Assembly: GCA_903851365.1 (NCBI GenBank)
Contig: CAINOB010000062.1
Coordinates: 1-64,000, forward strand
Source of the DNA: an uncultured Bacteroidota bacterium
GTDB taxonomy: Bacteria > Bacteroidota > Bacteroidia > Bacteroidales > UBA12481
Direction: 5' to 3'
Length of the DNA stretch: 64,000 nucleotides
Part shown: piece by piece, positions 1 through 64,000 of the stretch
Layout: each line of letters opens with the position of its first letter
Position numbering within the stretch: position 1 is the first letter of the stretch
The notes under the pieces: model-generated
The model's input: only the letters and a program-made list of their open reading frames with translations
What the model was told of the DNA's origin: nothing
Databases searched by the model: none
Translations under genes and position numbers: made by a program

Positions 1-86
1 CCGACCTTCCAACCCCCATTTGAAAATGGGGGCTATTAATATTGTACCCCGACCTTCCAACCCCCATTTGAAAATGGGGGCTATTG
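1..86. repeat. Two copies of a 48-bp-period hairpin repeat
   Basis: A 38-base unit starts at 1 and again at 49, nearly identical. Each copy carries a perfect 9-bp inverted repeat, CCCCCATTT/AAATGGGGG, separated by GA (13-32 and 61-80). The pair sits directly upstream of, and may run into, the start of the first gene. The array may continue beyond the left edge of the window. Its compact G/C-capped palindromes resemble REP-type elements; whether copies exist elsewhere in the genome cannot be seen here. Confidence 0.8.
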
Positions 87-1072
87 ATAGAGCACCCAGC
101 TCTCCCTTATTCCTTACCTCCTCCGTCCTTAACCCTTTCCTTTCTGCCCTCCTGCCCTTTTGCCTTCTTGCCCTGCTTATGGCTCTCCCGACAAAAGCAT
201 CCGCTCAGTACCAAATCTCCCAGGAGCCAAAAGCCGTCATCGAAGTCTTCGAAGCCATGTATCGGTACAACCTGCCCGAAGCAGATTCGAAACTCAAGGC
301 CCTTAACGCAACAAATATCGATCAGACCTAGATCGACCTGGCACATGTCAACCTCCTGTGGTGGTGGCTGATATCTGGCGATGAATCACGCGATTATGAT
401 AACCTCATGGCAGTGATCCTGAACAGGGTCATCAACCGTTTCTCTTATCTTCCAGTCGATAAAATGAAGGACGAGGAGGTTTTTACCATGATCCACTGCT
501 ATGCCTATCTCACCAGGGTGGATATCTATCAGGAAAGATATTTTAAGGGAATAGTCAACCTGCGTCATACCCTCGACTACCTGGAAATTGCTCTAAAGAA
601 TACGGATCGATACGACAAATTCATGATGGTGAGCGGGTTATACAATTATTTTGCTGCCGTTACCCTGATAAAATATCCTGTTTTCACTCCATTTTTCTCC
701 ATTGCCCCAAAGTGCAACCGCGAACTGGGATTCAACCTGCTCAACAAATGTTCCCTGATGGATAATGTGCTCATAAAGAACGAGTCGCTCTATTATCTGA
801 TGAAGATAAACTACCAGCTCGAAGAGAATTACGATAAAGCTTTGTCGATTGCCGATCAGCTTCTGGTGCGCTACCCGAATAACATGATTTACCATTTTCA
901 CCGTTTCATGATACTGATCGAAGCCGGCCGCCGTCAGCAGGCCCTCGAGCAATATACCACCATGCTGGGAGTTTCCATTAAAGCCCCGGGACTTAACCCT
1001 TTACAGCGGAATCATCTCGTTGATCTGGCAAAGAAAAGATTGCAGAAAGAAAAAATTAATATCGCAATCTGA
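74..1072 (+). pseudogene. Secreted TPR-like protein, interrupted by an in-frame TAG
   Basis: One reading frame runs from the ATG at 74 to the stop at 1070-1072 with a single TAG at 329-331. Both sides read as one protein. The N-terminal part has a signal peptide (hydrophobic stretch about residues 15-37, then KASAQ) and the segment YQISQEPKAVIEVFEAMYRY. After the TAG come helical repeats, including ALSIADQLLVRYPNN and LEQYTTMLG, which look TPR-like. The full product would be about 332 aa. The start is uncertain: ATGs at 20 and 74 are in frame, and both lie in the upstream repeat. The hydrophobic core of the signal peptide is encoded by a pyrimidine-rich low-complexity repeat. A genuine nonsense mutation, stop readthrough or a sequencing error (CAG to TAG) are all possible. 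If only the 3' part is expressed, the ATG at 407 could start a 221-aa protein. No precise family recognised. Confidence 0.65.
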
Positions 1073-1117
1073 TAAAATCCTCCATTTCACTCCTGATTTT
1101 GCATCTATACCCGGTAT

Positions 1118-2230
1118 ATGGATGCAAATACAACAATACCCAAACTGGCGCTTGCCCTGATACCCGGCATTGGCGCCAATATCGCACGTGCCCTGATGGC
1201 CCGGTGCGCCACCGCAGGAGATATCTTCAAGCTCAATCGCCACGACCTTTTGGCAATTCCCGGAATCGGAAACCTGCTGGCCGGCAGACTCCTGAATTGC
1301 GATACGTTTAAGCGTGCAGAGGAAGAAATCAGTTACCTCGAAAAGGAGCGCCTGAGTTGCCACTTCCTGTTCGATGCCGATTACCCTCCCCTGCTGGCAC
1401 AATGTCCGGATGCCCCGATCGTCTTTTTTTGCCGGGGCGATCTTCCGGATCCGGATTCTCGGTTGCTCAGTGTTGTGGGAACACGCAATCCCTCCACCCG
1501 GGGCAAGCAGATTACACGCGAGCTGATCCTGGGCCTGGCCGAAAAAGGACATAAAGTGGTCATCACCTCGGGACTTGCTTATGGAATCGATATTCAGGCC
1601 CATCTAGCAGCCCTTGAGGCGGGGTATAAGACCATCGCAGTGCTTGGACATGGATTTCATACACTGTATCCCGCCATTCACCGACAGGCAGCTGTCAGGA
1701 TTATCGGGCAGGGTGCGCTGATTTCAGATTTCTTCAGCCATAACACTCCGGATCCAAAAAATTTTATCCGGCGCAACCGAATTATTGCAGGCCTGTCTGA
1801 AGCCACCCTGGTGATTGAATCAGGCATCAAAGGCGGTGCCCTGGTCACAGCCGAAATGGCTAATTCATACGACCGCGATGTTATGGTAGTTCCCGGGCGA
1901 CCCGAGGATCTCATGTCCAAAGGTTGCAATTATCTGATCCGCACAAATCAGGGTTCACTGGTGGAGACCGCAGCCGACATCGAATACCTGTTGGGTTGGG
2001 GCCAGGGTCCGGCAAAACTCAATTACCCCGAGCCCATGCTCTTTCAGCAGCTCGATCCGGAAGAACTGATCGTTTATGGATTACTGTCCGGTCCGCCCCT
2101 GTCGATCGACCAGATCTGCCGGCTGGCTGAGCTTCCCGTTCAGCGCATCTCCTTTCTGCTGCTCAGTCTTGAGTTCAAAGGGTTGATAAGCGCAGCACCC
2201 GGCAAGCTCTACCAGAGCTGTCAACTTTAG
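1118..2230 (+). CDS. dprA: DNA processing protein DprA
   Basis: 370 aa, full length for the family. DprA binds incoming single-stranded DNA during natural transformation and loads RecA. The N-terminal part has two helix-hairpin-helix-like segments (IPGIG at residues 15-19 and 48-52). The Rossmann core follows, with VVGTRNPSTRG (119-129) and SGLAYGIDIQAH (151-162), then FIRRNRIIAGLS and the GGALVTAEMA motif. A C-terminal winged-helix domain spans about 310-370. The gene begins 45 bases after the broken upstream gene. Its last codons lie in a sequence (2214-2228) resembling the GAGYTGCCAACTT repeat family found just downstream, so a repeat may have formed the C-terminus. Confidence 0.95.
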   Translation: MDANTTIPKLALALIPGIGANIARALMARCATAGDIFKLNRHDLLAIPGIGNLLAGRLLNCDTFKRAEEEISYLEKERLSCHFLFDADYPPLLAQCPDAPIVFFCRGDLPDPDSRLLSVVGTRNPSTRGKQITRELILGLAEKGHKVVITSGLAYGIDIQAHLAALEAGYKTIAVLGHGFHTLYPAIHRQAAVRIIGQGALISDFFSHNTPDPKNFIRRNRIIAGLSEATLVIESGIKGGALVTAEMANSYDRDVMVVPGRPEDLMSKGCNYLIRTNQGSLVETAADIEYLLGWGQGPAKLNYPEPMLFQQLDPEELIVYGLLSGPPLSIDQICRLAELPVQRISFLLLSLEFKGLISAAPGKLYQSCQL

Positions 2231-2234
2231 CCAG

Positions 2235-2300
2235 AGAGTTGCCAACTCTAAACACGCCCTTTGACTAACCGGTGCCGTTCTGTTTAAAGTTGGCAACTCT
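2235..2300. repeat. 66-nt long hairpin, GAGTTGCCAACT repeat family
   Basis: Arms AGAGTTGCCAACT (2235-2247) and its exact reverse complement (2288-2300) are extended inward, after one mismatch, by TAAACA (2249-2254) and TGTTTA (2281-2286). This gives about 19 paired bases around a 26-base loop. It starts five bases after the dprA stop, so it may end dprA transcripts; an A/T-rich but not poly-T run follows. The same core recurs at 3770-3872 and 22592-22625, which makes it a dispersed repeat. Confidence 0.75.
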
Positions 2301-3747
<1,447 letters not shown>

Positions 3748-3769
3748 AACATTAGTCAGCCTTTATTTT

Positions 3770-3803
3770 AAAGCTGCCAACTTTTCCTTAAGTTGGCAGC
3801 TTT
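3770..3803 (+). terminator. gdhA terminator hairpin (GCTGCCAACTT family)
   Basis: Perfect 14-bp inverted repeat AAAGCTGCCAACTT (3770-3783) and AAGTTGGCAGCTTT (3790-3803) with a 6-base loop, followed by ATTTTTAG. It lies 22 bases after the gdhA stop. The stem sequence belongs to the same dispersed family as the hairpins at 2235-2300 and 22592-22625. Confidence 0.75.
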
Positions 3804-3809
3804 ATTTTT

Positions 3810-3872
3810 AGAGTTGCCAACTTTAAGATAACTTGCCAACATTATTAGTTAAGTAATAATGTTGGCAACTCT
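3810..3872. repeat. Second palindromic element, overlapping the tatD start codon
   Basis: Outer arms AGAGTTGCCAAC (3810-3821) and GTTGGCAACTCT (3861-3872) are exact complements. An inner, competing perfect 15-bp stem is formed by 3833-3847 (TTGCCAACATTATTA) and 3854-3868 with a 6-base loop. The tatD ATG is at 3859-3861, inside the right arm of the inner stem. In RNA the start codon could therefore be buried in a hairpin, and the first five codons of tatD are repeat sequence. Confidence 0.75.
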
Positions 3873-4632
3873 AACTGACACTCACTGCCATATTTACCTG
3901 CCCGAATTTGACGAGGATCGCGACGAAACCGTTGAGAGATCATTTGCCGCCGGCGTTTCCCGCATATTTCTGCCAAACGTCGATCAGTCGACTACCACTC
4001 CGCTTCTGCAACTTTCCGCCAAATATCCTGATCATTGCTTCCCCCTGATGGGACTCCATCCCACCTCGGTAAATGAAACTTTTGAGGTCGAACTCGAGCA
4101 TTTCCAAACCATGCTCAGCCAGCACAAATTTTATGGAATCGGCGAAATTGGGATCGACCTCTACTGGGATAAAACCTTTCGGGAACAACAGGAGGAGGCC
4201 CTGAGGATTCAGCTTGGATGGGCATCGGTGCAAAAACTTCCGGTTGTCATTCATGTCCGGAACAGCCATGCCGAAACAGTGGCAGTTATTGAGAAATCAG
4301 GACTGACCAACCTCACCGGCATCTTTCACTGTTTTTCAGGCACGCTCGATCAGGCAAGGGAAATCATTTCCCTCGGATTTCATCTTGGAATCGGCGGAGT
4401 ATCTACCTTTAAAAACTCAGGGCTCGACCAGGTGCTGCCTCATATCGACCCTCAATGGATCGTTCTCGAAACAGACTCACCATACCTCGCGCCGGTCCCC
4501 TTTCGGGGAAAAAGAAATGAGCCCGCTTATCTCGTAAATACAGCAAACAGGGTGGCCGGAATTTATGACATGACTCTGGGAAAATTAGCACAAATAACTA
4601 CTGATAACAGCATCAGGCTGTTTGGAATCTGA
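3859..4632 (+). CDS. tatD: TatD-family metal-dependent DNase/hydrolase
   Basis: 257 aa TIM-barrel hydrolase of the amidohydrolase superfamily, with the metal-binding motifs DTHCHIYLPEF near the N-terminus, GEIGIDLYWD, VVIHVRN, GIFHCFSG and LETDSPYLAP. Family members act as 3'-5' DNases or RNases, and the precise substrate here is not known. The only convincing start is the ATG at 3859, because the DTHCH motif begins seven codons later and an in-frame TAA stands at 3850. That start lies in a strong hairpin. ansA begins two bases after the stop, so the two genes are probably co-transcribed. Confidence 0.93.
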   Translation: MLATLTDTHCHIYLPEFDEDRDETVERSFAAGVSRIFLPNVDQSTTTPLLQLSAKYPDHCFPLMGLHPTSVNETFEVELEHFQTMLSQHKFYGIGEIGIDLYWDKTFREQQEEALRIQLGWASVQKLPVVIHVRNSHAETVAVIEKSGLTNLTGIFHCFSGTLDQAREIISLGFHLGIGGVSTFKNSGLDQVLPHIDPQWIVLETDSPYLAPVPFRGKRNEPAYLVNTANRVAGIYDMTLGKLAQITTDNSIRLFGI

Positions 4633-4634
4633 TT

Positions 4635-5672
4635 ATGGATACTGCTGAAAAAAGGTCAATTCTGATCATTTATACCGGAGGCACTATCGGTATGATCACC
4701 GAACCCCTCACCCGATCGCTGGTACCGGTCGATTTTAAGGAGATTTCGGGTCAGCTGCCGGAACTGCTGAAATTCGATTTAAACCTTGCAACCTACACCT
4801 TCGATCCGCCAGTCGACTCGTCCAATATAACTCCGGCCTTCTGGATTGAGCTGGCAAAAGTGATCGAAAAAGAATACCTTAACCACGATGGATTTGTAGT
4901 CCTCCACGGAACCGATACCATGTGCTATACTGCATCGGCCTTGAGCTTCATGCTGGAGAATCTGAATAAACCGGTTGTTTTCACTGGATCGCAATTGCCC
5001 ATCGGTGTTCTTCGTACCGATGGCAAGGAAAACCTGATTACGGCCATTGAGATTGCTGCTGAACGGATGCACGGGCAGGCCATGGTACCTGAGGTCTGCA
5101 TCTTCTTTCAAAACAAGCTGTATCGCGGCAATCGTACCTCAAAACACAACGCCGAATATTTCAATGCCTTCGTTTCGGAAAACTATCCACCGCTGGCCGA
5201 AGCTGGCATCAGCATACATTATAATTATGGAGCTATCCATTATCCGGTCAACGAAAAACCTTTGAAAGTTCATACGACACTGAATGACCAGGTCGCTATT
5301 CTGAAACTTTTCCCGGGTATCCGGCAGGAATTTGTGCATGCCATTCTTACTCTTCCCTGGATAAAGGCAGTGGTGCTCGAGACTTTCGGAGCAGGCAATG
5401 CCTCCACCTCCGAATCGTTTATCGGGGAAATCCGCTCCGCCTGCCAGAGCGGACTGATTATACTGAATGTTACTCAATGCCCGGCCGGTATGGTTAATCC
5501 GGGTAAATATGAAACAAGCCGGCTTCTGCATGAAACTGGTGTTATCAACGGCCGCGACCTGACAACCGAAGCAGCAATAACCAAATTGATGTTTTTGCTG
5601 GGCCAGACCTCCGATCTAGTCACCGTCAGGGAGCGCTTAAATCAATCTGTAAGCGGCGAAATTACCATTTGA
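4635..5672 (+). CDS. ansA: L-asparaginase type I (cytoplasmic)
   Basis: 345 aa, hydrolyses asparagine to aspartate and ammonia. Catalytic threonines are in IIYTGGTIGMI (residues about 11-21) and VVLHGTDTMCYTASALSFM; RTDGKENLITAIEIA carries the lysine-containing motif. No signal peptide is visible, which fits the cytoplasmic type I enzyme. It begins two bases after tatD and is probably translated from the same transcript. Its C-terminal part (GAGNASTSESFIGEI) matches the regulatory domain of AnsA-type enzymes. Confidence 0.94.
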   Translation: MDTAEKRSILIIYTGGTIGMITEPLTRSLVPVDFKEISGQLPELLKFDLNLATYTFDPPVDSSNITPAFWIELAKVIEKEYLNHDGFVVLHGTDTMCYTASALSFMLENLNKPVVFTGSQLPIGVLRTDGKENLITAIEIAAERMHGQAMVPEVCIFFQNKLYRGNRTSKHNAEYFNAFVSENYPPLAEAGISIHYNYGAIHYPVNEKPLKVHTTLNDQVAILKLFPGIRQEFVHAILTLPWIKAVVLETFGAGNASTSESFIGEIRSACQSGLIILNVTQCPAGMVNPGKYETSRLLHETGVINGRDLTTEAAITKLMFLLGQTSDLVTVRERLNQSVSGEITI

Positions 5673-5716
5673 CAGTCGGGGTTTAAAAAAATATTTGTAA
5701 CTTGCGCCGCGTTTTT

Positions 5717-5806
5717 GGAGAGATGGCCGAGTGGTCGAAGGCGCACGCCTGGAAAGCGTGTACCCTGCGTGAAGCGGGGTCGAGGGTTCGAATCCCTCTT
5801 TCTCCG
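5717..5806 (+). tRNA. tRNA-Ser (anticodon GGA)
   Basis: Acceptor stem GGAGAGA (5717-5723) pairs with TTTCTCC (5799-5805), followed by discriminator G at 5806. The anticodon stem CACGC/GCGTG encloses the loop CTGGAAA with anticodon GGA at 5751-5753. A long variable arm (CCCTGCGTGAAGCGGGG) is typical of serine tRNAs. The T arm GAGGG-TTCGAAT-CCCTC is intact. CCA is not encoded; CAA follows. TAACTTGC at about 5698-5705 may be part of its promoter. Confidence 0.97.
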
Positions 5807-5821
5807 CAAATTCTTTTACAA

Positions 5822-6103
5822 ATGAAAAAACTTGCTTTAATCGCTATTTTCGGGATGTTTGTGTTGGGAACATCGTTTCTTGCCGTTAACGCACAGAATC
5901 AGCCTACTGGCGCTCCCGACACCTCAGTCAGGTCAAAACCAGCCGTGGTAACACCATCCACCCCGGTACAAAAACCGGCTACCCAGGTTTCAACCCAAAA
6001 AACAAGTGGAAGAGAGACCGGCCTTCTGGTAGCTGGAATAATCGCACTGGTTGTAATCGGCGGTGTTGCTGTCGTTCTGACCCGCAAAAAAGACAAAAAA
6101 TAA
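5822..6103 (+). CDS. Small secreted or membrane protein of unknown function
   Basis: 93 aa, starting at the ATG 16 bases after the tRNA-Ser end; the longer open frame upstream would read through the tRNA and is not credible. Residues 1-24 form a signal peptide or N-anchor (MKKLALIAIFGMFVLGTSFLAVNAQ). A Pro/Thr/Val-rich linker follows, then one transmembrane helix (LLVAGIIALVVIGGVAVVLT) and a basic tail RKKDKK. The second helix plus lysine tail would leave the C-terminus in the cytoplasm. No family recognised. It is followed by a strong terminator and is probably transcribed with the tRNA. Confidence 0.7.
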   Translation: MKKLALIAIFGMFVLGTSFLAVNAQNQPTGAPDTSVRSKPAVVTPSTPVQKPATQVSTQKTSGRETGLLVAGIIALVVIGGVAVVLTRKKDKK

Positions 6104-6125
6104 TCCGGATTCAATCCGGATTCAA
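6104..6125. repeat. 11-bp direct duplication
   Basis: TCCGGATTCAA occurs twice in tandem (6104-6114 and 6115-6125) between the small membrane protein gene and its terminator. TCCGGA within each unit is self-complementary. This is probably a small local duplication with no evident function. Confidence 0.6.
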
Positions 6126-6128
6126 AGG

Positions 6129-6155
6129 AAAAAGCCGCTCACTGAGCGGCTTTTT
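6129..6155. terminator. Bidirectional intrinsic terminator
   Basis: AAAGCCGCT (6131-6139) pairs with AGCGGCTTT (6145-6153) across a 5-base loop. Five A's lie before the stem and seven T's after it, so it can terminate the forward-strand small gene and the reverse-strand tatAC operon that ends at 6176. Confidence 0.9.
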
Positions 6156-6175
6156 TTATGATTTCTGCCAACTGC

Positions 6176-7018
6176 CTACTCTTCAGCCGTCTCTGCTTCC
6201 CTCTTGTTCCGCTCCTTCTCTATCCTTGCAGATATAAAGATGGAAACCTCAAAGAGCAGATACATCGGTATGGTAACCATAATCTGGCTGAAAATATCAG
6301 GTGGGGTAATGATCCCCGCAACAATCAATATAACGATAATGGCATGCTTCCGGTATTTGCGCATGAACCCTGGTGTAACAATTCCGACTTTACTCAGGAA
6401 ATATACCAGGATAGGCATCTCAAAAACCAAACCGGTGGCGAAGATCAGCGAGGTGATGGTACCTATGTAGGATTTGAAATTGATCTGGTTTACAATATCG
6501 TTACTGATAGTATAACCGCCAAGAAAGTTCAGCGTCATCGGAACAATCATGTAATATCCGAATAGGATGCCCAGGATAAAAAGAGCACTGGTATAGAAAA
6601 CCATGCCACTGGAATATTTCCTTTCCTTCGGCTGCAGTGCCGGCATGATAAACCGGTACAATTCCCAGAAAATATAGGGAGCCGAGAGGATCAGTCCGCC
6701 GTATAGGGCAAGCGACATGTTGATCCGGAACTGTCCCGCCATCTCAATGTTGATCAGATTAAACGGCACAGCATTCAAACACAGCTTATCCGTATTAAAA
6801 TAGTGACCCAGCTGGCAGAGTATGCGATTGGTGAAAAAATCAACCGACTTTGGCGCCAGTAAGATATGGTCAACAATAAAATTGGTGAAAATAAATACGA
6901 CAACGGCAGCGATGCCGACCGATGCCATGGAACGAAGCAAATGACCACGAAGCACCTCGAGGTGCTCCAGAAAGGTCATGTCATTCGCATCCTTTTTTTT
7001 AAGCTTTTTCTTGTCCAC
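6176..7018 (-). CDS. tatC: Sec-independent translocase protein TatC
   Basis: 280 aa polytopic membrane protein that recognises twin-arginine signal peptides and forms the Tat receptor with TatA. The N-terminal signature MTFLEHLEVLRGHLLRS and the downstream conserved region (FEMPILVYFLSKVGIVTPGFMRKYRKHAI) are clear, with about six hydrophobic segments. The long loop between the first two helices (around residues 55-100) is common in Bacteroidota TatC. It starts nine bases after tatA and ends at a shared terminator. Confidence 0.96.
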   Translation of the reverse strand: MDKKKLKKKDANDMTFLEHLEVLRGHLLRSMASVGIAAVVVFIFTNFIVDHILLAPKSVDFFTNRILCQLGHYFNTDKLCLNAVPFNLINIEMAGQFRINMSLALYGGLILSAPYIFWELYRFIMPALQPKERKYSSGMVFYTSALFILGILFGYYMIVPMTLNFLGGYTISNDIVNQINFKSYIGTITSLIFATGLVFEMPILVYFLSKVGIVTPGFMRKYRKHAIIVILIVAGIITPPDIFSQIMVTIPMYLLFEVSIFISARIEKERNKREAETAEE

Positions 7019-7027
7019 GAATGGGGA

Positions 7028-7231
7028 TTAATCCTTCTTTTCGGGCGGGGTTACGTGACTGCTCGTTTCGTCATCACCCTTCGATGCATCTTTGAATTCC
7101 TTCATGCCCTTTCCTAAACCTTTCATCAGCTCAGGAATTTTTTTGCCTCCAAAAAGTAAAATAGCAACCAAAAGCACCAACAGAATCTCGGTAGCTCCAA
7201 ATTGACCGGCTATTACAAAGAGTAAATTCAT
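7028..7231 (-). CDS. tatA: Twin-arginine translocase subunit TatA
   Basis: 67 aa with the standard plan: a single N-terminal transmembrane helix (about residues 14-27, [14 protein letters not shown]), the FGGKKIPEL hinge, an amphipathic helix ([14 protein letters not shown]) and a polar tail. It oligomerises to form the Tat pore. First gene of the two-gene tatA-tatC operon; no TatB-like gene is present, as in other minimal systems. Confidence 0.95.
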
Positions 7232-7257
7232 TTCAGTAATTTTTTAATATAGCTGGG

Positions 7258-7265
7258 CAAAGGTA
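7258..7265 (-). promoter_or_regulatory. tatAC -7 promoter element
   Basis: The reverse strand reads TACCTTTG, an exact match to the Bacteroidota housekeeping -7 consensus TAnnTTTG, 26 bases ahead of the tatA start. The -33 element is weak. The divergent leuS promoter shares this 118-base intergenic region. Confidence 0.55.
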
Positions 7266-7349
7266 TAACATTTTCATAGAAACAGCGGTTTTTATACTTT
7301 CGCCAAATATTTTTCTGTCCTTTACGGACTCACTCATTTTTTCATCACC

Positions 7350-10133
7350 ATGGAATATAACTTCAGGGAAATCGAACTCAGATGGCAAGCTTTCTGGAAA
7401 TCGCGCAAAACATTTGAAGTCGCCGTTGATCCCGCCAAACCAAAGTTTTACGTATTGGACATGTTCCCCTATCCTTCCGGGGCAGGCTTGCATGTCGGTC
7501 ATCCGCTGGGCTATATTGCCTCCGATATTTATTCCTGGTATAAGCGCCTGAACGGATTTAATGTGCTCCACCCGATGGGTTACGATGCTTTTGGACTGCC
7601 GGCCGAGCAATATGCCATCCAAACCGGACAGCATCCTGCCATCACCACCGAAAATAATATCCGCCGTTATCGCGAACAGCTCGATAAAATCGGATTCTCC
7701 TACGACTGGTCGCGGGAGGTTCGCACCTGCGATCCCGATTATTATCACTGGACCCAATGGGTCTTCATCCAGCTGTTTAACCATTATTATGATATCAAAA
7801 CCGATAAAGCGGTATCGATCGATTTACTGATCTCCCATCTTAAAAAGAATGGAACCGCCGGATTGCAAGCTGCGGCCACTGAGCCCCTTGAATTCGATGC
7901 AGCAAAATGGAACAGCATGACCGACGATCAGCAGCAGGAGATCTTACTGAACTACCGTCTCGCTTATCTGGCCGAAACCCTGGTAAACTGGTGCCCTGCC
8001 CTGGGTACCGTGCTGGCCAACGATGAAGTCAAGGAGGGCTTTTCCGTTCGCGGGGGTCATCCGGTTGAACAAAAACGAATGAAACAGTGGCTGCTGAGAG
8101 TCTCGGCGTATGCTGAACGCCTGCTCGGAGGCCTCGACAATATCGACTGGACGGATTCGCTGAAAGAGATGCAGCGCAACTGGATCGGCAAATCCGAAGG
8201 GGCCAACATGTTTTTCCAGGTGCCTTCAAAGAATATTACTATCGAGATATTCACTACCCGCGCCGATACGATTTACGGTGCCACATTCATGGTGCTGGCA
8301 CCGGAATCGGAACTGGTAGCAACACTTACTCAGCCCGACCATCAGGCTGAAGTGGAGACTTATCTGCTCGATACCCGCAAGCGCACCGAACGTGAAAGGA
8401 TGGCCGATGTCAAAAAGGTAACCGGCGTATTTACCGGCTCCTATGCCATCAATCCATTCACCGGCCTCGAAATTCCTATCTGGGTGGCGGATTATGTTTT
8501 AGCCGGATATGGCACGGGCGCCATCATGGCTGTGCCGGCACATGACAGCCGAGATTTCAAGTTCGCCATGCGGTTTAACCTCCCGATCATCCAGGTGGTG
8601 CTGCAACCCGGTCAGGAAGCTTCGGATCCTCATACCTGGGAAGATTCTTTCGATGCCAAAGAAGGCATCATGATAAATTCTGATTTTCTTAACGGATTGA
8701 CAGTTTCACAGGCCATAGCACGTACAAAATCAGAAGTCGAAACCCGCGGTATCGGCAAGGTGCAGGTGAATTATCGTTTGCGCGATGCTATTTTCAGCCG
8801 TCAGCGCTACTGGGGCGAACCATTTCCGGTTTATTATAAAAATGGCGTTCCCCACGTTATGAATGAATCGGTTTTGCCGGTAAAATTGCCTGAGGTCGAT
8901 GCTTTCCTTCCAACCGAAAAAGGGGAACCTCCCCTCGGAAGGGCCGCAAATTGGGTTACCTCCGATGGCTATCCTATCGAGCTTAGCACCATGCCCGGAT
9001 TTGCCGGATCATCGGCTTACTACCTTAGGTACATGGATCCCTCAAATAAAACGGCCCTGGTTTCGAAGAAGGCAAATGATTACTGGCAGGATGTTGATTT
9101 ATATATTGGTGGCACCGAGCATGCCACCGGCCACCTGATCTATTCACGTTTCTGGAACAAATTCCTGTTCGATACCGGGTATGTCTGCAAAGACGAACCT
9201 TTCCGCAAGCTGATCAACCAGGGAATGATACAGGGCCGGTCGAATTTCGCTTATCGCATCAAGGGAACCAACAAATTCGTCTCCCTCGGCCTGAAAAGCC
9301 AATACGAAACAACAGATATCCACGTTGATGTTAATATGGTACATCACGACGTTTTGGATACTGAAGCCTTCCGCAACTGGAATCCTGAATATAAAACCGC
9401 AGAATTCATTCTCGAAAACAATAAATATGTATGCGGCTGGGCCATCGAGAAAATGTCGAAATCGATGTTCAACGTGGTCAATCCGGATATCATCATCGAA
9501 AAATATGGAGCCGATACCCTCAGGCTTTACGAAATGTTCCTGGGCCCGGTGGAGCAGTCGAAACCCTGGGATACCAACGGGATAGACGGAGTGCATAAAT
9601 TTCTGCGCAAGCTATGGCGATTATTCTCGCAGGAGCCGCAGGGATGGATCACCAATGGGGAAGATCCTACTGCAGCCGAGCTGAAAGTTCTGCATCGGAC
9701 TATCAAGAAAATCGAGGATGACATACAGCGCTTTTCCTTTAATACAGCGGTCAGCAGCTTCATGATCTGCGTGAATGACCTTACCGACCTTAATTGCCAT
9801 AAAAAGGTAATCCTTGAACCTCTGCTTATCCTGCTGGCTCCATTTGCACCCCATTTCAGTGAAGAACTTTGGAACCTTTGCGGCCATCCCGATAGCATTT
9901 CCGAAGCGCACTGGCCCGAGCTAAATAATTCTTATCTGGTGGAGGATACCATCGAGTATCCCGTGTCGTTCAATGGGAAAACCCGGTTCAAAATTGAACT
10001 TCCTGCCAATATGGATGTTCTAAGCATTGAAACTGCCATAATGAATCACGACCTTACCCAAAAACAACTCCAGGGAGCAAAACCTAAAAAAATCGTGGTG
10101 GTCCCCAAGCGGATAATAAATATTGTATACTAA
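7350..10133 (+). CDS. leuS: Leucyl-tRNA synthetase
   Basis: 927 aa class Ia synthetase that charges tRNA-Leu. The HIGH-type motif is in [19 protein letters not shown] (about residues 36-54), and KMSKS is at 701-705. The CP1 editing domain carries [18 protein letters not shown] and [16 protein letters not shown], and the C-terminal anticodon-binding region follows. The size is typical of Bacteroidota LeuRS, which is somewhat longer than E. coli's 860 aa. An upstream TATACTTTCGCC (about 7297-7308) resembles the -7 element. The stop codon TAA directly abuts the ATG of the next gene. Confidence 0.97.
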
Positions 10134-11540
10134 ATGCCAAACCGAATGCCCACAGTTCCCAGAAAGCCACGAAAGCGTAAAAGCAGAGCAGAACGAATAG
10201 TTGATAAGGAAATCAAGATTGTCAAGAGGGAATATAAGCTGCTTAAAAGGATATTCAAGAAGAAAAAGCATGCTATCTGGACTGCCTGCGTTAGTGCTTT
10301 TCTGATACTGATCGGATTCGTCGCCGGGAATATAAATTGGGATGTGGTATTCCACCGGGAAGCTGCAAGGCTGCCTATCGTGATTCAACCTGTTGTATAT
10401 GATGGATTTAATATGCCGGTTGACTCGTTCGATGTGGAAACTATGACCATCAGGCCGAACCAGCTTCCATCGGAAATTCTCCTCGACCGGGGCGTAAGTC
10501 TGGCCACCATCGACCGACTGGCTAAAGAATTTATCACGGTTTTTGACCTGCGTAAACTGAAGGCCGACAACCGGATCCACTTTTATTATACCCCTGATTC
10601 CGTTCACCTGCTGCAGTACATGATCTATGAAAAAAATGCCTCTGAATATGTGGTGTATAATTTCAAGGACACTTTGCAGGTCAGCCTGAAGAAAAAGGAG
10701 ATTGTCACACAGGTGAGTTACCTGGAAGGAACTGTCTACTCAAGCATCTGGAATGCGCTGAAAGACAAGGGCGTTCCTACCGAAATGGTAGCGGAGATTA
10801 CCACCGTTTTCCAATGGATGATCAACGTTATGGCATTGGACAAGGGCGATCGTTTCGAAGTGATCTGGGAAAATCAAACGGTGAATAATGAATCCATCGG
10901 AATGGGAAGGATTTTCGCAGCAAAGTTTTATCACGGTAAGAAATGGCTGGAAGCCTATAATTTTGATAATCATGGGGTTTCAAACTTTTTTAATGAAAAA
11001 GGCGAAAGCCTGAGACGCGCATTCATGAAGATACCCTTTGAGGCGCGTACAATATTCCGCATCAGCTCCAGGTTTACCAGTGCACGCATGCATCCCATAC
11101 TTAAAATAATGCGTCCTCATTATGGCGTTGATTATGCGGCTCCCGCGGGGACACCGGTCGTGAGTATCGCTGATGGCCGTGTAATCGAAAAGGGATGGAG
11201 CGGAGGAGGAGGCAACTCTTTGAAAATCAAACATAACGCCAATTTTACAACCGGATATATGCACCTCCAGAGTTATGCCTCAGGAATCAGTGCCGGTTCA
11301 TCGGTTCATATGGGACAGACTATTGGATACGTAGGGATGACCGGTCTGGCAACAGGCCCCCACCTTGACTTCAGAATCTGGCAGGATGGAAAACCAATGA
11401 ATCCCGAAAAGGTGGTCTCACCTCCGGTTGAACCTGTCGATCCGAAACTAAGGCATGCATACGACTCCGTGGTTAAATTTTATCGGTCGGAATTTGAGCG
11501 CTATAAGAAAGAGGGCCTAAGTTCTCCAAATAAGAATTAA
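10134..11540 (+). CDS. M23-family peptidoglycan endopeptidase, membrane-anchored
   Basis: 468 aa. A very basic cytoplasmic N-terminus (residues 1-45, many K/R) precedes one transmembrane helix (about 47-66, IWTACVSAFLILIGFVAG). A central region, similar to those of other Gram-negative M23 proteins, leads to the LytM domain at about 320-420. Zinc-site motifs are HYGVDYAAPAGTPV and YMHL. The final motif reads GPHLDF instead of the usual GPHLHF, so one metal-ligand histidine is replaced by aspartate. This variant, also seen in Bacteroidota relatives, may alter metal binding or activity. Starts at the base after the leuS stop. Its last 68 bases overlap the convergent purN. Confidence 0.88.
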   Translation: MPNRMPTVPRKPRKRKSRAERIVDKEIKIVKREYKLLKRIFKKKKHAIWTACVSAFLILIGFVAGNINWDVVFHREAARLPIVIQPVVYDGFNMPVDSFDVETMTIRPNQLPSEILLDRGVSLATIDRLAKEFITVFDLRKLKADNRIHFYYTPDSVHLLQYMIYEKNASEYVVYNFKDTLQVSLKKKEIVTQVSYLEGTVYSSIWNALKDKGVPTEMVAEITTVFQWMINVMALDKGDRFEVIWENQTVNNESIGMGRIFAAKFYHGKKWLEAYNFDNHGVSNFFNEKGESLRRAFMKIPFEARTIFRISSRFTSARMHPILKIMRPHYGVDYAAPAGTPVVSIADGRVIEKGWSGGGGNSLKIKHNANFTTGYMHLQSYASGISAGSSVHMGQTIGYVGMTGLATGPHLDFRIWQDGKPMNPEKVVSPPVEPVDPKLRHAYDSVVKFYRSEFERYKKEGLSSPNKN

Positions 11541-12084
11541 TTGTTTCAGGGAAATACCGGTGCTCGAGCTGATGAATGCGCGAGGCTAGGTCATCAGGCG
11601 TATCTCCAGGCAAAACAGGGCATTCAGCCTGAAAAAGGATGTTGCCCCTGTCATATTCCTCATCGATCAGATGAATGGTGATTCCTGATTTTTTGCGCCC
11701 TTCCCGGATTACTGCCTCATGCACACGTGCTCCATACATCCCCTTGCCTCCAAACTCAGGAAGTAGTGCCGGATGGATATTAATAATCCGCTGCGGAAAA
11801 GTTACTAACAGGTAATCAGGTACCAACCAGAGAAACCCGGCAAGAACAATGATATCTATTTCAGCTTCCCTTAGCAAATCCAGCACCTTATGGGCATTGT
11901 AGAAGGTTTGACGATCAAACACAAAAGACGGGACAGAGAGATTTTTTGCCCTTTCAAGCACATAAGCATTTGCATTATTGGACAAAATTAATTTAACAGC
12001 ATGCTCAGGATTTCCTGAAAAGTAGCGGATAATCTGTTCGGCGTTCGATCCTGATCCGGATGCAAAAATTGCTATATTACTCAT
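11473..12084 (-). CDS. purN: Phosphoribosylglycinamide formyltransferase
   Basis: 203 aa; transfers a formyl group from 10-formyl-THF to GAR in purine synthesis. N-terminal IAIFASGSGSNAEQII binds substrate phosphate. The catalytic region is present (VLAGFLWLVPDYLL, RIINIHPALLPEFGGKGMYG, and IHLIDEEYDRGNILFQ in place of the usual H-VDEGxDxGxI). The 3' end overlaps the convergent M23 peptidase gene by 68 bases; the last 20 or so residues are beyond the conserved core. Divergent from acpP. Confidence 0.94.
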   Translation of the reverse strand: MSNIAIFASGSGSNAEQIIRYFSGNPEHAVKLILSNNANAYVLERAKNLSVPSFVFDRQTFYNAHKVLDLLREAEIDIIVLAGFLWLVPDYLLVTFPQRIINIHPALLPEFGGKGMYGARVHEAVIREGRKKSGITIHLIDEEYDRGNILFQAECPVLPGDTPDDLASRIHQLEHRYFPETINSYLENLGPLSYSAQIPTDKI

Positions 12085-12195
12085 TGAATGCCAGTTACAA
12101 AATAATTATAAATCAAGTTCCAAAATTTTGAACGATTTTTAAAATTGCGGAATTCGGGAGTAAATACCCTCCGAAAATAAAAAAAACTCATTTTT

Positions 12196-12227
12196 TTTGA
12201 TAATAAGGAGTAGAAGTGCTTTATTTG
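12196..12227 (+). promoter_or_regulatory. acpP-fabF promoter
   Basis: TTTG (12196-12199), a 20-base spacer and TTTATTTG (12220-12227) match the Bacteroidota -33/-7 pattern TTTG-N19-21-TAnnTTTG with one mismatch. The predicted transcript would have a leader of about 50 bases before acpP. It is the clearest two-part promoter in this part of the window. Confidence 0.6.
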
Positions 12228-12285
12228 CATGGCAAAATTTGTGAGGAATAAAGCTTAAACTATTATTAATTAAAAACTTAAAGCT

Positions 12286-12525
12286 ATGTCAGACATTGAA
12301 TCCAGAGTAAAAGCAATTATTGTAGATAAGCTGGGCGTCGACGAATCTGAAGTTACACTTGAGTCCAGTTTCACCAATGATCTTGGCGCTGACTCACTGG
12401 ATACGGTTGAACTGATTATGGAATTTGAAAAGGAATTTAACCTTGCAATTCCTGATGATCAGGCCGAAACCATCGTTACCGTTGGTGACGCAGTGAAATA
12501 TGTTTCAGAAAACACTAAAGGGTAA
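12286..12525 (+). CDS. acpP: Acyl carrier protein
   Basis: 79 aa, acidic, four-helix carrier. The phosphopantetheine attachment serine is Ser37 in [15 protein letters not shown]. It carries acyl chains for FabF, encoded next, and for the lipid A enzymes LpxA and LpxD encoded about 27 kb away. Typical first gene of the acpP-fabF-rnc cluster. Confidence 0.98.
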
Positions 12526-12551
12526 CTAAACCATAACTTTGGGTTAGGAAT

Positions 12552-13805
12552 ATGGCATTAAAACGGGTGGTTGTAACAGGTCTCGGTGCTTTGACACCGA
12601 TTGGTAGCACAGTTCAGGAGTTTCGCGAATCATTATTTAATGGTGATAGCGGAGCTGTTCCGATTACCCGTTTTGATACTTCCCTTTTCAAGACAAAATT
12701 TGCCTGCGAGCTGAGAAATTATGATGCAGGCAATTATTTTGATCGCAAGGAAGCGCGAAAAATGGATCCCTATTGTCAGTACGCTATTATCAGCGCCGAT
12801 GAAGCAATATTGGATTCAGGTCTCGATCTGGAAAAAATCGACAAAGACCGTGTTGGCGTTATCATGTCATCAGGTATCGGGGGAATGGGAACATTTGAGG
12901 ATGAAATCGCCAATTTTGCAAAAGGCGATGGCACCCCCAGATTCAATCCGTTCTTCGTTCCCAAAATGATTTCCGATATCGCTTCGGGTCAGATTTCCAT
13001 TAAGTACGGATTACGCGGCCCCAACTATTGTACCGTAGCTGCCTGCGCTTCATCAACCGTTTCCCTGATCAATGCCTTCGACCATATCCGCCTCGGAAGA
13101 GCCGATATTATGGTTGCCGGTGGATCCGAAGCCCCCGTCACAACTGGCGGATTGGCTGGATTTAATGCACTTCACGCATTGTCCACGAGAAACGACGATT
13201 ACAAAACTGCTTCCCGCCCGTTTGACCTCGACCGCGATGGATTTGTCATGGGAGAAGGCGGTGGCGCACTGATTCTTGAAGATTACGACCATGCCGTAAA
13301 ACGTGGCGCAAAAATTTATTGCGAACTCGTTGGCGGTGGCCTGTCGGCCGATGCCCATCACCTCACCGCCCCGCATCCTGAAGGATTAGGCGCTGCCCTG
13401 GTCATGAGCAATGCACTTTTTGATGCCGGTATTCAACCTGAAGATATTGATTATATCAATGTTCACGGAACCTCTACACCATTAGGTGATATAGTGGAAC
13501 CGCTGGCAATTCTTTCGGTTTTCAAGGAACATGCCTACAAACTCAGCATTAGTTCAACTAAGTCGATGCATGGACATTTGCTTGGTGCTGCAGGTGCTGT
13601 TGAAGCCCTGGCTTGCATACTCGCGATAAATGACAGCAGGATCCCACCGACAATAAATCATTTTACCGATGATCCGCAGATCGACAGCAAACTGGATTTT
13701 ACTTTCCTCAAAGCTAAAGATCGCGAAGTGAGATATGCGCTAAGCAATACATTCGGATTCGGCGGCCATAATGCCACCGTTATTTTTAAAAAAATGGATG
13801 CCTGA
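12552..13805 (+). CDS. fabF: Beta-ketoacyl-ACP synthase II
   Basis: 417 aa condensing enzyme that elongates fatty acids. The Cys-His-His triad is visible: Cys165 in TVAACASS, His in INVHGTSTPLGD and His in STKSMHGHLLGAAGAVE. Full length, 26 bases after acpP and three bases before the rnc start. Confidence 0.97.
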   Translation: MALKRVVVTGLGALTPIGSTVQEFRESLFNGDSGAVPITRFDTSLFKTKFACELRNYDAGNYFDRKEARKMDPYCQYAIISADEAILDSGLDLEKIDKDRVGVIMSSGIGGMGTFEDEIANFAKGDGTPRFNPFFVPKMISDIASGQISIKYGLRGPNYCTVAACASSTVSLINAFDHIRLGRADIMVAGGSEAPVTTGGLAGFNALHALSTRNDDYKTASRPFDLDRDGFVMGEGGGALILEDYDHAVKRGAKIYCELVGGGLSADAHHLTAPHPEGLGAALVMSNALFDAGIQPEDIDYINVHGTSTPLGDIVEPLAILSVFKEHAYKLSISSTKSMHGHLLGAAGAVEALACILAINDSRIPPTINHFTDDPQIDSKLDFTFLKAKDREVRYALSNTFGFGGHNATVIFKKMDA

Positions 13806-13808
13806 CCC

Positions 13809-14498
13809 GTGAAGGGCTCTCCAAAAAAGACTTTCTATTTCCGTTTGATCCGCATTCTTGGCTTTTTGCCCCAAAGAATCGGATTGTATGAACTTGCTTT
13901 CATACATAAATCGGCGTCGATATCAGATGCCAAAGGCAATCCCCTGAATTATGAACGCCTGGAATATCTTGGCGATGCAGTCATGGGCGTCATTATTGCC
14001 GAATTTCTCTATCTCCGCTTTCCCGACCGCAATGAGGGCTTCCTGACAAAAATGAGGTCCAAAATCGTGAACGGCGATCACCTCTCCCTGCTCACCCAAC
14101 AACTCGGACTGGCTCAACTCCTCGATAACCGACTGCAGAACGAACAGGCTAACCGGCATATCCTGGGTGATACATTTGAAGCCCTGATCGGAGCCATCTA
14201 TCTTGATAAAGGCTACAGCAGAACCCGAAGGTTCGTGCTCCGGAAAGTCATCAGGAAATTTGTCGATCTCGCGGATCTGGAAAAAAATGAGACCAACTAT
14301 AAGAGCCTCCTGATTGAGTGGGCCCAGAAAAACAGGAAAGAAATTACTTTCTATACCGATTTGGAACCCTACGACCCTACCCGGTTTATTTCATTCGTTA
14401 GTATTGCCGATACTCTGTTCGGCAGTGGTACCGGCGGTTCAAAAAAAGAAGCCGAACAAAATGCGGCTCTCGAAACTTTGCAGGAATTAAAGGTTTAG
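13809..14498 (+). CDS. rnc: Ribonuclease III
   Basis: 229 aa double-strand-specific endoribonuclease for rRNA and mRNA processing. The catalytic domain has the signature ERLEYLGDAVMGVI and the second acidic motif LGDTFEALIGAIYLD. A C-terminal dsRNA-binding domain ends with FGSGTGGSKKEAEQNAALETL. The start is GTG, three bases after the fabF stop, which suggests translational coupling; no better ATG is available before the conserved region. Confidence 0.95.
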   Translation: MKGSPKKTFYFRLIRILGFLPQRIGLYELAFIHKSASISDAKGNPLNYERLEYLGDAVMGVIIAEFLYLRFPDRNEGFLTKMRSKIVNGDHLSLLTQQLGLAQLLDNRLQNEQANRHILGDTFEALIGAIYLDKGYSRTRRFVLRKVIRKFVDLADLEKNETNYKSLLIEWAQKNRKEITFYTDLEPYDPTRFISFVSIADTLFGSGTGGSKKEAEQNAALETLQELKV

Positions 14499-14500
14499 CA

Positions 14501-14914
14501 ATGAGTAAAATCAGGAAATTCTCCCTGTCGCAAAATACCAGCTCACCGGTATATGGACTTGGGCTCCTGACAGATGAACCCGGCTACCGTATTTGCTGGC
14601 TCCTCAATCAGCAATTCCCCTGGAAACTGGCTAAATCAGATGATATACAGGTAAATGCCAAAGAGAGCCCCGTTATTCAATTATATGAGTGCTTCGAAAG
14701 TATCGGCAAGCAAAATGCCGTGAAACTGATCGCTAACCGATCGAAGGAGGGTCAATGGCTCACTATTTTCAGGCAGGTCGATTTTCTGCTGATAATCTCC
14801 TCCACCGACACAGCAATGGTAAACCTCGATGACCTGAAAAATTCCCTGGCGACAAAGGTCCCGCAGATCAGAGGGTTATTCAAAGTCCCTTTACCATCCT
14901 TTTGCTATCTTTGA
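14501..14914 (+). CDS. IPExxxVDY family protein
   Basis: 137 aa. Position (two bases after rnc), size and the pattern YRICWLLNQQFPWKL...LIANRS...VDFLLIIS match the Bacteroidota IPExxxVDY family, whose function is unknown. The name-giving motif is degenerate here: the family's LIPExxxVDY reads LTIFRQVDF. In many relatives this gene is followed by pyk, but here a histidine kinase follows four bases later. Confidence 0.7.
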   Translation: MSKIRKFSLSQNTSSPVYGLGLLTDEPGYRICWLLNQQFPWKLAKSDDIQVNAKESPVIQLYECFESIGKQNAVKLIANRSKEGQWLTIFRQVDFLLIISSTDTAMVNLDDLKNSLATKVPQIRGLFKVPLPSFCYL

Positions 14915-14918
14915 TGGC

Positions 14919-16505
14919 ATGAGGCGAATATTTATCTGGATCCTTGCAATCGTCAGCTCCGCTGCAGTGATTGCCCTCATATTCATTCAGCTGATATGGG
15001 TGCAGGATGCTTTTAAGGTGCAGAAACAGCAATTCAACCTCCTGGTCAACAAGAGCCTCTCCCAGATTACCTCAAAGCTCGAATTGAAAGAGACCTACAA
15101 CCAGATCCAGGGCGAGTTGGAACGGTCGGGCGACAGCCTCGGACTTAAAAAGCTCAATCTCCCAAAAAATTTACCTGCTTCCGACGATAATCAGACGTAT
15201 GATTCACCTGAAATTAACCAGAGCTATTATACTTTTCAGGATCAGAATCCGGGTAAGGTGGAAACCAGGGTCGATCTGATCTCCGGTGATACTACACTGA
15301 ATGTTTCTGACAACTCCCTCTATCAGAATAACCTTAATGGCAATAACGAACAGTCCGCAAAGCCAAAAAGTGAATCCGATCAAAACTCCAATCTGCAGGT
15401 TACTAATAAGAAGGTCTATATCGCAAAGGTTATCAATCAGATAATGCAAAATGAAGGGCGTATAGAGGACCGGCTTACCTATTCCACACTCGATAGCCTG
15501 ATCAGGCAGGATTTTGATGAGAAACTCATTTTGTTGCCTTTTGAATTTGCTGTGAGGACTGGAAATGTCAGATATACATTGCGCAGTGCAGGGTTCAGCC
15601 CGATGGCAAAATTCCAGATGTATAAATCACTGCTTTTTCCACACGACGTGAGAACTTCACTGAATTTTCTGGTGGTATATTTCCCCACACGCGAAAACTA
15701 CCTTTTCCGCTCTGTTGGCATGATGGCAGGAGCCTCCATGTTACTCGCCCTGATCATCCTTCTGATTTCATCTGTTGCCATTTACATCATTTTCAGGCAA
15801 AAAAGGTTATCAGAGATCAAGAACGATTTTGTCAACAACATGACCCATGAACTGAAGACACCAATTGCAACGATATCCTTAGCCTCACAGATGCTCGCTG
15901 ATCAAAACCTCAAACCGGATACAAAAAACCTATCCTATATATCAAACCTGATTCAGGAAGAAAGTAAACGACTTGGCAACCAGGTTGAAAGGGTTCTTCA
16001 GATGTCTATCCTGGAAGAGGGCAAAATGAGTCTCCGGATTCAACCGGTCTATATCGATCGACTGGTGCGACAGGCAGTCGAAAAAATCGCCCTGCAGATC
16101 AAGCAGAAAAACGGGTCGATCGAGGTCGACCTCAACATAGGGGAAGTACCTGTCCAGGGTGATGAAACCCATCTCACAAACGTGGTATTCAACCTGATCG
16201 ATAATGCGATGAAATATTGTCGTCAGGAACCGTCCATAAAAATCACCACCCATTCCACCTCACGTACCATCCAGGTAATTGTGAACGACAATGGCATCGG
16301 AATCAGCAAAGAGTATATCAATAAAATTTTTGATAAATTTTTCCGCGTACCTACAGGTAACATTCACGACGTTAAAGGGTTTGGACTGGGGCTCAGTTAC
16401 GTGAAAAAGGTTATCCAGCAGCATCACGGAACCATTTCTGTCAGTAGCGAGCCTGACACCGGAACAACATTTACCCTGATTATCCCTAAAACACAGAAGT
16501 CATGA
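14919..16505 (+). CDS. Sensor histidine kinase (RprX-like)
   Basis: 528 aa. Transmembrane helices at about residues 3-25 and 268-290 flank a long periplasmic sensor region, rich in Asn/Gln/Ser around 85-160. The HisKA box NNMTHELKTPIATIS contains the phosphorylated His310. ATP-binding motifs follow: N box LTNVVFNLIDNAMKYC, DNGIGISKEYI, and GFGLGLSYVKKVIQQH. The gene overlaps the response-regulator gene by 4 bases (ATGA), so the two form a system. The overall plan resembles the RprX kinase of Bacteroides; the signal is unknown. Confidence 0.9.
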   Translation: MRRIFIWILAIVSSAAVIALIFIQLIWVQDAFKVQKQQFNLLVNKSLSQITSKLELKETYNQIQGELERSGDSLGLKKLNLPKNLPASDDNQTYDSPEINQSYYTFQDQNPGKVETRVDLISGDTTLNVSDNSLYQNNLNGNNEQSAKPKSESDQNSNLQVTNKKVYIAKVINQIMQNEGRIEDRLTYSTLDSLIRQDFDEKLILLPFEFAVRTGNVRYTLRSAGFSPMAKFQMYKSLLFPHDVRTSLNFLVVYFPTRENYLFRSVGMMAGASMLLALIILLISSVAIYIIFRQKRLSEIKNDFVNNMTHELKTPIATISLASQMLADQNLKPDTKNLSYISNLIQEESKRLGNQVERVLQMSILEEGKMSLRIQPVYIDRLVRQAVEKIALQIKQKNGSIEVDLNIGEVPVQGDETHLTNVVFNLIDNAMKYCRQEPSIKITTHSTSRTIQVIVNDNGIGISKEYINKIFDKFFRVPTGNIHDVKGFGLGLSYVKKVIQQHHGTISVSSEPDTGTTFTLIIPKTQKS

Positions 16506-17194
16506 CGACAAGCAACGGAAGAATTCTTTTGGTTGAGGATGATGTAAACCTCGGCAGCCTGCTGAAGGAATATCTTAATGCCAAGGATTTTATAACCACC
16601 CTGGAGCCAGATGGTGAAAAGGGATTCCGGGCCTTCAGAAAGGACCATTTCGATTTATGCATCCTCGACATTATGCTTCCGCTGAAAGATGGTTTTACCC
16701 TGGCAAAAGAAATACGGATCCAGAATCCTGATGTCCCGATCATTTTTCTTACAGCTAAATCCATGAAAACGGATGTCCTCGAAGGTTTCCGCGCAGGTGC
16801 CGACGATTATATGACCAAACCGTTCAGCATGGAGGAACTCCTGCTGCGTATCGAGGCTGTTTTAAGACGCACCTCAAGATCGGAGCACCTAGAGATATTC
16901 AGACTGGGTAAGTATGTTTTTGATGCCAACAAACAGCTGCTGACCAGCGCAGAGAAAACAATCAACCTCACCACCAAGGAATCCGATCTCCTAAAGATGC
17001 TCTGCCAGCATCCCAACCAGGTATTGGAGCGCAATTATGCATTAAAGGCAATCTGGAAAGATGATAATTACTTCAATGCCAGAAGCATGGACGTATATAT
17101 CACTAAAATCAGGAAACATTTGAGCGATGAGTCAGCAATCCAGATCATCAATGTTCACGGAAAAGGCTATAAACTTTTAAGGGAGGCCGATTAA
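16502..17194 (+). CDS. OmpR-family response regulator (RprY-like)
   Basis: 230 aa. Receiver domain with acidic pair EDD near residue 12, phospho-acceptor Asp56 in [13 protein letters not shown], conserved Thr in FLTAKS and Lys in [12 protein letters not shown]-terminal winged-helix DNA-binding domain follows (about 130-228, ending in [11 protein letters not shown]). Partner of the preceding kinase, translationally coupled by a 4-base overlap. Its stop overlaps the convergent lepA stop by 4 bases. Confidence 0.93.
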
Positions 17195-18978
17195 TCCAGT
17201 TTGAGTACAGCAAGGAACGCTGATTGAGGAACTTCCACATTACCAATCTGTTTCATCTTCTTCTTTCCCTTTTTCTGTTTTTCAAGAAGCTTCCGTTTCC
17301 TGGTAATATCCCCACCATAACATTTTGCGGTAACATCCTTGCGATAAGCCTTGATGGTTTCGCGTGCAATGATTTTTGCCCCGATGGCTGCCTGGATGGC
17401 TATGTCGAACTGCTGCCGTGGGATCAGCTCTCTTAACTTCTCACACATCCGGCGACCAAAACGATAAGCATTATCAACATGAATAAGCGTTGATAGCGCA
17501 TCCACAGATTCCCCGTTAAGCATGACATCAAGCTTGATCAGCTTGCCAGGCTTGAATTCAGTCTGGAAATAATCAAACGAGGCATATCCCCGGGAAATGG
17601 ATTTCAGTTTATCGTAAAAGTCGAAAACAATTTCTGCCAGCGGCATTTCAAACGAAAGTTCCACCCGGTCTGGAGTAAGGTAGATCTGATGCCTGAGCTC
17701 GCCCCGTTTATCGAGGCACAGTTTCATGATGGCGCCAATATACTCGGGCATGGTAATTATCTGGGCCTGAATATACGGTTCCTCAATCCTTTCAATCTCA
17801 TTAGGATCCGGCAACCCTGATGGATTATAAACATCGAGCCGGTCGCCCTTGCGACCAAAAACATGATAAAAAACGTTTGGGACTGTGGAAATCACAGCCA
17901 TATCAAATTCGCGGTCCAGGCGTTCCTGAACGATCTCCATATGAAGAAGTCCGAGGAATCCGCAGCGGAAACCAAAACCAAGAGCGGCTGATGATTCAGG
18001 CTCATAGGTCAGGGATGCATCGTTCAACACCAGTTTTTCCAGCGCATCCCGAAGGTCTTCATACTCTTCAGTATCAATCGGATACAACCCGGCAAAAACC
18101 ATCGGCTTAACATTTTCAAAACCTGAAATCGCTTCAGCGCAGGGTCGGTCAACATGCGTGATGGTATCCCCTACCTTCACCTCTTTCGAGGCTTTGATAC
18201 CGGAAATGATATATCCGACATCACCAGTGCTCAAAACGGACTTTGGAAATAAACCAAGTTTCAGCACTCCGATTTCATCGGCATCATACTCTTTGCCAGT
18301 ATTAAAAAACTTCACATGGTCGCCGGTCCGGATCTGACCATTGATAATCTTAAAATAGGCCAGAACACCTCGGTATGAATTGAACAGCGAATCAAAGATC
18401 AGGGCCTGAAGGGGTGCCTCAGGATCGCCTGATGGTGAAGGAATCCGGTCGACAATCCGCTCAAGGATTTCCTCAACACCGGCACCGGTTTTCCCGCTGG
18501 CATGGATAATATCTTCCCTGCTGCAGCCTACCAGGTCAACAATCTGTTCGGTGACCTCATCCGGCATGGCAGCCGGCAGGTCCATCTTATTTAATACGGG
18601 GATTATTGTCAGGTTATGGTCCAGCGCCTGGTAAAGAACGGATATCGACTGGGCCTGAATGCCCTGGGTGGCGTCAACGATCAGCAATGCACCTTCGCAT
18701 GCAGCTATGGCACGGGAAACTTCGTACGAAAAATCGACATGTCCGGGGGTGTCAATCAGGTTGAGTATATAGTCCTGACCATCCTTACGGTAATTCATTT
18801 GGATGGCATGACTTTTTATCGTAATTCCCCGTTCGCGCTCCAAGTCCATATTATCCAGAACCTGCTCTTGCATTTCCTTGCCTGTAACCGTTTTCGTGAC
18901 TTCAAGCAAGCGGTCGGCCAAGGTGCTTTTCCCATGGTCAATATGGGCAATGATACAAAAATTACGAAGGTTATTCAT
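17191..18978 (-). CDS. lepA: Elongation factor 4 (back-translocase)
   Basis: 595 aa translational GTPase. G1 motif [17 protein letters not shown]2/G3 region [14 protein letters not shown] and [12 protein letters not shown], and G4 NKMDLP are all present. The unique C-terminal domain is complete ([35 protein letters not shown]). It acts on stalled ribosomes. The 3' end overlaps the response regulator by 4 bases on the opposite strand. An exact TATCTTTG -7 element precedes it. Confidence 0.97.
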
Positions 18979-19005
18979 GCGATAATACAGGGGCTAAATT
19001 TTGCG

Positions 19006-19013
19006 CAAAGATA
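19006..19013 (-). promoter_or_regulatory. lepA -7 promoter element
   Basis: The reverse strand reads TATCTTTG, an exact TAnnTTTG, 27 bases ahead of the lepA ATG. The upstream side runs straight into a short-unit repeat array, so any -33 element lies in repeat DNA. Confidence 0.55.
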
Positions 19014-19021
19014 GGCAAAAG

Positions 19022-19134
19022 TTCGGCTTCGCCTCACTAAAAGGTCGCTTCGCTCCTAATAGGCTCCCTGCGGTCGCAAAGAGGTTCGCCTTTGGCTCAC
19101 TAATGGGCTCCCTTCGGTCGCTAATTTGCGCTGC
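19022..19134. repeat. Degenerate ~21-bp short-unit repeat array
   Basis: About five imperfect units end in CTAA/TAAT and carry GGCTC or GGTCGC cores with internal TTCG: GGCTTCGCCTCACTAA, GGTCGCTTCGCTCCTAAT, GGCTCCCTGCGGTCGCAAA, GGTTCGCCTTTGGCTCACTAA, GGCTCCCTTCGGTCGCTAAT. Most units can fold as a small hairpin. The array fills the spacer between ridA and lepA and codes for nothing convincing. Confidence 0.65.
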
Positions 19135-19182
19135 GCGCAGAAAAAGCTTCTGCTTGATTTCGTGGTAAGGAACGGGGTTCCC

Positions 19183-19230
19183 GCCTTCCGTCTTCCGATC
19201 TTTCTTCCGTCTCGCGGTCTTCTTCTTCGT
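19183..19230. repeat. Pyrimidine-rich CTTCCGTCT low-complexity repeat
   Basis: A run of CTTCC/GTCTT units lies just downstream of ridA (reverse strand). The 19 bases at 19203-19221 (TCTTCCGTCTCGCGGTCTT) match, with one mismatch, the reverse complement of 31653-31671 inside queG. The same low-complexity family therefore occurs in a spacer and in a coding region. Confidence 0.7.
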
Positions 19231-19231
19231 C

Positions 19232-19675
19232 CTAGTGCTTCGTTGCTATGCCCGAAATCTCCACCTCGGCATCCTTTGGCAGTCGACCTATCTGGATAGC
19301 AGCACGCGCAGGAAATTTCTTGTTCTTGAAAAACGTGGCGTAAGCATCGTTGATGGCTTTATAATTATCCATATTGGTCATATAGATATTTACCATCACC
19401 AGGTCTTCATAATCCAGATTGTTTTGTTTGAGAAGTACACCGATATTTTTCATGCACTGCTCAGTTTCCTTGGTAATATCTCCGGTAATTAAAGCGCTGG
19501 TCTCCGGCACAATAGGTATCTGTCCCGAAATGTAAAGAGTACCATTTGCCATAACTGCTGCGGTATAGGGTGCAATCGGTTTAGGAGCAACAGTTTGGGC
19601 CTCCATGGAATATACTCCGACGAGCAATACGAAAAAAGTAAAAAGAATTGATTTCATGGTTGTTAGATATTTCAT
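19232..19675 (-). CDS. RidA-family protein with signal peptide
   Basis: 147 aa. Residues 1-27 form a signal peptide (MKSILFTFFVLLVGVYSMEAQ from the second Met). The rest is a complete Rid/YjgF domain: PYTAAVMANGTLYISGQIP, NIGVLLKQNNLDYEDLVMVNIYMTNM, and the signature FPARAAIQIGRLPKDAEVEISGIA with the substrate-binding Arg. Cytoplasmic RidA hydrolyses reactive enamine/imine intermediates; an exported version must have another site of action. The first ATG overlaps the TGA of the upstream T9SS gene (ATGA), implying translational coupling. The internal Met at residue 7 could be the true start. Confidence 0.88.
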   Translation of the reverse strand: MKYLTTMKSILFTFFVLLVGVYSMEAQTVAPKPIAPYTAAVMANGTLYISGQIPIVPETSALITGDITKETEQCMKNIGVLLKQNNLDYEDLVMVNIYMTNMDNYKAINDAYATFFKNKKFPARAAIQIGRLPKDAEVEISGIATKH

Positions 19676-21009
19676 TGTTTGATTAATCGGGTTTTCCCTA
19701 ATTCATTGCCATTCTTGTCGCTGGCCTTTAAAATATAGGATCCGGGCAACACTTTATTCAGATTCAGCTGATAACGTATGTCAGATCCATTTGAATTGAC
19801 AGTTTCCTCAAAAACTTTCTGCCCTGTCATGGAATATACCGCAAGAATAAATGTGCCGGCTTTAGGTAAAGTTATCTGAACAAGAGTGAGCTTGCCTGCC
19901 GGATTTGGAAAGCAAAATATTCCCGGTGGTTCCGTAGCTATGGGATCGGTTCCAAGATTGAGGAAATCAGAAAACAGCTCTTTCGACATTTTGACCCAGC
20001 CCGCAGGCAAATACGGATTTTCAGGATTATTCATTTCGGTGATTCTGCTTACCGCATGTTCTCCATCATAAACAATTGTAAACCTTTCTCCTAATTCAAT
20101 GGTCCAGGCGCCAGCTACCCAACTTTCGACAGAAAACAAAGTCAGGTTATTATGACTGTCAATTTCCTCATTATAACGGTAATAATTATTATAGACTTTC
20201 GCTACAGAATCCCAAGCTAAGTCGGTGATCGTCCAACTTGACTGTCCATAAAAACTATAAATGGTCTTACCATTTGGAATCCAGGCCGTTCCAGTCCAAA
20301 ATTCCGTAAGAATATAATCAAACTCTTCCGTACCGGCATAGTAGTAAGTTGATCTGTACTTTGTTGTCCATGCGCCATTTTCAAAGGTTTCAGCCAACTC
20401 AGCGGTCCTGATACCATTCTCATAGGTATAGGTATATCTCCAGTCGTCGACATATGCCTGACTAGCTGCATTCCAGCCCTCAGTAGTCTCTTTAATAACT
20501 TGATCTCCATTATATTCAAAATCAGTTTTCTGCCCCCAGCTCGTTACCCAGGCACCGGCAACATAGTCATCACCTTGGTCTAGCGTCATATAGCCATGAC
20601 TGTCATATTCCAATATTTCACGAATAGAATCCACCCAAATCCCATTATTCAGCACCTGCTCGAGATATTCGGTCAATTTATTGCCGGCATTATAAGTGTA
20701 TGTGATTTTTTTATTATTTGTAGAAACACAATCCCAAAGTTCAGTCACCGTAAATCCCACAGTATTGTAAGTTTTAGTGACAGTTTTTTCGGGCACCCAG
20801 TCAGAAGTTCCCCAGCTAAACCACTCAATTTTCTTGGGCAGGTCAGTCCGGGTGCCCGATTTAAGTGCATTTTGAACAGGTCTGAATTTTTCAGGAATGA
20901 TACCAGCGACATTATGGTCAGTTTTAAAATGCTTCAGGACTGATGGTTCCTGAGCTGTTACCGTGATCATACCCATCGATAGGAGCACAATTGCAACAAA
21001 AGTTCTCAT
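19672..21009 (-). CDS. T9SS cargo protein with aromatic repeats (paralog 1)
   Basis: 445 aa. Signal peptide at residues 1-20 (MRTFVAIVLLSMGMITVTAQ). The middle consists of about 40-residue repeats rich in Tyr/Trp/Thr, with recurring cores such as FENGAWTTKYRSTYYY and YDSHGYMTLDQ. The C-terminal 75 residues are a type A T9SS sorting domain: FPNPAGKLTLVQITLPKAG, VYSMTGQKVFEE, LPGSYILKASDKNGNELGKTRLIKQ. It is probably secreted and anchored or released by T9SS. Paralogous to the next upstream gene, sharing the GKTRLIKQ end. Function unknown. The stop overlaps the ridA-like start. Confidence 0.85.
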   Translation of the reverse strand: MRTFVAIVLLSMGMITVTAQEPSVLKHFKTDHNVAGIIPEKFRPVQNALKSGTRTDLPKKIEWFSWGTSDWVPEKTVTKTYNTVGFTVTELWDCVSTNNKKITYTYNAGNKLTEYLEQVLNNGIWVDSIREILEYDSHGYMTLDQGDDYVAGAWVTSWGQKTDFEYNGDQVIKETTEGWNAASQAYVDDWRYTYTYENGIRTAELAETFENGAWTTKYRSTYYYAGTEEFDYILTEFWTGTAWIPNGKTIYSFYGQSSWTITDLAWDSVAKVYNNYYRYNEEIDSHNNLTLFSVESWVAGAWTIELGERFTIVYDGEHAVSRITEMNNPENPYLPAGWVKMSKELFSDFLNLGTDPIATEPPGIFCFPNPAGKLTLVQITLPKAGTFILAVYSMTGQKVFEETVNSNGSDIRYQLNLNKVLPGSYILKASDKNGNELGKTRLIKQ

Positions 21010-21048
21010 GGAGAGGAGATTAATGAATAGGAGAACTAAAATTACAGA

Positions 21049-21084
21049 AAAAGCTGACAGCTTTCCCGGAAGCCGTCAGCTTTT
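21049..21084 (-). terminator. Terminator between the two T9SS paralogs
   Basis: AAGCTGAC (21051-21058) pairs with GTCAGCTT (21075-21082), with further inner pairing AGCTT/AAGC. On the reverse strand the stem is followed by a T-run, so it can end transcription of the 21098-22384 gene. Confidence 0.75.
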
Positions 21085-21097
21085 TTATACCTGTCTG

Positions 21098-22384
21098 CTA
21101 TTGCTTAATCAGCCTGGTTTTTCCGATTTCGGCGCCTTGCTGGTCCCGGGCCATCAATATATAGGAACCACTGGGAACCTGCTCCAGGTTAACCGGATAA
21201 ATATAATCAGATCCATGACCGGTAAAAGTCTGCTCAATAACCTTTTGTCCGGTGACTGTCAGAACTGTCAAAGTAAAAGATTCCGATTTCAGGAGTGAGA
21301 TTCTCACAAGCGCTTGATTTCCGGCTGGATTAGGAAATACGACCATTCCGGAATCAGGCATCAGGGTAATATCTGTGCTCAGGGAAGCAAAATTGCTGAA
21401 TGCCTCTTTTAACATATTGGCCCACTGTACGGTGTTAAAAGTCTGGGTAATCCTCTGGGTCAGGTTGTTACCGGAATAAGTCAGTAGATAACGTGTAGAG
21501 GTGTAGATCATCCAGCTGGTTCCGAAATACATCTCAGCCTGGTTGAGGGTCATATTTCCGTGTGAATCATAGTTTGTTGTTGTCCGCATGGATTGCATCC
21601 AGGTATCTGCGCCAACATAAGAATACACAGTCATAATTGAAGAATTGTTTTCCAGCCATTGGTAGATCATTTTACTCGATAAAACCCATGCACCGTTTTC
21701 ATAGGAATAAGAAATGAATTGAGAAATGTTGTTCCCACTCCAGGAAACCTCCATTTTAGATTGATTAACCCAGGCATCATTCCATTGCTCCGCGATAATT
21801 GTTGAATAGCGTGCATCTGTCCCGGTATAGGTGTAGGTTTCCCTCGATGAATTTACCCATGTGGATGATTCCGATTTCCAATCCTTGACAGTCGCGACTC
21901 TCACGCGATCACCATCCAATTCATAGGCAGATTGTGTACCGGACTGCAAAACCCATGCTGTACCGGTCCATTGCTCCATCCGATTTTCCAGGTCATATCC
22001 CAGGGTATTGTAAGTTGTTGTAGTCCGTGATTGATTTTCCCAGGCGGATCCTGAATACACCTGAATGAGCTCCTCGGTTTGAAGATGCTGATTATTATAG
22101 GTATACAGATTCTTCTTTCGCACACCACCCTGATTATACTCTATGGACAACGGATCACCATTTGTGTTATAGCTGGTTTCTATTGTTTGATAAATAGCCC
22201 AGTCTACTCCCCAGTTATATTCATCAGTATGCTGCGGATAACTGCCAACTACCCCGGACTTGAGCTGTCTTGCATTCTTTTTCATTTCCTGTTTTTGAAG
22301 CCAGGGAATGTTTACAGTCTGAGCAAACACGTTCGATACCGATATGATTGCACAAACGGCAATCAACATTGCTGTTTTTTTCAT
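21098..22384 (-). CDS. T9SS cargo protein with aromatic repeats (paralog 2)
   Basis: 428 aa. Signal peptide MKKTAMLIAVCAIISVSNVFA. Central Tyr/Trp/Thr-rich repeats follow (for example ENQSRTTTTYNTLGYD and YENGAWVLSSKMIYQW). A C-terminal T9SS type A sorting domain (about 350-428) has FPNPAGNQALVRISL, TVTGQKVIEQTF and PSGSYILMARDQQGAEIGKTRLIKQ. Same architecture as the downstream neighbour, so a tandem duplication is likely. The repeats resemble YD-type repeats only loosely, and no enzyme domain is visible. An exact -7 element (TACCTTTG) stands 33 bases ahead of the start. Confidence 0.85.
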   Translation of the reverse strand: MKKTAMLIAVCAIISVSNVFAQTVNIPWLQKQEMKKNARQLKSGVVGSYPQHTDEYNWGVDWAIYQTIETSYNTNGDPLSIEYNQGGVRKKNLYTYNNQHLQTEELIQVYSGSAWENQSRTTTTYNTLGYDLENRMEQWTGTAWVLQSGTQSAYELDGDRVRVATVKDWKSESSTWVNSSRETYTYTGTDARYSTIIAEQWNDAWVNQSKMEVSWSGNNISQFISYSYENGAWVLSSKMIYQWLENNSSIMTVYSYVGADTWMQSMRTTTNYDSHGNMTLNQAEMYFGTSWMIYTSTRYLLTYSGNNLTQRITQTFNTVQWANMLKEAFSNFASLSTDITLMPDSGMVVFPNPAGNQALVRISLLKSESFTLTVLTVTGQKVIEQTFTGHGSDYIYPVNLEQVPSGSYILMARDQQGAEIGKTRLIKQ

Positions 22385-22417
22385 AACAATATTTATAAGA
22401 TTTCAATGGTTCTACAG

Positions 22418-22425
22418 CAAAGGTA
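22418..22425 (-). promoter_or_regulatory. -7 promoter element of T9SS paralog 2
   Basis: Reverse-strand TACCTTTG exactly matches TAnnTTTG. ATTG about 17 bases further upstream (22443-22446) could serve as the -33 contact. The gene therefore has its own promoter, separate from groESL. Confidence 0.5.
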
Positions 22426-22479
22426 TCATAATATTTTCCTGACAATGTATCCATTGAAAAAAGTTGCCAATATAAAAGC

Positions 22480-22606
22480 AAGAGCTTCCAACTTAAGCAG
22501 GTGGCAGGCATAAAACAAGAGCTGCCAACTTAAGCAGGAGGCAGGCATAAAACAAGAGCTGCCAACTTAAGCAGGTGGCAGGCATAAAACAAGAGCTGCC
22601 AACTTT
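22480..22606. repeat. 37-bp tandem repeat, three copies plus a partial
   Basis: Units start with AAGAGC at 22480, 22517, 22554 and 22591. Each reads AAGAGCTGCCAACTTAAGCA followed by GGTGGCAGGCATAAAAC, with one or two differences between copies. The fourth unit is cut short and forms the left arm of the groEL terminator hairpin. Each unit carries the GAGCTGCCAACTT motif seen at 2214-2300 and 3770-3872. The array appears to have grown from one arm of that hairpin. It is not a CRISPR: there are no spacers. Confidence 0.85.
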
Positions 22607-22625
22607 TCTTCAAGTTGGCAGCTCT
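22592..22625 (-). terminator. groEL terminator hairpin
   Basis: Perfect 14-bp arms AGAGCTGCCAACTT (22592-22605) and AAGTTGGCAGCTCT (22612-22625) with a 6-base loop. On the reverse strand, 35 bases after the groEL stop, the hairpin is followed by TGTTTTA. Same stem family as the gdhA terminator. Confidence 0.75.
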
Positions 22626-22660
22626 AAAATAAGACGCCGTAAAGCACCCTTATATTACTC

Positions 22661-24614
<1,954 letters not shown>

Positions 24615-24710
24615 AATTGACTATTTAGATTATTGATAAAATTTTTATAGATATGCCTTGTACATCATATTGTATGCCATCTCTCCCAAACTGACAGGTT
24701 GGCATAAAAA
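24615..24710 (-). promoter_or_regulatory. groESL upstream region
   Basis: The 96 bases between the secG terminator and groES must hold the groESL promoter. On the reverse strand, TGCCAACCTGTCAG (24690-24703) stands about 75-90 bases ahead of groES. A TGCCA/TGTCA arrangement may be a heat-shock control site, but I have only a vague recollection of similar motifs near Bacteroidota heat-shock genes. No CIRCE inverted repeat is present. Confidence 0.3.
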
Positions 24711-24738
24711 AACAATCCCCGCAAGGGCGGGGATTGTT
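24711..24738 (-). terminator. secG intrinsic terminator
   Basis: Perfect 12-bp stem AACAATCCCCGC (24711-24722) and GCGGGGATTGTT (24727-24738) with a 4-base loop. On the reverse strand it is followed by TTTTT, 19 bases past the secG stop. It ends the sigma-54-activator/lptE/TPR/secG unit. Confidence 0.92.
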
Positions 24739-24756
24739 CGGTCATCAAATGGCCTG

Positions 24757-25128
24757 TTATTTTTTCGGTGTTGCAGGAGTTGTTGGAGTTGTTGTTCCAG
24801 CAGCTGGTTTATCAGCCGGCACACCCGATGGAATCTGTGGAATTTCACTTGGATCAACAGCATTCTGAATCTGATCCTGAATTGCAGATTGCCCGGTTGT
24901 TCCACCATGGGAAATGGACAGGCTGGCTGCGATTGACAGAATGAGCAGTGCAAGGGCAAGTCCCCAAGTGGCTTTTTCTAAAAAGTCATTAGTCCTCCGG
25001 ACACCCATAATCTGAGTAGATGCTGAAAAATTAGCAGCCAATCCGCCGCCTTTTGAGTTCTGCACCAATACGATCAGACCCAGCAGCACACATACAACCA
25101 GAATGAGAATGGAAAGAAAGATATACAT
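24757..25128 (-). CDS. secG: Protein-export membrane protein SecG
   Basis: 123 aa. Two transmembrane helices (about residues 2-22 and 57-76) flank the conserved cytoplasmic loop VQNSKGGGLAANFSASTQIMGVRRTNDFLEKATW. A Pro/Thr-rich tail follows, as in other Bacteroidota SecG proteins. It supports SecYE-dependent export. It starts 11 bases after the TPR gene. Confidence 0.95.
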   Translation of the reverse strand: MYIFLSILILVVCVLLGLIVLVQNSKGGGLAANFSASTQIMGVRRTNDFLEKATWGLALALLILSIAASLSISHGGTTGQSAIQDQIQNAVDPSEIPQIPSGVPADKPAAGTTTPTTPATPKK

Positions 25129-25139
25129 ACTCTATTGAA

Positions 25140-26000
25140 TTATTGATTCTTAATAAGTTCCCTAACCGATTCAATTTGACTCGCAAAGTAAATACTTTTT
25201 TCAGGAATTTTCAAACTTAGTTTTTCATATGCTTGAATTGCTTTCTGAAAGTATCCCTGCTGAACATAAATCTTGGCCAGCGTCTCAGTCAAAAATTCAT
25301 CGTCCTCTTTTAAACTATTGACCGACACATCATTGTCGTTAACGGGAGCTTGATCAGGCCGCATGACTTTAGTCGCTGGATTTTCTATAAACCGGTCAAT
25401 CAAATCATCCGCAGGTGTTTTTCTCGAAATCCGGATATCGCCAATGGGAAATTCGTTACTTACATGCATCGACCTGACTTCCGGTTTCGGAACCCTCTTC
25501 CGGCTCAAAGGATCCATTTCAAGAAACTGCTGCATCAATTCATTTTCCGGCCCCTTTTCAACCACAAAATCGGGAGCCAGCGTTTCAAAAGGCACATCCG
25601 GCAAATTATCTTCACGGTAGGCAGGAAAGTCAAACAACAACAAATCCAGGTCAGCTATGGGCAAAAAATCCTCCACCTGCTGCACCAGCCCGGCACGCTC
25701 CTCAGGCACTTCTGACGATTCCGAAACAAAGTGAATTACTTCCTCAGCCTTTTCACCGACCTCGGTTTTCGAAACATTGAGCAGTTCAAATAACCCGCGC
25801 CGGTTGTTGGCATAAGCGGCTGTAATTTTCAGCTGACGGTTAAACCGGATATTTCCATCATTCTGCAACCCTTTGAGATAAAGCAATTGTGCAGGCTGAC
25901 AAAAAGGATATTCCGATATTATTTCGCTGAAAGCGCTTAACCCCTCAGCATCAATTTTTCCGGGAGCCTCAAGATAATCGGTAAATTTTTCCGGCTTCAT
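25140..26000 (-). CDS. TPR-containing protein of unknown function
   Basis: 286 aa, no signal peptide. The C-terminal 50 residues form a TPR-like helix pair (LTETLAKIYVQQGYFQKAIQAYEKLSLKIPEKSIYFASQIE). The N-terminal 75 residues form another helical segment (EIISEYPFCQPAQLLYLKGLQ), and an acidic linker joins the two. It sits between lptE and secG, an arrangement found in related genomes, so it may serve envelope assembly. One base separates it from lptE. Confidence 0.75.
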   Translation of the reverse strand: MKPEKFTDYLEAPGKIDAEGLSAFSEIISEYPFCQPAQLLYLKGLQNDGNIRFNRQLKITAAYANNRRGLFELLNVSKTEVGEKAEEVIHFVSESSEVPEERAGLVQQVEDFLPIADLDLLLFDFPAYREDNLPDVPFETLAPDFVVEKGPENELMQQFLEMDPLSRKRVPKPEVRSMHVSNEFPIGDIRISRKTPADDLIDRFIENPATKVMRPDQAPVNDNDVSVNSLKEDDEFLTETLAKIYVQQGYFQKAIQAYEKLSLKIPEKSIYFASQIESVRELIKNQ

Positions 26001-26001
26001 A

Positions 26002-26520
26002 TCACCAGTTCACAACCGAGCGGTTAAAAATATCTTCTATGATTTTCTCCAGGATCAACGGAACAAGCTCCCCCTCAACTTCATCTAAACCCTTGTCACT
26101 GCTGTAGTCTTCGTATGCCTGAAACTTGGTTTCGAAGTTATCCTTGGGAACCTTGCTATTCACAAACCTTACATTAATGGTAACGGTCAGTCTGTTAAGT
26201 GAGGCTTTATCGGCAATATTATTACCTGTGATAGCAATCGGCTTCGTCTCATAGCCGGTAATTTCACCTTCAAAACTCAGATCTCCATCACTGTTGACCA
26301 TATTAAGACTGGTCTGCGAGATGAATTTATCTTTCAATTTCTCAGTAATATCCTGACTTAATGACGGATACACTATCGGTGCCCGGTTAGGAAAATAAGC
26401 AATTGAGATAGTTTTGACATCCGGATTTATTGCGGCACCGGTGAATGAATAATGCACCTTACATGCCGACAGGCCGGCAGCAAGGACAATGACTATAATC
26501 AAATGAGCCAGGTTCTTCAT
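26002..26520 (-). CDS. lptE: LPS-assembly lipoprotein LptE
   Basis: 172 aa. Lipoprotein signal with lipobox LSAC (Cys20). The mature part fits the LptE fold of Bacteroidota: YSFTGAAINPDVKTISIAYFPN and a late RLTVTINVRFVN strand. It plugs LptD in the outer membrane. Overlaps the upstream sigma-54 activator by 4 bases. With kdsB and the lpx genes it adds to the LPS genes in this window. Confidence 0.88.
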   Translation of the reverse strand: MKNLAHLIIVIVLAAGLSACKVHYSFTGAAINPDVKTISIAYFPNRAPIVYPSLSQDITEKLKDKFISQTSLNMVNSDGDLSFEGEITGYETKPIAITGNNIADKASLNRLTVTINVRFVNSKVPKDNFETKFQAYEDYSSDKGLDEVEGELVPLILEKIIEDIFNRSVVNW

Positions 26521-27752
26521 TCTTCGATTCCGAATTCTTTAATTTTCCGGTATAAAGTACGTTCGCTGATACCAAGTTCCTGTGCTGCCAGCTTACGTTT
26601 ACCCTGATGCTTTCTCAGCGATTTATTTATCAGCTCAATTTCCTTATCCTGCAGCAGCAGTGATTCTTCTATGATCTCCTCGGTATCTTCAATTTGAGAA
26701 TCATCAACCCTTTTAACCTGTATCTGCGGCTGGTTAGAGATGGGAGCATTAAACCTGACATCTTGCTCCTGGTAAAGCCTGTCGAGCAGACTCTGATTGT
26801 CGGGTTCGATGAAAGGCATTCCTTCTTTTCGATCCATCAGAGTATTAACCAGCTTCTTAAGGTCGTTGACATCCCTCTTCATATCAAACAGGATCTGATA
26901 GAGTATTTCCCTTTCCGATCGGAAGGAGCGTTCTTCCGATTCACGCGGCATTAAAACCGGCAAACTCGACCGGTCGGCCGGAAGATAAAGCTTCAGCCGG
27001 TCGGCAGTGATCATCCTGTCATGCTCAATAATGGATAGCTGTTCCGTGATATTTTTTAATTGCCTGATATTTCCGGGCCATTTATAATTTTCGAGTAGCA
27101 CCTGCGATTCCTCATCGAGCCTGACTACCGGCATCATATATTTCTCAGCAAAATCCTGAGCAAACTTCCTGAACAGGAGATGAATATCTTCCTTTCGGTT
27201 CCTAAGGGGAGCTATCAATATAGGCACCGTATTCAGCCGGTAATATAAATCCTCCCTGAAACGCCCTTCCTGAACAGCCTTCTGAATATCGACATTAGTT
27301 GCGGCAACAAGCCGGATATTTGTTTTCTGAGCTTTTGATGATCCGACACGAATAAACTCACCGGTTTCAAGCACCCTTAAAAGTCGTACCTGCGTGGAAA
27401 GCGGAAGTTCACCGATCTCATCAAGAAATATCGTTCCTCCATTAGCTTCTTCGAAATACCCCTTTCTGGCTTCATGGGCTCCGGTAAACGAACCTTTTTC
27501 ATGTCCAAATAACTCAGAATCAATGGTTCCCTCCGGTATGGCACCACAGTTAACAGCACTGTAGGGACCGTGCTTGCGTGTACTATACTGATGAATGATC
27601 TGCGGAAACCGCTCCTTTCCAGTTCCACTTTCTCCTGTAATCAGCACCGAAAGATCGGTGGGAGCCACCTGAACAGCTATCTCGATAGCTCTGTGAAGAG
27701 CTGGAGAATTTCCAATAATTTCAAATCGCTGCTTTATCTTATTTACATCCAT
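26517..27752 (-). CDS. Sigma-54-dependent transcriptional activator without receiver domain
   Basis: 411 aa. AAA+ domain from about residue 10: Walker A GESGTGKE, a GSFTGA loop (consensus GAFTGA) that contacts sigma-54, Walker B GGTIFLDEIGEL, and the arginine-containing RFREDLYYRLNTVPI. A linker (about 270-360) leads to a Fis-type helix-turn-helix at the C-terminus (KRKLAAQELGISERTLYRKIKEF). No N-terminal sensory or receiver domain is present, so activity must be controlled otherwise. First gene of the lptE-TPR-secG unit, as in many Bacteroidota. Its targets are not visible here. Confidence 0.92.
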   Translation of the reverse strand: MDVNKIKQRFEIIGNSPALHRAIEIAVQVAPTDLSVLITGESGTGKERFPQIIHQYSTRKHGPYSAVNCGAIPEGTIDSELFGHEKGSFTGAHEARKGYFEEANGGTIFLDEIGELPLSTQVRLLRVLETGEFIRVGSSKAQKTNIRLVAATNVDIQKAVQEGRFREDLYYRLNTVPILIAPLRNRKEDIHLLFRKFAQDFAEKYMMPVVRLDEESQVLLENYKWPGNIRQLKNITEQLSIIEHDRMITADRLKLYLPADRSSLPVLMPRESEERSFRSEREILYQILFDMKRDVNDLKKLVNTLMDRKEGMPFIEPDNQSLLDRLYQEQDVRFNAPISNQPQIQVKRVDDSQIEDTEEIIEESLLLQDKEIELINKSLRKHQGKRKLAAQELGISERTLYRKIKEFGIEE

Positions 27753-27756
27753 ACAG

Positions 27757-27764
27757 CAAAGTTA
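27757..27764 (-). promoter_or_regulatory. -7 promoter element at the sigma-54 activator start
   Basis: The reverse strand reads TAACTTTG, an exact TAnnTTTG, only four bases ahead of the ATG. Transcription would begin at or just inside the annotated start, which implies a leaderless mRNA or a later start codon. Confidence 0.45.
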
Positions 27765-27804
27765 CTACATTCCACGTTTTTTTTAACTTCATGGTCTCAA
27801 ATAC

Positions 27805-28566
27805 ATGAACGGGAGAGTCAATAAAATGTTGCAAAACGAAGATATTCTGGGAATTATCCCTGCACGAATGGCCTCAACCCGTTTTCCGGGGAAACCGGTG
27901 GTTCTCATAAACGGTGTTCCCATGGTTATCAGGGTTTACCGTGAAGCCTCGCGAGCACTTCAAAACCTTGTTATTGCCAGTGGTGATGACGAAATAGAAG
28001 CGGTGGCCAGGCAATATGGCGCTAAGTTCGTCCATACTTCTGATGATCACACTTCCGGAACCAGCCGCTGCGCTGAAGCGATGAAAACCTATTCCGCAAA
28101 AACCGGCCAAACTTTTAAGGCCATATTAAATATTCAGGGTGATGAGCCTATGGTTAACCCTGCTGTAATCTCCGTTCTGGCAAATGATATTTCAAGGCCC
28201 GAAACAGGAATATCAACCTTGATAAAGCCTGAGGTGGATCAGGAAGCATTTAAGAACCCAAACCGGGTAAAAGTGGTGCTTAATCGCGATGGTTTTGCCC
28301 TTTATTTTTCGAGATCACCGCTGCCCTATTACCGAACTCCCGGCACAGCATGGTTTTCGCATATAGGCATGTATGCCTTTAAAAAAGAAATCCTGGAACA
28401 GATCGTTGAACTGGAGCCCGGGATCCTTGAAAACGCTGAATCCCTCGAACAGCTGCGATGGCTTGAGAATGGCTACCCTATTCATTGCTGTGAATCAAAC
28501 TATTCCGGATTCGGAATCGATTCACCCGAGGACCTTGCACTACTGTTAAAATCCGGATTACTCTGA
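27805..28566 (+). CDS. kdsB: 3-deoxy-manno-octulosonate cytidylyltransferase
   Basis: 253 aa; makes CMP-Kdo, the activated sugar joining lipid A to the LPS core. N-terminal nucleotide-binding signature IIPARMASTRFPGKPVVLINGVPM, then the central motif ILNIQGDEPMVNPAVI and the C-terminal GFGIDSPEDLALL. Residues 1-10 precede the conserved start of the family, so the ATG at 27826 is a possible alternative start. Converges on the GSCFA gene 11 bases downstream. Confidence 0.96.
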   Translation: MNGRVNKMLQNEDILGIIPARMASTRFPGKPVVLINGVPMVIRVYREASRALQNLVIASGDDEIEAVARQYGAKFVHTSDDHTSGTSRCAEAMKTYSAKTGQTFKAILNIQGDEPMVNPAVISVLANDISRPETGISTLIKPEVDQEAFKNPNRVKVVLNRDGFALYFSRSPLPYYRTPGTAWFSHIGMYAFKKEILEQIVELEPGILENAESLEQLRWLENGYPIHCCESNYSGFGIDSPEDLALLLKSGLL

Positions 28567-28577
28567 AAGCCCAGGAT

Positions 28578-29591
28578 CTACAGCAGCTGATCTCTCAAAA
28601 TCCGCACTTCCTCACTAAAATCCAGAAACGGGTAATTTATCTGCAATGATTCTATTTTCTCTATCTGCCGGGCAACAAAAAGCCGGTGAGCATCGGTAAG
28701 AAATTTTCCTGGTCGGTGGGAAGCGCCCTTCACTGCAGCATCAACCTCCTCCATCAACGGGAATGCCATCGGATCAATGCACGACTCGGCAAAACGGTTC
28801 CAGACGTACTCGATACCGGCAGTACCGGGATGCATCATATCGGAATCATAATACCGATAATCACGGAGATCATCCATAAATATCTCGTAGGATGGGAAAT
28901 AATATAGGCCGGGAAACTTTTCGAGCAACATCCCGATAAATAAAAACAAGGCTGACTTACTCATTTGGTTACCCGTGGGTCCATCTTTAAAATATCGTAC
29001 CGGGCTGATAGTCAAACAAATTCTCAAATTTTTATTCCTGCTCCACAGTTTTTCCAATACTGGAATCCAGATATCCGCCAATTCTTCCGGACCAGGTTTC
29101 CTCGTATAAAATTGATCCGCGGGCAATTGGTGACAGTTGGATACCAGCTGGTCATTACTTTTCAGATACCAGGCTTCGGTGGTGCCAAATGTCAAAATCA
29201 GCATGCCGGCCCGCTCAAGAAAGGCGGAAGATTCTTTGGCCCGCACATCTGCCGACCGGAGAAGAACATCAGGATCGGGATTTGAAAACCGGCTGTGATG
29301 CATCCAGGAGTGCCACAAATCCTGATGAAAAACAAGATTTTCCTTACTAAATCCGGTTGGATTAAGCAGATAACTCAGCTGCGATGCACTGGAGAGCGGA
29401 TTATAAACGATGCCGAAGGGATTAAGGTTGACATCAAATTTTAACCTCTTAAGCCGGTCTCCAATATGCTCTGTAAAGCACGAGCCACAAAGCATGATCG
29501 GGTCAGAATAATTTATGGGCGGGCTCAGCTGCACTGTTCCGACAACCGTCCGCAGATCGCTGCGTTTATAATAGGATGATTTTGCGTGCAT
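28578..29591 (-). CDS. GSCFA domain protein
   Basis: 337 aa, no signal peptide. The name-giving motif is in MLCGSCFTEHIGDRLKRLKFDVNLNPFGIVYNP, and the C-terminal half has YYDSDMMHPGTAGIEYVW. GSCFA proteins are related to SGNH-type hydrolases or acetyl esterases, and their substrate is unknown. The start overlaps the end of the beta-helix gene by 26 bases, so it is the last gene of the long suf-led transcription unit. Confidence 0.88.
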   Translation of the reverse strand: MHAKSSYYKRSDLRTVVGTVQLSPPINYSDPIMLCGSCFTEHIGDRLKRLKFDVNLNPFGIVYNPLSSASQLSYLLNPTGFSKENLVFHQDLWHSWMHHSRFSNPDPDVLLRSADVRAKESSAFLERAGMLILTFGTTEAWYLKSNDQLVSNCHQLPADQFYTRKPGPEELADIWIPVLEKLWSRNKNLRICLTISPVRYFKDGPTGNQMSKSALFLFIGMLLEKFPGLYYFPSYEIFMDDLRDYRYYDSDMMHPGTAGIEYVWNRFAESCIDPMAFPLMEEVDAAVKGASHRPGKFLTDAHRLFVARQIEKIESLQINYPFLDFSEEVRILRDQLL

Positions 29592-31248
29592 ATTTCAACC
29601 GGTCAGATTGGATGGTTAAAATTACCAAACCTGAGTTATTAGCTGGCAAGGTAAGCTTATTGTTTCCCATGGATATCTCGAGTCCTTGTTGCTGATATAT
29701 CACCCGGCCCAACCTATCGATGAGCGAAAGGTTGACTTTCATCCCACGGCTGCCAACAACATTAACAATCAGCTGCCTGGACGGGTCAACGGTCAGGGAT
29801 CCGAGAGTAAAATCAGCAACTTCCTCAACATATCCAACGGTCTGCGATGGTGAATATTCGTAAGCCCCAACATCAAACACTCCCGCAACAGGCCGTGCCC
29901 GGTCATCCAGATCCATTATAACACCCTCATCAATAAGTGATTTACCCGAATTTACCATGGGTGATATCAACTGCAACCTGAAATTATTACCTGCCACATT
30001 GACAAACCTGGCTGTATCCAGTGATCGGCCAAAATAATTATTCGACGCAACGATATTTCCAAAATGTCCATCATCATATACATAGGAGTCCTTCCCTTCC
30101 CGGTCAGTATTGTCATGTTCATAAACATCAAAGGCCCCCGGGTCGATAACGGAATTATTAAAAATACGGACAGGAAAATGAACTGAATTCACGATCCTGA
30201 TGCCATCGGATTTTGGTTGAATTATGGTATTGTTAAAAATTCCATCGTAAGACTGATCATCAAACGTTTTATCAGCTACATAAATTCCGTATTCACGCAA
30301 CGCCACACTATCGGGATAATAACGTTTTGCAGGCCTGATAATCAGATTATTGAATATTTTGGTTCCACCTTTACCCAGCACCACGATTCCGGTGGTATAA
30401 GGATCGATGATCTTATTATTATAGCACTTTGCCTGAGTACCGCCGCCAATCATAATTCCGCTCATCTGGCTGGTAACCATCCGATAACTGCAATCTGTCA
30501 GCGTATTATGATGGATTTCACAATCGCTGGTCGCGGATGAAACCTGGATGCCATCGTAGCCTGTACTATCGATCCGGTTGTTATAGATGCGGGTTCCGAC
30601 CAGTACGGGCCCCAGCACCTTCTTTTTGCATGGGCTCAGGTAAACAGAATCATAAGAAGTATAACCGATGTACAAGCCTTCCCCGCCAACGTGATGAACA
30701 TAGCAGTCATGGATCAGTGTATTATACTGAGTAAAAGCACCTCGCCAGGTACTTATATCATCGCATTCCGGCTCCGTTCTGGCCTGGATCCCGGCAAAGC
30801 CTACATGGGCAACTTCGCAGTTTTCTATTTCCAGATCAGTGCATTTTTCACCTGCCGCAATGCCAAAACCATCAGGATTGTTCACGCGCCTGATATAAAT
30901 GCCATATTTCCCAAATGATCCGGATATACCGGTCAACTTAAAAAAGGAACAATTGCTGAATACGAGACCGTAATTATGATCCGTATCAAAGATCACCTGT
31001 CCGTTGAGATTGGCAAATACGATCGGCTTACCAGGCAGACCATGGAAATTAGCGATCTTAAGAAAACCCCTGGTCCCGGATTGCAACCATACGGTATCGC
31101 CCGGACTCATGTTAACAAACGGGTAGTCGCTAGCGGCAACATAATCATCATTCAATGGTATAATTAATGCCTGCGCAGTCACCTGCTGCCGGAAAACCAG
31201 CGAAAGGGCTATCAGGATAACAAGTATTCTTAAATGTAAAAATTTCAT
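29566..31248 (-). CDS. Secreted right-handed parallel beta-helix protein with T9SS tail
   Basis: 560 aa. Signal peptide at 1-25 (LVILIALSLVFRQQVTAQ). Residues about 90-400 hold the short strands and N/D/G turns of a parallel beta-helix (for example HDCYVHHVGGEGLYIGYTS and IYNNRIDSTGYDGIQVSS), as in pectate-lyase-like surface proteins. The last 75 or so residues (LTVDPSRQLIVNVVGSRGMKV to LKYARKIILL) look like a T9SS sorting domain. Function unknown; polysaccharide binding or cleavage is plausible. Its ATG shares one base with the queG stop (TAATG). A surface protein embedded in the Fe-S operon is unexpected. Confidence 0.82.
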   Translation of the reverse strand: MKFLHLRILVILIALSLVFRQQVTAQALIIPLNDDYVAASDYPFVNMSPGDTVWLQSGTRGFLKIANFHGLPGKPIVFANLNGQVIFDTDHNYGLVFSNCSFFKLTGISGSFGKYGIYIRRVNNPDGFGIAAGEKCTDLEIENCEVAHVGFAGIQARTEPECDDISTWRGAFTQYNTLIHDCYVHHVGGEGLYIGYTSYDSVYLSPCKKKVLGPVLVGTRIYNNRIDSTGYDGIQVSSATSDCEIHHNTLTDCSYRMVTSQMSGIMIGGGTQAKCYNNKIIDPYTTGIVVLGKGGTKIFNNLIIRPAKRYYPDSVALREYGIYVADKTFDDQSYDGIFNNTIIQPKSDGIRIVNSVHFPVRIFNNSVIDPGAFDVYEHDNTDREGKDSYVYDDGHFGNIVASNNYFGRSLDTARFVNVAGNNFRLQLISPMVNSGKSLIDEGVIMDLDDRARPVAGVFDVGAYEYSPSQTVGYVEEVADFTLGSLTVDPSRQLIVNVVGSRGMKVNLSLIDRLGRVIYQQQGLEISMGNNKLTLPANNSGLVILTIQSDRLKYARKIILL

Positions 31249-32240
31249 TATTCGGATTTTCGGTTCAAAAATGCAAAGTTCCGCAAAATTCCAGTCCTTC
31301 CTGTACGTTTAACGGGCGTTCCATCAAATAATTGCATAAAAGTCGCCTCATCCATGCCCTCCATCGTTCGGCCTGTGATTTCCATTAACCCGGATCTCGG
31401 TGCAAGTTCCGGGATCATTGATTGAAAGGGTTTGCTGTTCCATGGACAAACATCCTGGCAAATATCACAACCGAAAACCCAATCGCTCCATTTGCCATGA
31501 AATTCTTCAGGGATATCCCCTTTATGTTCGATCGTAAGGTAGGAAATGCATTTGCGGGGGTCCATCGATCCGTCTCCGGCAAGGGCCCCGGTCGGACAGG
31601 AATCAATACAGCGGGTGCAGGTGCCACAATGAGGAGGAAGAAGATCGGAAGAAAGACCGGGAGACGGAAGACGGGAAGATGAAGAAGACGGAAGACCTGA
31701 AGACAAAAGAGTGGAGAGATCGAGGTCGGTAATTATTTCGGTGAGGAAAAAATAGGAACCTTGTTTTGGGATAATCAGGCATCCATTTTTGCCAATCCAG
31801 CCCAAACCGGATCGTCGCGCCCATTCACGTTCGAAAACAGGGGCTGAATCTGTAAAAACCCGTCCTTTTGCAGGCCCAATCTCCTTATTAATCCAATCCA
31901 GCAGCTCATGTCCCCGGGCTCTTAAAATTTCGTGATAATCATTGCCAAGTGCATACCTGCTGATTCGCGGATTGCCTGCAACATGCTCATCAAGTGGATA
32001 ATAATAGGGTGCAGCGAGCGAAATGACAGTCTTCGCTCCTTCAATCAGCTTGCCCGGATCAAGGCGCAGATCAACATTTCTTTCCAGATATCCCATCTCC
32101 CCGGCTTTCCCTGAATCGATCCACTCCAGGAAAGTGGGACGGAGATCATCGAGTTGATCAGCCGGAGCAAAACTGCAGGCCGAAAAGCCTGACTCAAAAG
32201 CTTTTTGCCTAAAGGAATCCCAATTCAAGCTTGGCTTCAT
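31248..32240 (-). CDS. queG: Epoxyqueuosine reductase
   Basis: 330 aa; reduces epoxyqueuosine to queuosine in tRNA with cobalamin and two [4Fe-4S] clusters. Cluster motifs CGTCTRCIDSCPTG (from residue 205) and CDICQDVCPWN are intact, and the substrate region FEREWARRSGLGWIGKNGCLI is present. Residues about 176-201 are a Ser/Pro/Leu-rich insert (encoded by about 31638-31715) made of CTTCCGTCT low-complexity repeat sequence, right before the first cluster motif. The insert stays in frame, so the enzyme may still work. The start overlaps sufT by 32 bases. Confidence 0.92.
   Translation of the reverse strand: MKPSLNWDSFRQKAFESGFSACSFAPADQLDDLRPTFLEWIDSGKAGEMGYLERNVDLRLDPGKLIEGAKTVISLAAPYYYPLDEHVAGNPRISRYALGNDYHEILRARGHELLDWINKEIGPAKGRVFTDSAPVFEREWARRSGLGWIGKNGCLIIPKQGSYFFLTEIITDLDLSTLLSSGLPSSSSSRLPSPGLSSDLLPPHCGTCTRCIDSCPTGALAGDGSMDPRKCISYLTIEHKGDIPEEFHGKWSDWVFGCDICQDVCPWNSKPFQSMIPELAPRSGLMEITGRTMEGMDEATFMQLFDGTPVKRTGRTGILRNFAFLNRKSE
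31638..31715. repeat. Low-complexity repeat inserted in queG
   Basis: About 78 bases of purine-rich sequence on the forward strand (GGAAGA, GACGG units), reading CTTCC/GTCTT on the coding strand. It shares a 19-base string with one mismatch with the ridA-lepA spacer (19203-19221). It encodes about 26 residues rich in Ser, Pro and Leu that are not part of the normal QueG fold. Confidence 0.7.
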
Positions 32241-32511
32241 CAGTCATCATATCCTTGTTCCACGATGGATTAAAAGTCAACTTTACATCAACCTCATTTA
32301 CCCCTTCAATTGACTTAACCTGCTCATGGATTTCCTGTATCAACTCATCTGCCATTGGACAACCGGGTGATGTAAGGGTCATAAGGATGGATACTTTACC
32401 TTCGTCCAGCACATTGACCTCATAAATCAACCCGAGATCATAAATATTAACAGGTATTTCCGGATCATATATATTCCGGAGAGCCCTGACGATCTGAACC
32501 TCAGTCTGCAT
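32209..32511 (-). CDS. sufT: DUF59/MIP18-family Fe-S assembly factor (SufT-like)
   Basis: 100 aa. Carries the family hallmarks DPEIPVNIYDLGLIYEV and MTLTSPGCPMAD with the conserved cysteine, and a C-terminal VDVKLTFNPSWNKDMM. Related proteins help transfer Fe-S clusters to target enzymes. It lies two bases after sufE and overlaps queG by 32 bases, consistent with serving Fe-S maturation, perhaps of QueG among others. The symbol is by analogy. Confidence 0.85.
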   Translation of the reverse strand: MQTEVQIVRALRNIYDPEIPVNIYDLGLIYEVNVLDEGKVSILMTLTSPGCPMADELIQEIHEQVKSIEGVNEVDVKLTFNPSWNKDMMTDEAKLELGFL

Positions 32512-32513
32512 AA

Positions 32514-32939
32514 TTATTTCTGCTGTTTTGCCTGATAGGCCATTGCATAATATCTCATCTGGTTGATCATCGACACCATCCCGTTTGAGCGGGTTGGTGA
32601 AAGATGTTCCTTTAATCCGATCTCGTCAATAAAACCAAGATCGGCAGCAATTATCTCAGCTGGCGTATGACCAGTAAAAACACGGATCATCAGCGCAGCT
32701 ATCCCTTTCGTAATGATAGCATCCGAATCGGCGGTAAAATAAACAATCCCGTCGCGAAGCTCGGCATTCAGCCAAACACGCGATTGGCAGCCACGGATCA
32801 GATAATCATCATTCCTGAACGCCTGATCGATCATTGGCAGATTTTTGCCCAGATCAATCAGGTAATTATAGCGTTCCATCCATTCACCCAAACCGGCAAA
32901 CTCCTCTATAATCTCTTTTTGAATATCGCTTATCAACAT
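32514..32939 (-). CDS. sufE: Cysteine desulfuration protein SufE
   Basis: 141 aa; accepts sulfur from the desulfurase SufS and passes it to SufBCD. The active cysteine lies in DYLIRGCQSRVWL. The family core from residue 1 (IQKEIIEEFAGLGEWMERYNYLIDLGKNLP) is complete. It starts 13 bases after sufS. Confidence 0.94.
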   Translation of the reverse strand: MLISDIQKEIIEEFAGLGEWMERYNYLIDLGKNLPMIDQAFRNDDYLIRGCQSRVWLNAELRDGIVYFTADSDAIITKGIAALMIRVFTGHTPAEIIAADLGFIDEIGLKEHLSPTRSNGMVSMINQMRYYAMAYQAKQQK

Positions 32940-32952
32940 ATAATTCTATCTT

Positions 32953-34176
32953 TCAACCCATTAAATCTAGCACTGCATTCAATGCATCGCACAGTCGATC
33001 AACCTCTTCCATAGTATTATAAAAGCAGAACGACGCCCTTACGGTACCATGAATCCCAAATCGTTGCATTAGCGGCATGGCACAATGGGTTCCGGTTCTC
33101 ACCGCAACACCATATTTATCAATGATAAGCCCGGTATCATAAGGATGAACATTATTCAGGATAAAGGAAAACACCGCTGCCTTGTGCTCGCTGGTACCAT
33201 ACATACGAAGCTGCGGAATTGCACCGAGCTTTTGGATGGCATAATCCCTGAGTTGCTGCTCATAGCGCTGGATATTCTCCAGGCCGATACTGCTCAGATA
33301 ATTCATCGATTCGGCCATGCCAATGGCACCGATAAAATTGGTTGTTCCGGCTTCGAATTTGAATGGCAGAACGTTATAAGTGGTTTTCTCAAAGGTCACC
33401 TGGTCGATCATATCCCCTCCTCCCTGATATGGAGGCAGCCGTTCGAGCCATTCTTCCTTGCCATAGAGCACGCCGATCCCGGTGGGTCCATAGATTTTAT
33501 GTCCGGAAAATGCATAAAAATCGCAATCCAGATCAGCAACGTTAACAGGTTCATGCTGAACAGCCTGAGCGCCATCAAGAAGAATAGGAACACCATGGCT
33601 GTGCGCGATCTGTACAATTTCCTTAACCGGATTTATGGTGCCAAGAACATTGGAAACATGGGTTACGGCGACGATACGGGTACGGTCGGAAAAGAGATTT
33701 TTATAGGCTTCGATATCCAGCTCCCCAATGTCGGTCACGGGGATGATCTTCAAGCTGGCTCCTTTACGTTCACAGGCCATCTGCCAGGGAACGATATTGG
33801 AGTGATGTTCCATGGTTGACAGGATGATCTCGTCGCCAGCCTTCAAAATGCTCTCACCAAAGGAGAATGCAACCAGGTTGATGGAGCCGGTAGCGCCTGA
33901 AGTAAAAATGATCTGCGACGTTTTCGGCGCTCCGATGAAATTCTGAACGGTGGTCCTGGCCTCCTCATAAAGAGAGGTCATCTTGTCACTCAGAAAATTC
34001 ACAGAACGGTGAATGGAAGCATTTTGTTCCCGATGGATCTTATCTATTGCCTCAATCATCCTGATCGGCTTTTGAGTCGTTGCACCGTTATCAAGATAGG
34101 CAACCGGCTTCCCGTAAACCATCTGAGAGAGGATCGGAAAGTCGCTTCGTATCTTTAGAATGGGAAAATCAGTCAT
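32953..34176 (-). CDS. sufS: Cysteine desulfurase SufS
   Basis: 407 aa from the ATG at 34176; PLP-dependent release of sulfur from cysteine. Motifs: N-terminal KIRSDFPILSQMVYGKPVAYLDNGATTQKP, ATGSINLVAFSFG, the PLP lysine in FYAFSGHKIYGPTGIGVLYG, and the sulfur-carrying cysteine in AVRTGTHCAMPLM. The open frame extends to 34218, but that would overlap sufD by 40 bases and add a non-conserved leader, so the start two bases after the sufD stop is preferred. Confidence 0.95.
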   Translation of the reverse strand: MTDFPILKIRSDFPILSQMVYGKPVAYLDNGATTQKPIRMIEAIDKIHREQNASIHRSVNFLSDKMTSLYEEARTTVQNFIGAPKTSQIIFTSGATGSINLVAFSFGESILKAGDEIILSTMEHHSNIVPWQMACERKGASLKIIPVTDIGELDIEAYKNLFSDRTRIVAVTHVSNVLGTINPVKEIVQIAHSHGVPILLDGAQAVQHEPVNVADLDCDFYAFSGHKIYGPTGIGVLYGKEEWLERLPPYQGGGDMIDQVTFEKTTYNVLPFKFEAGTTNFIGAIGMAESMNYLSSIGLENIQRYEQQLRDYAIQKLGAIPQLRMYGTSEHKAAVFSFILNNVHPYDTGLIIDKYGVAVRTGTHCAMPLMQRFGIHGTVRASFCFYNTMEEVDRLCDALNAVLDLMG

Positions 34177-34178
34177 TT

Positions 34179-35555
34179 TCAACATGTTTCCTGACAGTGA
34201 AGCGGGCAACTGTTGCAACGCGATAATTCACCACGCAGTCTTTTATCAACCAAATCGGAAAGTCGCACCCGCAAAGGCTCTACCGATATTTTATTTAGAA
34301 TTTCGTGTCCAAATGCATACATCAGCAGCAATCGTGCTTCACGTTTCGATATTCCGCGGCTTTGCAAATAAAATATTGCATTGGGATCGAGCTGGCCAAC
34401 GGTGGCTCCATGGCTGCATTTTACGTCGTCGGCATAAATTTCCAGCTGAGGCTTGGTGTTTACCCTGGCCTCACTGGTCATCAGAATATTATTATTAGCC
34501 TGATAAGCTATGGTTTTCTGGGCATTCTGCCTTACCAGTATCCGCCCTGTAAAAGCTGCGGTTGCCTGATCATCAAGAATATACTTGAAATTCTGATGAC
34601 TGTTGCAATTTGGCGCTGCATGATCTACAAAAGTATAGCTGTCGATATGCTGGGTCTCATCCACCAACGAAAGTCCAAGAGTTTGATTTGATGCACCTTC
34701 GCCATTGAGCCGGGTATAAACGTTATTCCTGATCAATCCTCCGTGCAGGGTGATGGTATTGAAAACAGCATCGCTGCCGCGTTCCTGATGAACAAACGAA
34801 GTTGCTATCTGATTGCTGTTATCATTTTCGTTCTGAAGCTTCACATAATCCAGATGGGAATTTGGCCCAAGGTAGATTTCAGTCACCGAATTAGTCAGAA
34901 AATGCCTGGCCGAAAGGGAATGGTCGCAAACTACCACCCTGGCGGTGGCATTGTCCTCAACGATCACCAGGTTCCTGTGCTGAACAAAAAGGTCCTCCGG
35001 CGACAGGAGTACATTAACGATTTGTACAGCCCGGTCGCCACCTGCCCCCTTGGGAACATATATAAAGGTGCCGTCCTGAGCAAAGGCTGTATTCAGAGCT
35101 ACCAATCCATCTTTCTCATAATCAGCATATTTCGAATAATGCTGTTTGATTAGATCCGGGTATTCCTTAGCTGCCTCAGCCATGCTTCCGATGATCATTC
35201 CACCCGGAAGAACCTGCAATCTTGGACGGTTTTCGTAAAACCAACCATTCACAAGCAACACCAGTTCCGTGTCGAGTTCCGGAATATCGCAATGGAACAG
35301 GTCCTCCACGGCGAAAAGTATTTTCCGCTGTTCGATATATTTGTGGAGGGGCGAAAGAAAAACTTTCGGAATATTGGTCGATTTATAGTTCTCGAATGAG
35401 GAATCGGGAATTCCAAGTTTCCTGAAGCTCTCCATGGCTGCCGGCCTTACGGAGTTGAATACCGAGTTGGATGAGCTCATCAACTGATCACGATTAGTGA
35501 AATACCAATCTGTCAGCTGATTATCTAAGGTTATCTTTTCTGATACAGCTTCCAT
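34179..35555 (-). CDS. sufD: Fe-S cluster assembly protein SufD
   Basis: 458 aa scaffold partner of SufB and SufC. The beta-helical core and C-terminal motif are present (VKCSHGATVGQLDPNAIFYLQSRGISKREARLLLMYAFGHEIL). It lies one base after sufC and two bases before sufS. The C-terminus ends with a Cys-rich RCNSCPLHCQETC, which is unusual and could bind metal or be a lineage extension. Confidence 0.94.
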   Translation of the reverse strand: MEAVSEKITLDNQLTDWYFTNRDQLMSSSNSVFNSVRPAAMESFRKLGIPDSSFENYKSTNIPKVFLSPLHKYIEQRKILFAVEDLFHCDIPELDTELVLLVNGWFYENRPRLQVLPGGMIIGSMAEAAKEYPDLIKQHYSKYADYEKDGLVALNTAFAQDGTFIYVPKGAGGDRAVQIVNVLLSPEDLFVQHRNLVIVEDNATARVVVCDHSLSARHFLTNSVTEIYLGPNSHLDYVKLQNENDNSNQIATSFVHQERGSDAVFNTITLHGGLIRNNVYTRLNGEGASNQTLGLSLVDETQHIDSYTFVDHAAPNCNSHQNFKYILDDQATAAFTGRILVRQNAQKTIAYQANNNILMTSEARVNTKPQLEIYADDVKCSHGATVGQLDPNAIFYLQSRGISKREARLLLMYAFGHEILNKISVEPLRVRLSDLVDKRLRGELSRCNSCPLHCQETC

Positions 35556-35556
35556 T

Positions 35557-36309
35557 TTACTCTTCGTTTTCCTCTTTTATCCAATCATAGCCCTTTTCCT
35601 CCAGCTCGTAGGCAAGGGTTTTATCTCCTGATTTTACGATCCGGCCGCCCGAGAGGACATGAACAAAATCAGGAACAATATAATCGAGAAGCCTCTGGTA
35701 ATGCGTAATCACGATCATTGCATTATCAGGCCTCCGCAACCGGTTAACACCCGTAGCAACGGTTTTCAGGGCATCAATATCTAACCCTGAATCAGTTTCG
35801 TCAAGGATCGCCAGCCGAGGTTCCAACATAGCCATCTGAAATATTTCGTTTTTCTTTTTCTCCCCGCCGGAAAACCCTTCATTCACTGAGCGGCTGGCAA
35901 GAGCCGAATCAATCTCCATCAGGGCTTTCTTGTCGCGCATGAGTTTCAGAAATTCCGTAGCGTTCATTTCGGGCAAGCCGCGATATTTGCGCTGTTCATT
36001 GATGGCAGTGCGCATGAAGTTGGTCATGGAAACACCGGGTATCTCCACCGGATATTGAAAACCCAGGAAGATACCTGCCCTGGCACGTACTTCAGGGGAC
36101 AGGTCGAGCAGGTTTTTCCCTTCAAAAAGCACTTCACCGCCGGTAACCGTAAAAAGATCCCTGCCTGCCAAAACAGAGGCAAGGGTGCTTTTACCCGATC
36201 CGTTGGGTCCCATAATAGCGTGGACTTCACCTTCTTTTACTTCCAGGTTGATTCCCTTAAGAATTTCCCGTCCGTTGATTGCTGCTTTAAGGTTCCTTAT
36301 TGATAACAT
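35557..36309 (-). CDS. sufC: Fe-S cluster assembly ATPase SufC
   Basis: 250 aa ABC-type ATPase: Walker A GPNGSGKST, signature NEGFSGGEKKKNEI, Walker B LAILDETDSGLD and switch His in MIVITHYQRLLDY. It energises the SufBCD scaffold. 27 bases after sufB. Confidence 0.97.
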   Translation of the reverse strand: MLSIRNLKAAINGREILKGINLEVKEGEVHAIMGPNGSGKSTLASVLAGRDLFTVTGGEVLFEGKNLLDLSPEVRARAGIFLGFQYPVEIPGVSMTNFMRTAINEQRKYRGLPEMNATEFLKLMRDKKALMEIDSALASRSVNEGFSGGEKKKNEIFQMAMLEPRLAILDETDSGLDIDALKTVATGVNRLRRPDNAMIVITHYQRLLDYIVPDFVHVLSGGRIVKSGDKTLAYELEEKGYDWIKEENEE

Positions 36310-36336
36310 ACTAAAAATTTCACTTACGGTTTATAA

Positions 36337-37791
36337 TTAACCAACACTACCTTCAAGGCTGATCTGCAGCAATTTCTGAGCTTCGACTGCAAATTCCATC
36401 GGCAGCTTGTTGAGCACTTCGCGTGCATAGCCGTTAACAATCAGTCCGATTGCAGTTTCCGTATCGATTCCGCGCTGATTGCAATAGAATATCTGATCTT
36501 CCCCTATCTTGGAAGTAGTAGCCTCATGTTCAACCACTGCCGTCTCATTGTCCACCTCGATATACGGAAAGGTGTGTGCGCCGCACTGGTCGCCCAGCAG
36601 AAGTGAATCGCACTGAGAATAATTCCGGGCATTATCGGCGTTTTTTACCACTCTCACCAATCCGCGGTAGCTGTTCTGCCCTTTTCCGGCTGATATGCCT
36701 TTCGAGACAATGGTGCTGCGCGTGTTTTTCCCGATGTGGATCATCTTGGTTCCAGTATCTGCCTGCTGGTGATTATTTGTCACAGCAACACTGTAAAATT
36801 CCCCCACTGACGATTCGCCCCGGAGAATGCAGGAGGGGTATTTCCAGGTCACCGCTGATCCGGTTTCCACCTGTGTCCAGGAGATTTTCGACCGGTCGCC
36901 GAGGCAGATTCCCCGTTTGGTAACAAAATTAAAAATGCCTCCTAATCCGTTTTTATCGCCGGGATACCAATTCTGAACCGTCGAATATTTCACCTCTGCA
37001 TCAGTATGGGCCACAATTTCAACTATGGCCGCATGCAGCTGGTTTTCATCCCGCATCGGTGCCGTGCATCCTTCGAGATAACTGACATAGGCTCCCTCTT
37101 CGGCAACAATCAACGTTCTTTCGAACTGGCCGGTATTGGCAGCATTAATGCGAAAATACGTGGAAAGCTCCATGGGGCAACGCACCCCTTTCGGGATATA
37201 GACAAATGAGCCATCGCTGAATACAGCCGAATTAAGTGCTGCATAAAAATTATCACGGTAGGGTACCACTGAACCCATGTACTTTTTAATCAGATCGGGA
37301 TGTTCGCGGACAGCATCGCTGAAAGATGAGAAAATGATACCCAGCTCACCGAGGGATTCCTTAAAAGTAGTTTTCACAGAGATGCTGTCCATTACAGCGT
37401 CAACGGCAAATCCGGACAGGTGTTTCTGCTCATCAAGTGGAATGCCGAGTTTATCAAAAGTCTTTAATAATTCAGGATCTACATCCTCAAAACTGCCGGT
37501 CGGCTTATTGTTTTTTGGAGCTGAATAATAGATGATATCCTGATAATCAATGGGAGGTATTTTCAGATGCGCCCATTCCGGCTTCTTCATGGTTAACCAA
37601 TATCGGAATGCTTTAAGCCGGATCTCCAGAAGCCATTCGGGCTCTTCTTTCTTTGCAGATATCCGTCGTACAATATCCTCATTCAATCCCTTTGGCAGAG
37701 CATCATTATCCAGTTCGGTGACAAAACCATATTTGTAATCACCCTGGGTAACCTGTTTAATAATCGGATCCTGATCGCCGTTCATAATCAC
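36337..37791 (-). CDS. sufB: Fe-S cluster assembly protein SufB
   Basis: 484 aa main scaffold on which Fe-S clusters are built. The conserved C-terminal half contains [41 protein letters not shown], and the central region has [25 protein letters not shown]. First gene of the suf operon. The upstream region holds two -7 elements and a palindromic candidate operator. Confidence 0.97.
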
Positions 37792-37817
37792 TTGAAATAC
37801 TGAAATAACTAAGGCTG

Positions 37818-37857
37818 CAAAGTTATTTAGAATATTTCTAAATAGAAAGCAAAGATA
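37818..37857 (-). promoter_or_regulatory. suf operon promoter with palindromic candidate operator
   Basis: Two exact reverse-strand -7 elements are present: TAACTTTG (37818-37825) and TATCTTTG (37850-37857). Between them lies a perfect palindrome ATTTAGAA-TAT-TTCTAAAT (37825-37843). It occupies the spacer of the proximal promoter, the classic place for a repressor site. TTAGAA half-sites in mirror order resemble PerR/Fur-type boxes, which would suit iron or oxidative-stress control of Fe-S assembly. The regulator is not in the window. Confidence 0.55.
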
Positions 37858-37891
37858 GACAAATACCCTATATTTATCTCCAGAGATGTGC

Positions 37892-37899
37892 TATTTTTG
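37892..37899 (+). promoter_or_regulatory. thiL -7 promoter element
   Basis: TATTTTTG exactly matches TAnnTTTG and lies 24 bases ahead of the thiL ATG. No convincing -33 element is seen at the right distance. Confidence 0.4.
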
Positions 37900-37922
37900 A
37901 CCAGCTTATCGTCTACAAACCT

Positions 37923-38972
37923 ATGACAGACAAGAAAACAAGAACACTCTCTGAGCTCGGGGAATTCGGTTTGATCCGTAAACTCACCGAAGACATTGTC
38001 CTTCGTCATCCCGGATCCCGGAAGGGAGTTGGTGATGATGCGGCGGTGATTGACCATAAAGGTTTTCTGACCCTGGTGACAACCGACCTGCTGCTGGAAG
38101 GAATTCATTTCGATCTCACCTATGTCCCAATGAAACATCTGGGCTACAAATCAGTGGTCGTTAATTTATCCGATATCTACGCCATGAACGGTACGCCGTT
38201 GCAGATAACGGTAAGCATCGGCGTGTCATCAAAACTATCGCTCAGTGCCATCGAGGAATTTTACAAAGGGATTAAGCTGGCATGCAATCAATATGATATC
38301 GACCTCATTGGAGGCGACACCAGTGCAAGCAACCATGGTTTCACTATCTCGGTGACTGCGCTTGGCACAGCACAGTCGAAGCAGGTTGTATACCGCAGCG
38401 GAGCAAAAAAAGGCGACCTGATATGTGTGACCGGCGATCTTGGCGGAGCCTTCATGGGATTGATGCTTCTGGAACAGGAAAATAAGAAATTCAACAGCGA
38501 TCCTGCTTACAAGCCACAGTTAGAGGGATTTCAGTATATTCTTGAGAGGCAATTAAAACCGGAAGCCTGCAAGAACCTGGGCAGAAAATTATTGGCTCAA
38601 AAAGTCAAGCCTACCTCCATGATTGATATTTCCGATGGATTATCATCTGATTTACTGCATATCTGTGAAGCTTCGGGAACCGGCTCGAGATTATTTGCCG
38701 ACCGGATACCTGTTCATGCCGAAACAGCCAAGCTGGCTGCCCAGATGCGTATCAGCCCAATGGTGGCAGCATTAAGCGGAGGGGAAGATTATGAATTATT
38801 GTTTACCATTTCGCCTGGTGATGCAGCAGCTGTTCAGTCACTCGAAGGAGTAACGGTTATCGGCTTAATGACTGATCAGGAGGAAGGGCACCTGCTTGAG
38901 CTGCAGGATAAAACAACGATTCTAATGGAAGCACAGGGTTGGAATGCTGCGCAGAAATGGGGAAAGCTATAG
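37923..38972 (+). CDS. thiL: Thiamine-monophosphate kinase
   Basis: 349 aa; phosphorylates thiamine monophosphate to thiamine pyrophosphate. The N-terminal GVGDDAAVIDHKGFLTLVTTDLLLEGIHFD holds the metal- and nucleotide-binding acids. LIGGDTSAS and the MIDISDGLSSDL motif follow, with GGEDYELLFTI near the C-terminus. It stands alone, divergent from suf, and overlaps the convergent lpxA by 6 bases. No TPP riboswitch is visible upstream. Confidence 0.95.
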   Translation: MTDKKTRTLSELGEFGLIRKLTEDIVLRHPGSRKGVGDDAAVIDHKGFLTLVTTDLLLEGIHFDLTYVPMKHLGYKSVVVNLSDIYAMNGTPLQITVSIGVSSKLSLSAIEEFYKGIKLACNQYDIDLIGGDTSASNHGFTISVTALGTAQSKQVVYRSGAKKGDLICVTGDLGGAFMGLMLLEQENKKFNSDPAYKPQLEGFQYILERQLKPEACKNLGRKLLAQKVKPTSMIDISDGLSSDLLHICEASGTGSRLFADRIPVHAETAKLAAQMRISPMVAALSGGEDYELLFTISPGDAAAVQSLEGVTVIGLMTDQEEGHLLELQDKTTILMEAQGWNAAQKWGKL

Positions 38973-39761
38973 TAGTTCTATTTCCTCAAATGGTCCCTTG
39001 ATAATGCCACGCTTTGATTCCCGGATGAATCTGATAATCAGGTCGCGCTCTCCGTTCCCGGTTAGTTCCGCTTCAATGTGTTCCAGCGCCTGACTGATAT
39101 TATATCCTTTCTGATAAACATAACGGTAGATCTCATGGATCTGGCGGATAAGATCATCAGAAAAACCTCTCCTGCGTAAACCAACAAGATTCAGTCCTTC
39201 AAACTGAACCGGATCGCGACCAGCGGTAACAAATGGTGGAACATCCTTGCCTACTTTCGCTCCGCCCTGAATCATGGTATGCGCACCAATGCGAACAAAT
39301 TGATGAACCAAAACCATTCCGCTGAGTATGGCCCAATCGCCAATTTCAATTTCACCAGCCAAACCAACCGAATTTACCAGAATTACATGATTCCCTAGTC
39401 GGCAATCATGCGCTACATGACTGTAAGCCATCAATAAACAGTCATCGCCAACAATGGTCTTCCCCGATGACTTTGTTCCCTTATTAATAGTGACACATTC
39501 CCGGATTACGGTATTATCACCAATTTCAACCACAGTTTCCTCGCCGTTATATTTCAAGTCCTGGGGAATGGCTGCGATTACAGCACCTGGAAATACCTTG
39601 CAATTTTTTCCGATCCTTGCCCCGTCGAAAATCGTTGCATGGGGTCCAATCCAGGTTCCTTCACCAATCACGACATCCCTGCTGATGACGGCGAAAGCTT
39701 CCACTTCAACATCTGAAGCTATACGTGCTTCAGGGTGAACTGAAGCGAGTGGGTGAATCAT
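38967..39761 (-). CDS. lpxA: UDP-N-acetylglucosamine acyltransferase LpxA
   Basis: 264 aa left-handed beta-helix enzyme, first step of lipid A synthesis. Hexapeptide repeats run through residues about 10-180, with the catalytic His in LMAYSHVAHDCRLGNHVILVN, and the C-terminal helical region (GLRRRGFSDDLIRQIHEIYRYVY) is complete. Last gene of the HD-lpxD-lpxC/fabZ-lpxA operon. Confidence 0.96.
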   Translation of the reverse strand: MIHPLASVHPEARIASDVEVEAFAVISRDVVIGEGTWIGPHATIFDGARIGKNCKVFPGAVIAAIPQDLKYNGEETVVEIGDNTVIRECVTINKGTKSSGKTIVGDDCLLMAYSHVAHDCRLGNHVILVNSVGLAGEIEIGDWAILSGMVLVHQFVRIGAHTMIQGGAKVGKDVPPFVTAGRDPVQFEGLNLVGLRRRGFSDDLIRQIHEIYRYVYQKGYNISQALEHIEAELTGNGERDLIIRFIRESKRGIIKGPFEEIELL

Positions 39762-39772
39762 TTCGTTTATTT

Positions 39773-41176
39773 TTATTTAACTTCTTTATTGCGCACAATC
39801 TGTGCCATCATCTCTCCCTCCGCAACCACAGTGCTTCCAACAAAAGCCTGTGCTCTCATCCTGACAATTCCGCGCCTCACCGGTTCCATTAATTCGCATT
39901 TTAATAAAAGGGTGTCACCAGGCACGACCTTCTTTTTAAACCGAACGTTATCAATTTTCAGAAAATAGGAGCTATATTCTTTCGGATTATCCACTGTCTG
40001 CATAATTAATATACCACCGCACTGGGCCAAAGCTTCCACGATCAGGACGCCTGGCATAACCGGTTCATCCGGAAAGTGGCCCACAAAGAAAGGTTCATTC
40101 ATCGAAACATTCTTCAAACCGAGGATCATAAGATCAGACACCTCGATTATGCGATCCACCAGAAGGAAAGGCGGCCTGTGAGGCAGCAACTCCTTAATGC
40201 GGTTGATATCGTATTTAGGTAGGGCATTCGGATCGTAGCTCGGAACAATATTCCTGGCTTTCTCCTTTTTAATTGCCTGTTTAACCAACTTGGCAAATTC
40301 GACATTGGAAAAATGCCCGGGCCGTGTGGCGATGATCTTCCCTTTCAGAGGGGTGCCGATCAGTCGCAGGTCGCCAATCAGGTCGAGCAGCTTATGCCGC
40401 GCCGGCTCATTACTGTATACCAGCCTGCCAGAACAAAGAATTCCAGCCGTCAGGCTCTGCATGCGAGGTTGACCAATCATATCGGCAACACGGTCGAGCT
40501 CAGTCTGCGGAACCTCCTTCTCAAGAATAACCATCGCATTTTCCAGGCTTCCTCCCTTAATGAGGTTATTTTTCCACAATATCTCAAGTTCCTTGAAAAA
40601 CACGAAAGTTCTCGAAGGAGCAATCTGAGAAACATATTCGGATATGTGGCTTAAACTGGCAAACTGGTTACCCAAAACTTCTGAATTATAATCGATCATT
40701 ACACTGATACTGAATTCATCAGCAGGCAGCGCCATGATCTCAATTCCTCTTGCCTCATCAGTAAATACAATCGGTTCCTTGATCTCAAAAACCTCCCTAT
40801 CCTCTTCCTGACAGGTAATACCAGCAGAGACCAAGGCATCTATATATTCTTTAGCACTACCATCAAGAATTGGCATCTCAGCATTATTGACGGTAATCAG
40901 CACATTATCTATTTGCAATCCGGATAAGGCAGATAAAGCATGTTCGATCATGCCTATACGTGCCCCTTTATCCTCAATGACAGTATTTCGGGCAGTTTCC
41001 ACAACCAGGTCGGCCGATGCTTTAATCATCGGTTGTCCGGGAAGGTCGATTCGTTGAAAAGTTATTCCGGAATTCTCGGCAGCCGGGTAAAAAGTAGCAT
41101 CAATATGACCACCAGTATGCAAACCGGTCCCACTTAAGGTAACGTTTCTTGCGATGGTCTTTTGTTTAGCTGTCAT
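39773..41176 (-). CDS. lpxC/fabZ: Fused LpxC deacetylase / FabZ dehydratase
   Basis: 467 aa bifunctional protein, a fusion typical of Bacteroidota. Residues about 1-300 are the zinc deacetylase of lipid A synthesis, with ligands in MIEHALSALSGLQ and HKLLDLIGDLRLIG. Residues about 320-467 are the 3-hydroxyacyl-ACP dehydratase with LLPHRPPFLLVDRI and the catalytic HFPDEPVMPGVLIVEALAQ. The fusion links lipid A and fatty-acid synthesis, which share the hydroxyacyl-ACP pool. Eleven bases ahead of lpxA. Confidence 0.97.
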   Translation of the reverse strand: MTAKQKTIARNVTLSGTGLHTGGHIDATFYPAAENSGITFQRIDLPGQPMIKASADLVVETARNTVIEDKGARIGMIEHALSALSGLQIDNVLITVNNAEMPILDGSAKEYIDALVSAGITCQEEDREVFEIKEPIVFTDEARGIEIMALPADEFSISVMIDYNSEVLGNQFASLSHISEYVSQIAPSRTFVFFKELEILWKNNLIKGGSLENAMVILEKEVPQTELDRVADMIGQPRMQSLTAGILCSGRLVYSNEPARHKLLDLIGDLRLIGTPLKGKIIATRPGHFSNVEFAKLVKQAIKKEKARNIVPSYDPNALPKYDINRIKELLPHRPPFLLVDRIIEVSDLMILGLKNVSMNEPFFVGHFPDEPVMPGVLIVEALAQCGGILIMQTVDNPKEYSSYFLKIDNVRFKKKVVPGDTLLLKCELMEPVRRGIVRMRAQAFVGSTVVAEGEMMAQIVRNKEVK

Positions 41177-41199
41177 GAATTATTCCCATTAATCGGGTG

Positions 41200-41230
41200 C
41201 AAAAGTAGGACTTTGATTGTAACAACAAAA
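41200..41230 (-). promoter_or_regulatory. Internal promoter ahead of lpxC/fabZ
   Basis: On the reverse strand, TTTTG (41226-41230), an 18-base spacer and TACTTTTG (41200-41207) form a good -33/-7 pair. It lies in the 63-base gap after lpxD, so lpxC/fabZ and lpxA may have extra transcription beside the operon promoter. Confidence 0.55.
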
Positions 41231-41239
41231 CAATCAGGC

Positions 41240-42274
41240 CTATTCTTTGACTATTACATGACTTGCCTGTTCAATCTTGCGTATTCTTTCCACCAATTCC
41301 GGTAACTTTTTGAAATACACATAGGAACGTTGGTATGGAATCACTTCATAAGCAGGACTTCCCTGAATAGCGGTTCCTTCTATTCTCACGGATTGCGCTA
41401 CACCGCTTTGTGCGGCGATTTTAGTGCCATCTGCAATATTAATGTGGCCGATGATCCCAACTTGTCCGCCTATCATGCAATTTTTCCCAATCCTGGTGGA
41501 TCCTGATACTCCCGACTGGGCCGCTATCACAGTATTTTCTCCGATTTCGACATTATGGCCGATCTGTATCAGGTTATCGAGTTTAACGCCTTTTCTTATA
41601 ATCGTTGATCCAATCGTAGCCCGGTCGATGGTTGTGTTCGTCCCGATTTCAACGTAATCCTCAATGACTACATTCCCGATCTGGGGAACTTTTGTGAAAT
41701 TGCTGCCGGTTACCGGTGCAAATCCAAAGCCATCCCCTCCTATTACCACACCACTGTGGATCAGGCAATGTGCCCCGATCACAGAATTGTTATGTATCCT
41801 GGCGCCGGAATAGATCCAGGTGTCATCACCAATAACAACATCTTCACTGATATACACCTGAGGGAAGATCTTGACATTATTACCGATTTTCGCGCCTTTA
41901 CTTACATAGGAGAATGCCCCGACATAAACTTCTTCGCCAAGTGTGGCATTTTCATGGACGAAAGCCATAGGCTCCACGCCCGACCTGTTGGGCCGTTTTT
42001 CAAGCATTACCAGAAGCTTTGCGAGTGAACGGTAAGGATCTTCCACCTTTATGAGGGTGCAGGAAACTGACTGTGCCGGCACAAATTCATTTTGCACCAG
42101 AACCACCGATGACTTGGTTTCATAAATGTGGTGCTGGTATTTCATGTTTGATAGAAAACTGAGAGTTCCAGGCCGGCCTTCTTCAATCCTTGAGACATCA
42201 TTAACCTGAACTTCAGGGTCGCCCTCAACCTGACCGCCCAGGAATCCGGCAATTTGTTTTGCGGTAAATATCAT
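41240..42274 (-). CDS. lpxD: UDP-3-O-acylglucosamine N-acyltransferase LpxD
   Basis: 344 aa; third step of lipid A synthesis. The N-terminal uridine-binding domain (about 1-100) is followed by hexapeptide repeats (110-300), with the conserved catalytic region [25 protein letters not shown]. The C-terminal helix [17 protein letters not shown] is complete. 27 bases after the HD-domain gene. Confidence 0.96.
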
Positions 42275-42301
42275 AGGTTTAAAATAATCGTGTATAACGG
42301 A

Positions 42302-43582
42302 TCAATTCTCCTCCTTAGTATACGGGGAGCCGAATAACCATTTGGGATAGCAAAGAAAATATTTGTTATCCGCCCGGTTCAGGAGAGGCACATTTATTAT
42401 ATCACTGGCCTCAGACAGCGGAATCAGCTGACCGTTGTTACCAAAAAACAGTATCTGGTCATCATTCTCCGCATAGGTATTATTAGATATCACATCAGAG
42501 AAAATCAGGTATTCAGCCTCATGCGCGGTAAAACCATGCTCCCTGATTGCGACATTCCGGAGATCCTCAATTTCATTTTCATCCCAGGGTGTTTTACGTA
42601 TGCGTATCCCCGGAAGCCTGCGATTGAGGAGACCTTCAGAAAGCAATGAAAGTATTCGGTCAGGATGATCGGCCCAAACTTTTATGGATGCGAAGATATC
42701 CGCATCGTCGAGCTTGGAAAATTCACTGATTAACCAGTCGGGATCATCCATAGGCCTGTCGCTGAGGGGTCCCGGATAGAGGAAGGTATGCAGTGCCGGA
42801 GTTGCAAAAACATGGGTTCCGTTATAAGCCAGTTCCCTGGCACGGCGTAATGCTTTTACCAACAGTTGTTCAGCAGCAATAACTGTTTTATGCAGATAGA
42901 CCTGCCAGTACATCAGCCTGCGTGAAATCAGGAATTTTTCAATGGAATAGATCCCTTTTTTCTCCACAACCAATTGATCATTAACCACTCTCAGCATCTT
43001 GATTATCCTTTCAGCTCCGACGGCTCCCTCGGTTACACCTGTAAAAAAGCTATCCCGGTTCAGGTAATCCAGCCGGTCCATGTCGAGCTGGCTCGAGACC
43101 AGCTGATGAAGAAAGGACCTTGAATAATTATCATTGAAAATCCGGATCGAGAGATCGAGCGCACCACCAGTCAGGCGGTTCATCTGTTCCATAAAAAGGC
43201 CGGAAAGCTTTTCATGATCCACCGATTCCACGATGCTGTGTTCCAAAGCATGTGAAAACGGGCCATGTCCTATATCGTGCAGGAGTATGGCTGATATTGC
43301 GGCATCCCGTTCTTCCTCCGTTACCGTATAACCTTTTCGGGAAATCACTTCCAAAGCACTGTTCATCAGGTGCGCAGCGCCCAGGGCATGCTGAAATCGT
43401 GTGTGGTTGGCTGCCGGATAGACATAAAAAGTTAAGCCCAGCTGACGTATCCTCCTTAAACGCTGAAACCAAGGATGATCGATCAAATCATAAATCACTG
43501 GCGATGGAAAATTAATAAAGCCGTACAGCGGATCATTAATAATCTTGATTTTATTGGAAGCTGTGCGGAATTCTTCGTCCAT
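42302..43582 (-). CDS. HD-domain phosphohydrolase (dNTPase-like)
   Basis: 426 aa. Metal-binding motifs: HTRFQHALGAAHL, then ILLHDIGHGPFSHALEH with the HD dyad, and later SSQLDMDRLDYLNRDS. This pattern matches the SAMHD1/YdhJ-like dGTP triphosphohydrolase-related family; the substrate here is unproven. First gene of the lpxD-lpxC/fabZ-lpxA operon, an arrangement common in the phylum. A reverse-strand GATCTTTG (43604-43611) near its start is a one-mismatch -7 element. Confidence 0.88.
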   Translation of the reverse strand: MDEEFRTASNKIKIINDPLYGFINFPSPVIYDLIDHPWFQRLRRIRQLGLTFYVYPAANHTRFQHALGAAHLMNSALEVISRKGYTVTEEERDAAISAILLHDIGHGPFSHALEHSIVESVDHEKLSGLFMEQMNRLTGGALDLSIRIFNDNYSRSFLHQLVSSQLDMDRLDYLNRDSFFTGVTEGAVGAERIIKMLRVVNDQLVVEKKGIYSIEKFLISRRLMYWQVYLHKTVIAAEQLLVKALRRARELAYNGTHVFATPALHTFLYPGPLSDRPMDDPDWLISEFSKLDDADIFASIKVWADHPDRILSLLSEGLLNRRLPGIRIRKTPWDENEIEDLRNVAIREHGFTAHEAEYLIFSDVISNNTYAENDDQILFFGNNGQLIPLSEASDIINVPLLNRADNKYFLCYPKWLFGSPYTKEEN

Positions 43583-43650
43583 CAGGTCAAACGTATTGAT
43601 TTACAAAGATCAAAATTTTACTGATAATGAAGACGTTTACCCGTCACGAA

Positions 43651-43681
43651 TTGGAGTTTTGGAATTAATTATCTATTTTTG
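43651..43681 (+). promoter_or_regulatory. rimP-nusA-infB promoter
   Basis: TTGG (43651-43654), a 19-base spacer and TATTTTTG (43674-43681, exact TAnnTTTG) form a good Bacteroidota promoter. Transcription would start around 43686-43690, leaving a leader of roughly 55 bases that contains the hairpin at 43706-43725. Confidence 0.6.
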
Positions 43682-43705
43682 CGCTCGATTGTGGGATTTC
43701 TGGCA

Positions 43706-43735
43706 TAGGGGACACGGGTCCCCTATTTTTTAATT
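43706..43735 (+). terminator. Terminator-like attenuator in the rimP leader
   Basis: TAGGGGAC (43706-43713) pairs perfectly with GTCCCCTA (43718-43725) across a 4-base loop, followed by TTTTTTAATTTT. It lies between the predicted transcription start and the rimP start codon (43744), so it would stop the operon's own transcripts early unless read through. Because NusA acts at such hairpins, feedback control of nusA by attenuation is plausible. It can hardly serve an upstream gene, since the neighbour is divergent. Confidence 0.65.
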
Positions 43736-43743
43736 TTGTAGTT

Positions 43744-44217
43744 TTGATAGACAGGAAACAGATAGAGATTATTGCTAATGAGGCACTTAAGGAAACTGAA
43801 GTGTTTCTGGTGGATGTTCTGGTAAGCCGGGGTAATGTAATCCAGGTTTTTATCGATCATAATAAGGGCGTGAGCCTTGATGATTGTGCCGGATTACATC
43901 GGGCGATAGAGGAACATCTCGACCGTGAAAAGGAGGACTTTGAGCTTCAGGTATCATCACCTGGCCTGGGTCAGCCGATCAGGGTTTTTCCTCAATACAT
44001 TAAGGAAACCGGTCAGAAGCTGGAGATTGTTTTTCAGGATGGCGATATTCTCAAGGGCACCTTAATCGAAGCAAAGCCTGCCGTGGAAGGCAAAGAGGCT
44101 GAACTGATTATCCGTCAAATTGGTACAAAAAGAAAACCGGCGCCGGAAGAGCCAATCACCCTGGAATTAAGCCGCATTAAATCGGCACGTGTTGTAATAG
44201 ATTTTAAACTGGTGTAA
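43744..44217 (+). CDS. rimP: Ribosome maturation factor RimP
   Basis: 157 aa; helps assemble the 30S subunit. The core VFLVDVLVSRGNVIQVFIDHNKGVSLDDCAGLHRAIEEHLDREKEDFELQVSSPGL is typical. The start is TTG, and no ATG or GTG lies closer to the conserved N-terminus (MIDRKQIEIIANEAL). A U-rich stretch and hairpin immediately precede it. First gene of rimP-nusA-infB. Confidence 0.95.
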   Translation: MIDRKQIEIIANEALKETEVFLVDVLVSRGNVIQVFIDHNKGVSLDDCAGLHRAIEEHLDREKEDFELQVSSPGLGQPIRVFPQYIKETGQKLEIVFQDGDILKGTLIEAKPAVEGKEAELIIRQIGTKRKPAPEEPITLELSRIKSARVVIDFKLV

Positions 44218-44228
44218 ATAGTTAGGCC

Positions 44229-45464
44229 ATGGAAAGTATAAACCTCATTGATACGTTCTCGGAATTCAGGGAACTAAAGAGCATCGACAGGACGACCATG
44301 ATGAGTGTTCTGGAGGATGTTTTCCGCAGTATTCTGATCAAAAGATTCGGAAGTGATGAGAATTTTGATGTCATCATCAACGTTGACAAAGGAGACTTTG
44401 AGATCTGGAGAAATCGTGTTGTGGTGGCAGATGGTGAAATCACTGAACCTAACCTGCAGATCACTCTTACCGAAGCCAAAAAGATCGATGAAGATTATGA
44501 AGTCGGCGAAGATGTAACTGACGAAGTTAAATTGGAAGATTTTGGCCGCAGGGCAATTCTATCGCTTCGCCAGAATCTTACTTCCCGTATACTTGAACTG
44601 GAAAAGGACCATGTTTACAGCAAATACAAAGATAAAATCGGTGACATCATCACCGGCGAGGTTTATCAGGTTTGGAACCGTGAAATCCTGATCCTCGACG
44701 ATGAAGGCAATGAATTGATCCTGCCGAAATCAGAACAGATCCCTTCGGATTTTTTCCGCAAAGGCGATTCACTTCGTGCTGTTGTGGTAAAAGTTGATAT
44801 GCGCAATAATAGCCCGGTAATTATTTTATCAAGAACTACCCCGATATTCCTGCAGCGTTTATTTGAGCTTGAAGTCCCTGAAATTTTTGACGGACTGATC
44901 ACGATTAAAAAAATTGTCAGGATTCCAGGTGAACGTGCTAAAGTTGCCGTTGAATCTTATGATGAAAGAATTGATCCGGTAGGTGCATGTGTGGGAATGA
45001 AAGGTTCCAGAATACATGGTATCGTCAGGGAACTGCGTAATGAGAACATCGATGTAATCAATTATACCGCAAATATCCAGCTGTTTATCCAGCGTTCGCT
45101 GAGTCCTGCAAAAATCAGCTCCATAAAGCTGAACGAAGAGGACCACCGCGCCGAGGTTTTCCTGAAACCCGAAGAAGTTTCTCTGGCCATCGGGAAAGGC
45201 GGTTTGAACATTAAGCTGGCCAGTATGCTGACCGACTATGAAATTGATGTTTTCAGAGATGTGGCTGGTGCTGAAGAAGATATTGACCTGGATGAATTTG
45301 CAGATGAAATTGAAAGCTGGATCCTTGACGAATTGAAATCAGTAGGATGCGATACTGCCCGCAGCGTATTGGATTTATCAGTACAGGAACTGGTTAAACG
45401 CACCGATTTAGAAGAAGAAACGGTTAAGGAGGTTATGAAAATCCTCCGCTCAGAATTTGAATAA
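44229..45464 (+). CDS. nusA: Transcription termination/antitermination factor NusA
   Basis: 411 aa, the usual Bacteroidota length without the second C-terminal acidic repeat of E. coli. N-terminal RNA-polymerase-binding domain (1-130), an S1 domain (about 135-200, GDIITGEVYQVWNREILIL) and two KH domains (CVGMKGSRIHGIVREL and AIGKGGLNIKLASML). A helical C-terminus with LSVQELVKRTDL follows. 11 bases after rimP. Confidence 0.97.
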   Translation: MESINLIDTFSEFRELKSIDRTTMMSVLEDVFRSILIKRFGSDENFDVIINVDKGDFEIWRNRVVVADGEITEPNLQITLTEAKKIDEDYEVGEDVTDEVKLEDFGRRAILSLRQNLTSRILELEKDHVYSKYKDKIGDIITGEVYQVWNREILILDDEGNELILPKSEQIPSDFFRKGDSLRAVVVKVDMRNNSPVIILSRTTPIFLQRLFELEVPEIFDGLITIKKIVRIPGERAKVAVESYDERIDPVGACVGMKGSRIHGIVRELRNENIDVINYTANIQLFIQRSLSPAKISSIKLNEEDHRAEVFLKPEEVSLAIGKGGLNIKLASMLTDYEIDVFRDVAGAEEDIDLDEFADEIESWILDELKSVGCDTARSVLDLSVQELVKRTDLEEETVKEVMKILRSEFE

Positions 45465-45469
45465 AATAT

Positions 45470-48400
45470 ATGTCAGAGGTAAAACGATTAAGCAGGGTTG
45501 CGAAAGAATGTAACGTTGGGATTCAGACCATCGTGGATTTCCTTCATAAAAAAGGATTCCCGATAGAGAATAATCCCAATGCCAAAATTCCGCCAGAGGC
45601 TCTGGTCCTGGTCATGAAGGAATATCAGAGTGACCTGGCAGCCAAACGTGAAGCGGTGCAATTCAAGGAGGAGCACAAGTTCGAATCCCGGACCACCATT
45701 TCCATCGAGGATTCTCCAGCCCCGCCGGTCGAAGAAGAGGTCGAGCAGGATGAAGTACTTCTGATTCAGGATAATCGCGGATCATCAAAATTCGACCTTG
45801 ACCAGGACGATTCAAAGCATGAGAAGCGCGAAAAGAAAGAGGAGCATGAAATTACCGCTGTCCCGATCGACAAGCCGGTAGGACCGAAAATCGTCGGCAA
45901 GGTTGACCTCGAAAAACCAAAACCGAAAGTCAAACCAAAACCTGAACCTCTGCCTGAGCCGATTCCGGAACCGGTAATCGAAATTGTCGCAGAAGTTGTA
46001 CCAGAAGCTCCCCCAGTTGTTGAAGTTGAACCGGAACCTGAGCATAAGCCAAAACATAAGCACGAACCTGTTCATGAGCCTGCGGCCGTTGAAGAAGTTG
46101 TTGCTCCTGCTATCCCGTTAGTAAAGCCGGAAGCACCTGTTGCACCAATCCCTGAGGCCCCGGTTGTCGAGAAAATTCCTGAACCGGTTGCAGAGGCTCC
46201 AGTTGCTGAACCCGCAGCCAGAATTACAGAAGAAGCCGAGATTCATCATACTACCCTCGCCAAAGATTTACTCGTTGATTTTAAAGTAGTTGGCCGGATC
46301 GATATAGATTCTCTGAATCAGAAAACCAGGCCTTCAAAAAAATACATCAAGGAAAAACCACAGCCCCGTCCGGTAGAAAAACCAAAAGAGGTTATCGCCG
46401 AGCAGGCTCCAGCGGTTAAGCAGGATCAAAAACCTGTTCAGCAGGTTGAAGTCACAAAACGCGAACGTACTGAAGCACCGATTCACCGAATCGTTGTTAA
46501 GAAAGCCGCGGGACCAACCATCGTCGGAAAAATTAATCTCGGACCGGAAAACGACCGCCACAGAGAAAAGGTGGAAGTGATCCTCGACAGCGATGATCCG
46601 CTGAAAAAGAAAAAGAGAAAGCGTATCCGTAAGGACCGCGTTACGGTTGTCGGACCTACTGCCGACCGCGAATTGACCAAGGTGATTAAGAAGCCTACCA
46701 AGGTTAAAAAGAAAATCGGCAAAGTAGAGATCTCCGAAGAAGATGTTCAACGTCAGATCAAAGACACCCTGTCGAAAATTACCCCAAAAGGCAAATCGAA
46801 AGGATCAAAATATCGTAAGTCAAAACGCGAATTAAATCGTCAGTCACTGCTTGATGATGCTGATCGCGCCGAACTCGAAAGCCACATAATCAAGGTTACC
46901 GAATTTGTGACTGCCAATGAATTGGCCAGTCTGATGAATGTTCAGGTGAATGAAGTCATTTCCACCTGCATGAGCCTCGGACTTTTTGTATCGATAAACC
47001 AGCGGCTGGATGCTGAAACCATCTCCGTTGTTGCGGATGAATTCGGTTTTGAAGTTGAATTTATCAGCGTTGAAGTTCAGGAAGCCATTGAGCAGGAAAC
47101 TGATCATGAAGCCGATCTGAAACCCCGTCCTCCGGTAGTTACCGTGATGGGTCACGTTGATCATGGTAAGACTTCCCTCCTCGATTACATCAGGAAAACA
47201 AATATTATCGCCGGTGAAGCTGGCGGTATCACTCAGCATATCGGAGCCTACAAGGTTGTTCTGGATAATGGAAAAACCATTACGTTCCTCGATACTCCGG
47301 GTCACGAGGCATTTACTGCCATGCGTGCCCGTGGTGCTCAGGGCGCTGATATGGCTATCATTGTGATTGCTGCCGACGATGCCGTCATGCCTCAAACCAT
47401 TGAAGCTATCAACCACGCAGCAGCAGCAGGTGTTCCAATGGTTTTTGCCATCAACAAAATTGACCGTGAAGGGGCAAATCCTGAAAAAATCAAGGAACAG
47501 CTGGCAGGAATGAATTACCTGGTCGAAGACTGGGGAGGCAAATACCAATCACAGGAAATATCCGCTAAAAAAGGGATGGGTATTGCCGAGCTGCTTGAAA
47601 AAGTACTACTCGAATCAGAAATGCTTGAACTTAAAGCCAATCCTGAGAAAAAAGCGCTGGGTATCGTTATCGAATCGGCCCTTGATAAAGGTCGCGGTTT
47701 CGTAAATACTATCCTGGTACAGGGTGGAACTTTAAAAATTGGAGATATTGTTCTAGCCGGAAGCTATTTTGGGAAAGTTAAGGCCATGTTCAACGAGCGT
47801 GGCGGAAACATCATTACGGCTTCGCCATCGGAACCAGTTATGGTTCTTGGTCTGAACGGGGCCCCGCAGGCCGGCGACAAATTCCATGTCATTGAATCTG
47901 AACGCGAAGCCCGCGAAATTGCGACCAAAAGGGAGCAATTGCAGCGTGAGCAGGAATTACGTACCCGTAAACATATTACTCTTGACGAAATCGGCAGACG
48001 AATTGCTATCGGCAACTTCCAGGAACTTAATATCATTGTTAAAGGTGATGTCGACGGTTCCATTGAAGCTTTGTCGGATTCGCTGATTAAACTTTCGACC
48101 GAAGAAATTCAGGTCAATATCATCCATAAGGCAGTCGGACAGATTTCGGAGAGCGATATTCTGCTGGCTACCGCATCAAACGCCATCGTAATCGGATTCC
48201 AGGTCCGTCCTTCGTTAAATGCCCGCAAACTGGCTGAAAAAGAAGGAATCGAGATCCGGTTGTACTCCATCATTTACGATGCCATCAATGAGCTCCGCGC
48301 AGCTATGGAAGGTATGCTCAGTCCCGAAATCAAGGAAGAAATCACCGGAACACTCGAAGTTCTTGAAGCCTTTAAAATTACAAAGGTTGGAACCATCGCA

Positions 48401-48631
48401 GGTTGTATTGTCCGCGACGGAAAGATTTACAGGACTTCGAAAGTCCGCATAGTCCGCGATGGTATTGTGGTCTACGACGGATTGCTCGGCTCGCTGAAAC
48501 GTTTCAAGGACGATGCCAAAGAAGTGGTTTCCGGATTGGAATGCGGTTTAAATATCGATAAGTACAACGATATCCAGGCTGGCGACATGATTGAGGCCTA
48601 TACGAGCAGGGAGGTTAAGAAAACCCTCTAG
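45470..48631 (+). CDS. infB: Translation initiation factor IF-2
   Basis: 1053 aa. The N-terminal IF2N helix-turn (RLSRVAKECNVGIQTIVDFLHKKGFP) is followed by a long Pro/Glu/Lys/Val-rich low-complexity linker (about 90-450). The GTPase domain follows, with VMGHVDHGKTSLLDYI (about residue 557), FLDTPGHEAFTAMRARGAQ and FAINKIDREGANPEKI, then domains II-IV. It places initiator tRNA on the ribosome. Five bases after nusA. Confidence 0.98.
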   Translation: MSEVKRLSRVAKECNVGIQTIVDFLHKKGFPIENNPNAKIPPEALVLVMKEYQSDLAAKREAVQFKEEHKFESRTTISIEDSPAPPVEEEVEQDEVLLIQDNRGSSKFDLDQDDSKHEKREKKEEHEITAVPIDKPVGPKIVGKVDLEKPKPKVKPKPEPLPEPIPEPVIEIVAEVVPEAPPVVEVEPEPEHKPKHKHEPVHEPAAVEEVVAPAIPLVKPEAPVAPIPEAPVVEKIPEPVAEAPVAEPAARITEEAEIHHTTLAKDLLVDFKVVGRIDIDSLNQKTRPSKKYIKEKPQPRPVEKPKEVIAEQAPAVKQDQKPVQQVEVTKRERTEAPIHRIVVKKAAGPTIVGKINLGPENDRHREKVEVILDSDDPLKKKKRKRIRKDRVTVVGPTADRELTKVIKKPTKVKKKIGKVEISEEDVQRQIKDTLSKITPKGKSKGSKYRKSKRELNRQSLLDDADRAELESHIIKVTEFVTANELASLMNVQVNEVISTCMSLGLFVSINQRLDAETISVVADEFGFEVEFISVEVQEAIEQETDHEADLKPRPPVVTVMGHVDHGKTSLLDYIRKTNIIAGEAGGITQHIGAYKVVLDNGKTITFLDTPGHEAFTAMRARGAQGADMAIIVIAADDAVMPQTIEAINHAAAAGVPMVFAINKIDREGANPEKIKEQLAGMNYLVEDWGGKYQSQEISAKKGMGIAELLEKVLLESEMLELKANPEKKALGIVIESALDKGRGFVNTILVQGGTLKIGDIVLAGSYFGKVKAMFNERGGNIITASPSEPVMVLGLNGAPQAGDKFHVIESEREAREIATKREQLQREQELRTRKHITLDEIGRRIAIGNFQELNIIVKGDVDGSIEALSDSLIKLSTEEIQVNIIHKAVGQISESDILLATASNAIVIGFQVRPSLNARKLAEKEGIEIRLYSIIYDAINELRAAMEGMLSPEIKEEITGTLEVLEAFKITKVGTIAGCIVRDGKIYRTSKVRIVRDGIVVYDGLLGSLKRFKDDAKEVVSGLECGLNIDKYNDIQAGDMIEAYTSREVKKTL

Positions 48632-48640
48632 GATTTTCTT

Positions 48641-48671
48641 AAGGCAGAGGGCAAGAGGGCAGAAAGGCATA
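48641..48671. repeat. TGCCCTC low-complexity repeat behind infB
   Basis: AGGGCAAGAGGGCAGAAAG (48648-48666) is, apart from one base, the reverse complement of CTTTCTGCCCTCCTGCCCT at 140-158, which encodes the signal peptide core of the first gene in the window. It follows the infB stop by 9 bases and codes for nothing. Confidence 0.65.
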
Positions 48672-48724
48672 AGCAAAGGTTTAAAGCTTAAGAATCAAGC
48701 AATAAGGAGCTTATCAATAACCTT

Positions 48725-48847
48725 GGGTTTCAACCCGGGGATTATAGGCGAATCTGATTAACCACAGACTTCAGTCTGGGGAATAAAAAAGGCCGGAGGG
48801 AAAACCCCACCGGCTTTTTTTCTTAACCCCGGGTTAAAACCCGCGGC
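48725..48847. repeat. Cluster of short REP-like palindromes
   Basis: Short palindromes with a 2-base centre are spaced over 120 bases: GGGTT-TC-AACCC (48725-48736), CAGACT-TC-AGTCTG (48765-48778), and AACCC-C-GGGTT-AA-AACCC (48825-48842) followed by GCGG. Each is flanked by GGGG or GCGG ends. They look like the repetitive extragenic palindromes that some Bacteroidota carry in many copies; a link to RAYT-type transposases is only an inference, as no such gene is in the window. Confidence 0.6.
48791..48821. terminator. Shared infB/gcvH terminator
   Basis: GCCGG (48792-48796) pairs with CCGGC (48810-48814), with inner GGG/CCC. Six A's lie before the stem and seven T's after it, so it can work for infB on the forward strand and gcvH on the reverse. 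Confidence 0.75.
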
Positions 48848-48866
48848 CATTGATATTTTAGCCTTA

Positions 48867-49244
48867 CTACGAAATCAATTTTGTGTAGGCAGCAGCGTCG
48901 AGTAATCCGTCGAGTTCCGAAGGATCGGTAACTTTAATCTTCACCATCCAGCCTTCGCCATATGGATCCTTGTTAACCACTTCCGGGCTGGTTTCCAGTG
49001 CTGCATTCACTTCCAGGACTTCGCCGGAAACAGGCATATACAATTCTTCGACCGCTTTAACAGCTTCAATATTTCCGAAAGCTTCGCTTTTTGCCAGTGT
49101 TTCGCCAACTGTTTCGATTTCCAAAAATACAATGTCACCAAGGTTCGACTGGGCATAGTCAGTAACACCGACGAATGCAAAATCCTTTTCAACACGGATC
49201 CATTCGTGATCCTGGGTGAATTTTAAATCCTGAGGTACGTTCAT
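48867..49244 (-). CDS. gcvH: Glycine cleavage system H protein
   Basis: 125 aa lipoyl carrier of the glycine cleavage system. The lipoylated lysine is in [21 protein letters not shown]-terminal [32 protein letters not shown] and C-terminal GWMVKIKV are standard. The other gcv genes are not nearby. It follows sprA by 55 bases, a common Bacteroidota order. Confidence 0.97.
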
Positions 49245-49299
49245 GGTTTATGTTTCTTTAGTTTGTGTTCTCTTTTCTGGTCCAAATTTAAGAAAAAGC

Positions 49300-52200
49300 C
49301 TACATATTGGCCAAAGTAAATCTCAGGTTAAAGCCGATCTTTGTGGTAGCCGTTGGGTATGAGGTCTGTACGATCGGCTTGTTAATTAATTGATCGTAGT
49401 AGAACTTTAATTCAAATCGGCTGCTTAATCGGTAACCAGCTGTAAATTTGGCTGTTATTGCTGTTGACCCTGACGTTGGAACATTCACATCCTCCTCCAG
49501 TTTACGCATAATAACAATGTTGTCGCGTATCGATAAATCGAACCTCAGGTCAAGATCGGACTGGAATTTTTTCTGATTTCCTCCGGCCTTGATTGTCACC
49601 GGCACCTGCTCAAACCGATAACCCGTTCCGATCACGATATCGTTTGAACGATTTTCCATCAGCTGATTGTTGTTCAAACTCAGTGTCAGGTTTCTGTTCC
49701 TCTTTATCTCAACCCTCGCCTGAAAACTATTCTGCAGGAGTGCATCAAAGCCGATTAATGGACTCAGGGACTCAGAAATACTGATACTTCCGATTTCACG
49801 CGAAGGAAGGAAGTTTTCCTGTGCATCCCTGATATAGTTCAGCCCATCCTGCTCATCAGGATTATAATATAGGTTGGTTGTATAATTACCGACCGAATAG
49901 GTACTTCTGTACTGATGGTTGATACTCAGCTGCTTCAGGTATTTCTTAATGAATGGCTGCCGCTCCAGTCCCGTATACTGAATATGCCAGTTTGGCATCA
50001 TGCTCAATACTCCGGGCATTGGTTCCAGGCTGACTGCATTAGCATTAACATTGGAATAAGCTGCCATAAATGCGGGAATCAAAACCTCCAGGTCGGTAGG
50101 TCCGTAACCATCCGCGAAGCCTGGTGTGGTACCAGCATCGGGATTATATGGTCGACTGCCGGATACCTGCTGGCTGATTCGCTGTGCGGCAAGACGTTTT
50201 GAAATTATGATCCGGTTGTTTTTAAATTTCTCGAACGTTGCGGAAGTGTAGCCATCAGCTGCGGTGATTTTTTCAAAAGCGGTCCCAATGGTCATCACCG
50301 TCATCGAAAAGTTACCCTTGTACATGACGTTTTTTGCCGCGAACTTACCATCACCACCATAGATATAGAATTGCTCAATATTCTGACTGGTTGTATGGGC
50401 AGCTTCAATGGTCAGACGAAAATCAGTAAATGGCTCAACACTCGAGGAGAAGCGCCATGAATTATTCACGGAATTTGTATACGCCTCATTAAGTGTTGAA
50501 TCGGTGGTTATCCAGCCATTGGCTGCAGCAAAATCACCAAATGTCGGATTCTGTAATCCAAAAATGAATCCTAATCCCGGTGCCTCTATGCCCGACATTT
50601 TTTTCATTCCGAATATTTTCGGCTCAGGCATAAATCCCGGCAGGAAAGTTCCATTGTCCCCCGAATAGTTTAATGACAGGTTCTTGACTCCCATCAGCAA
50701 CCTAAGGAAATTGTCGGTAACCAATATGAATGGACTATCCTTCACCGAAACGGTACCTTCCACTTCAATATGCCCCCCGGGAACATCCTTATCGCTGGTG
50801 ATCTTGATCCTCCTGTCAGTCACCACAACCGTCTCAACCTCGATAACGCGGTTATTCTGATCATAGAATTTCACCTTGACATCCTTTGTGGCCAGATCGT
50901 GGACAATTATTTTGCCGACACCTGCTTTAAGGCTGATCTTATCTGCCTCAAATTTAGATGTTTTAGTGGGTTTAGCTTGGGTTGTATTTTGGCGGCGCTT
51001 ATACTTGTCATCAATCTTTTTCAGATAGGAAATCTTATTATAAAGACTCTGCATCGTCGCCGATCCGGTTAATTGAAGACTACCGTCGTTCTGAATGGTG
51101 TTCCCCAGTCTGATTGTATCGGCAGTGATTGGTCCGGCCGACCAGTCATATTCAACACGATAAGCGGCATTTGCAGATAGCCAGTTGAAAAGAGGAATCT
51201 TGTTTATCGGAATCATGTATGACGCCGTAATGGTATGGTGATACTGTGTTGGCCGGCCAAAAGCCAGAATATTGTTCACAATACTGTCACGTTTCTGCTG
51301 GTAATCAGGTAATCCTTTGGTAATTGCGCCGTCCGGCTCATCAATCCTGGCAATATTGGAATTCGAAAAATCAATTTTAAGGTTCCTGGTCAGATCCCAT
51401 TTCACATCAAAATTCCGGTTCCAGGTAAAGTTCTTATTATAGGTTGGCGCCAGCTTAACACCTGGTTCGGCAACATTTCGCAATTGCACCTCGTTGTATC
51501 GCCGCGACATATTTGTCCTGAAACTGATCATTGAGGGGGAATAGTAAAAGTTAAAGTCCTTGATCAGCTTAAACGCCGGTTTATCGAGTTTGGTAACTTT
51601 CTTGAACGGTTCCCAGGGTTTCAGGTTATTGGAGGAGTAAACATAGTTGATCCCTCCATTATAACTCTTGGCGAGATTCGACTCCGTTTTAATGTTTCGT
51701 GCAAAAGCTTCGGTGTACGCATAAGACAGGGACCAGTTGGAAATACTCCAGATTTTCGGATCCTTGCGCATAGCTGCACCACTGTTAGGTTCGATCCTGA
51801 CGTTATTGAAGTTTATGCTTTTCCGGCGACTATAATCCTGCGAAATATACAGGATGCTATCTCTTTGCTGTTTATTCTTGGCGTTATCCAAAGCTGCCTG
51901 CAGTGGTATATCCGGATCCATCGGGTTATACTGCGGATTGCGGCTTATTTCTGAGTAAGCAACATACATCGGCAGCTGTACTCCGGCATTTTTCGGAAAC
52001 AGTTTACCTAACTGAAGGCTTGTTGACATATCATACTGCACAACTTGCTCACGGCTGCGCTCATCCACTTTTTTGTCAATGCTGCCGAATCCCGGCACAC
52101 TTGTATTTCCGGCCAAGGAAAGGTTACCCAGATCGGCGAGGTTTGCAGAGAGTCTTCCGTTAGCTGCCCATCCGCCGGCTTCATTGAAATCAGTCAGACG

Positions 52201-55200
52201 AAGTTCGTTCATCCAGATAATTGCCGTTTTCGGGAGTCCGTCGTCGGCCATCGTATTACCAGCTTTGGAAGGATTGCGGATACCGATCATGATAGTCCTT
52301 ACGTTGCTCAGGTTAGGATTTCCTACCACGATAATTCTGTTTGTTCCGTCGTACTGGGTAAAGTGTGTATCCTGAGTAACATCCGATCCGGCCAACCTCA
52401 TGGCATCATTACGTGCCTGCTTCAACTGCAGAAAAACCGCCAAGTCAATGTTGAACCCGTTTTCATCCGGCCATACGATCGTCCGGTCGGCAGCGCTTAC
52501 CTGATCATACTTCATCGGTGGAATCAGGTGAGGGGTGAGTTTAAGCGGAATCTCGTATTCATAATAGTTCTGAGTATAATCGGAGCCTATGCGCATAAAG
52601 GCTCTCAGGTCCCCATTTTTAAGTTTTGTTTCGTCGACAGCCTCCGCATGCACAAACATCTGCAGGCGCTGGTATTGTCTCATATCGAGCCGCTGAGTGG
52701 TATATGCAGCCCGGGCATCGCCATCTTCCAGATCTGTTACACCAAACGCAATAGCCTTCTCATTTTTCTGAATCATTTGCGGATTTGAAGGATCAGTGGT
52801 ACGGACGATTCCCGGAGGCAGAACATAATTCACTGGGTACCGGTTACCATTTTCCTCGATACTTACTGAGGAGATCTCAAATTTCCCACGGGTATACTCA
52901 GGGGTGCTTAGATGTTCGCCACCTTCAAGCAGGCTGAGATTATATTTTCTCCACTCACCACGAACCAGCTCAAGGGTGGCAAAACGCATAATTACAGGCT
53001 CCCCGAATCCCTTGACAAACATTCTCATGAAGCGGATCGACTTAAAGTCCTGAATACTACCGACTGCTTTCTGCGGTTCATAAATCGGAACTTTAAACTG
53101 ATACCAGGTAACAGGGTCGCCCTGCTTATTTTTCCCGACAATAGCATCGGTGATGAAATTCTTGCCGATCGCGAAATCGGATTTGCGCATGCTGATCTTA
53201 TACTGAAAATAAGATTCCGATTCGTTCAGCGTATTATCAAGGTTTATATCCTCGACATCAGGAAGTGAGGTGGATTGGGTAGGATAAGACTCTTTCGATT
53301 GCTCAGCCGCCAGTGAGTTTCCTTCCATCCCGTTAAACTTTTTATAACGGTCGAGAATCCCCAATTTGATTTCATCATAGTCGGAGCCTCTGAAATAGTG
53401 ATAGTCATCGCCCGACGGGTCGGCGAGCGCTTCCTGGTATTTTGGAGCTGACGGATCGACTACCTGCTGCAGTTTATCCAGATATTTTGAAAAGAAGGTA
53501 CGCTCGTCGGCATCACTTAGTCCATCGAATCCGACATCCTGAAGCACCCTTGAATTTGGGTCATTATCAAATGCGTTGACAAAGGATTGTGTCACCGGAA
53601 CACGGCCCCAGGCAGTTGAATCAACATAATTCAGGGTACTTCCCCCACTGAGCCCGTTTTCAAAGAATTTTCGCCCGTCTTTCAGGATATCTTCCGACAC
53701 GTTCCCAAGGTTAAAAAAGAGGGAAGGATCCCGATCGTCGCGGGTGACCTGCTTCTTTTCATCCTCAACGTAAGGATCCATAAGCCAGAATTCCAGGTAT
53801 TCCACGTTGGCTTCCTCAAAATCATTGGTCGTCAGTTTTGTCATGATCCCACCCCAGCGATTCTGCGGCGAACGCAGGAACCCCTGATTATCGAGACCGG
53901 CAGAATATTGTGAACCAAGAGCATCATAATTGTAAGGGCCCCTCTCATTCGGGTAAAACGCAAAATTCAGCACCTGCAATGAAACCGGAATATTTTGTGG
54001 ACTTTCCTTATACGGGAAAATTTCCTGTTCCTGTATCTCCCTGGTGAAATGACTGTTTTGCTGTGCCGCGTCGTTGGCTATGGAGGTCGGGGTTGATGAA
54101 TTATTGCGAAGGAATAATGGATCGATATTATACCATGCAAGCTTGGCACGGTTATATCCATAAGCAAGATCATTACTTAAAGCTGCCTCCGGAAAGAGAT
54201 CTGTCTGCCCGGCCGGAGTGCTCGCCAAAACCCAGTTCTGACGCTGGTTATAAGGATAGCTGGTCTCACTGCCCTCGAAATCGTCAATCAGAACCTCACC
54301 CCCTTTTGATCCGGGGGCATTGATCACTTTTGAGTGTCCCGGTATCAGATCGGCAAATTCACCGTTAAAGGTGATGACCGATTTTTCTTTGGTCTGTATA
54401 AGCGGCAGCTTGTCGATAAAACGGGTCAGCCAAGGAGCTTCTTTTCGGTAGTTAGCATTCATTCCCCAGATCGTATTGGAGACAGGAATGTTCAGCATGT
54501 CGACTTTATTTGTCAATGGCCGTTCGCTCAGGTGAAGAATGGTACCGCCAAGGGCAATGTCCTTGTTAAATTTGTACTCCAGGTGAGTACCAACCATCGA
54601 TTTCGACTGTACGGCAAAGTTCGACTGGTCCTCCAGCGAAATCTTGATCGGGGTACCTGATTCCAGCAAACCCTGGTTAATGATTTTTACGGTACCCATA
54701 GTATAGTCGACCGTAAAATCAGAGTTCTCGGTAAGTTTCATTCCCCCGGCGGTCACAATTACGCTACCCTGGGGAATATTCATGGCATTCAGCCTGATCT
54801 CCGAGGAAGAGGAGGATTTATAGGATCCCCGCATGAGAAACTTATTCTTATCGGCAGTTTGCTTGGCAACAGTTTGAGTTTGCGTGTACAATTCCTCGAA
54901 AACGTACTGGTCTGCAATTTTTTTATTATCCGGATTACCCGCCTCGATCTTAGTCCTCAAAAAAGAACCGAAAGGCTCCAGAACCGGGAAAATTATCCTG
55001 CCCTTCGTTGCATTTATGGTTACCTGATCAATAAAGTCAAATATTCCGTCCGGCTGAGGATCGAGTTGTGAGTTAAGGTTATCAAGATTTAAAACACCGA
55101 GTAAAATCCTTCCGTTGATAGCCCCTTCAGGAATGTAATTGATCGCATTACCAGTTTTATCGTTCTGGTAAAGGACATCGAAAACAAACTCCTCTTTATT

Positions 55201-56823
55201 CAGGCGACTGGCTCCGACAGAATAAATATTCTTCATCATCAGGTTCCAGGTCGGCAAGAGAGGTGTTTGATTGGTCCCTTTCAACAACTTAAGGATCAGC
55301 GAGGGAGCATCTGATTTTGCATCCTGGTTTAACTCCCCTGAAAATTCACCAACACGGTATACCTGGCCACCAACGGTATATTCATAGGCGACGGCAAGTA
55401 TCTCATCCGATCCCAATTGCTGGTTAAGGGAGATATAACCCAGCTTGGCATTCAGTTGATATTCCTCAGGGGTCAGACGGCGGGCATTCTCGATTTTTTC
55501 ATAATCCTGACCGCCAAGAAATCCGTAGGAGGCCAATGGCGTAAGCACACCATTTACCTGGCCGATATCACGAATGCCGGAATAGTTGGTTACCAGATTA
55601 TCATACAGGTCATTAAGTTTATTGCTTGGGTAACGGCCCGGTCCCAGATACTTCACAAAACTGGTATTGAAAATATTCGTTCCGGTGGAAGTAGTGCCTT
55701 CTGCAAGGTCCATAAAGGCAACCACATTACGCGATTCATTGAAGTTGCTATTCTTGTTGGTAATCCAAACCTCAATACGGGTGATATTAATTCCCGACTT
55801 GATCACCGGCAGGTTTCTCAGTGCCTGGTCGTAATTATCCCTGAAATAATGGGATAGGAAGAAGTGTTTATTGGATTCATACTCATCGGCATGAATCTCA
55901 AAATTATTGGCCACGCCCCCACCCTGCACATCAATTGACTGTGTTTTTCCCTGTTGCTGGGAGAAGATGGATGTCATGGTCAGGCGCCCAAACTGCATCT
56001 CGGTTTTTATACCAAAAAGGCTCTGGCTGCCGGTAATAAGTGACCCGGTTAACGGGAGGCTAACATTACCGGCTTCCACTTTCCGGAGAATCTCATCGTC
56101 CTTACCAGTATAGGCAATACGTGTTTTATTCTCAAAATCGAAAGTTGCTTTAGTATTATAGGTGATTCCGAGTTCCATTTTGTCCCCGATCTGGCCGGTG
56201 ACATTCATCTGGATCTCATTATTGAAATCAAAGGTTGTGTTTTTCCTTACTTTTTCAGGCAGCGCAGGGTTATCCGTTTTATTGATCTGAACACCAAAAG
56301 TAAGCTCAGCAGATCCCTGAGGCTTAATGGATATAACGTTAGAACCAAAGATCCTGTCGAACGCCTCACCGCCGATATACAATTTCGGGATCAAACCTTG
56401 CTGCGACTGAAACTGCTCCCCTCCCACCCGCTGTTTCCAGTAATCCTTCACCGATTTGGTAAGGTCGTACTTCTGGTATTGCGTCGGAGTAAGGTAATAG
56501 GGATCGCCAAAGGTTTTGTCACCTAGTTTATTCTGGAATTTATAATCATTTTTATCGGGATCAAACTCGATGGTTGAGCTGATATTTTTCGGATCCTTCA
56601 GGTAAAGAGGAGACTGCGTGGTGGACGATAAAAAAGGATTGCCGAACAGGCGGGGAACAGGATAATGCATCGTTGAGCTGGTATCACGGCGTGTGGTATC
56701 GGCAACCTGCTTCTTTATGGCAGCTGGCTTTTTAATCTGTGCAGAAAGGGCTCCCGGTAACACCAGAAGTATCGCAGCGATAATAAGGATGATCAGTTTC
56801 TGAATCGATGGTCTATACTGCAT
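49300..56823 (-). CDS. sprA: T9SS outer-membrane translocon protein SprA
   Basis: 2507 aa, the very large beta-barrel that forms the T9SS export channel in Bacteroidota (called Sov in Porphyromonas). A signal peptide (about residues 1-28, LIILIIAAILLVLPGALSAQ) is followed by family segments such as YLTPTQYQKYDLTKSVKDYWKQR, DDFEGSETSYPYNQRQNWVLASTPAG and DPLFLRNNSSTP. A C-terminal region rich in aromatic beta-strands ends in KIGFNLRFTLANM. The gene is intact. Its presence explains the T9SS-tailed proteins elsewhere in the window. It lies 17 bases after ruvA. Confidence 0.97.
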   Translation of the reverse strand: MQYRPSIQKLIILIIAAILLVLPGALSAQIKKPAAIKKQVADTTRRDTSSTMHYPVPRLFGNPFLSSTTQSPLYLKDPKNISSTIEFDPDKNDYKFQNKLGDKTFGDPYYLTPTQYQKYDLTKSVKDYWKQRVGGEQFQSQQGLIPKLYIGGEAFDRIFGSNVISIKPQGSAELTFGVQINKTDNPALPEKVRKNTTFDFNNEIQMNVTGQIGDKMELGITYNTKATFDFENKTRIAYTGKDDEILRKVEAGNVSLPLTGSLITGSQSLFGIKTEMQFGRLTMTSIFSQQQGKTQSIDVQGGGVANNFEIHADEYESNKHFFLSHYFRDNYDQALRNLPVIKSGINITRIEVWITNKNSNFNESRNVVAFMDLAEGTTSTGTNIFNTSFVKYLGPGRYPSNKLNDLYDNLVTNYSGIRDIGQVNGVLTPLASYGFLGGQDYEKIENARRLTPEEYQLNAKLGYISLNQQLGSDEILAVAYEYTVGGQVYRVGEFSGELNQDAKSDAPSLILKLLKGTNQTPLLPTWNLMMKNIYSVGASRLNKEEFVFDVLYQNDKTGNAINYIPEGAINGRILLGVLNLDNLNSQLDPQPDGIFDFIDQVTINATKGRIIFPVLEPFGSFLRTKIEAGNPDNKKIADQYVFEELYTQTQTVAKQTADKNKFLMRGSYKSSSSSEIRLNAMNIPQGSVIVTAGGMKLTENSDFTVDYTMGTVKIINQGLLESGTPIKISLEDQSNFAVQSKSMVGTHLEYKFNKDIALGGTILHLSERPLTNKVDMLNIPVSNTIWGMNANYRKEAPWLTRFIDKLPLIQTKEKSVITFNGEFADLIPGHSKVINAPGSKGGEVLIDDFEGSETSYPYNQRQNWVLASTPAGQTDLFPEAALSNDLAYGYNRAKLAWYNIDPLFLRNNSSTPTSIANDAAQQNSHFTREIQEQEIFPYKESPQNIPVSLQVLNFAFYPNERGPYNYDALGSQYSAGLDNQGFLRSPQNRWGGIMTKLTTNDFEEANVEYLEFWLMDPYVEDEKKQVTRDDRDPSLFFNLGNVSEDILKDGRKFFENGLSGGSTLNYVDSTAWGRVPVTQSFVNAFDNDPNSRVLQDVGFDGLSDADERTFFSKYLDKLQQVVDPSAPKYQEALADPSGDDYHYFRGSDYDEIKLGILDRYKKFNGMEGNSLAAEQSKESYPTQSTSLPDVEDINLDNTLNESESYFQYKISMRKSDFAIGKNFITDAIVGKNKQGDPVTWYQFKVPIYEPQKAVGSIQDFKSIRFMRMFVKGFGEPVIMRFATLELVRGEWRKYNLSLLEGGEHLSTPEYTRGKFEISSVSIEENGNRYPVNYVLPPGIVRTTDPSNPQMIQKNEKAIAFGVTDLEDGDARAAYTTQRLDMRQYQRLQMFVHAEAVDETKLKNGDLRAFMRIGSDYTQNYYEYEIPLKLTPHLIPPMKYDQVSAADRTIVWPDENGFNIDLAVFLQLKQARNDAMRLAGSDVTQDTHFTQYDGTNRIIVVGNPNLSNVRTIMIGIRNPSKAGNTMADDGLPKTAIIWMNELRLTDFNEAGGWAANGRLSANLADLGNLSLAGNTSVPGFGSIDKKVDERSREQVVQYDMSTSLQLGKLFPKNAGVQLPMYVAYSEISRNPQYNPMDPDIPLQAALDNAKNKQQRDSILYISQDYSRRKSINFNNVRIEPNSGAAMRKDPKIWSISNWSLSYAYTEAFARNIKTESNLAKSYNGGINYVYSSNNLKPWEPFKKVTKLDKPAFKLIKDFNFYYSPSMISFRTNMSRRYNEVQLRNVAEPGVKLAPTYNKNFTWNRNFDVKWDLTRNLKIDFSNSNIARIDEPDGAITKGLPDYQQKRDSIVNNILAFGRPTQYHHTITASYMIPINKIPLFNWLSANAAYRVEYDWSAGPITADTIRLGNTIQNDGSLQLTGSATMQSLYNKISYLKKIDDKYKRRQNTTQAKPTKTSKFEADKISLKAGVGKIIVHDLATKDVKVKFYDQNNRVIEVETVVVTDRRIKITSDKDVPGGHIEVEGTVSVKDSPFILVTDNFLRLLMGVKNLSLNYSGDNGTFLPGFMPEPKIFGMKKMSGIEAPGLGFIFGLQNPTFGDFAAANGWITTDSTLNEAYTNSVNNSWRFSSSVEPFTDFRLTIEAAHTTSQNIEQFYIYGGDGKFAAKNVMYKGNFSMTVMTIGTAFEKITAADGYTSATFEKFKNNRIIISKRLAAQRISQQVSGSRPYNPDAGTTPGFADGYGPTDLEVLIPAFMAAYSNVNANAVSLEPMPGVLSMMPNWHIQYTGLERQPFIKKYLKQLSINHQYRSTYSVGNYTTNLYYNPDEQDGLNYIRDAQENFLPSREIGSISISESLSPLIGFDALLQNSFQARVEIKRNRNLTLSLNNNQLMENRSNDIVIGTGYRFEQVPVTIKAGGNQKKFQSDLDLRFDLSIRDNIVIMRKLEEDVNVPTSGSTAITAKFTAGYRLSSRFELKFYYDQLINKPIVQTSYPTATTKIGFNLRFTLANM

Positions 56824-56840
56824 AGAGGTTCCGGATACAA

Positions 56841-57428
56841 TTAAAGTTTTTTCAAGGCCAGCTTGACAAGCTCTTCGGCTCCGTTTAACGGATTTTCCTT
56901 AAGAATCTGATCCAGTGCCTTAACTGATTCGTTACGGCCGAAACCAAGCATAACCAAAGCAGATAACGCTTCATCTTTAGAGGTATTGCCCTGATCCTGC
57001 AAAATACCCCCAGCTTCTTCCGTTTTTCCGATTTTATCCCTCAGATCGATAATTACCCGCTGTGCAGTTTTCACACCAACACCTTTCACGCTTTTCAGGA
57101 GATTGACATTGTCCGTTTGAACAGCTCTCCGGATATCCGGCGTTGTCAGCGAGGAGAGCATCATTCGGGCAGTATTGGGTCCGATGCCGCTCACTGTGAT
57201 CAGGAGCCTGAACATCTCACGTTCTTCTGCCGAAGCAAAGCCAAATATGGTATGCGAATCCTCCCGGATAACCTCTTCGGTAAGAAGTACAACTTTCTGT
57301 TTTCCACGCAGGGTAGCATAAGTTTGAAGCGATATCTGAATAAGATACCCTATCCCCCCCTGATCCACCACTGCAATGGCAGGTGTTAATTCAACAAGAT
57401 TTCCCGATATATACTCATAGATAGCCAT
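56841..57428 (-). CDS. ruvA: Holliday junction helicase subunit RuvA
   Basis: 195 aa; binds four-way junctions and loads RuvB. The OB-fold N-terminus (MAIYEYISGNLVELTPAIAVVDQGGIGYLIQI), two HhH motifs (ISGIGPNTARMMLSSL and VKGVGVKTAQRVIIDLRDKI) and C-terminal domain III (EALSALVMLGFGRNESVKALDQIL) are all present. 17 bases after pdxA; sprA follows directly, as in other Bacteroidota. Confidence 0.97.
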   Translation of the reverse strand: MAIYEYISGNLVELTPAIAVVDQGGIGYLIQISLQTYATLRGKQKVVLLTEEVIREDSHTIFGFASAEEREMFRLLITVSGIGPNTARMMLSSLTTPDIRRAVQTDNVNLLKSVKGVGVKTAQRVIIDLRDKIGKTEEAGGILQDQGNTSKDEALSALVMLGFGRNESVKALDQILKENPLNGAEELVKLALKKL

Positions 57429-57445
57429 ACAACACCGGATGAAAA

Positions 57446-58483
57446 TTAAAGTGCTCCGAGAGCGTTCTTTTGAAGTTCGCGATTTGCTTTACGTGATTTA
57501 TAAATATCAACAGCCATGTATATTGCCTGTCGCATAGAATCAGCGCTGGCTTTGTCGAGACCGGCAATTTCATAAGCTGTGCCATGGGCCGGCGAAGTGC
57601 GGACAAATGGCAGGCCGGCAGTATAATTCACCCCGGTATCGAATGAAAGCGCTTTAAACGGAGCCAGTCCCTGATCATGGTACATTGCCAGTACGGCATC
57701 AAATTTCTGATACAAGCCTGATCCAAAGTATCCGTCGGCAGCATAAGGTCCGAGTGCCATAATATTTTCCTGACGTGCAATCTCGAGGGCAGGCTTGATA
57801 ATGTCGCGCTCCTCATTCCCGAGCAATCCTTCGTCGCCCGAATGAGGATTTAATCCCAGAACCGCGATCCGCGGTGTTCCGATATCAAAATCACGGCGCA
57901 ATGAATGGTCGAGAATACGCAACTTCGAAAGCAGCAGTTCAGTAGTGATGGCTTCCGGCACCTGGGATAGCGGTATATGGCCCGTGGCAACACCCACTTT
58001 CAGATATTCACTCACCATAAGCATCAGGACATCGCCAGATGAAAGTTTTTCCTGCAGATATTCGGTGTGGCCCGCAAAATTAAAATCCTTACTCTGGATG
58101 GTATGCTTGTTAATTGGTGCCGTAACGAGCAGATCTATCTGATGTTCAATAAGATCGGCAACAGCCATCTCGAGTGAGATAAACGCTGCTTCACCGGCAT
58201 AACCGGAGGCTTTTCCCAGTTCTACGCGTGCATTATCATCCAGGCAATTGATCAGGTTGGCTCTCCGGGGATTAGCTTCCCGGGCGGTGGCCACGCTGTT
58301 CAAACTAAAATTTGGAATATTCAGAGCTTTCCGGTGATAGGCAAGAACTTTTGGCGAACCGTACACCACTGGTGTGCAGACATCAAGAATTCTCGGGTCC
58401 ATCAGCGCTTTGATTATCACTTCATACCCGATCCCGTTGATATCACCCTGGGTAATTCCTACCCGTATTCTTTGTTCCTCCAT
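57446..58483 (-). CDS. pdxA: 4-hydroxythreonine-4-phosphate dehydrogenase PdxA
   Basis: 345 aa; a step of pyridoxal phosphate synthesis. N-terminal VGITQGDINGIGYEVIIKAL, metal-binding FAGHTEYL and LGLNPHSGDEGLLGNEE, and YHDQGLAPFKALSFDTGVNYTAGLPFVRTSPAHGTAYEIAG near the C-terminus. Lies 9 bases after the aminopeptidase and 17 before ruvA. Confidence 0.97.
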   Translation of the reverse strand: MEEQRIRVGITQGDINGIGYEVIIKALMDPRILDVCTPVVYGSPKVLAYHRKALNIPNFSLNSVATAREANPRRANLINCLDDNARVELGKASGYAGEAAFISLEMAVADLIEHQIDLLVTAPINKHTIQSKDFNFAGHTEYLQEKLSSGDVLMLMVSEYLKVGVATGHIPLSQVPEAITTELLLSKLRILDHSLRRDFDIGTPRIAVLGLNPHSGDEGLLGNEERDIIKPALEIARQENIMALGPYAADGYFGSGLYQKFDAVLAMYHDQGLAPFKALSFDTGVNYTAGLPFVRTSPAHGTAYEIAGLDKASADSMRQAIYMAVDIYKSRKANRELQKNALGAL

Positions 58484-58492
58484 AATGTGTTC

Positions 58493-59923
58493 CTACAATT
58501 TGTAATATTTCGTAATGAAATCGAGTAATAACCTGACACCGGTGCCTGTTCCGCCAATTCCACGATAACTGTCGCGGGTGGGTAAAAAGGCCGTTCCGGC
58601 GATATCGATATGTATCCAGGGATATTTTGTAAAGTGTTCAAGGAATTTACCGGCAGTAATTGCACCGGCATTCCGTCCGCCGATATTTTTCAGGTCGGCA
58701 ATTTCCGATTCTATCAGCTTGGCATAATCATCCCAGAGTGGAAACCTGACTAATCTTTCATGCACGGAAAATCCGGCTTCGATCAGCTGATTAAAGGTAT
58801 CATCGGGAGCGGTGCCCATGATTACTGAGCCCTGTGATCCGATGGCTACCTGCGCCGAACCGGTTAAAGTAGCCAGATCGACAACAAGTCCAGGCTCATA
58901 TTTTGAGGCATAGCTCAGGGCATCGGCCAGTATCAGCCTGCCCTCAGCATCGCAATTAAGAACTTCAACGGTAGTATTATCATGCATCCTGATCACATCG
59001 CCCGGAGCATAGGCATTGCCATCGGGCCTGTTATCCGTCGCCGGTATCAGGCCGATCGTGCGTACCGGCACACCCATGCGTGCCAAACCGATCATGGTAC
59101 CGGCTACCGCGGCGGCTCCGGCCATATCGCATTTCATTTCGTCCATGCTGCCGGCAGTGGGTTTGATGCTCAATCCACCGGTATCGAAAGTCACCCCTTT
59201 ACCTACTAGAACAAGCGGTGCCAGATTGACCGCATGCTCCGGTTCCCAGCTTAAAATAATAAATCTGGGTGGGTCAATGCTACCCCGGTTGACAGCCAGC
59301 AGGCCGCCCATCCGCAGCGATTCTATCTGTGTTTTATCGAGTATCTCCACCGAAATTCCCGTTTCATGGCATAACGCTGCCAGGTCCTCGCCAAGCTGAG
59401 GAGCATTCAGGTAGGAAACAGGTTCATTTACCAGGTCGCGGGTGATGTTGACAGCCTGGATTCTTGCATTCAGACGCCTGATCATGGCCGGGTCGCAATT
59501 CAGGATTCCCAGGCGATTAAAGGAGTGCTGTTTATCTTCCGGCTTTGAATAATACTTCAGAAACTGGTAATTACTCAGTGCAATCCCCTCGGCCAGAGCC
59601 TCAATCCATCCGGCTTGTCCGGTATGATCAACTATAACCATCTCCGACCATTTATTCCGGCAGACGATATCATGTAACTCGAAACCGCTGGTTCTCCAGT
59701 TCTCCAGCAGGGCGTCACCCTTCTTTGCCGGATCGGGAATCACGATAACATCAAAGTAACCGAACCGGTTAACCAGGATCAGTCGAAGATTATTATCGAG
59801 ACAAAGACTGATGTATTCCTTTTCTGCATCGGGCCAGTCATGAGCCCGCACCTCATCGGCACCGGTAAAAGCCAATATCCGGTTCTGAGTTGGCAGGATC
59901 AGGTCGCAATTATACAGTAACAT
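58493..59923 (-). CDS. pepA: Leucyl aminopeptidase (M17)
   Basis: 476 aa cytosolic metallo-aminopeptidase. The two-metal site is clear: LVGKGVTFDTGGLSIKP with catalytic Lys, MKCDMAGAAAV and VLNCDAEGRLILADALSYA with catalytic Arg, then VDLATLTGSAQVAIG. The first 150 residues form the divergent N-terminal domain. First gene of the pepA-pdxA-ruvA-sprA-gcvH unit, divergent from mqnC. The symbol is the usual one for the family; substrate range is not known. Confidence 0.93.
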   Translation of the reverse strand: MLLYNCDLILPTQNRILAFTGADEVRAHDWPDAEKEYISLCLDNNLRLILVNRFGYFDVIVIPDPAKKGDALLENWRTSGFELHDIVCRNKWSEMVIVDHTGQAGWIEALAEGIALSNYQFLKYYSKPEDKQHSFNRLGILNCDPAMIRRLNARIQAVNITRDLVNEPVSYLNAPQLGEDLAALCHETGISVEILDKTQIESLRMGGLLAVNRGSIDPPRFIILSWEPEHAVNLAPLVLVGKGVTFDTGGLSIKPTAGSMDEMKCDMAGAAAVAGTMIGLARMGVPVRTIGLIPATDNRPDGNAYAPGDVIRMHDNTTVEVLNCDAEGRLILADALSYASKYEPGLVVDLATLTGSAQVAIGSQGSVIMGTAPDDTFNQLIEAGFSVHERLVRFPLWDDYAKLIESEIADLKNIGGRNAGAITAGKFLEHFTKYPWIHIDIAGTAFLPTRDSYRGIGGTGTGVRLLLDFITKYYKL

Positions 59924-60026
59924 AAGGGAATAACGGATTTAAGGCCGTAAAGTTAAAAAAATCTGACCCAAACGGATGGGAGAGCCTGACAATTAGCCTA
60001 AATTGCGGCAGCAGAACCATAGAAAG

Positions 60027-61136
60027 ATGATCAACACAAGTGATTTAGCCCAAAAGGCTTACGATGGAGAATGGCTGAGGCACGACGAAGCGGTGTTTCT
60101 TTATCTGAATGCAAGTGACGGCGAATTGATGGAAACCGCGCATCAGATCAGGTTAAAACTGCATCCCGAACCGGTTGTTACCTGGATAATTGACCGTAAT
60201 GTCAACCTGACCAATGTTTGTGTTTCATTCTGTAAATTCTGCAATTTCTGCCGACGTGGACAGGATGATGATGCCTATATCACCACGATGGACCAGTATC
60301 GCGAAAAGATCGACCACCTTTTTAAGCTGGGCGGTCGTCAGCTACTTCTCCAGGGAGGCATGCATCCCACGCTGGGACTGGATTATTACCTATCACTATT
60401 TCGTGAACTCAAGAGTGAGTATCCCGCATTAAAACTTCATGCACTCGGACCGCCGGAGATTGTTCATCTGGCAAAAATGGAACAGACAGATTTTTCGAAT
60501 GTGCTCAGGGAGCTGCGAAAGGCTGGTTTGGATTCCCTTCCGGGAGCAGGAGCCGAGATCCTGGTTGACCGTGTGCGCCGCATCGTTTCGAAGGGGAAAT
60601 GCGGCACCGAAGATTGGCTGGAAGTGATGCGCGTTGCTCACCGCATGAAGTTGCCCACCTCGGCCACCATGATGTTTGGCCATGTGGAAACCCTCGAAGA
60701 GCGGGTTGAGCACCTGTTCAGGATCCGTGATCTTCAGGCGGAAAAGCCGGAGGACAGCCTTGGCTTTCTGAATTTTGTACCGTGGCCATTCATGGATGAA
60801 GGGACGGTTTTACGCGAAGAGATGAATATCCGCAATTCGGTGGATATCAGGCAATATATACGCTTATTAGCGCTGTCAAGGATTGTATTGCAGAATATCA
60901 GCCATATCCAGGCTTCGTGGCTGACTGTTGGGAAACCAGCCGGTCAGGTGTGTCTGCATGCCGGAGCCGACGATTTTGGATCGGTGATGATCGAGGAAAA
61001 TGTTGTATCCTCGGCCGGAGCACAAAACAAAATGGATGCAGCAGGAATGCGCGAAGCTATCCGGGAGGCCGGATTTACTCCACGATTGCGAAACCAGCTA
61101 TTTATGGAAGAGCTTGATAATATCGTTCCCGTTTGA
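60027..61136 (+). CDS. mqnC: Cyclic dehypoxanthinyl futalosine synthase (radical SAM)
   Basis: 369 aa from the ATG at 60027, which follows a GAAAG; a TTG start at 60003 would add eight unconserved residues. The radical SAM cluster motif CVSFCKFCNFC contains CxxxCxxC. LLLQGGMHPTLGLDYYLSLFRELK, LDSLPGAGAEILVDRVRRIV and LPTSATMMFGHVETLEERVEHL match MqnC rather than MqnE. It serves menaquinone synthesis by the futalosine route; the other mqn genes are not here. Its 3' end overlaps the convergent rseP by 39 bases. Confidence 0.9.
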   Translation: MINTSDLAQKAYDGEWLRHDEAVFLYLNASDGELMETAHQIRLKLHPEPVVTWIIDRNVNLTNVCVSFCKFCNFCRRGQDDDAYITTMDQYREKIDHLFKLGGRQLLLQGGMHPTLGLDYYLSLFRELKSEYPALKLHALGPPEIVHLAKMEQTDFSNVLRELRKAGLDSLPGAGAEILVDRVRRIVSKGKCGTEDWLEVMRVAHRMKLPTSATMMFGHVETLEERVEHLFRIRDLQAEKPEDSLGFLNFVPWPFMDEGTVLREEMNIRNSVDIRQYIRLLALSRIVLQNISHIQASWLTVGKPAGQVCLHAGADDFGSVMIEENVVSSAGAQNKMDAAGMREAIREAGFTPRLRNQLFMEELDNIVPV

Positions 61137-62417
61137 GTAAAGTACCAGTGCCAGTAAAAGCACCATACCTACTATCTGGGCATACTCCATAAACTTATCA
61201 TTCGGTTTTTTCCCTGTGATGATCTCAAATCCGAGGAAAAAGACATGACCGCCATCAAGAGCAGGGATAGGTAAAATATTCAGCACTGCCAGCATGATGG
61301 AGAGCAATGCCGTCATATTCCAGAATTTATGCCAGTCCCAGGCTGACGGGAAAATCTTGCCGATGGCAATAAATCCGCCAAGTGATTTATAGGCTCCAGT
61401 TTTTGGGCTAAAAATCATTTTCAGATCTTTCAGATAAGAAGAAATGGTTGTCACCCCCTTTTTTATACCGGCAGGGAAACAGGCAAAAAATCCATACCTG
61501 ATTTCCTTCTGCTCAAAAAACGATTCCGGATCTTTGCGATAAGCGCCGATCTTGCCATCCTTGGGCACAACAAGCGGAAAATTCAGCAGGGTACCGTTCC
61601 GGTCAACATTGATGATGACCGAATCGCCGACATGCTTTTTCAGTTCCATGAAGAACAGATCGAAGAACGGCAGTTTCTGTCCATTGATCCCGACGATCCT
61701 GTCATTAACCTGCATCCCGGCTTCTTTCGCCGGATAGCCCGCCATAAAATCCGATATAACAAATGGATAGGCATAATAGATGAAGCTCTTTTTCTCAATA
61801 AACTGGCTCACAAAATTGTCGGGAACGCTAACATCAACTTTCTGACCATTCCGTTCCACCTGAATTGTTTTAGCCTTTTTATAGACAATCTCAGGTACGA
61901 CATCCTTGAAATCCTCTACCTCACGGTTATCTACCGTAAGAATTTTATCGCCGTGCTGAAGGCCGATATTCAGTGCCAGGGTATCGCAAATAATACCAAA
62001 TTTCATGTTTTTTGTTGGCAGATAATTTTCGCCCCAGGCCAACAGCATCATGGAGTAGATGAGGAAAGCCAGCAGGATATTGAACAATACTCCGCCGAGC
62101 ATGATCAGGAGTCGCTGACCCGATGGTTTTGCCCTGAATTCCCAGGGTTGCGGAGGCAGTTTCATGGCTTCCTTGTCCATGGATTCATCGATCATACCCG
62201 AGATCTTGACATATCCGCCAAGTGGCAGCCAGCCGATACCATACTCAGTTTCTCCCCGCTTGATTTTAAACAGGGAGAACCATGGATCGAAAAAAAGGTA
62301 GAATTTCTCGACCCGAGTTTTAAAAATCCGGGCAAAAATAAAATGGCCGAATTCATGTATAATGACTAGCAGTGAGAGGCTTAACAGCAATTGAGCGGCT
62401 TTAATCAGGACTACCAT
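61098..62417 (-). CDS. rseP: Site-2 intramembrane protease RseP
   Basis: 439 aa. Zinc motif HEFGH at residues 21-25 in the first membrane helix; WLPLGGYVKISGM; two PDZ-like segments in the centre (GLQHGDKILTVDNREV and PAKEAGMQVNDRIVGINGQKL); and the second active-site motif LNILPIPALDGGHVFFLGFE near the C-terminus. It cleaves membrane-anchored regulators or signal peptides. Twelve bases after dxr. The terminal 13 codons overlap the mqnC 3' end on the other strand. Confidence 0.95.
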   Translation of the reverse strand: MVVLIKAAQLLLSLSLLVIIHEFGHFIFARIFKTRVEKFYLFFDPWFSLFKIKRGETEYGIGWLPLGGYVKISGMIDESMDKEAMKLPPQPWEFRAKPSGQRLLIMLGGVLFNILLAFLIYSMMLLAWGENYLPTKNMKFGIICDTLALNIGLQHGDKILTVDNREVEDFKDVVPEIVYKKAKTIQVERNGQKVDVSVPDNFVSQFIEKKSFIYYAYPFVISDFMAGYPAKEAGMQVNDRIVGINGQKLPFFDLFFMELKKHVGDSVIINVDRNGTLLNFPLVVPKDGKIGAYRKDPESFFEQKEIRYGFFACFPAGIKKGVTTISSYLKDLKMIFSPKTGAYKSLGGFIAIGKIFPSAWDWHKFWNMTALLSIMLAVLNILPIPALDGGHVFFLGFEIITGKKPNDKFMEYAQIVGMVLLLALVLYSNGNDIIKLFHK

Positions 62418-62429
62418 TGATGAAATTTT

Positions 62430-63575
62430 TTATACAAATGATGAGGCAATGGACCGGGCCTCCCGGTCGGATTCAATATATTCAGATAAACCGGCAACCG
62501 GTAAAAATGTTGCTTTTTGGAGAGTCTTTTCAATTATTTTGGTCATCCCGTAGAAGCCCAGGCGATCACTGAGGAAAGCCTCCACAGCGATTTCGTTTGC
62601 GGCATTCATGATGCAGGGCATATTTCCTCCGATGCGCATAGCTTCGAGTGCTATTGCCAGGTTCGGGAACCTCACCGGATCCGGAGCTTCGAAGGTAAGG
62701 CAGGGATAATCGGTAAAATTAAATTTCGGGAAGAGCCCGTTTAACCGTTGAGGGTAGCTCATGGCATATAAAATCGGCAGGCGCATATCCGGAAGACCCA
62801 GCTGAGCCTTGAGGGAACCGTCGCAGAACTGCACCAGTGAATGTACGATCGACTGAGGATGCACAATCACATCGATCTGTTCATGCCTGAGATTAAACAG
62901 CCAGCGGGCTTCGATCACTTCGAGGCCCTTATTCATGAGTGATGCTGAATCGATGGTGATCTTTGCACCCATGTTCCAGGTGGGATGCTTCAGTGCATCA
63001 TGAAAGGTAACTTTTTCGAGAGCCTTGATGTCCAGGTTCCGGAACGGACCCCCGGAAGCGGTGATATAGATCTTATCCACCTCGGCATGCTGTTCGCCCA
63101 TGAGGCATTGAAAAATAGCGCTATGCTCAGAATCCACAGGAAGCAGGTCGACTTTATTTTCGCTTGCCAGCCGAGTCACTAGTTCGCCGGCTACCACCAG
63201 GGTTTCCTTGTTGGCCAGGGCAATCTGCTTGCCGGCTTTTATCGCCTGGATAACCGGTATCAGTCCGGCAAATCCCACCATTGCAGCCAGCACCATATCC
63301 ACTCGATCACCGGTTACAGCTTGCTCGAGCGCTTCCTGTCCGCCACCTACGGTGATCGGCAAACCCGAGAGTGCAGTTTTTACCTTTTCCAGATGGCTAT
63401 GATCGGTAATTACCACAGTTGCCGGCAAAAAGCGGGCTGCCTGTTCGATAAGAAGTTTATAATTTGATCGGGCGGTGAGGACTTCAACGGCAAAATCGAC
63501 CGGATGATTTGCGATCACCTCGAGAGTTTGCCGGCCTATGGAGCCGGTCGATCCCAGGATAGCGATCCTCTTCAT
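62430..63575 (-). CDS. dxr: 1-deoxy-D-xylulose 5-phosphate reductoisomerase
   Basis: 381 aa; second step of the MEP isoprenoid pathway. NADPH site ILGSTGSIGRQTLEVI, LANKETLVVAGELV, metal/substrate motif LLPVDSEHSAIFQCL and the flexible loop around HPTWNMGAKITIDSASLMNKGLEVIEA are all standard. Its ATG shares one base with the stop of the upstream M23 gene (TAATG), so it is translationally coupled. Confidence 0.98.
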   Translation of the reverse strand: MKRIAILGSTGSIGRQTLEVIANHPVDFAVEVLTARSNYKLLIEQAARFLPATVVITDHSHLEKVKTALSGLPITVGGGQEALEQAVTGDRVDMVLAAMVGFAGLIPVIQAIKAGKQIALANKETLVVAGELVTRLASENKVDLLPVDSEHSAIFQCLMGEQHAEVDKIYITASGGPFRNLDIKALEKVTFHDALKHPTWNMGAKITIDSASLMNKGLEVIEARWLFNLRHEQIDVIVHPQSIVHSLVQFCDGSLKAQLGLPDMRLPILYAMSYPQRLNGLFPKFNFTDYPCLTFEAPDPVRFPNLAIALEAMRIGGNMPCIMNAANEIAVEAFLSDRLGFYGMTKIIEKTLQKATFLPVAGLSEYIESDREARSIASSFV

Positions 63576-64000
63576 TATTCGAATGCGATAAAGTGTTCAG
63601 GATTAAGGGGCCGGCCCAGGTGCCACAATTCAAAATGCAAATGCGGACCGGTAGTCAGTTCGCCCGTATTTCCCACGGTAGCGACCACTTCACCTGCTTT
63701 TACCCGGTCGCCCACCTTTTTAAACAACTCTTTATTGTGTTTATATACTGATACCAGGTTGTTGTCATGTTGTATCTGGACAGTAAATCCGGTTTCGGTG
63801 GTATAGTCGGAAAAGATCACAGTTCCGTCGAGCACTGCTTTTATTCCCTGGTTACTTGCGGTGGCGATATCCACTCCATAATGATGATTGGCATAATCGA
63901 AGTGTGCCATGACCAAACCACGGACAGGCGGGAAAAAATAGAGCTGGTTAAGGCTTCTGTTTTCTGCGGTGGCATTTTCAGGATTCAGGTTAAATCGTTG
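63575..64000 (-). CDS. M23 peptidase, 5' end beyond the window
   Basis: 142 codons visible, continuing past the right edge: the frame is open to base 64000, so the real start is not seen. The LytM zinc-site motifs are canonical: HYGVDIAT, VYKHN and TTGPHLHFELW. It probably cuts peptidoglycan cross-links. Unlike the other M23 protein here (11.4 kb), the HLH triplet is intact. Coupled to dxr by a TAATG overlap. Confidence 0.9.
   Translation of the reverse strand, partial: QRFNLNPENATAENRSLNQLYFFPPVRGLVMAHFDYANHHYGVDIATASNQGIKAVLDGTVIFSDYTTETGFTVQIQHDNNLVSVYKHNKELFKKVGDRVKAGEVVATVGNTGELTTGPHLHFELWHLGRPLNPEHFIAFE

Follow-up and report, generated by a model that had tools for sequence, protein, structure and literature searches.

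A degenerate heptamer array read in frame in queG of an uncultured Bacteroidota bacterium, and its resemblance to a genome-wide class of 7- and 8-nucleotide arrays

The window, a 64,000-nucleotide stretch of the genome of an uncultured Bacteroidota bacterium, carries the gene for epoxyqueuosine reductase, queG, on its minus strand (31248-32240). The product has 330 amino acids, with no internal stop codon, and is recognised by the NCBIfam equivalog TIGR00276 (294.5 bits, cut-off 200) and by the Pfam domains Fer4_16 and QueG_DUF1730. Residues 176-201 (STLLSSGLPSSSSSRLPSPGLSSDLL), encoded by positions 31638-31715 of the minus strand, form a Ser/Pro/Leu stretch that a previous sequence-only reading had placed just before the first Fe-S motif. 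Indeed, the first cysteine of that motif is C205. The open reading frame is intact across the segment, which confirms that a low-complexity DNA repeat is read in frame in this gene.

Read in the queG sense, the segment is rich in C and T and made up of CTTCCGT-like words; the plus strand, antisense to the gene, is the one rich in purines and G. Tandem Repeats Finder reports AAGACGG on the plus strand between 31653 and 31696, with a period of 7, 5.7 copies, 72% matches and 17% indels. The repetitive words had been rightly seen in the sequence-only reading, but the unit that it gave, CTTCCGTCT, is better replaced by CTTCCGT-like 7-mers with irregular spacers. Five of the six reading frames are open in this DNA, so that DNA of this kind can enter a gene without bringing in a stop codon. 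A search for inverted repeats between 31600 and 31760 found none, in keeping with the statement that the repeat is not palindromic. The QueG insert, the sole array copy that was folded, has no RNA structure beyond that of shuffled sequences (z +0.38), and a search of the window against Rfam at gathering thresholds returned one tRNA and nothing at the arrays. The QueG insert is a degenerate heptamer array and not a palindromic mobile element.

Further copies of the repeat are present elsewhere in the genome. With the insert as query, blastn returned 43 matches at E <= 10, the insert included, the best non-self match having an E value of 3.5e-9. The string CTTCCGTCTTCC occurs 19 times in the genome, compared with five occurrences of its reversed control. 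In the window, an array of similar words (19185-19231, minus strand) lies directly 3' of a putative ridA-like gene (19232-19675, minus strand, 147 amino acids; named ridA in the sequence-only reading), whose stop codon adjoins the array. A 19-mer of this spacer (19203-19221) had been reported to match the queG insert. It does recur at 31653-31671 of the minus strand with one mismatch, and in none of 100 dinucleotide shuffles, while a different choice of 19-mer in this comparison gives two mismatches. Near the ridA array, positions 19037-19125 hold low-complexity DNA of period 21 (CTAATAGGCTCCCTTCGGTCG); a similar sequence follows ridA in a sister species (G001) and another is found at locus L126 (5335-5414). 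An octamer array of the CTGCCCTC type (144-172, plus strand) codes the hydrophobic N-terminal part of the ORF at 20-331, the hydrophobic stretch being followed by ASAQ.

The conserved residues of the enzyme are intact. In an alignment of 30 QueG sequences the eight cluster cysteines and D131 are invariant. The AlphaFold model has a mean pLDDT of 88.7, and its best match among solved structures is QueG 5d0b (TMq 0.82). The only segment of at least three residues with pLDDT below 50 is 183-200, within the insert, although few aligned rows cover these residues, which may partly account for the low score. Since low confidence is confined to the insert in an otherwise confident model, the insert would most likely form a disordered loop ahead of the cluster domain, the outcome for which a structure prediction had been proposed as a check. 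The low model confidence also suggests that the insert is exposed at the surface. It is probably harmless, and its effect on the enzyme would be neutral or nearly so.

Of the 99 genomes searched, 86 have QueG-like matches, the own genome counted. The linker was examined in 110 loci, 30 from this search (the matches for which a locus was available, the own genome included) and 80 from a second scan, the latter being relatives of 40-47% identity among which near records may be missing. Using a fixed anchor before the first cluster motif, it could be scored in 97 loci, the other 13 lacking the anchor. Its length is 38-40 amino acids in 94 of the 97. The only three longer linkers belong to the own genome (G000, 58 amino acids) and to the sister species G001 (52) and G006 (47). 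Conservation of the segment at the protein level across distant QueG proteins, one of two refuting conditions named in the earlier reading, is thereby rejected; the other, a genome with no further repeat copies, does not hold either. At the DNA level the segment between the anchors measures 186 nt in G000, 168 nt in G001 and 153 nt in G006, compared with 129 nt in four congeners (G003, G004, G005 and G007); G002 is also without the insert, according to the protein alignment. The net gains of 57, 39 and 24 nt are all in frame. The word "inserted" used earlier is correct in that extra DNA is present, but part of the array is a replacement: the segment is longer by 57 nt (19 amino acids) than in the four congeners, not by the 78 nt that the array spans.

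The queG arrays of the three species consist of similar CTTCCGT-like words in different order. In an unrooted tree built from QueG together with the PglD-like and RidA-like proteins, with the array columns masked, the three species form one side of a split with a bootstrap value of 99. In a tree of QueG alone, the insert-bearing species are not resolved as one group (two changes; one change in 21% of bootstrap trees). The simplest history would be a single gain in the common ancestor of the three, followed by changes in length. In its behaviour the QueG insert resembles a simple-repeat array of heptamers with turnover at a fixed site, and not a discrete element copied into genes.

Arrays with 7- and 8-nt periods are common in this genome. 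The sample, 864 kb out of 5.23 Mb, consisted of the window and 40 stretches of 20 kb each; it was taken from six large contigs already known to hold repeat matches and hence is not a random draw. Self-comparison at fixed lags revealed 34 lag-7 and 17 lag-8 tracts. The same test gave no tracts at lags 4, 5, 10, 11 and 13, one to three at lags 6, 9, 12 and 15, and 17 at lag 14. The figure of 34 was obtained with the looser setting; with a stricter one, 22 lag-7 tracts are left, compared with none in shuffled sequence. The 51 tracts extrapolate to about 300 genome-wide, although neighbouring calls were left unmerged, so that some tracts share one compound array and are not fully independent.

Between them, the 51 tracts comprise 21 heptamer and 14 octamer units. 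Among the lag-7 units, 78 of 561 pairs lie within one change of each other, compared with a mean of 20.7 (maximum 35) in 60 letter shuffles; for the lag-8 units the figures are 24 of 136 pairs and a mean of 2.3 (maximum 5). Units more alike than shuffled ones are evidently drawn from shared families, unlike random local seeds, and purely local slippage of such seeds is therefore insufficient as an explanation. One family, that of GGCACAAGGCACAAGG (at most one mismatch), has 41 matches in the genome compared with one for its reversed control. The QueG and ridA-spacer arrays are too irregular for the lag-7 test and are absent from the 34 tracts; by their words, by Tandem Repeats Finder (for QueG) and by blastn they nevertheless resemble the class, to which they may be assigned.

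The position of the arrays is far from random. Gene models were simple ORF picks (at least 120 or at least 150 amino acids), which makes coding fractions and the label "inside" rough; with them, nine of the 51 tracts fall inside ORFs of at least 120 amino acids and 42 outside. Of the latter, 26 have a stop codon no more than 30 nt away, compared with 18.7% expected for random placement (p 8e-10). The nearest gene end is a 3' end for 30 of the 42, at a median distance of 0.5 nt, and 25 of these 30 are G-rich on the sense strand. In these 30 tracts the G-rich strand tracks the gene strand (14 and 2 against 3 and 11; Fisher p 6e-4). The QueG array, G-rich on the antisense strand, is an exception to this orientation. 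Seen from the side of the genes, 533 of at least 200 amino acids show a 7- or 8-nt tract at 41 3' ends, at 23 5' ends and in one mid-gene window.

The arrays at stop codons are both retained and replaced between species. Comparison with the sister species G006 started from 27 array-bearing stop sites. Three of these lacked a locus and one was a paralogue, which leaves 23 orthologous sites. G006 has a 7- or 8-nt tract at 14 of them, of the same unit length in all 14, sites 10 and 11 being one array viewed from two genes; the base rate for comparison, 41 of 533 3' ends, is from G000 and not from G006. The other nine fall below the threshold, sites 1, 7, 16 and 23 by a single match. Site 19 has a lag-6 tract in G006, site 26 has no 7- or 8-nt tract, and sites 3, 14 and 21 appear empty. 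Clearly different heptamers adjoin the stop codon in G006 at sites 6, 22 and 25. At site 20 the type is kept at the stop codon with a different array behind it, and at site 15 the octamer is inverted. Of eight loci with the ridA-like gene, those of G000 and G001 were compared at this point: the array 3' of the gene is of the GACGGAA type in G000 and of the GTGACGG type in G001, each beginning at the stop codon.

Arrays also recur inside other proteins. A hand-made list of 53 loci was assembled from the 30 of the 43 blastn matches for which a locus was available, six more from the CTTCCGTCTTCC search and 17 merged from the GGCACAAGGCACAAGG search (11 of its 41 matches being without a locus). 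Twenty-six of the 53 lie in ORFs of at least 150 amino acids (19 internal, four C-terminal and three N-terminal) and 27 do not. Among the 26, L348 and L349 are one gene, a few may be chance or misstarted ORFs (e.g. L031 and L033), and "internal" covers N-terminal places where the ORF runs off the locus. The earlier suggestion of a repeat family in coding sequence is borne out to the extent that dispersed repeat DNA does occur in frame in genes.

In several proteins the array at the same linker differs between species. A GH106 protein has an insert of the AAGGCAG/AAGGCAC type in G000; at this linker G006 has a long array of the KAQGASEG type, G007 has one of the TEDGRK type, and G002 has almost nothing. 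In a UvrA-family ATPase the corresponding residues are TEDGRR-like in G000, TADWVLQ in G001 and TADWELK in G006. A putative protease is longer by seven residues (three heptamers) in G001; the linker of a glycoside phosphorylase has PDTRYPI-type repeats, more of them in G006; repeats of the KKTEDLK type are present in a Big_5 protein of G001 and absent in G004; and the array at one linker of a TIM barrel protein varies between species. In the PglD-like protein, GGTATCG-type DNA fills a linker with no change in length relative to G004 and G005. An O-antigen ligase segment is nearly alike in G000, G001, G004 and G006. A FecR protein contains TSSGLPSS, coded by words as in the QueG array, and arrays are also carried by a helicase with a TRCF domain (Mfd-type) and, near the C-terminus, by TrpA. 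Antisense AAGGCAC arrays would encode LVPCALCL-like apparent signal peptides in a patatin-like protein, a tricorn-like protein, an M14 peptidase and one more protein. The places of such candidate peptides, recognised by eye in the sequence of antisense AAGGCAC or AAGGCAG arrays, are from 1439 in L335, from 458 in L349, up to 1550 in L359, up to 13357 in L125 (the M14 peptidase) and from 692 in L010. Surface linkers and apparent signal peptides are replaced by arrays in working proteins.

The class extends to relatives. The density of lag-7 tracts is 39 per Mb in G000 (34 tracts), 162 in G004 (13 in 80 kb), 138 in G007 (11) and 88 in G008 (7), a member of another genus of the same family; the relatives' stretches, 80 kb each, come from contigs with earlier matches. 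In G013 and G026, which belong to other families of the order, stretches of 80 kb each yielded no lag-7 tract. In two loci of G008 (L320 and L323) the arrays are of GGGAATC, the Xanthomonas heptamer. A 19-nt CTTCCGT pattern matches in eight of the 99 genomes, of which five belong to the own genus and three to other families. The reversed control has matches too, in seven genomes of the family (G000, G001, G003, G006, G007, G009 and G010), probably because other heptamer families resemble the pattern. Patchy CTTCCGT arrays in three other families of the order are found at L080, L081 and L087 (G047, G079 and G090).

Bacterial heptamer repeats have been noted since at least 2007 (cited in PMC4679880 and PMC4692102), and their role is still called unknown in PMC4692102. 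The GGGNATC repeats of Xanthomonas and Nostoc described in that paper are 7-nt units, dispersed and mostly extragenic, found on the coding strand at most 50 bp from stop codons, with a gene context shared and a length variable between species. They are quadruplex-forming repeats with a GGG in each unit. These heptameric long simple sequence repeats are matched here by GGGTATC arrays in G000 and GGGAATC arrays in G008. Unlike them, many heptamer and octamer families coexist here, sometimes swap at orthologous sites and recur in conserved proteins. Head-to-tail 7-nt units above chance, the mark of such repeats, are found in the class as a whole, and copy number varies between close relatives; the QueG copy, with its 5.7 imperfect copies, does not pass the lag test, and it has no GGGNATC unit, just two GGG runs on the G-rich strand.

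TAACTGA heptamers, as described in PMC4679880, occur in Beggiatoaceae, Cyanobacteria and some Bacteroidetes, in the last beside other heptamer arrays, as direct repeats of which some lie inside ORFs. In the main genome of that paper they are mostly upstream of start codons, and the copies in ORFs are mostly at protein ends; in some Bacteroidetes they are near start codons in part of the cases. The arrays described here are likewise direct heptamer repeats in Bacteroidetes hosts, some within ORFs. However, TAACTGA repeats are of a single heptamer, which is absent from the 21 heptamer units found here, and tracts are at 41 of 533 3' ends versus 23 of 533 5' ends. Borg tandem repeats, according to PMC9879509, evolve fast, arise independently and give disordered protein segments in frame, the coding units being near-perfect and divisible by three. 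In contrast, the units here are degenerate, of 7-8 nt (QueG: period 7, 72% matches) and common to several chromosomal loci. A disordered segment may likewise be encoded at QueG residues 183-200, where pLDDT is below 50 with few rows aligned.

Rickettsia palindromic elements are portrayed in PMC2229807 and PMC3767692 as palindromic sequences with inverted repeats at their termini, about 100-150 bp long and with a family consensus. These and other small repeats that have become part of ORFs are there described in frame in exposed regions of conserved genes, the enzyme staying active in one cited case. The outcome is shared, in that repeat DNA is tolerated in frame in conserved enzymes, the exposure in QueG being suggested by the model. 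The resemblance to these elements proposed in the sequence-only reading does not extend to the kind of element. The QueG insert has neither palindrome nor terminal inverted repeats and no RNA structure beyond shuffles; it consists of 78 nt of degenerate tandem words, and the sister copies differ in sequence and length (net gains of 57, 39 and 24 nt in the three species). A Rickettsia-type identity is rejected on structure and length.

We consider it probable that rapid turnover of 7- and 8-nt arrays overwrites weakly constrained DNA while selection keeps the frame, and that the QueG insert is one such array. In this bacterial family a small repertoire of heptamers and octamers (AAGACGG, GTGACGG, GGGTATC, AAGGCAC, AAGGCAG, TAATGTGC and their neighbours) would supply the arrays, which would arise, grow, shrink and replace each other wherever DNA is weakly constrained. 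The foremost sites are those directly 3' of stop codons, others being the surface linkers and the N-terminal signal regions of proteins. Replication slippage in a 7-8-nt register, together with recombination or conversion between arrays, may generate them, and purifying selection would preserve the frame and remove variants that damage the fold. Plain neutrality accounts least well for two observations, the orientation rule (25 of 30) and the constancy of the unit length.

In an alternative reading, the arrays function as nucleic acids at the 3' ends of genes, in message stability, termination or transcription-coupled structure, with period and orientation, but not sequence, under selection and the protein copies a spill-over. 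The placement at the stop codon (a median of 0.5 nt in the 30 tracts for which a 3' end is nearest), the strand bias (Fisher p 6e-4), the retention of an array with unchanged unit length at 14 of 23 orthologous 3' sites and the similar placement of the GGGNATC heptamers of Xanthomonas and Nostoc (PMC4692102) are all consistent with it. We regard it as a serious rival but an unlikely one: only 41 of 533 gene 3' ends carry an array, nine of the 23 sites are below threshold in the sister species with three apparently empty, the octamer of site 15 has the opposite orientation, and the QueG copy, the only one folded, has no RNA structure. The placement also fits arrays that begin at the first free base after a gene.

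Less likely still is that selection favoured the QueG segment as a Ser/Pro/Leu-rich linker of benefit to the enzyme, its DNA repetition being a by-product. The three species do keep a similar composition (Ser, Leu and Pro) despite the change in length. However, the segment is missing from 94 of the 97 scorable loci, identical DNA words are found outside genes and in the unrelated FecR protein, and in other enzymes the array strand and the amino acids differ. A discrete mobile repeat of the Rickettsia palindromic kind, copied into queG, would account for in-frame residence in a conserved enzyme and for repeat copies in other genes, and a separate palindromic repeat does lie in frame in an IspG-like gene of G000 and in the PglD-like protein of G007. 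Yet the absence of inverted repeats and of a fixed length, together with sister copies that vary in unit order and length, makes such an origin highly improbable. An assembly or adapter artefact, suggested by an assembly in 130 contigs and by the plus-strand word GATCGGAAGA, which we take to resemble the start of a common sequencing adapter, is rejected with near certainty, as two other congeneric assemblies (G001 and G006) have an array of different sequence at this site of queG, and none of the three genes has lost its frame.

The preferred reading, array turnover with selection for the frame, admits a stronger form that we put forward tentatively and regard as rather doubtful. The family might run an active, transcription-oriented generator of 7- and 8-nt arrays that continually rewrites unconstrained DNA, re-seeds a given site with different heptamers from a genome-wide pool and thereby supplies linkers and whole hydrophobic signal peptides, such as LVPCALCL from antisense AAGGCAC. 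If so, the generator would be a mutator that makes protein segments de novo, not mere tolerated junk. Repeats of 7 nt would be expected to break reading frames, yet they enter and persist in conserved enzymes and apparent export signals. The clade allows arrays, sister species and empty sites to be compared base by base, which makes it possible to test how heptamer arrays are generated and with what frequency simple repeats give rise to new protein segments. Heptamer repeats are already known; their in-frame, family-swapping behaviour looks new, no description of heptamer families swapping at orthologous coding sites having been found among the titles and abstracts of the open-access papers listed.

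Two repeats of other kinds were observed. The separate palindromic repeat, of the CATCCCCGCGAAGGCGGGGAC type, is closer to the Rickettsia elements than the QueG insert is. It is apparently in frame at L031 (G000, in the putative IspG-like gene), L145 (G007, PglD-like) and L306 (G006, glycoside phosphorylase), with the peptides VVIPAKAG, PAFAGMTT and FPRKREP. Its core pattern occurs six times in 864 kb of G000 (7 per Mb) and eight times in 80 kb of G007 (100 per Mb). In the window itself, positions 22472-22605 hold a 37-nt tandem repeat of 3.6 copies with 95% matches.
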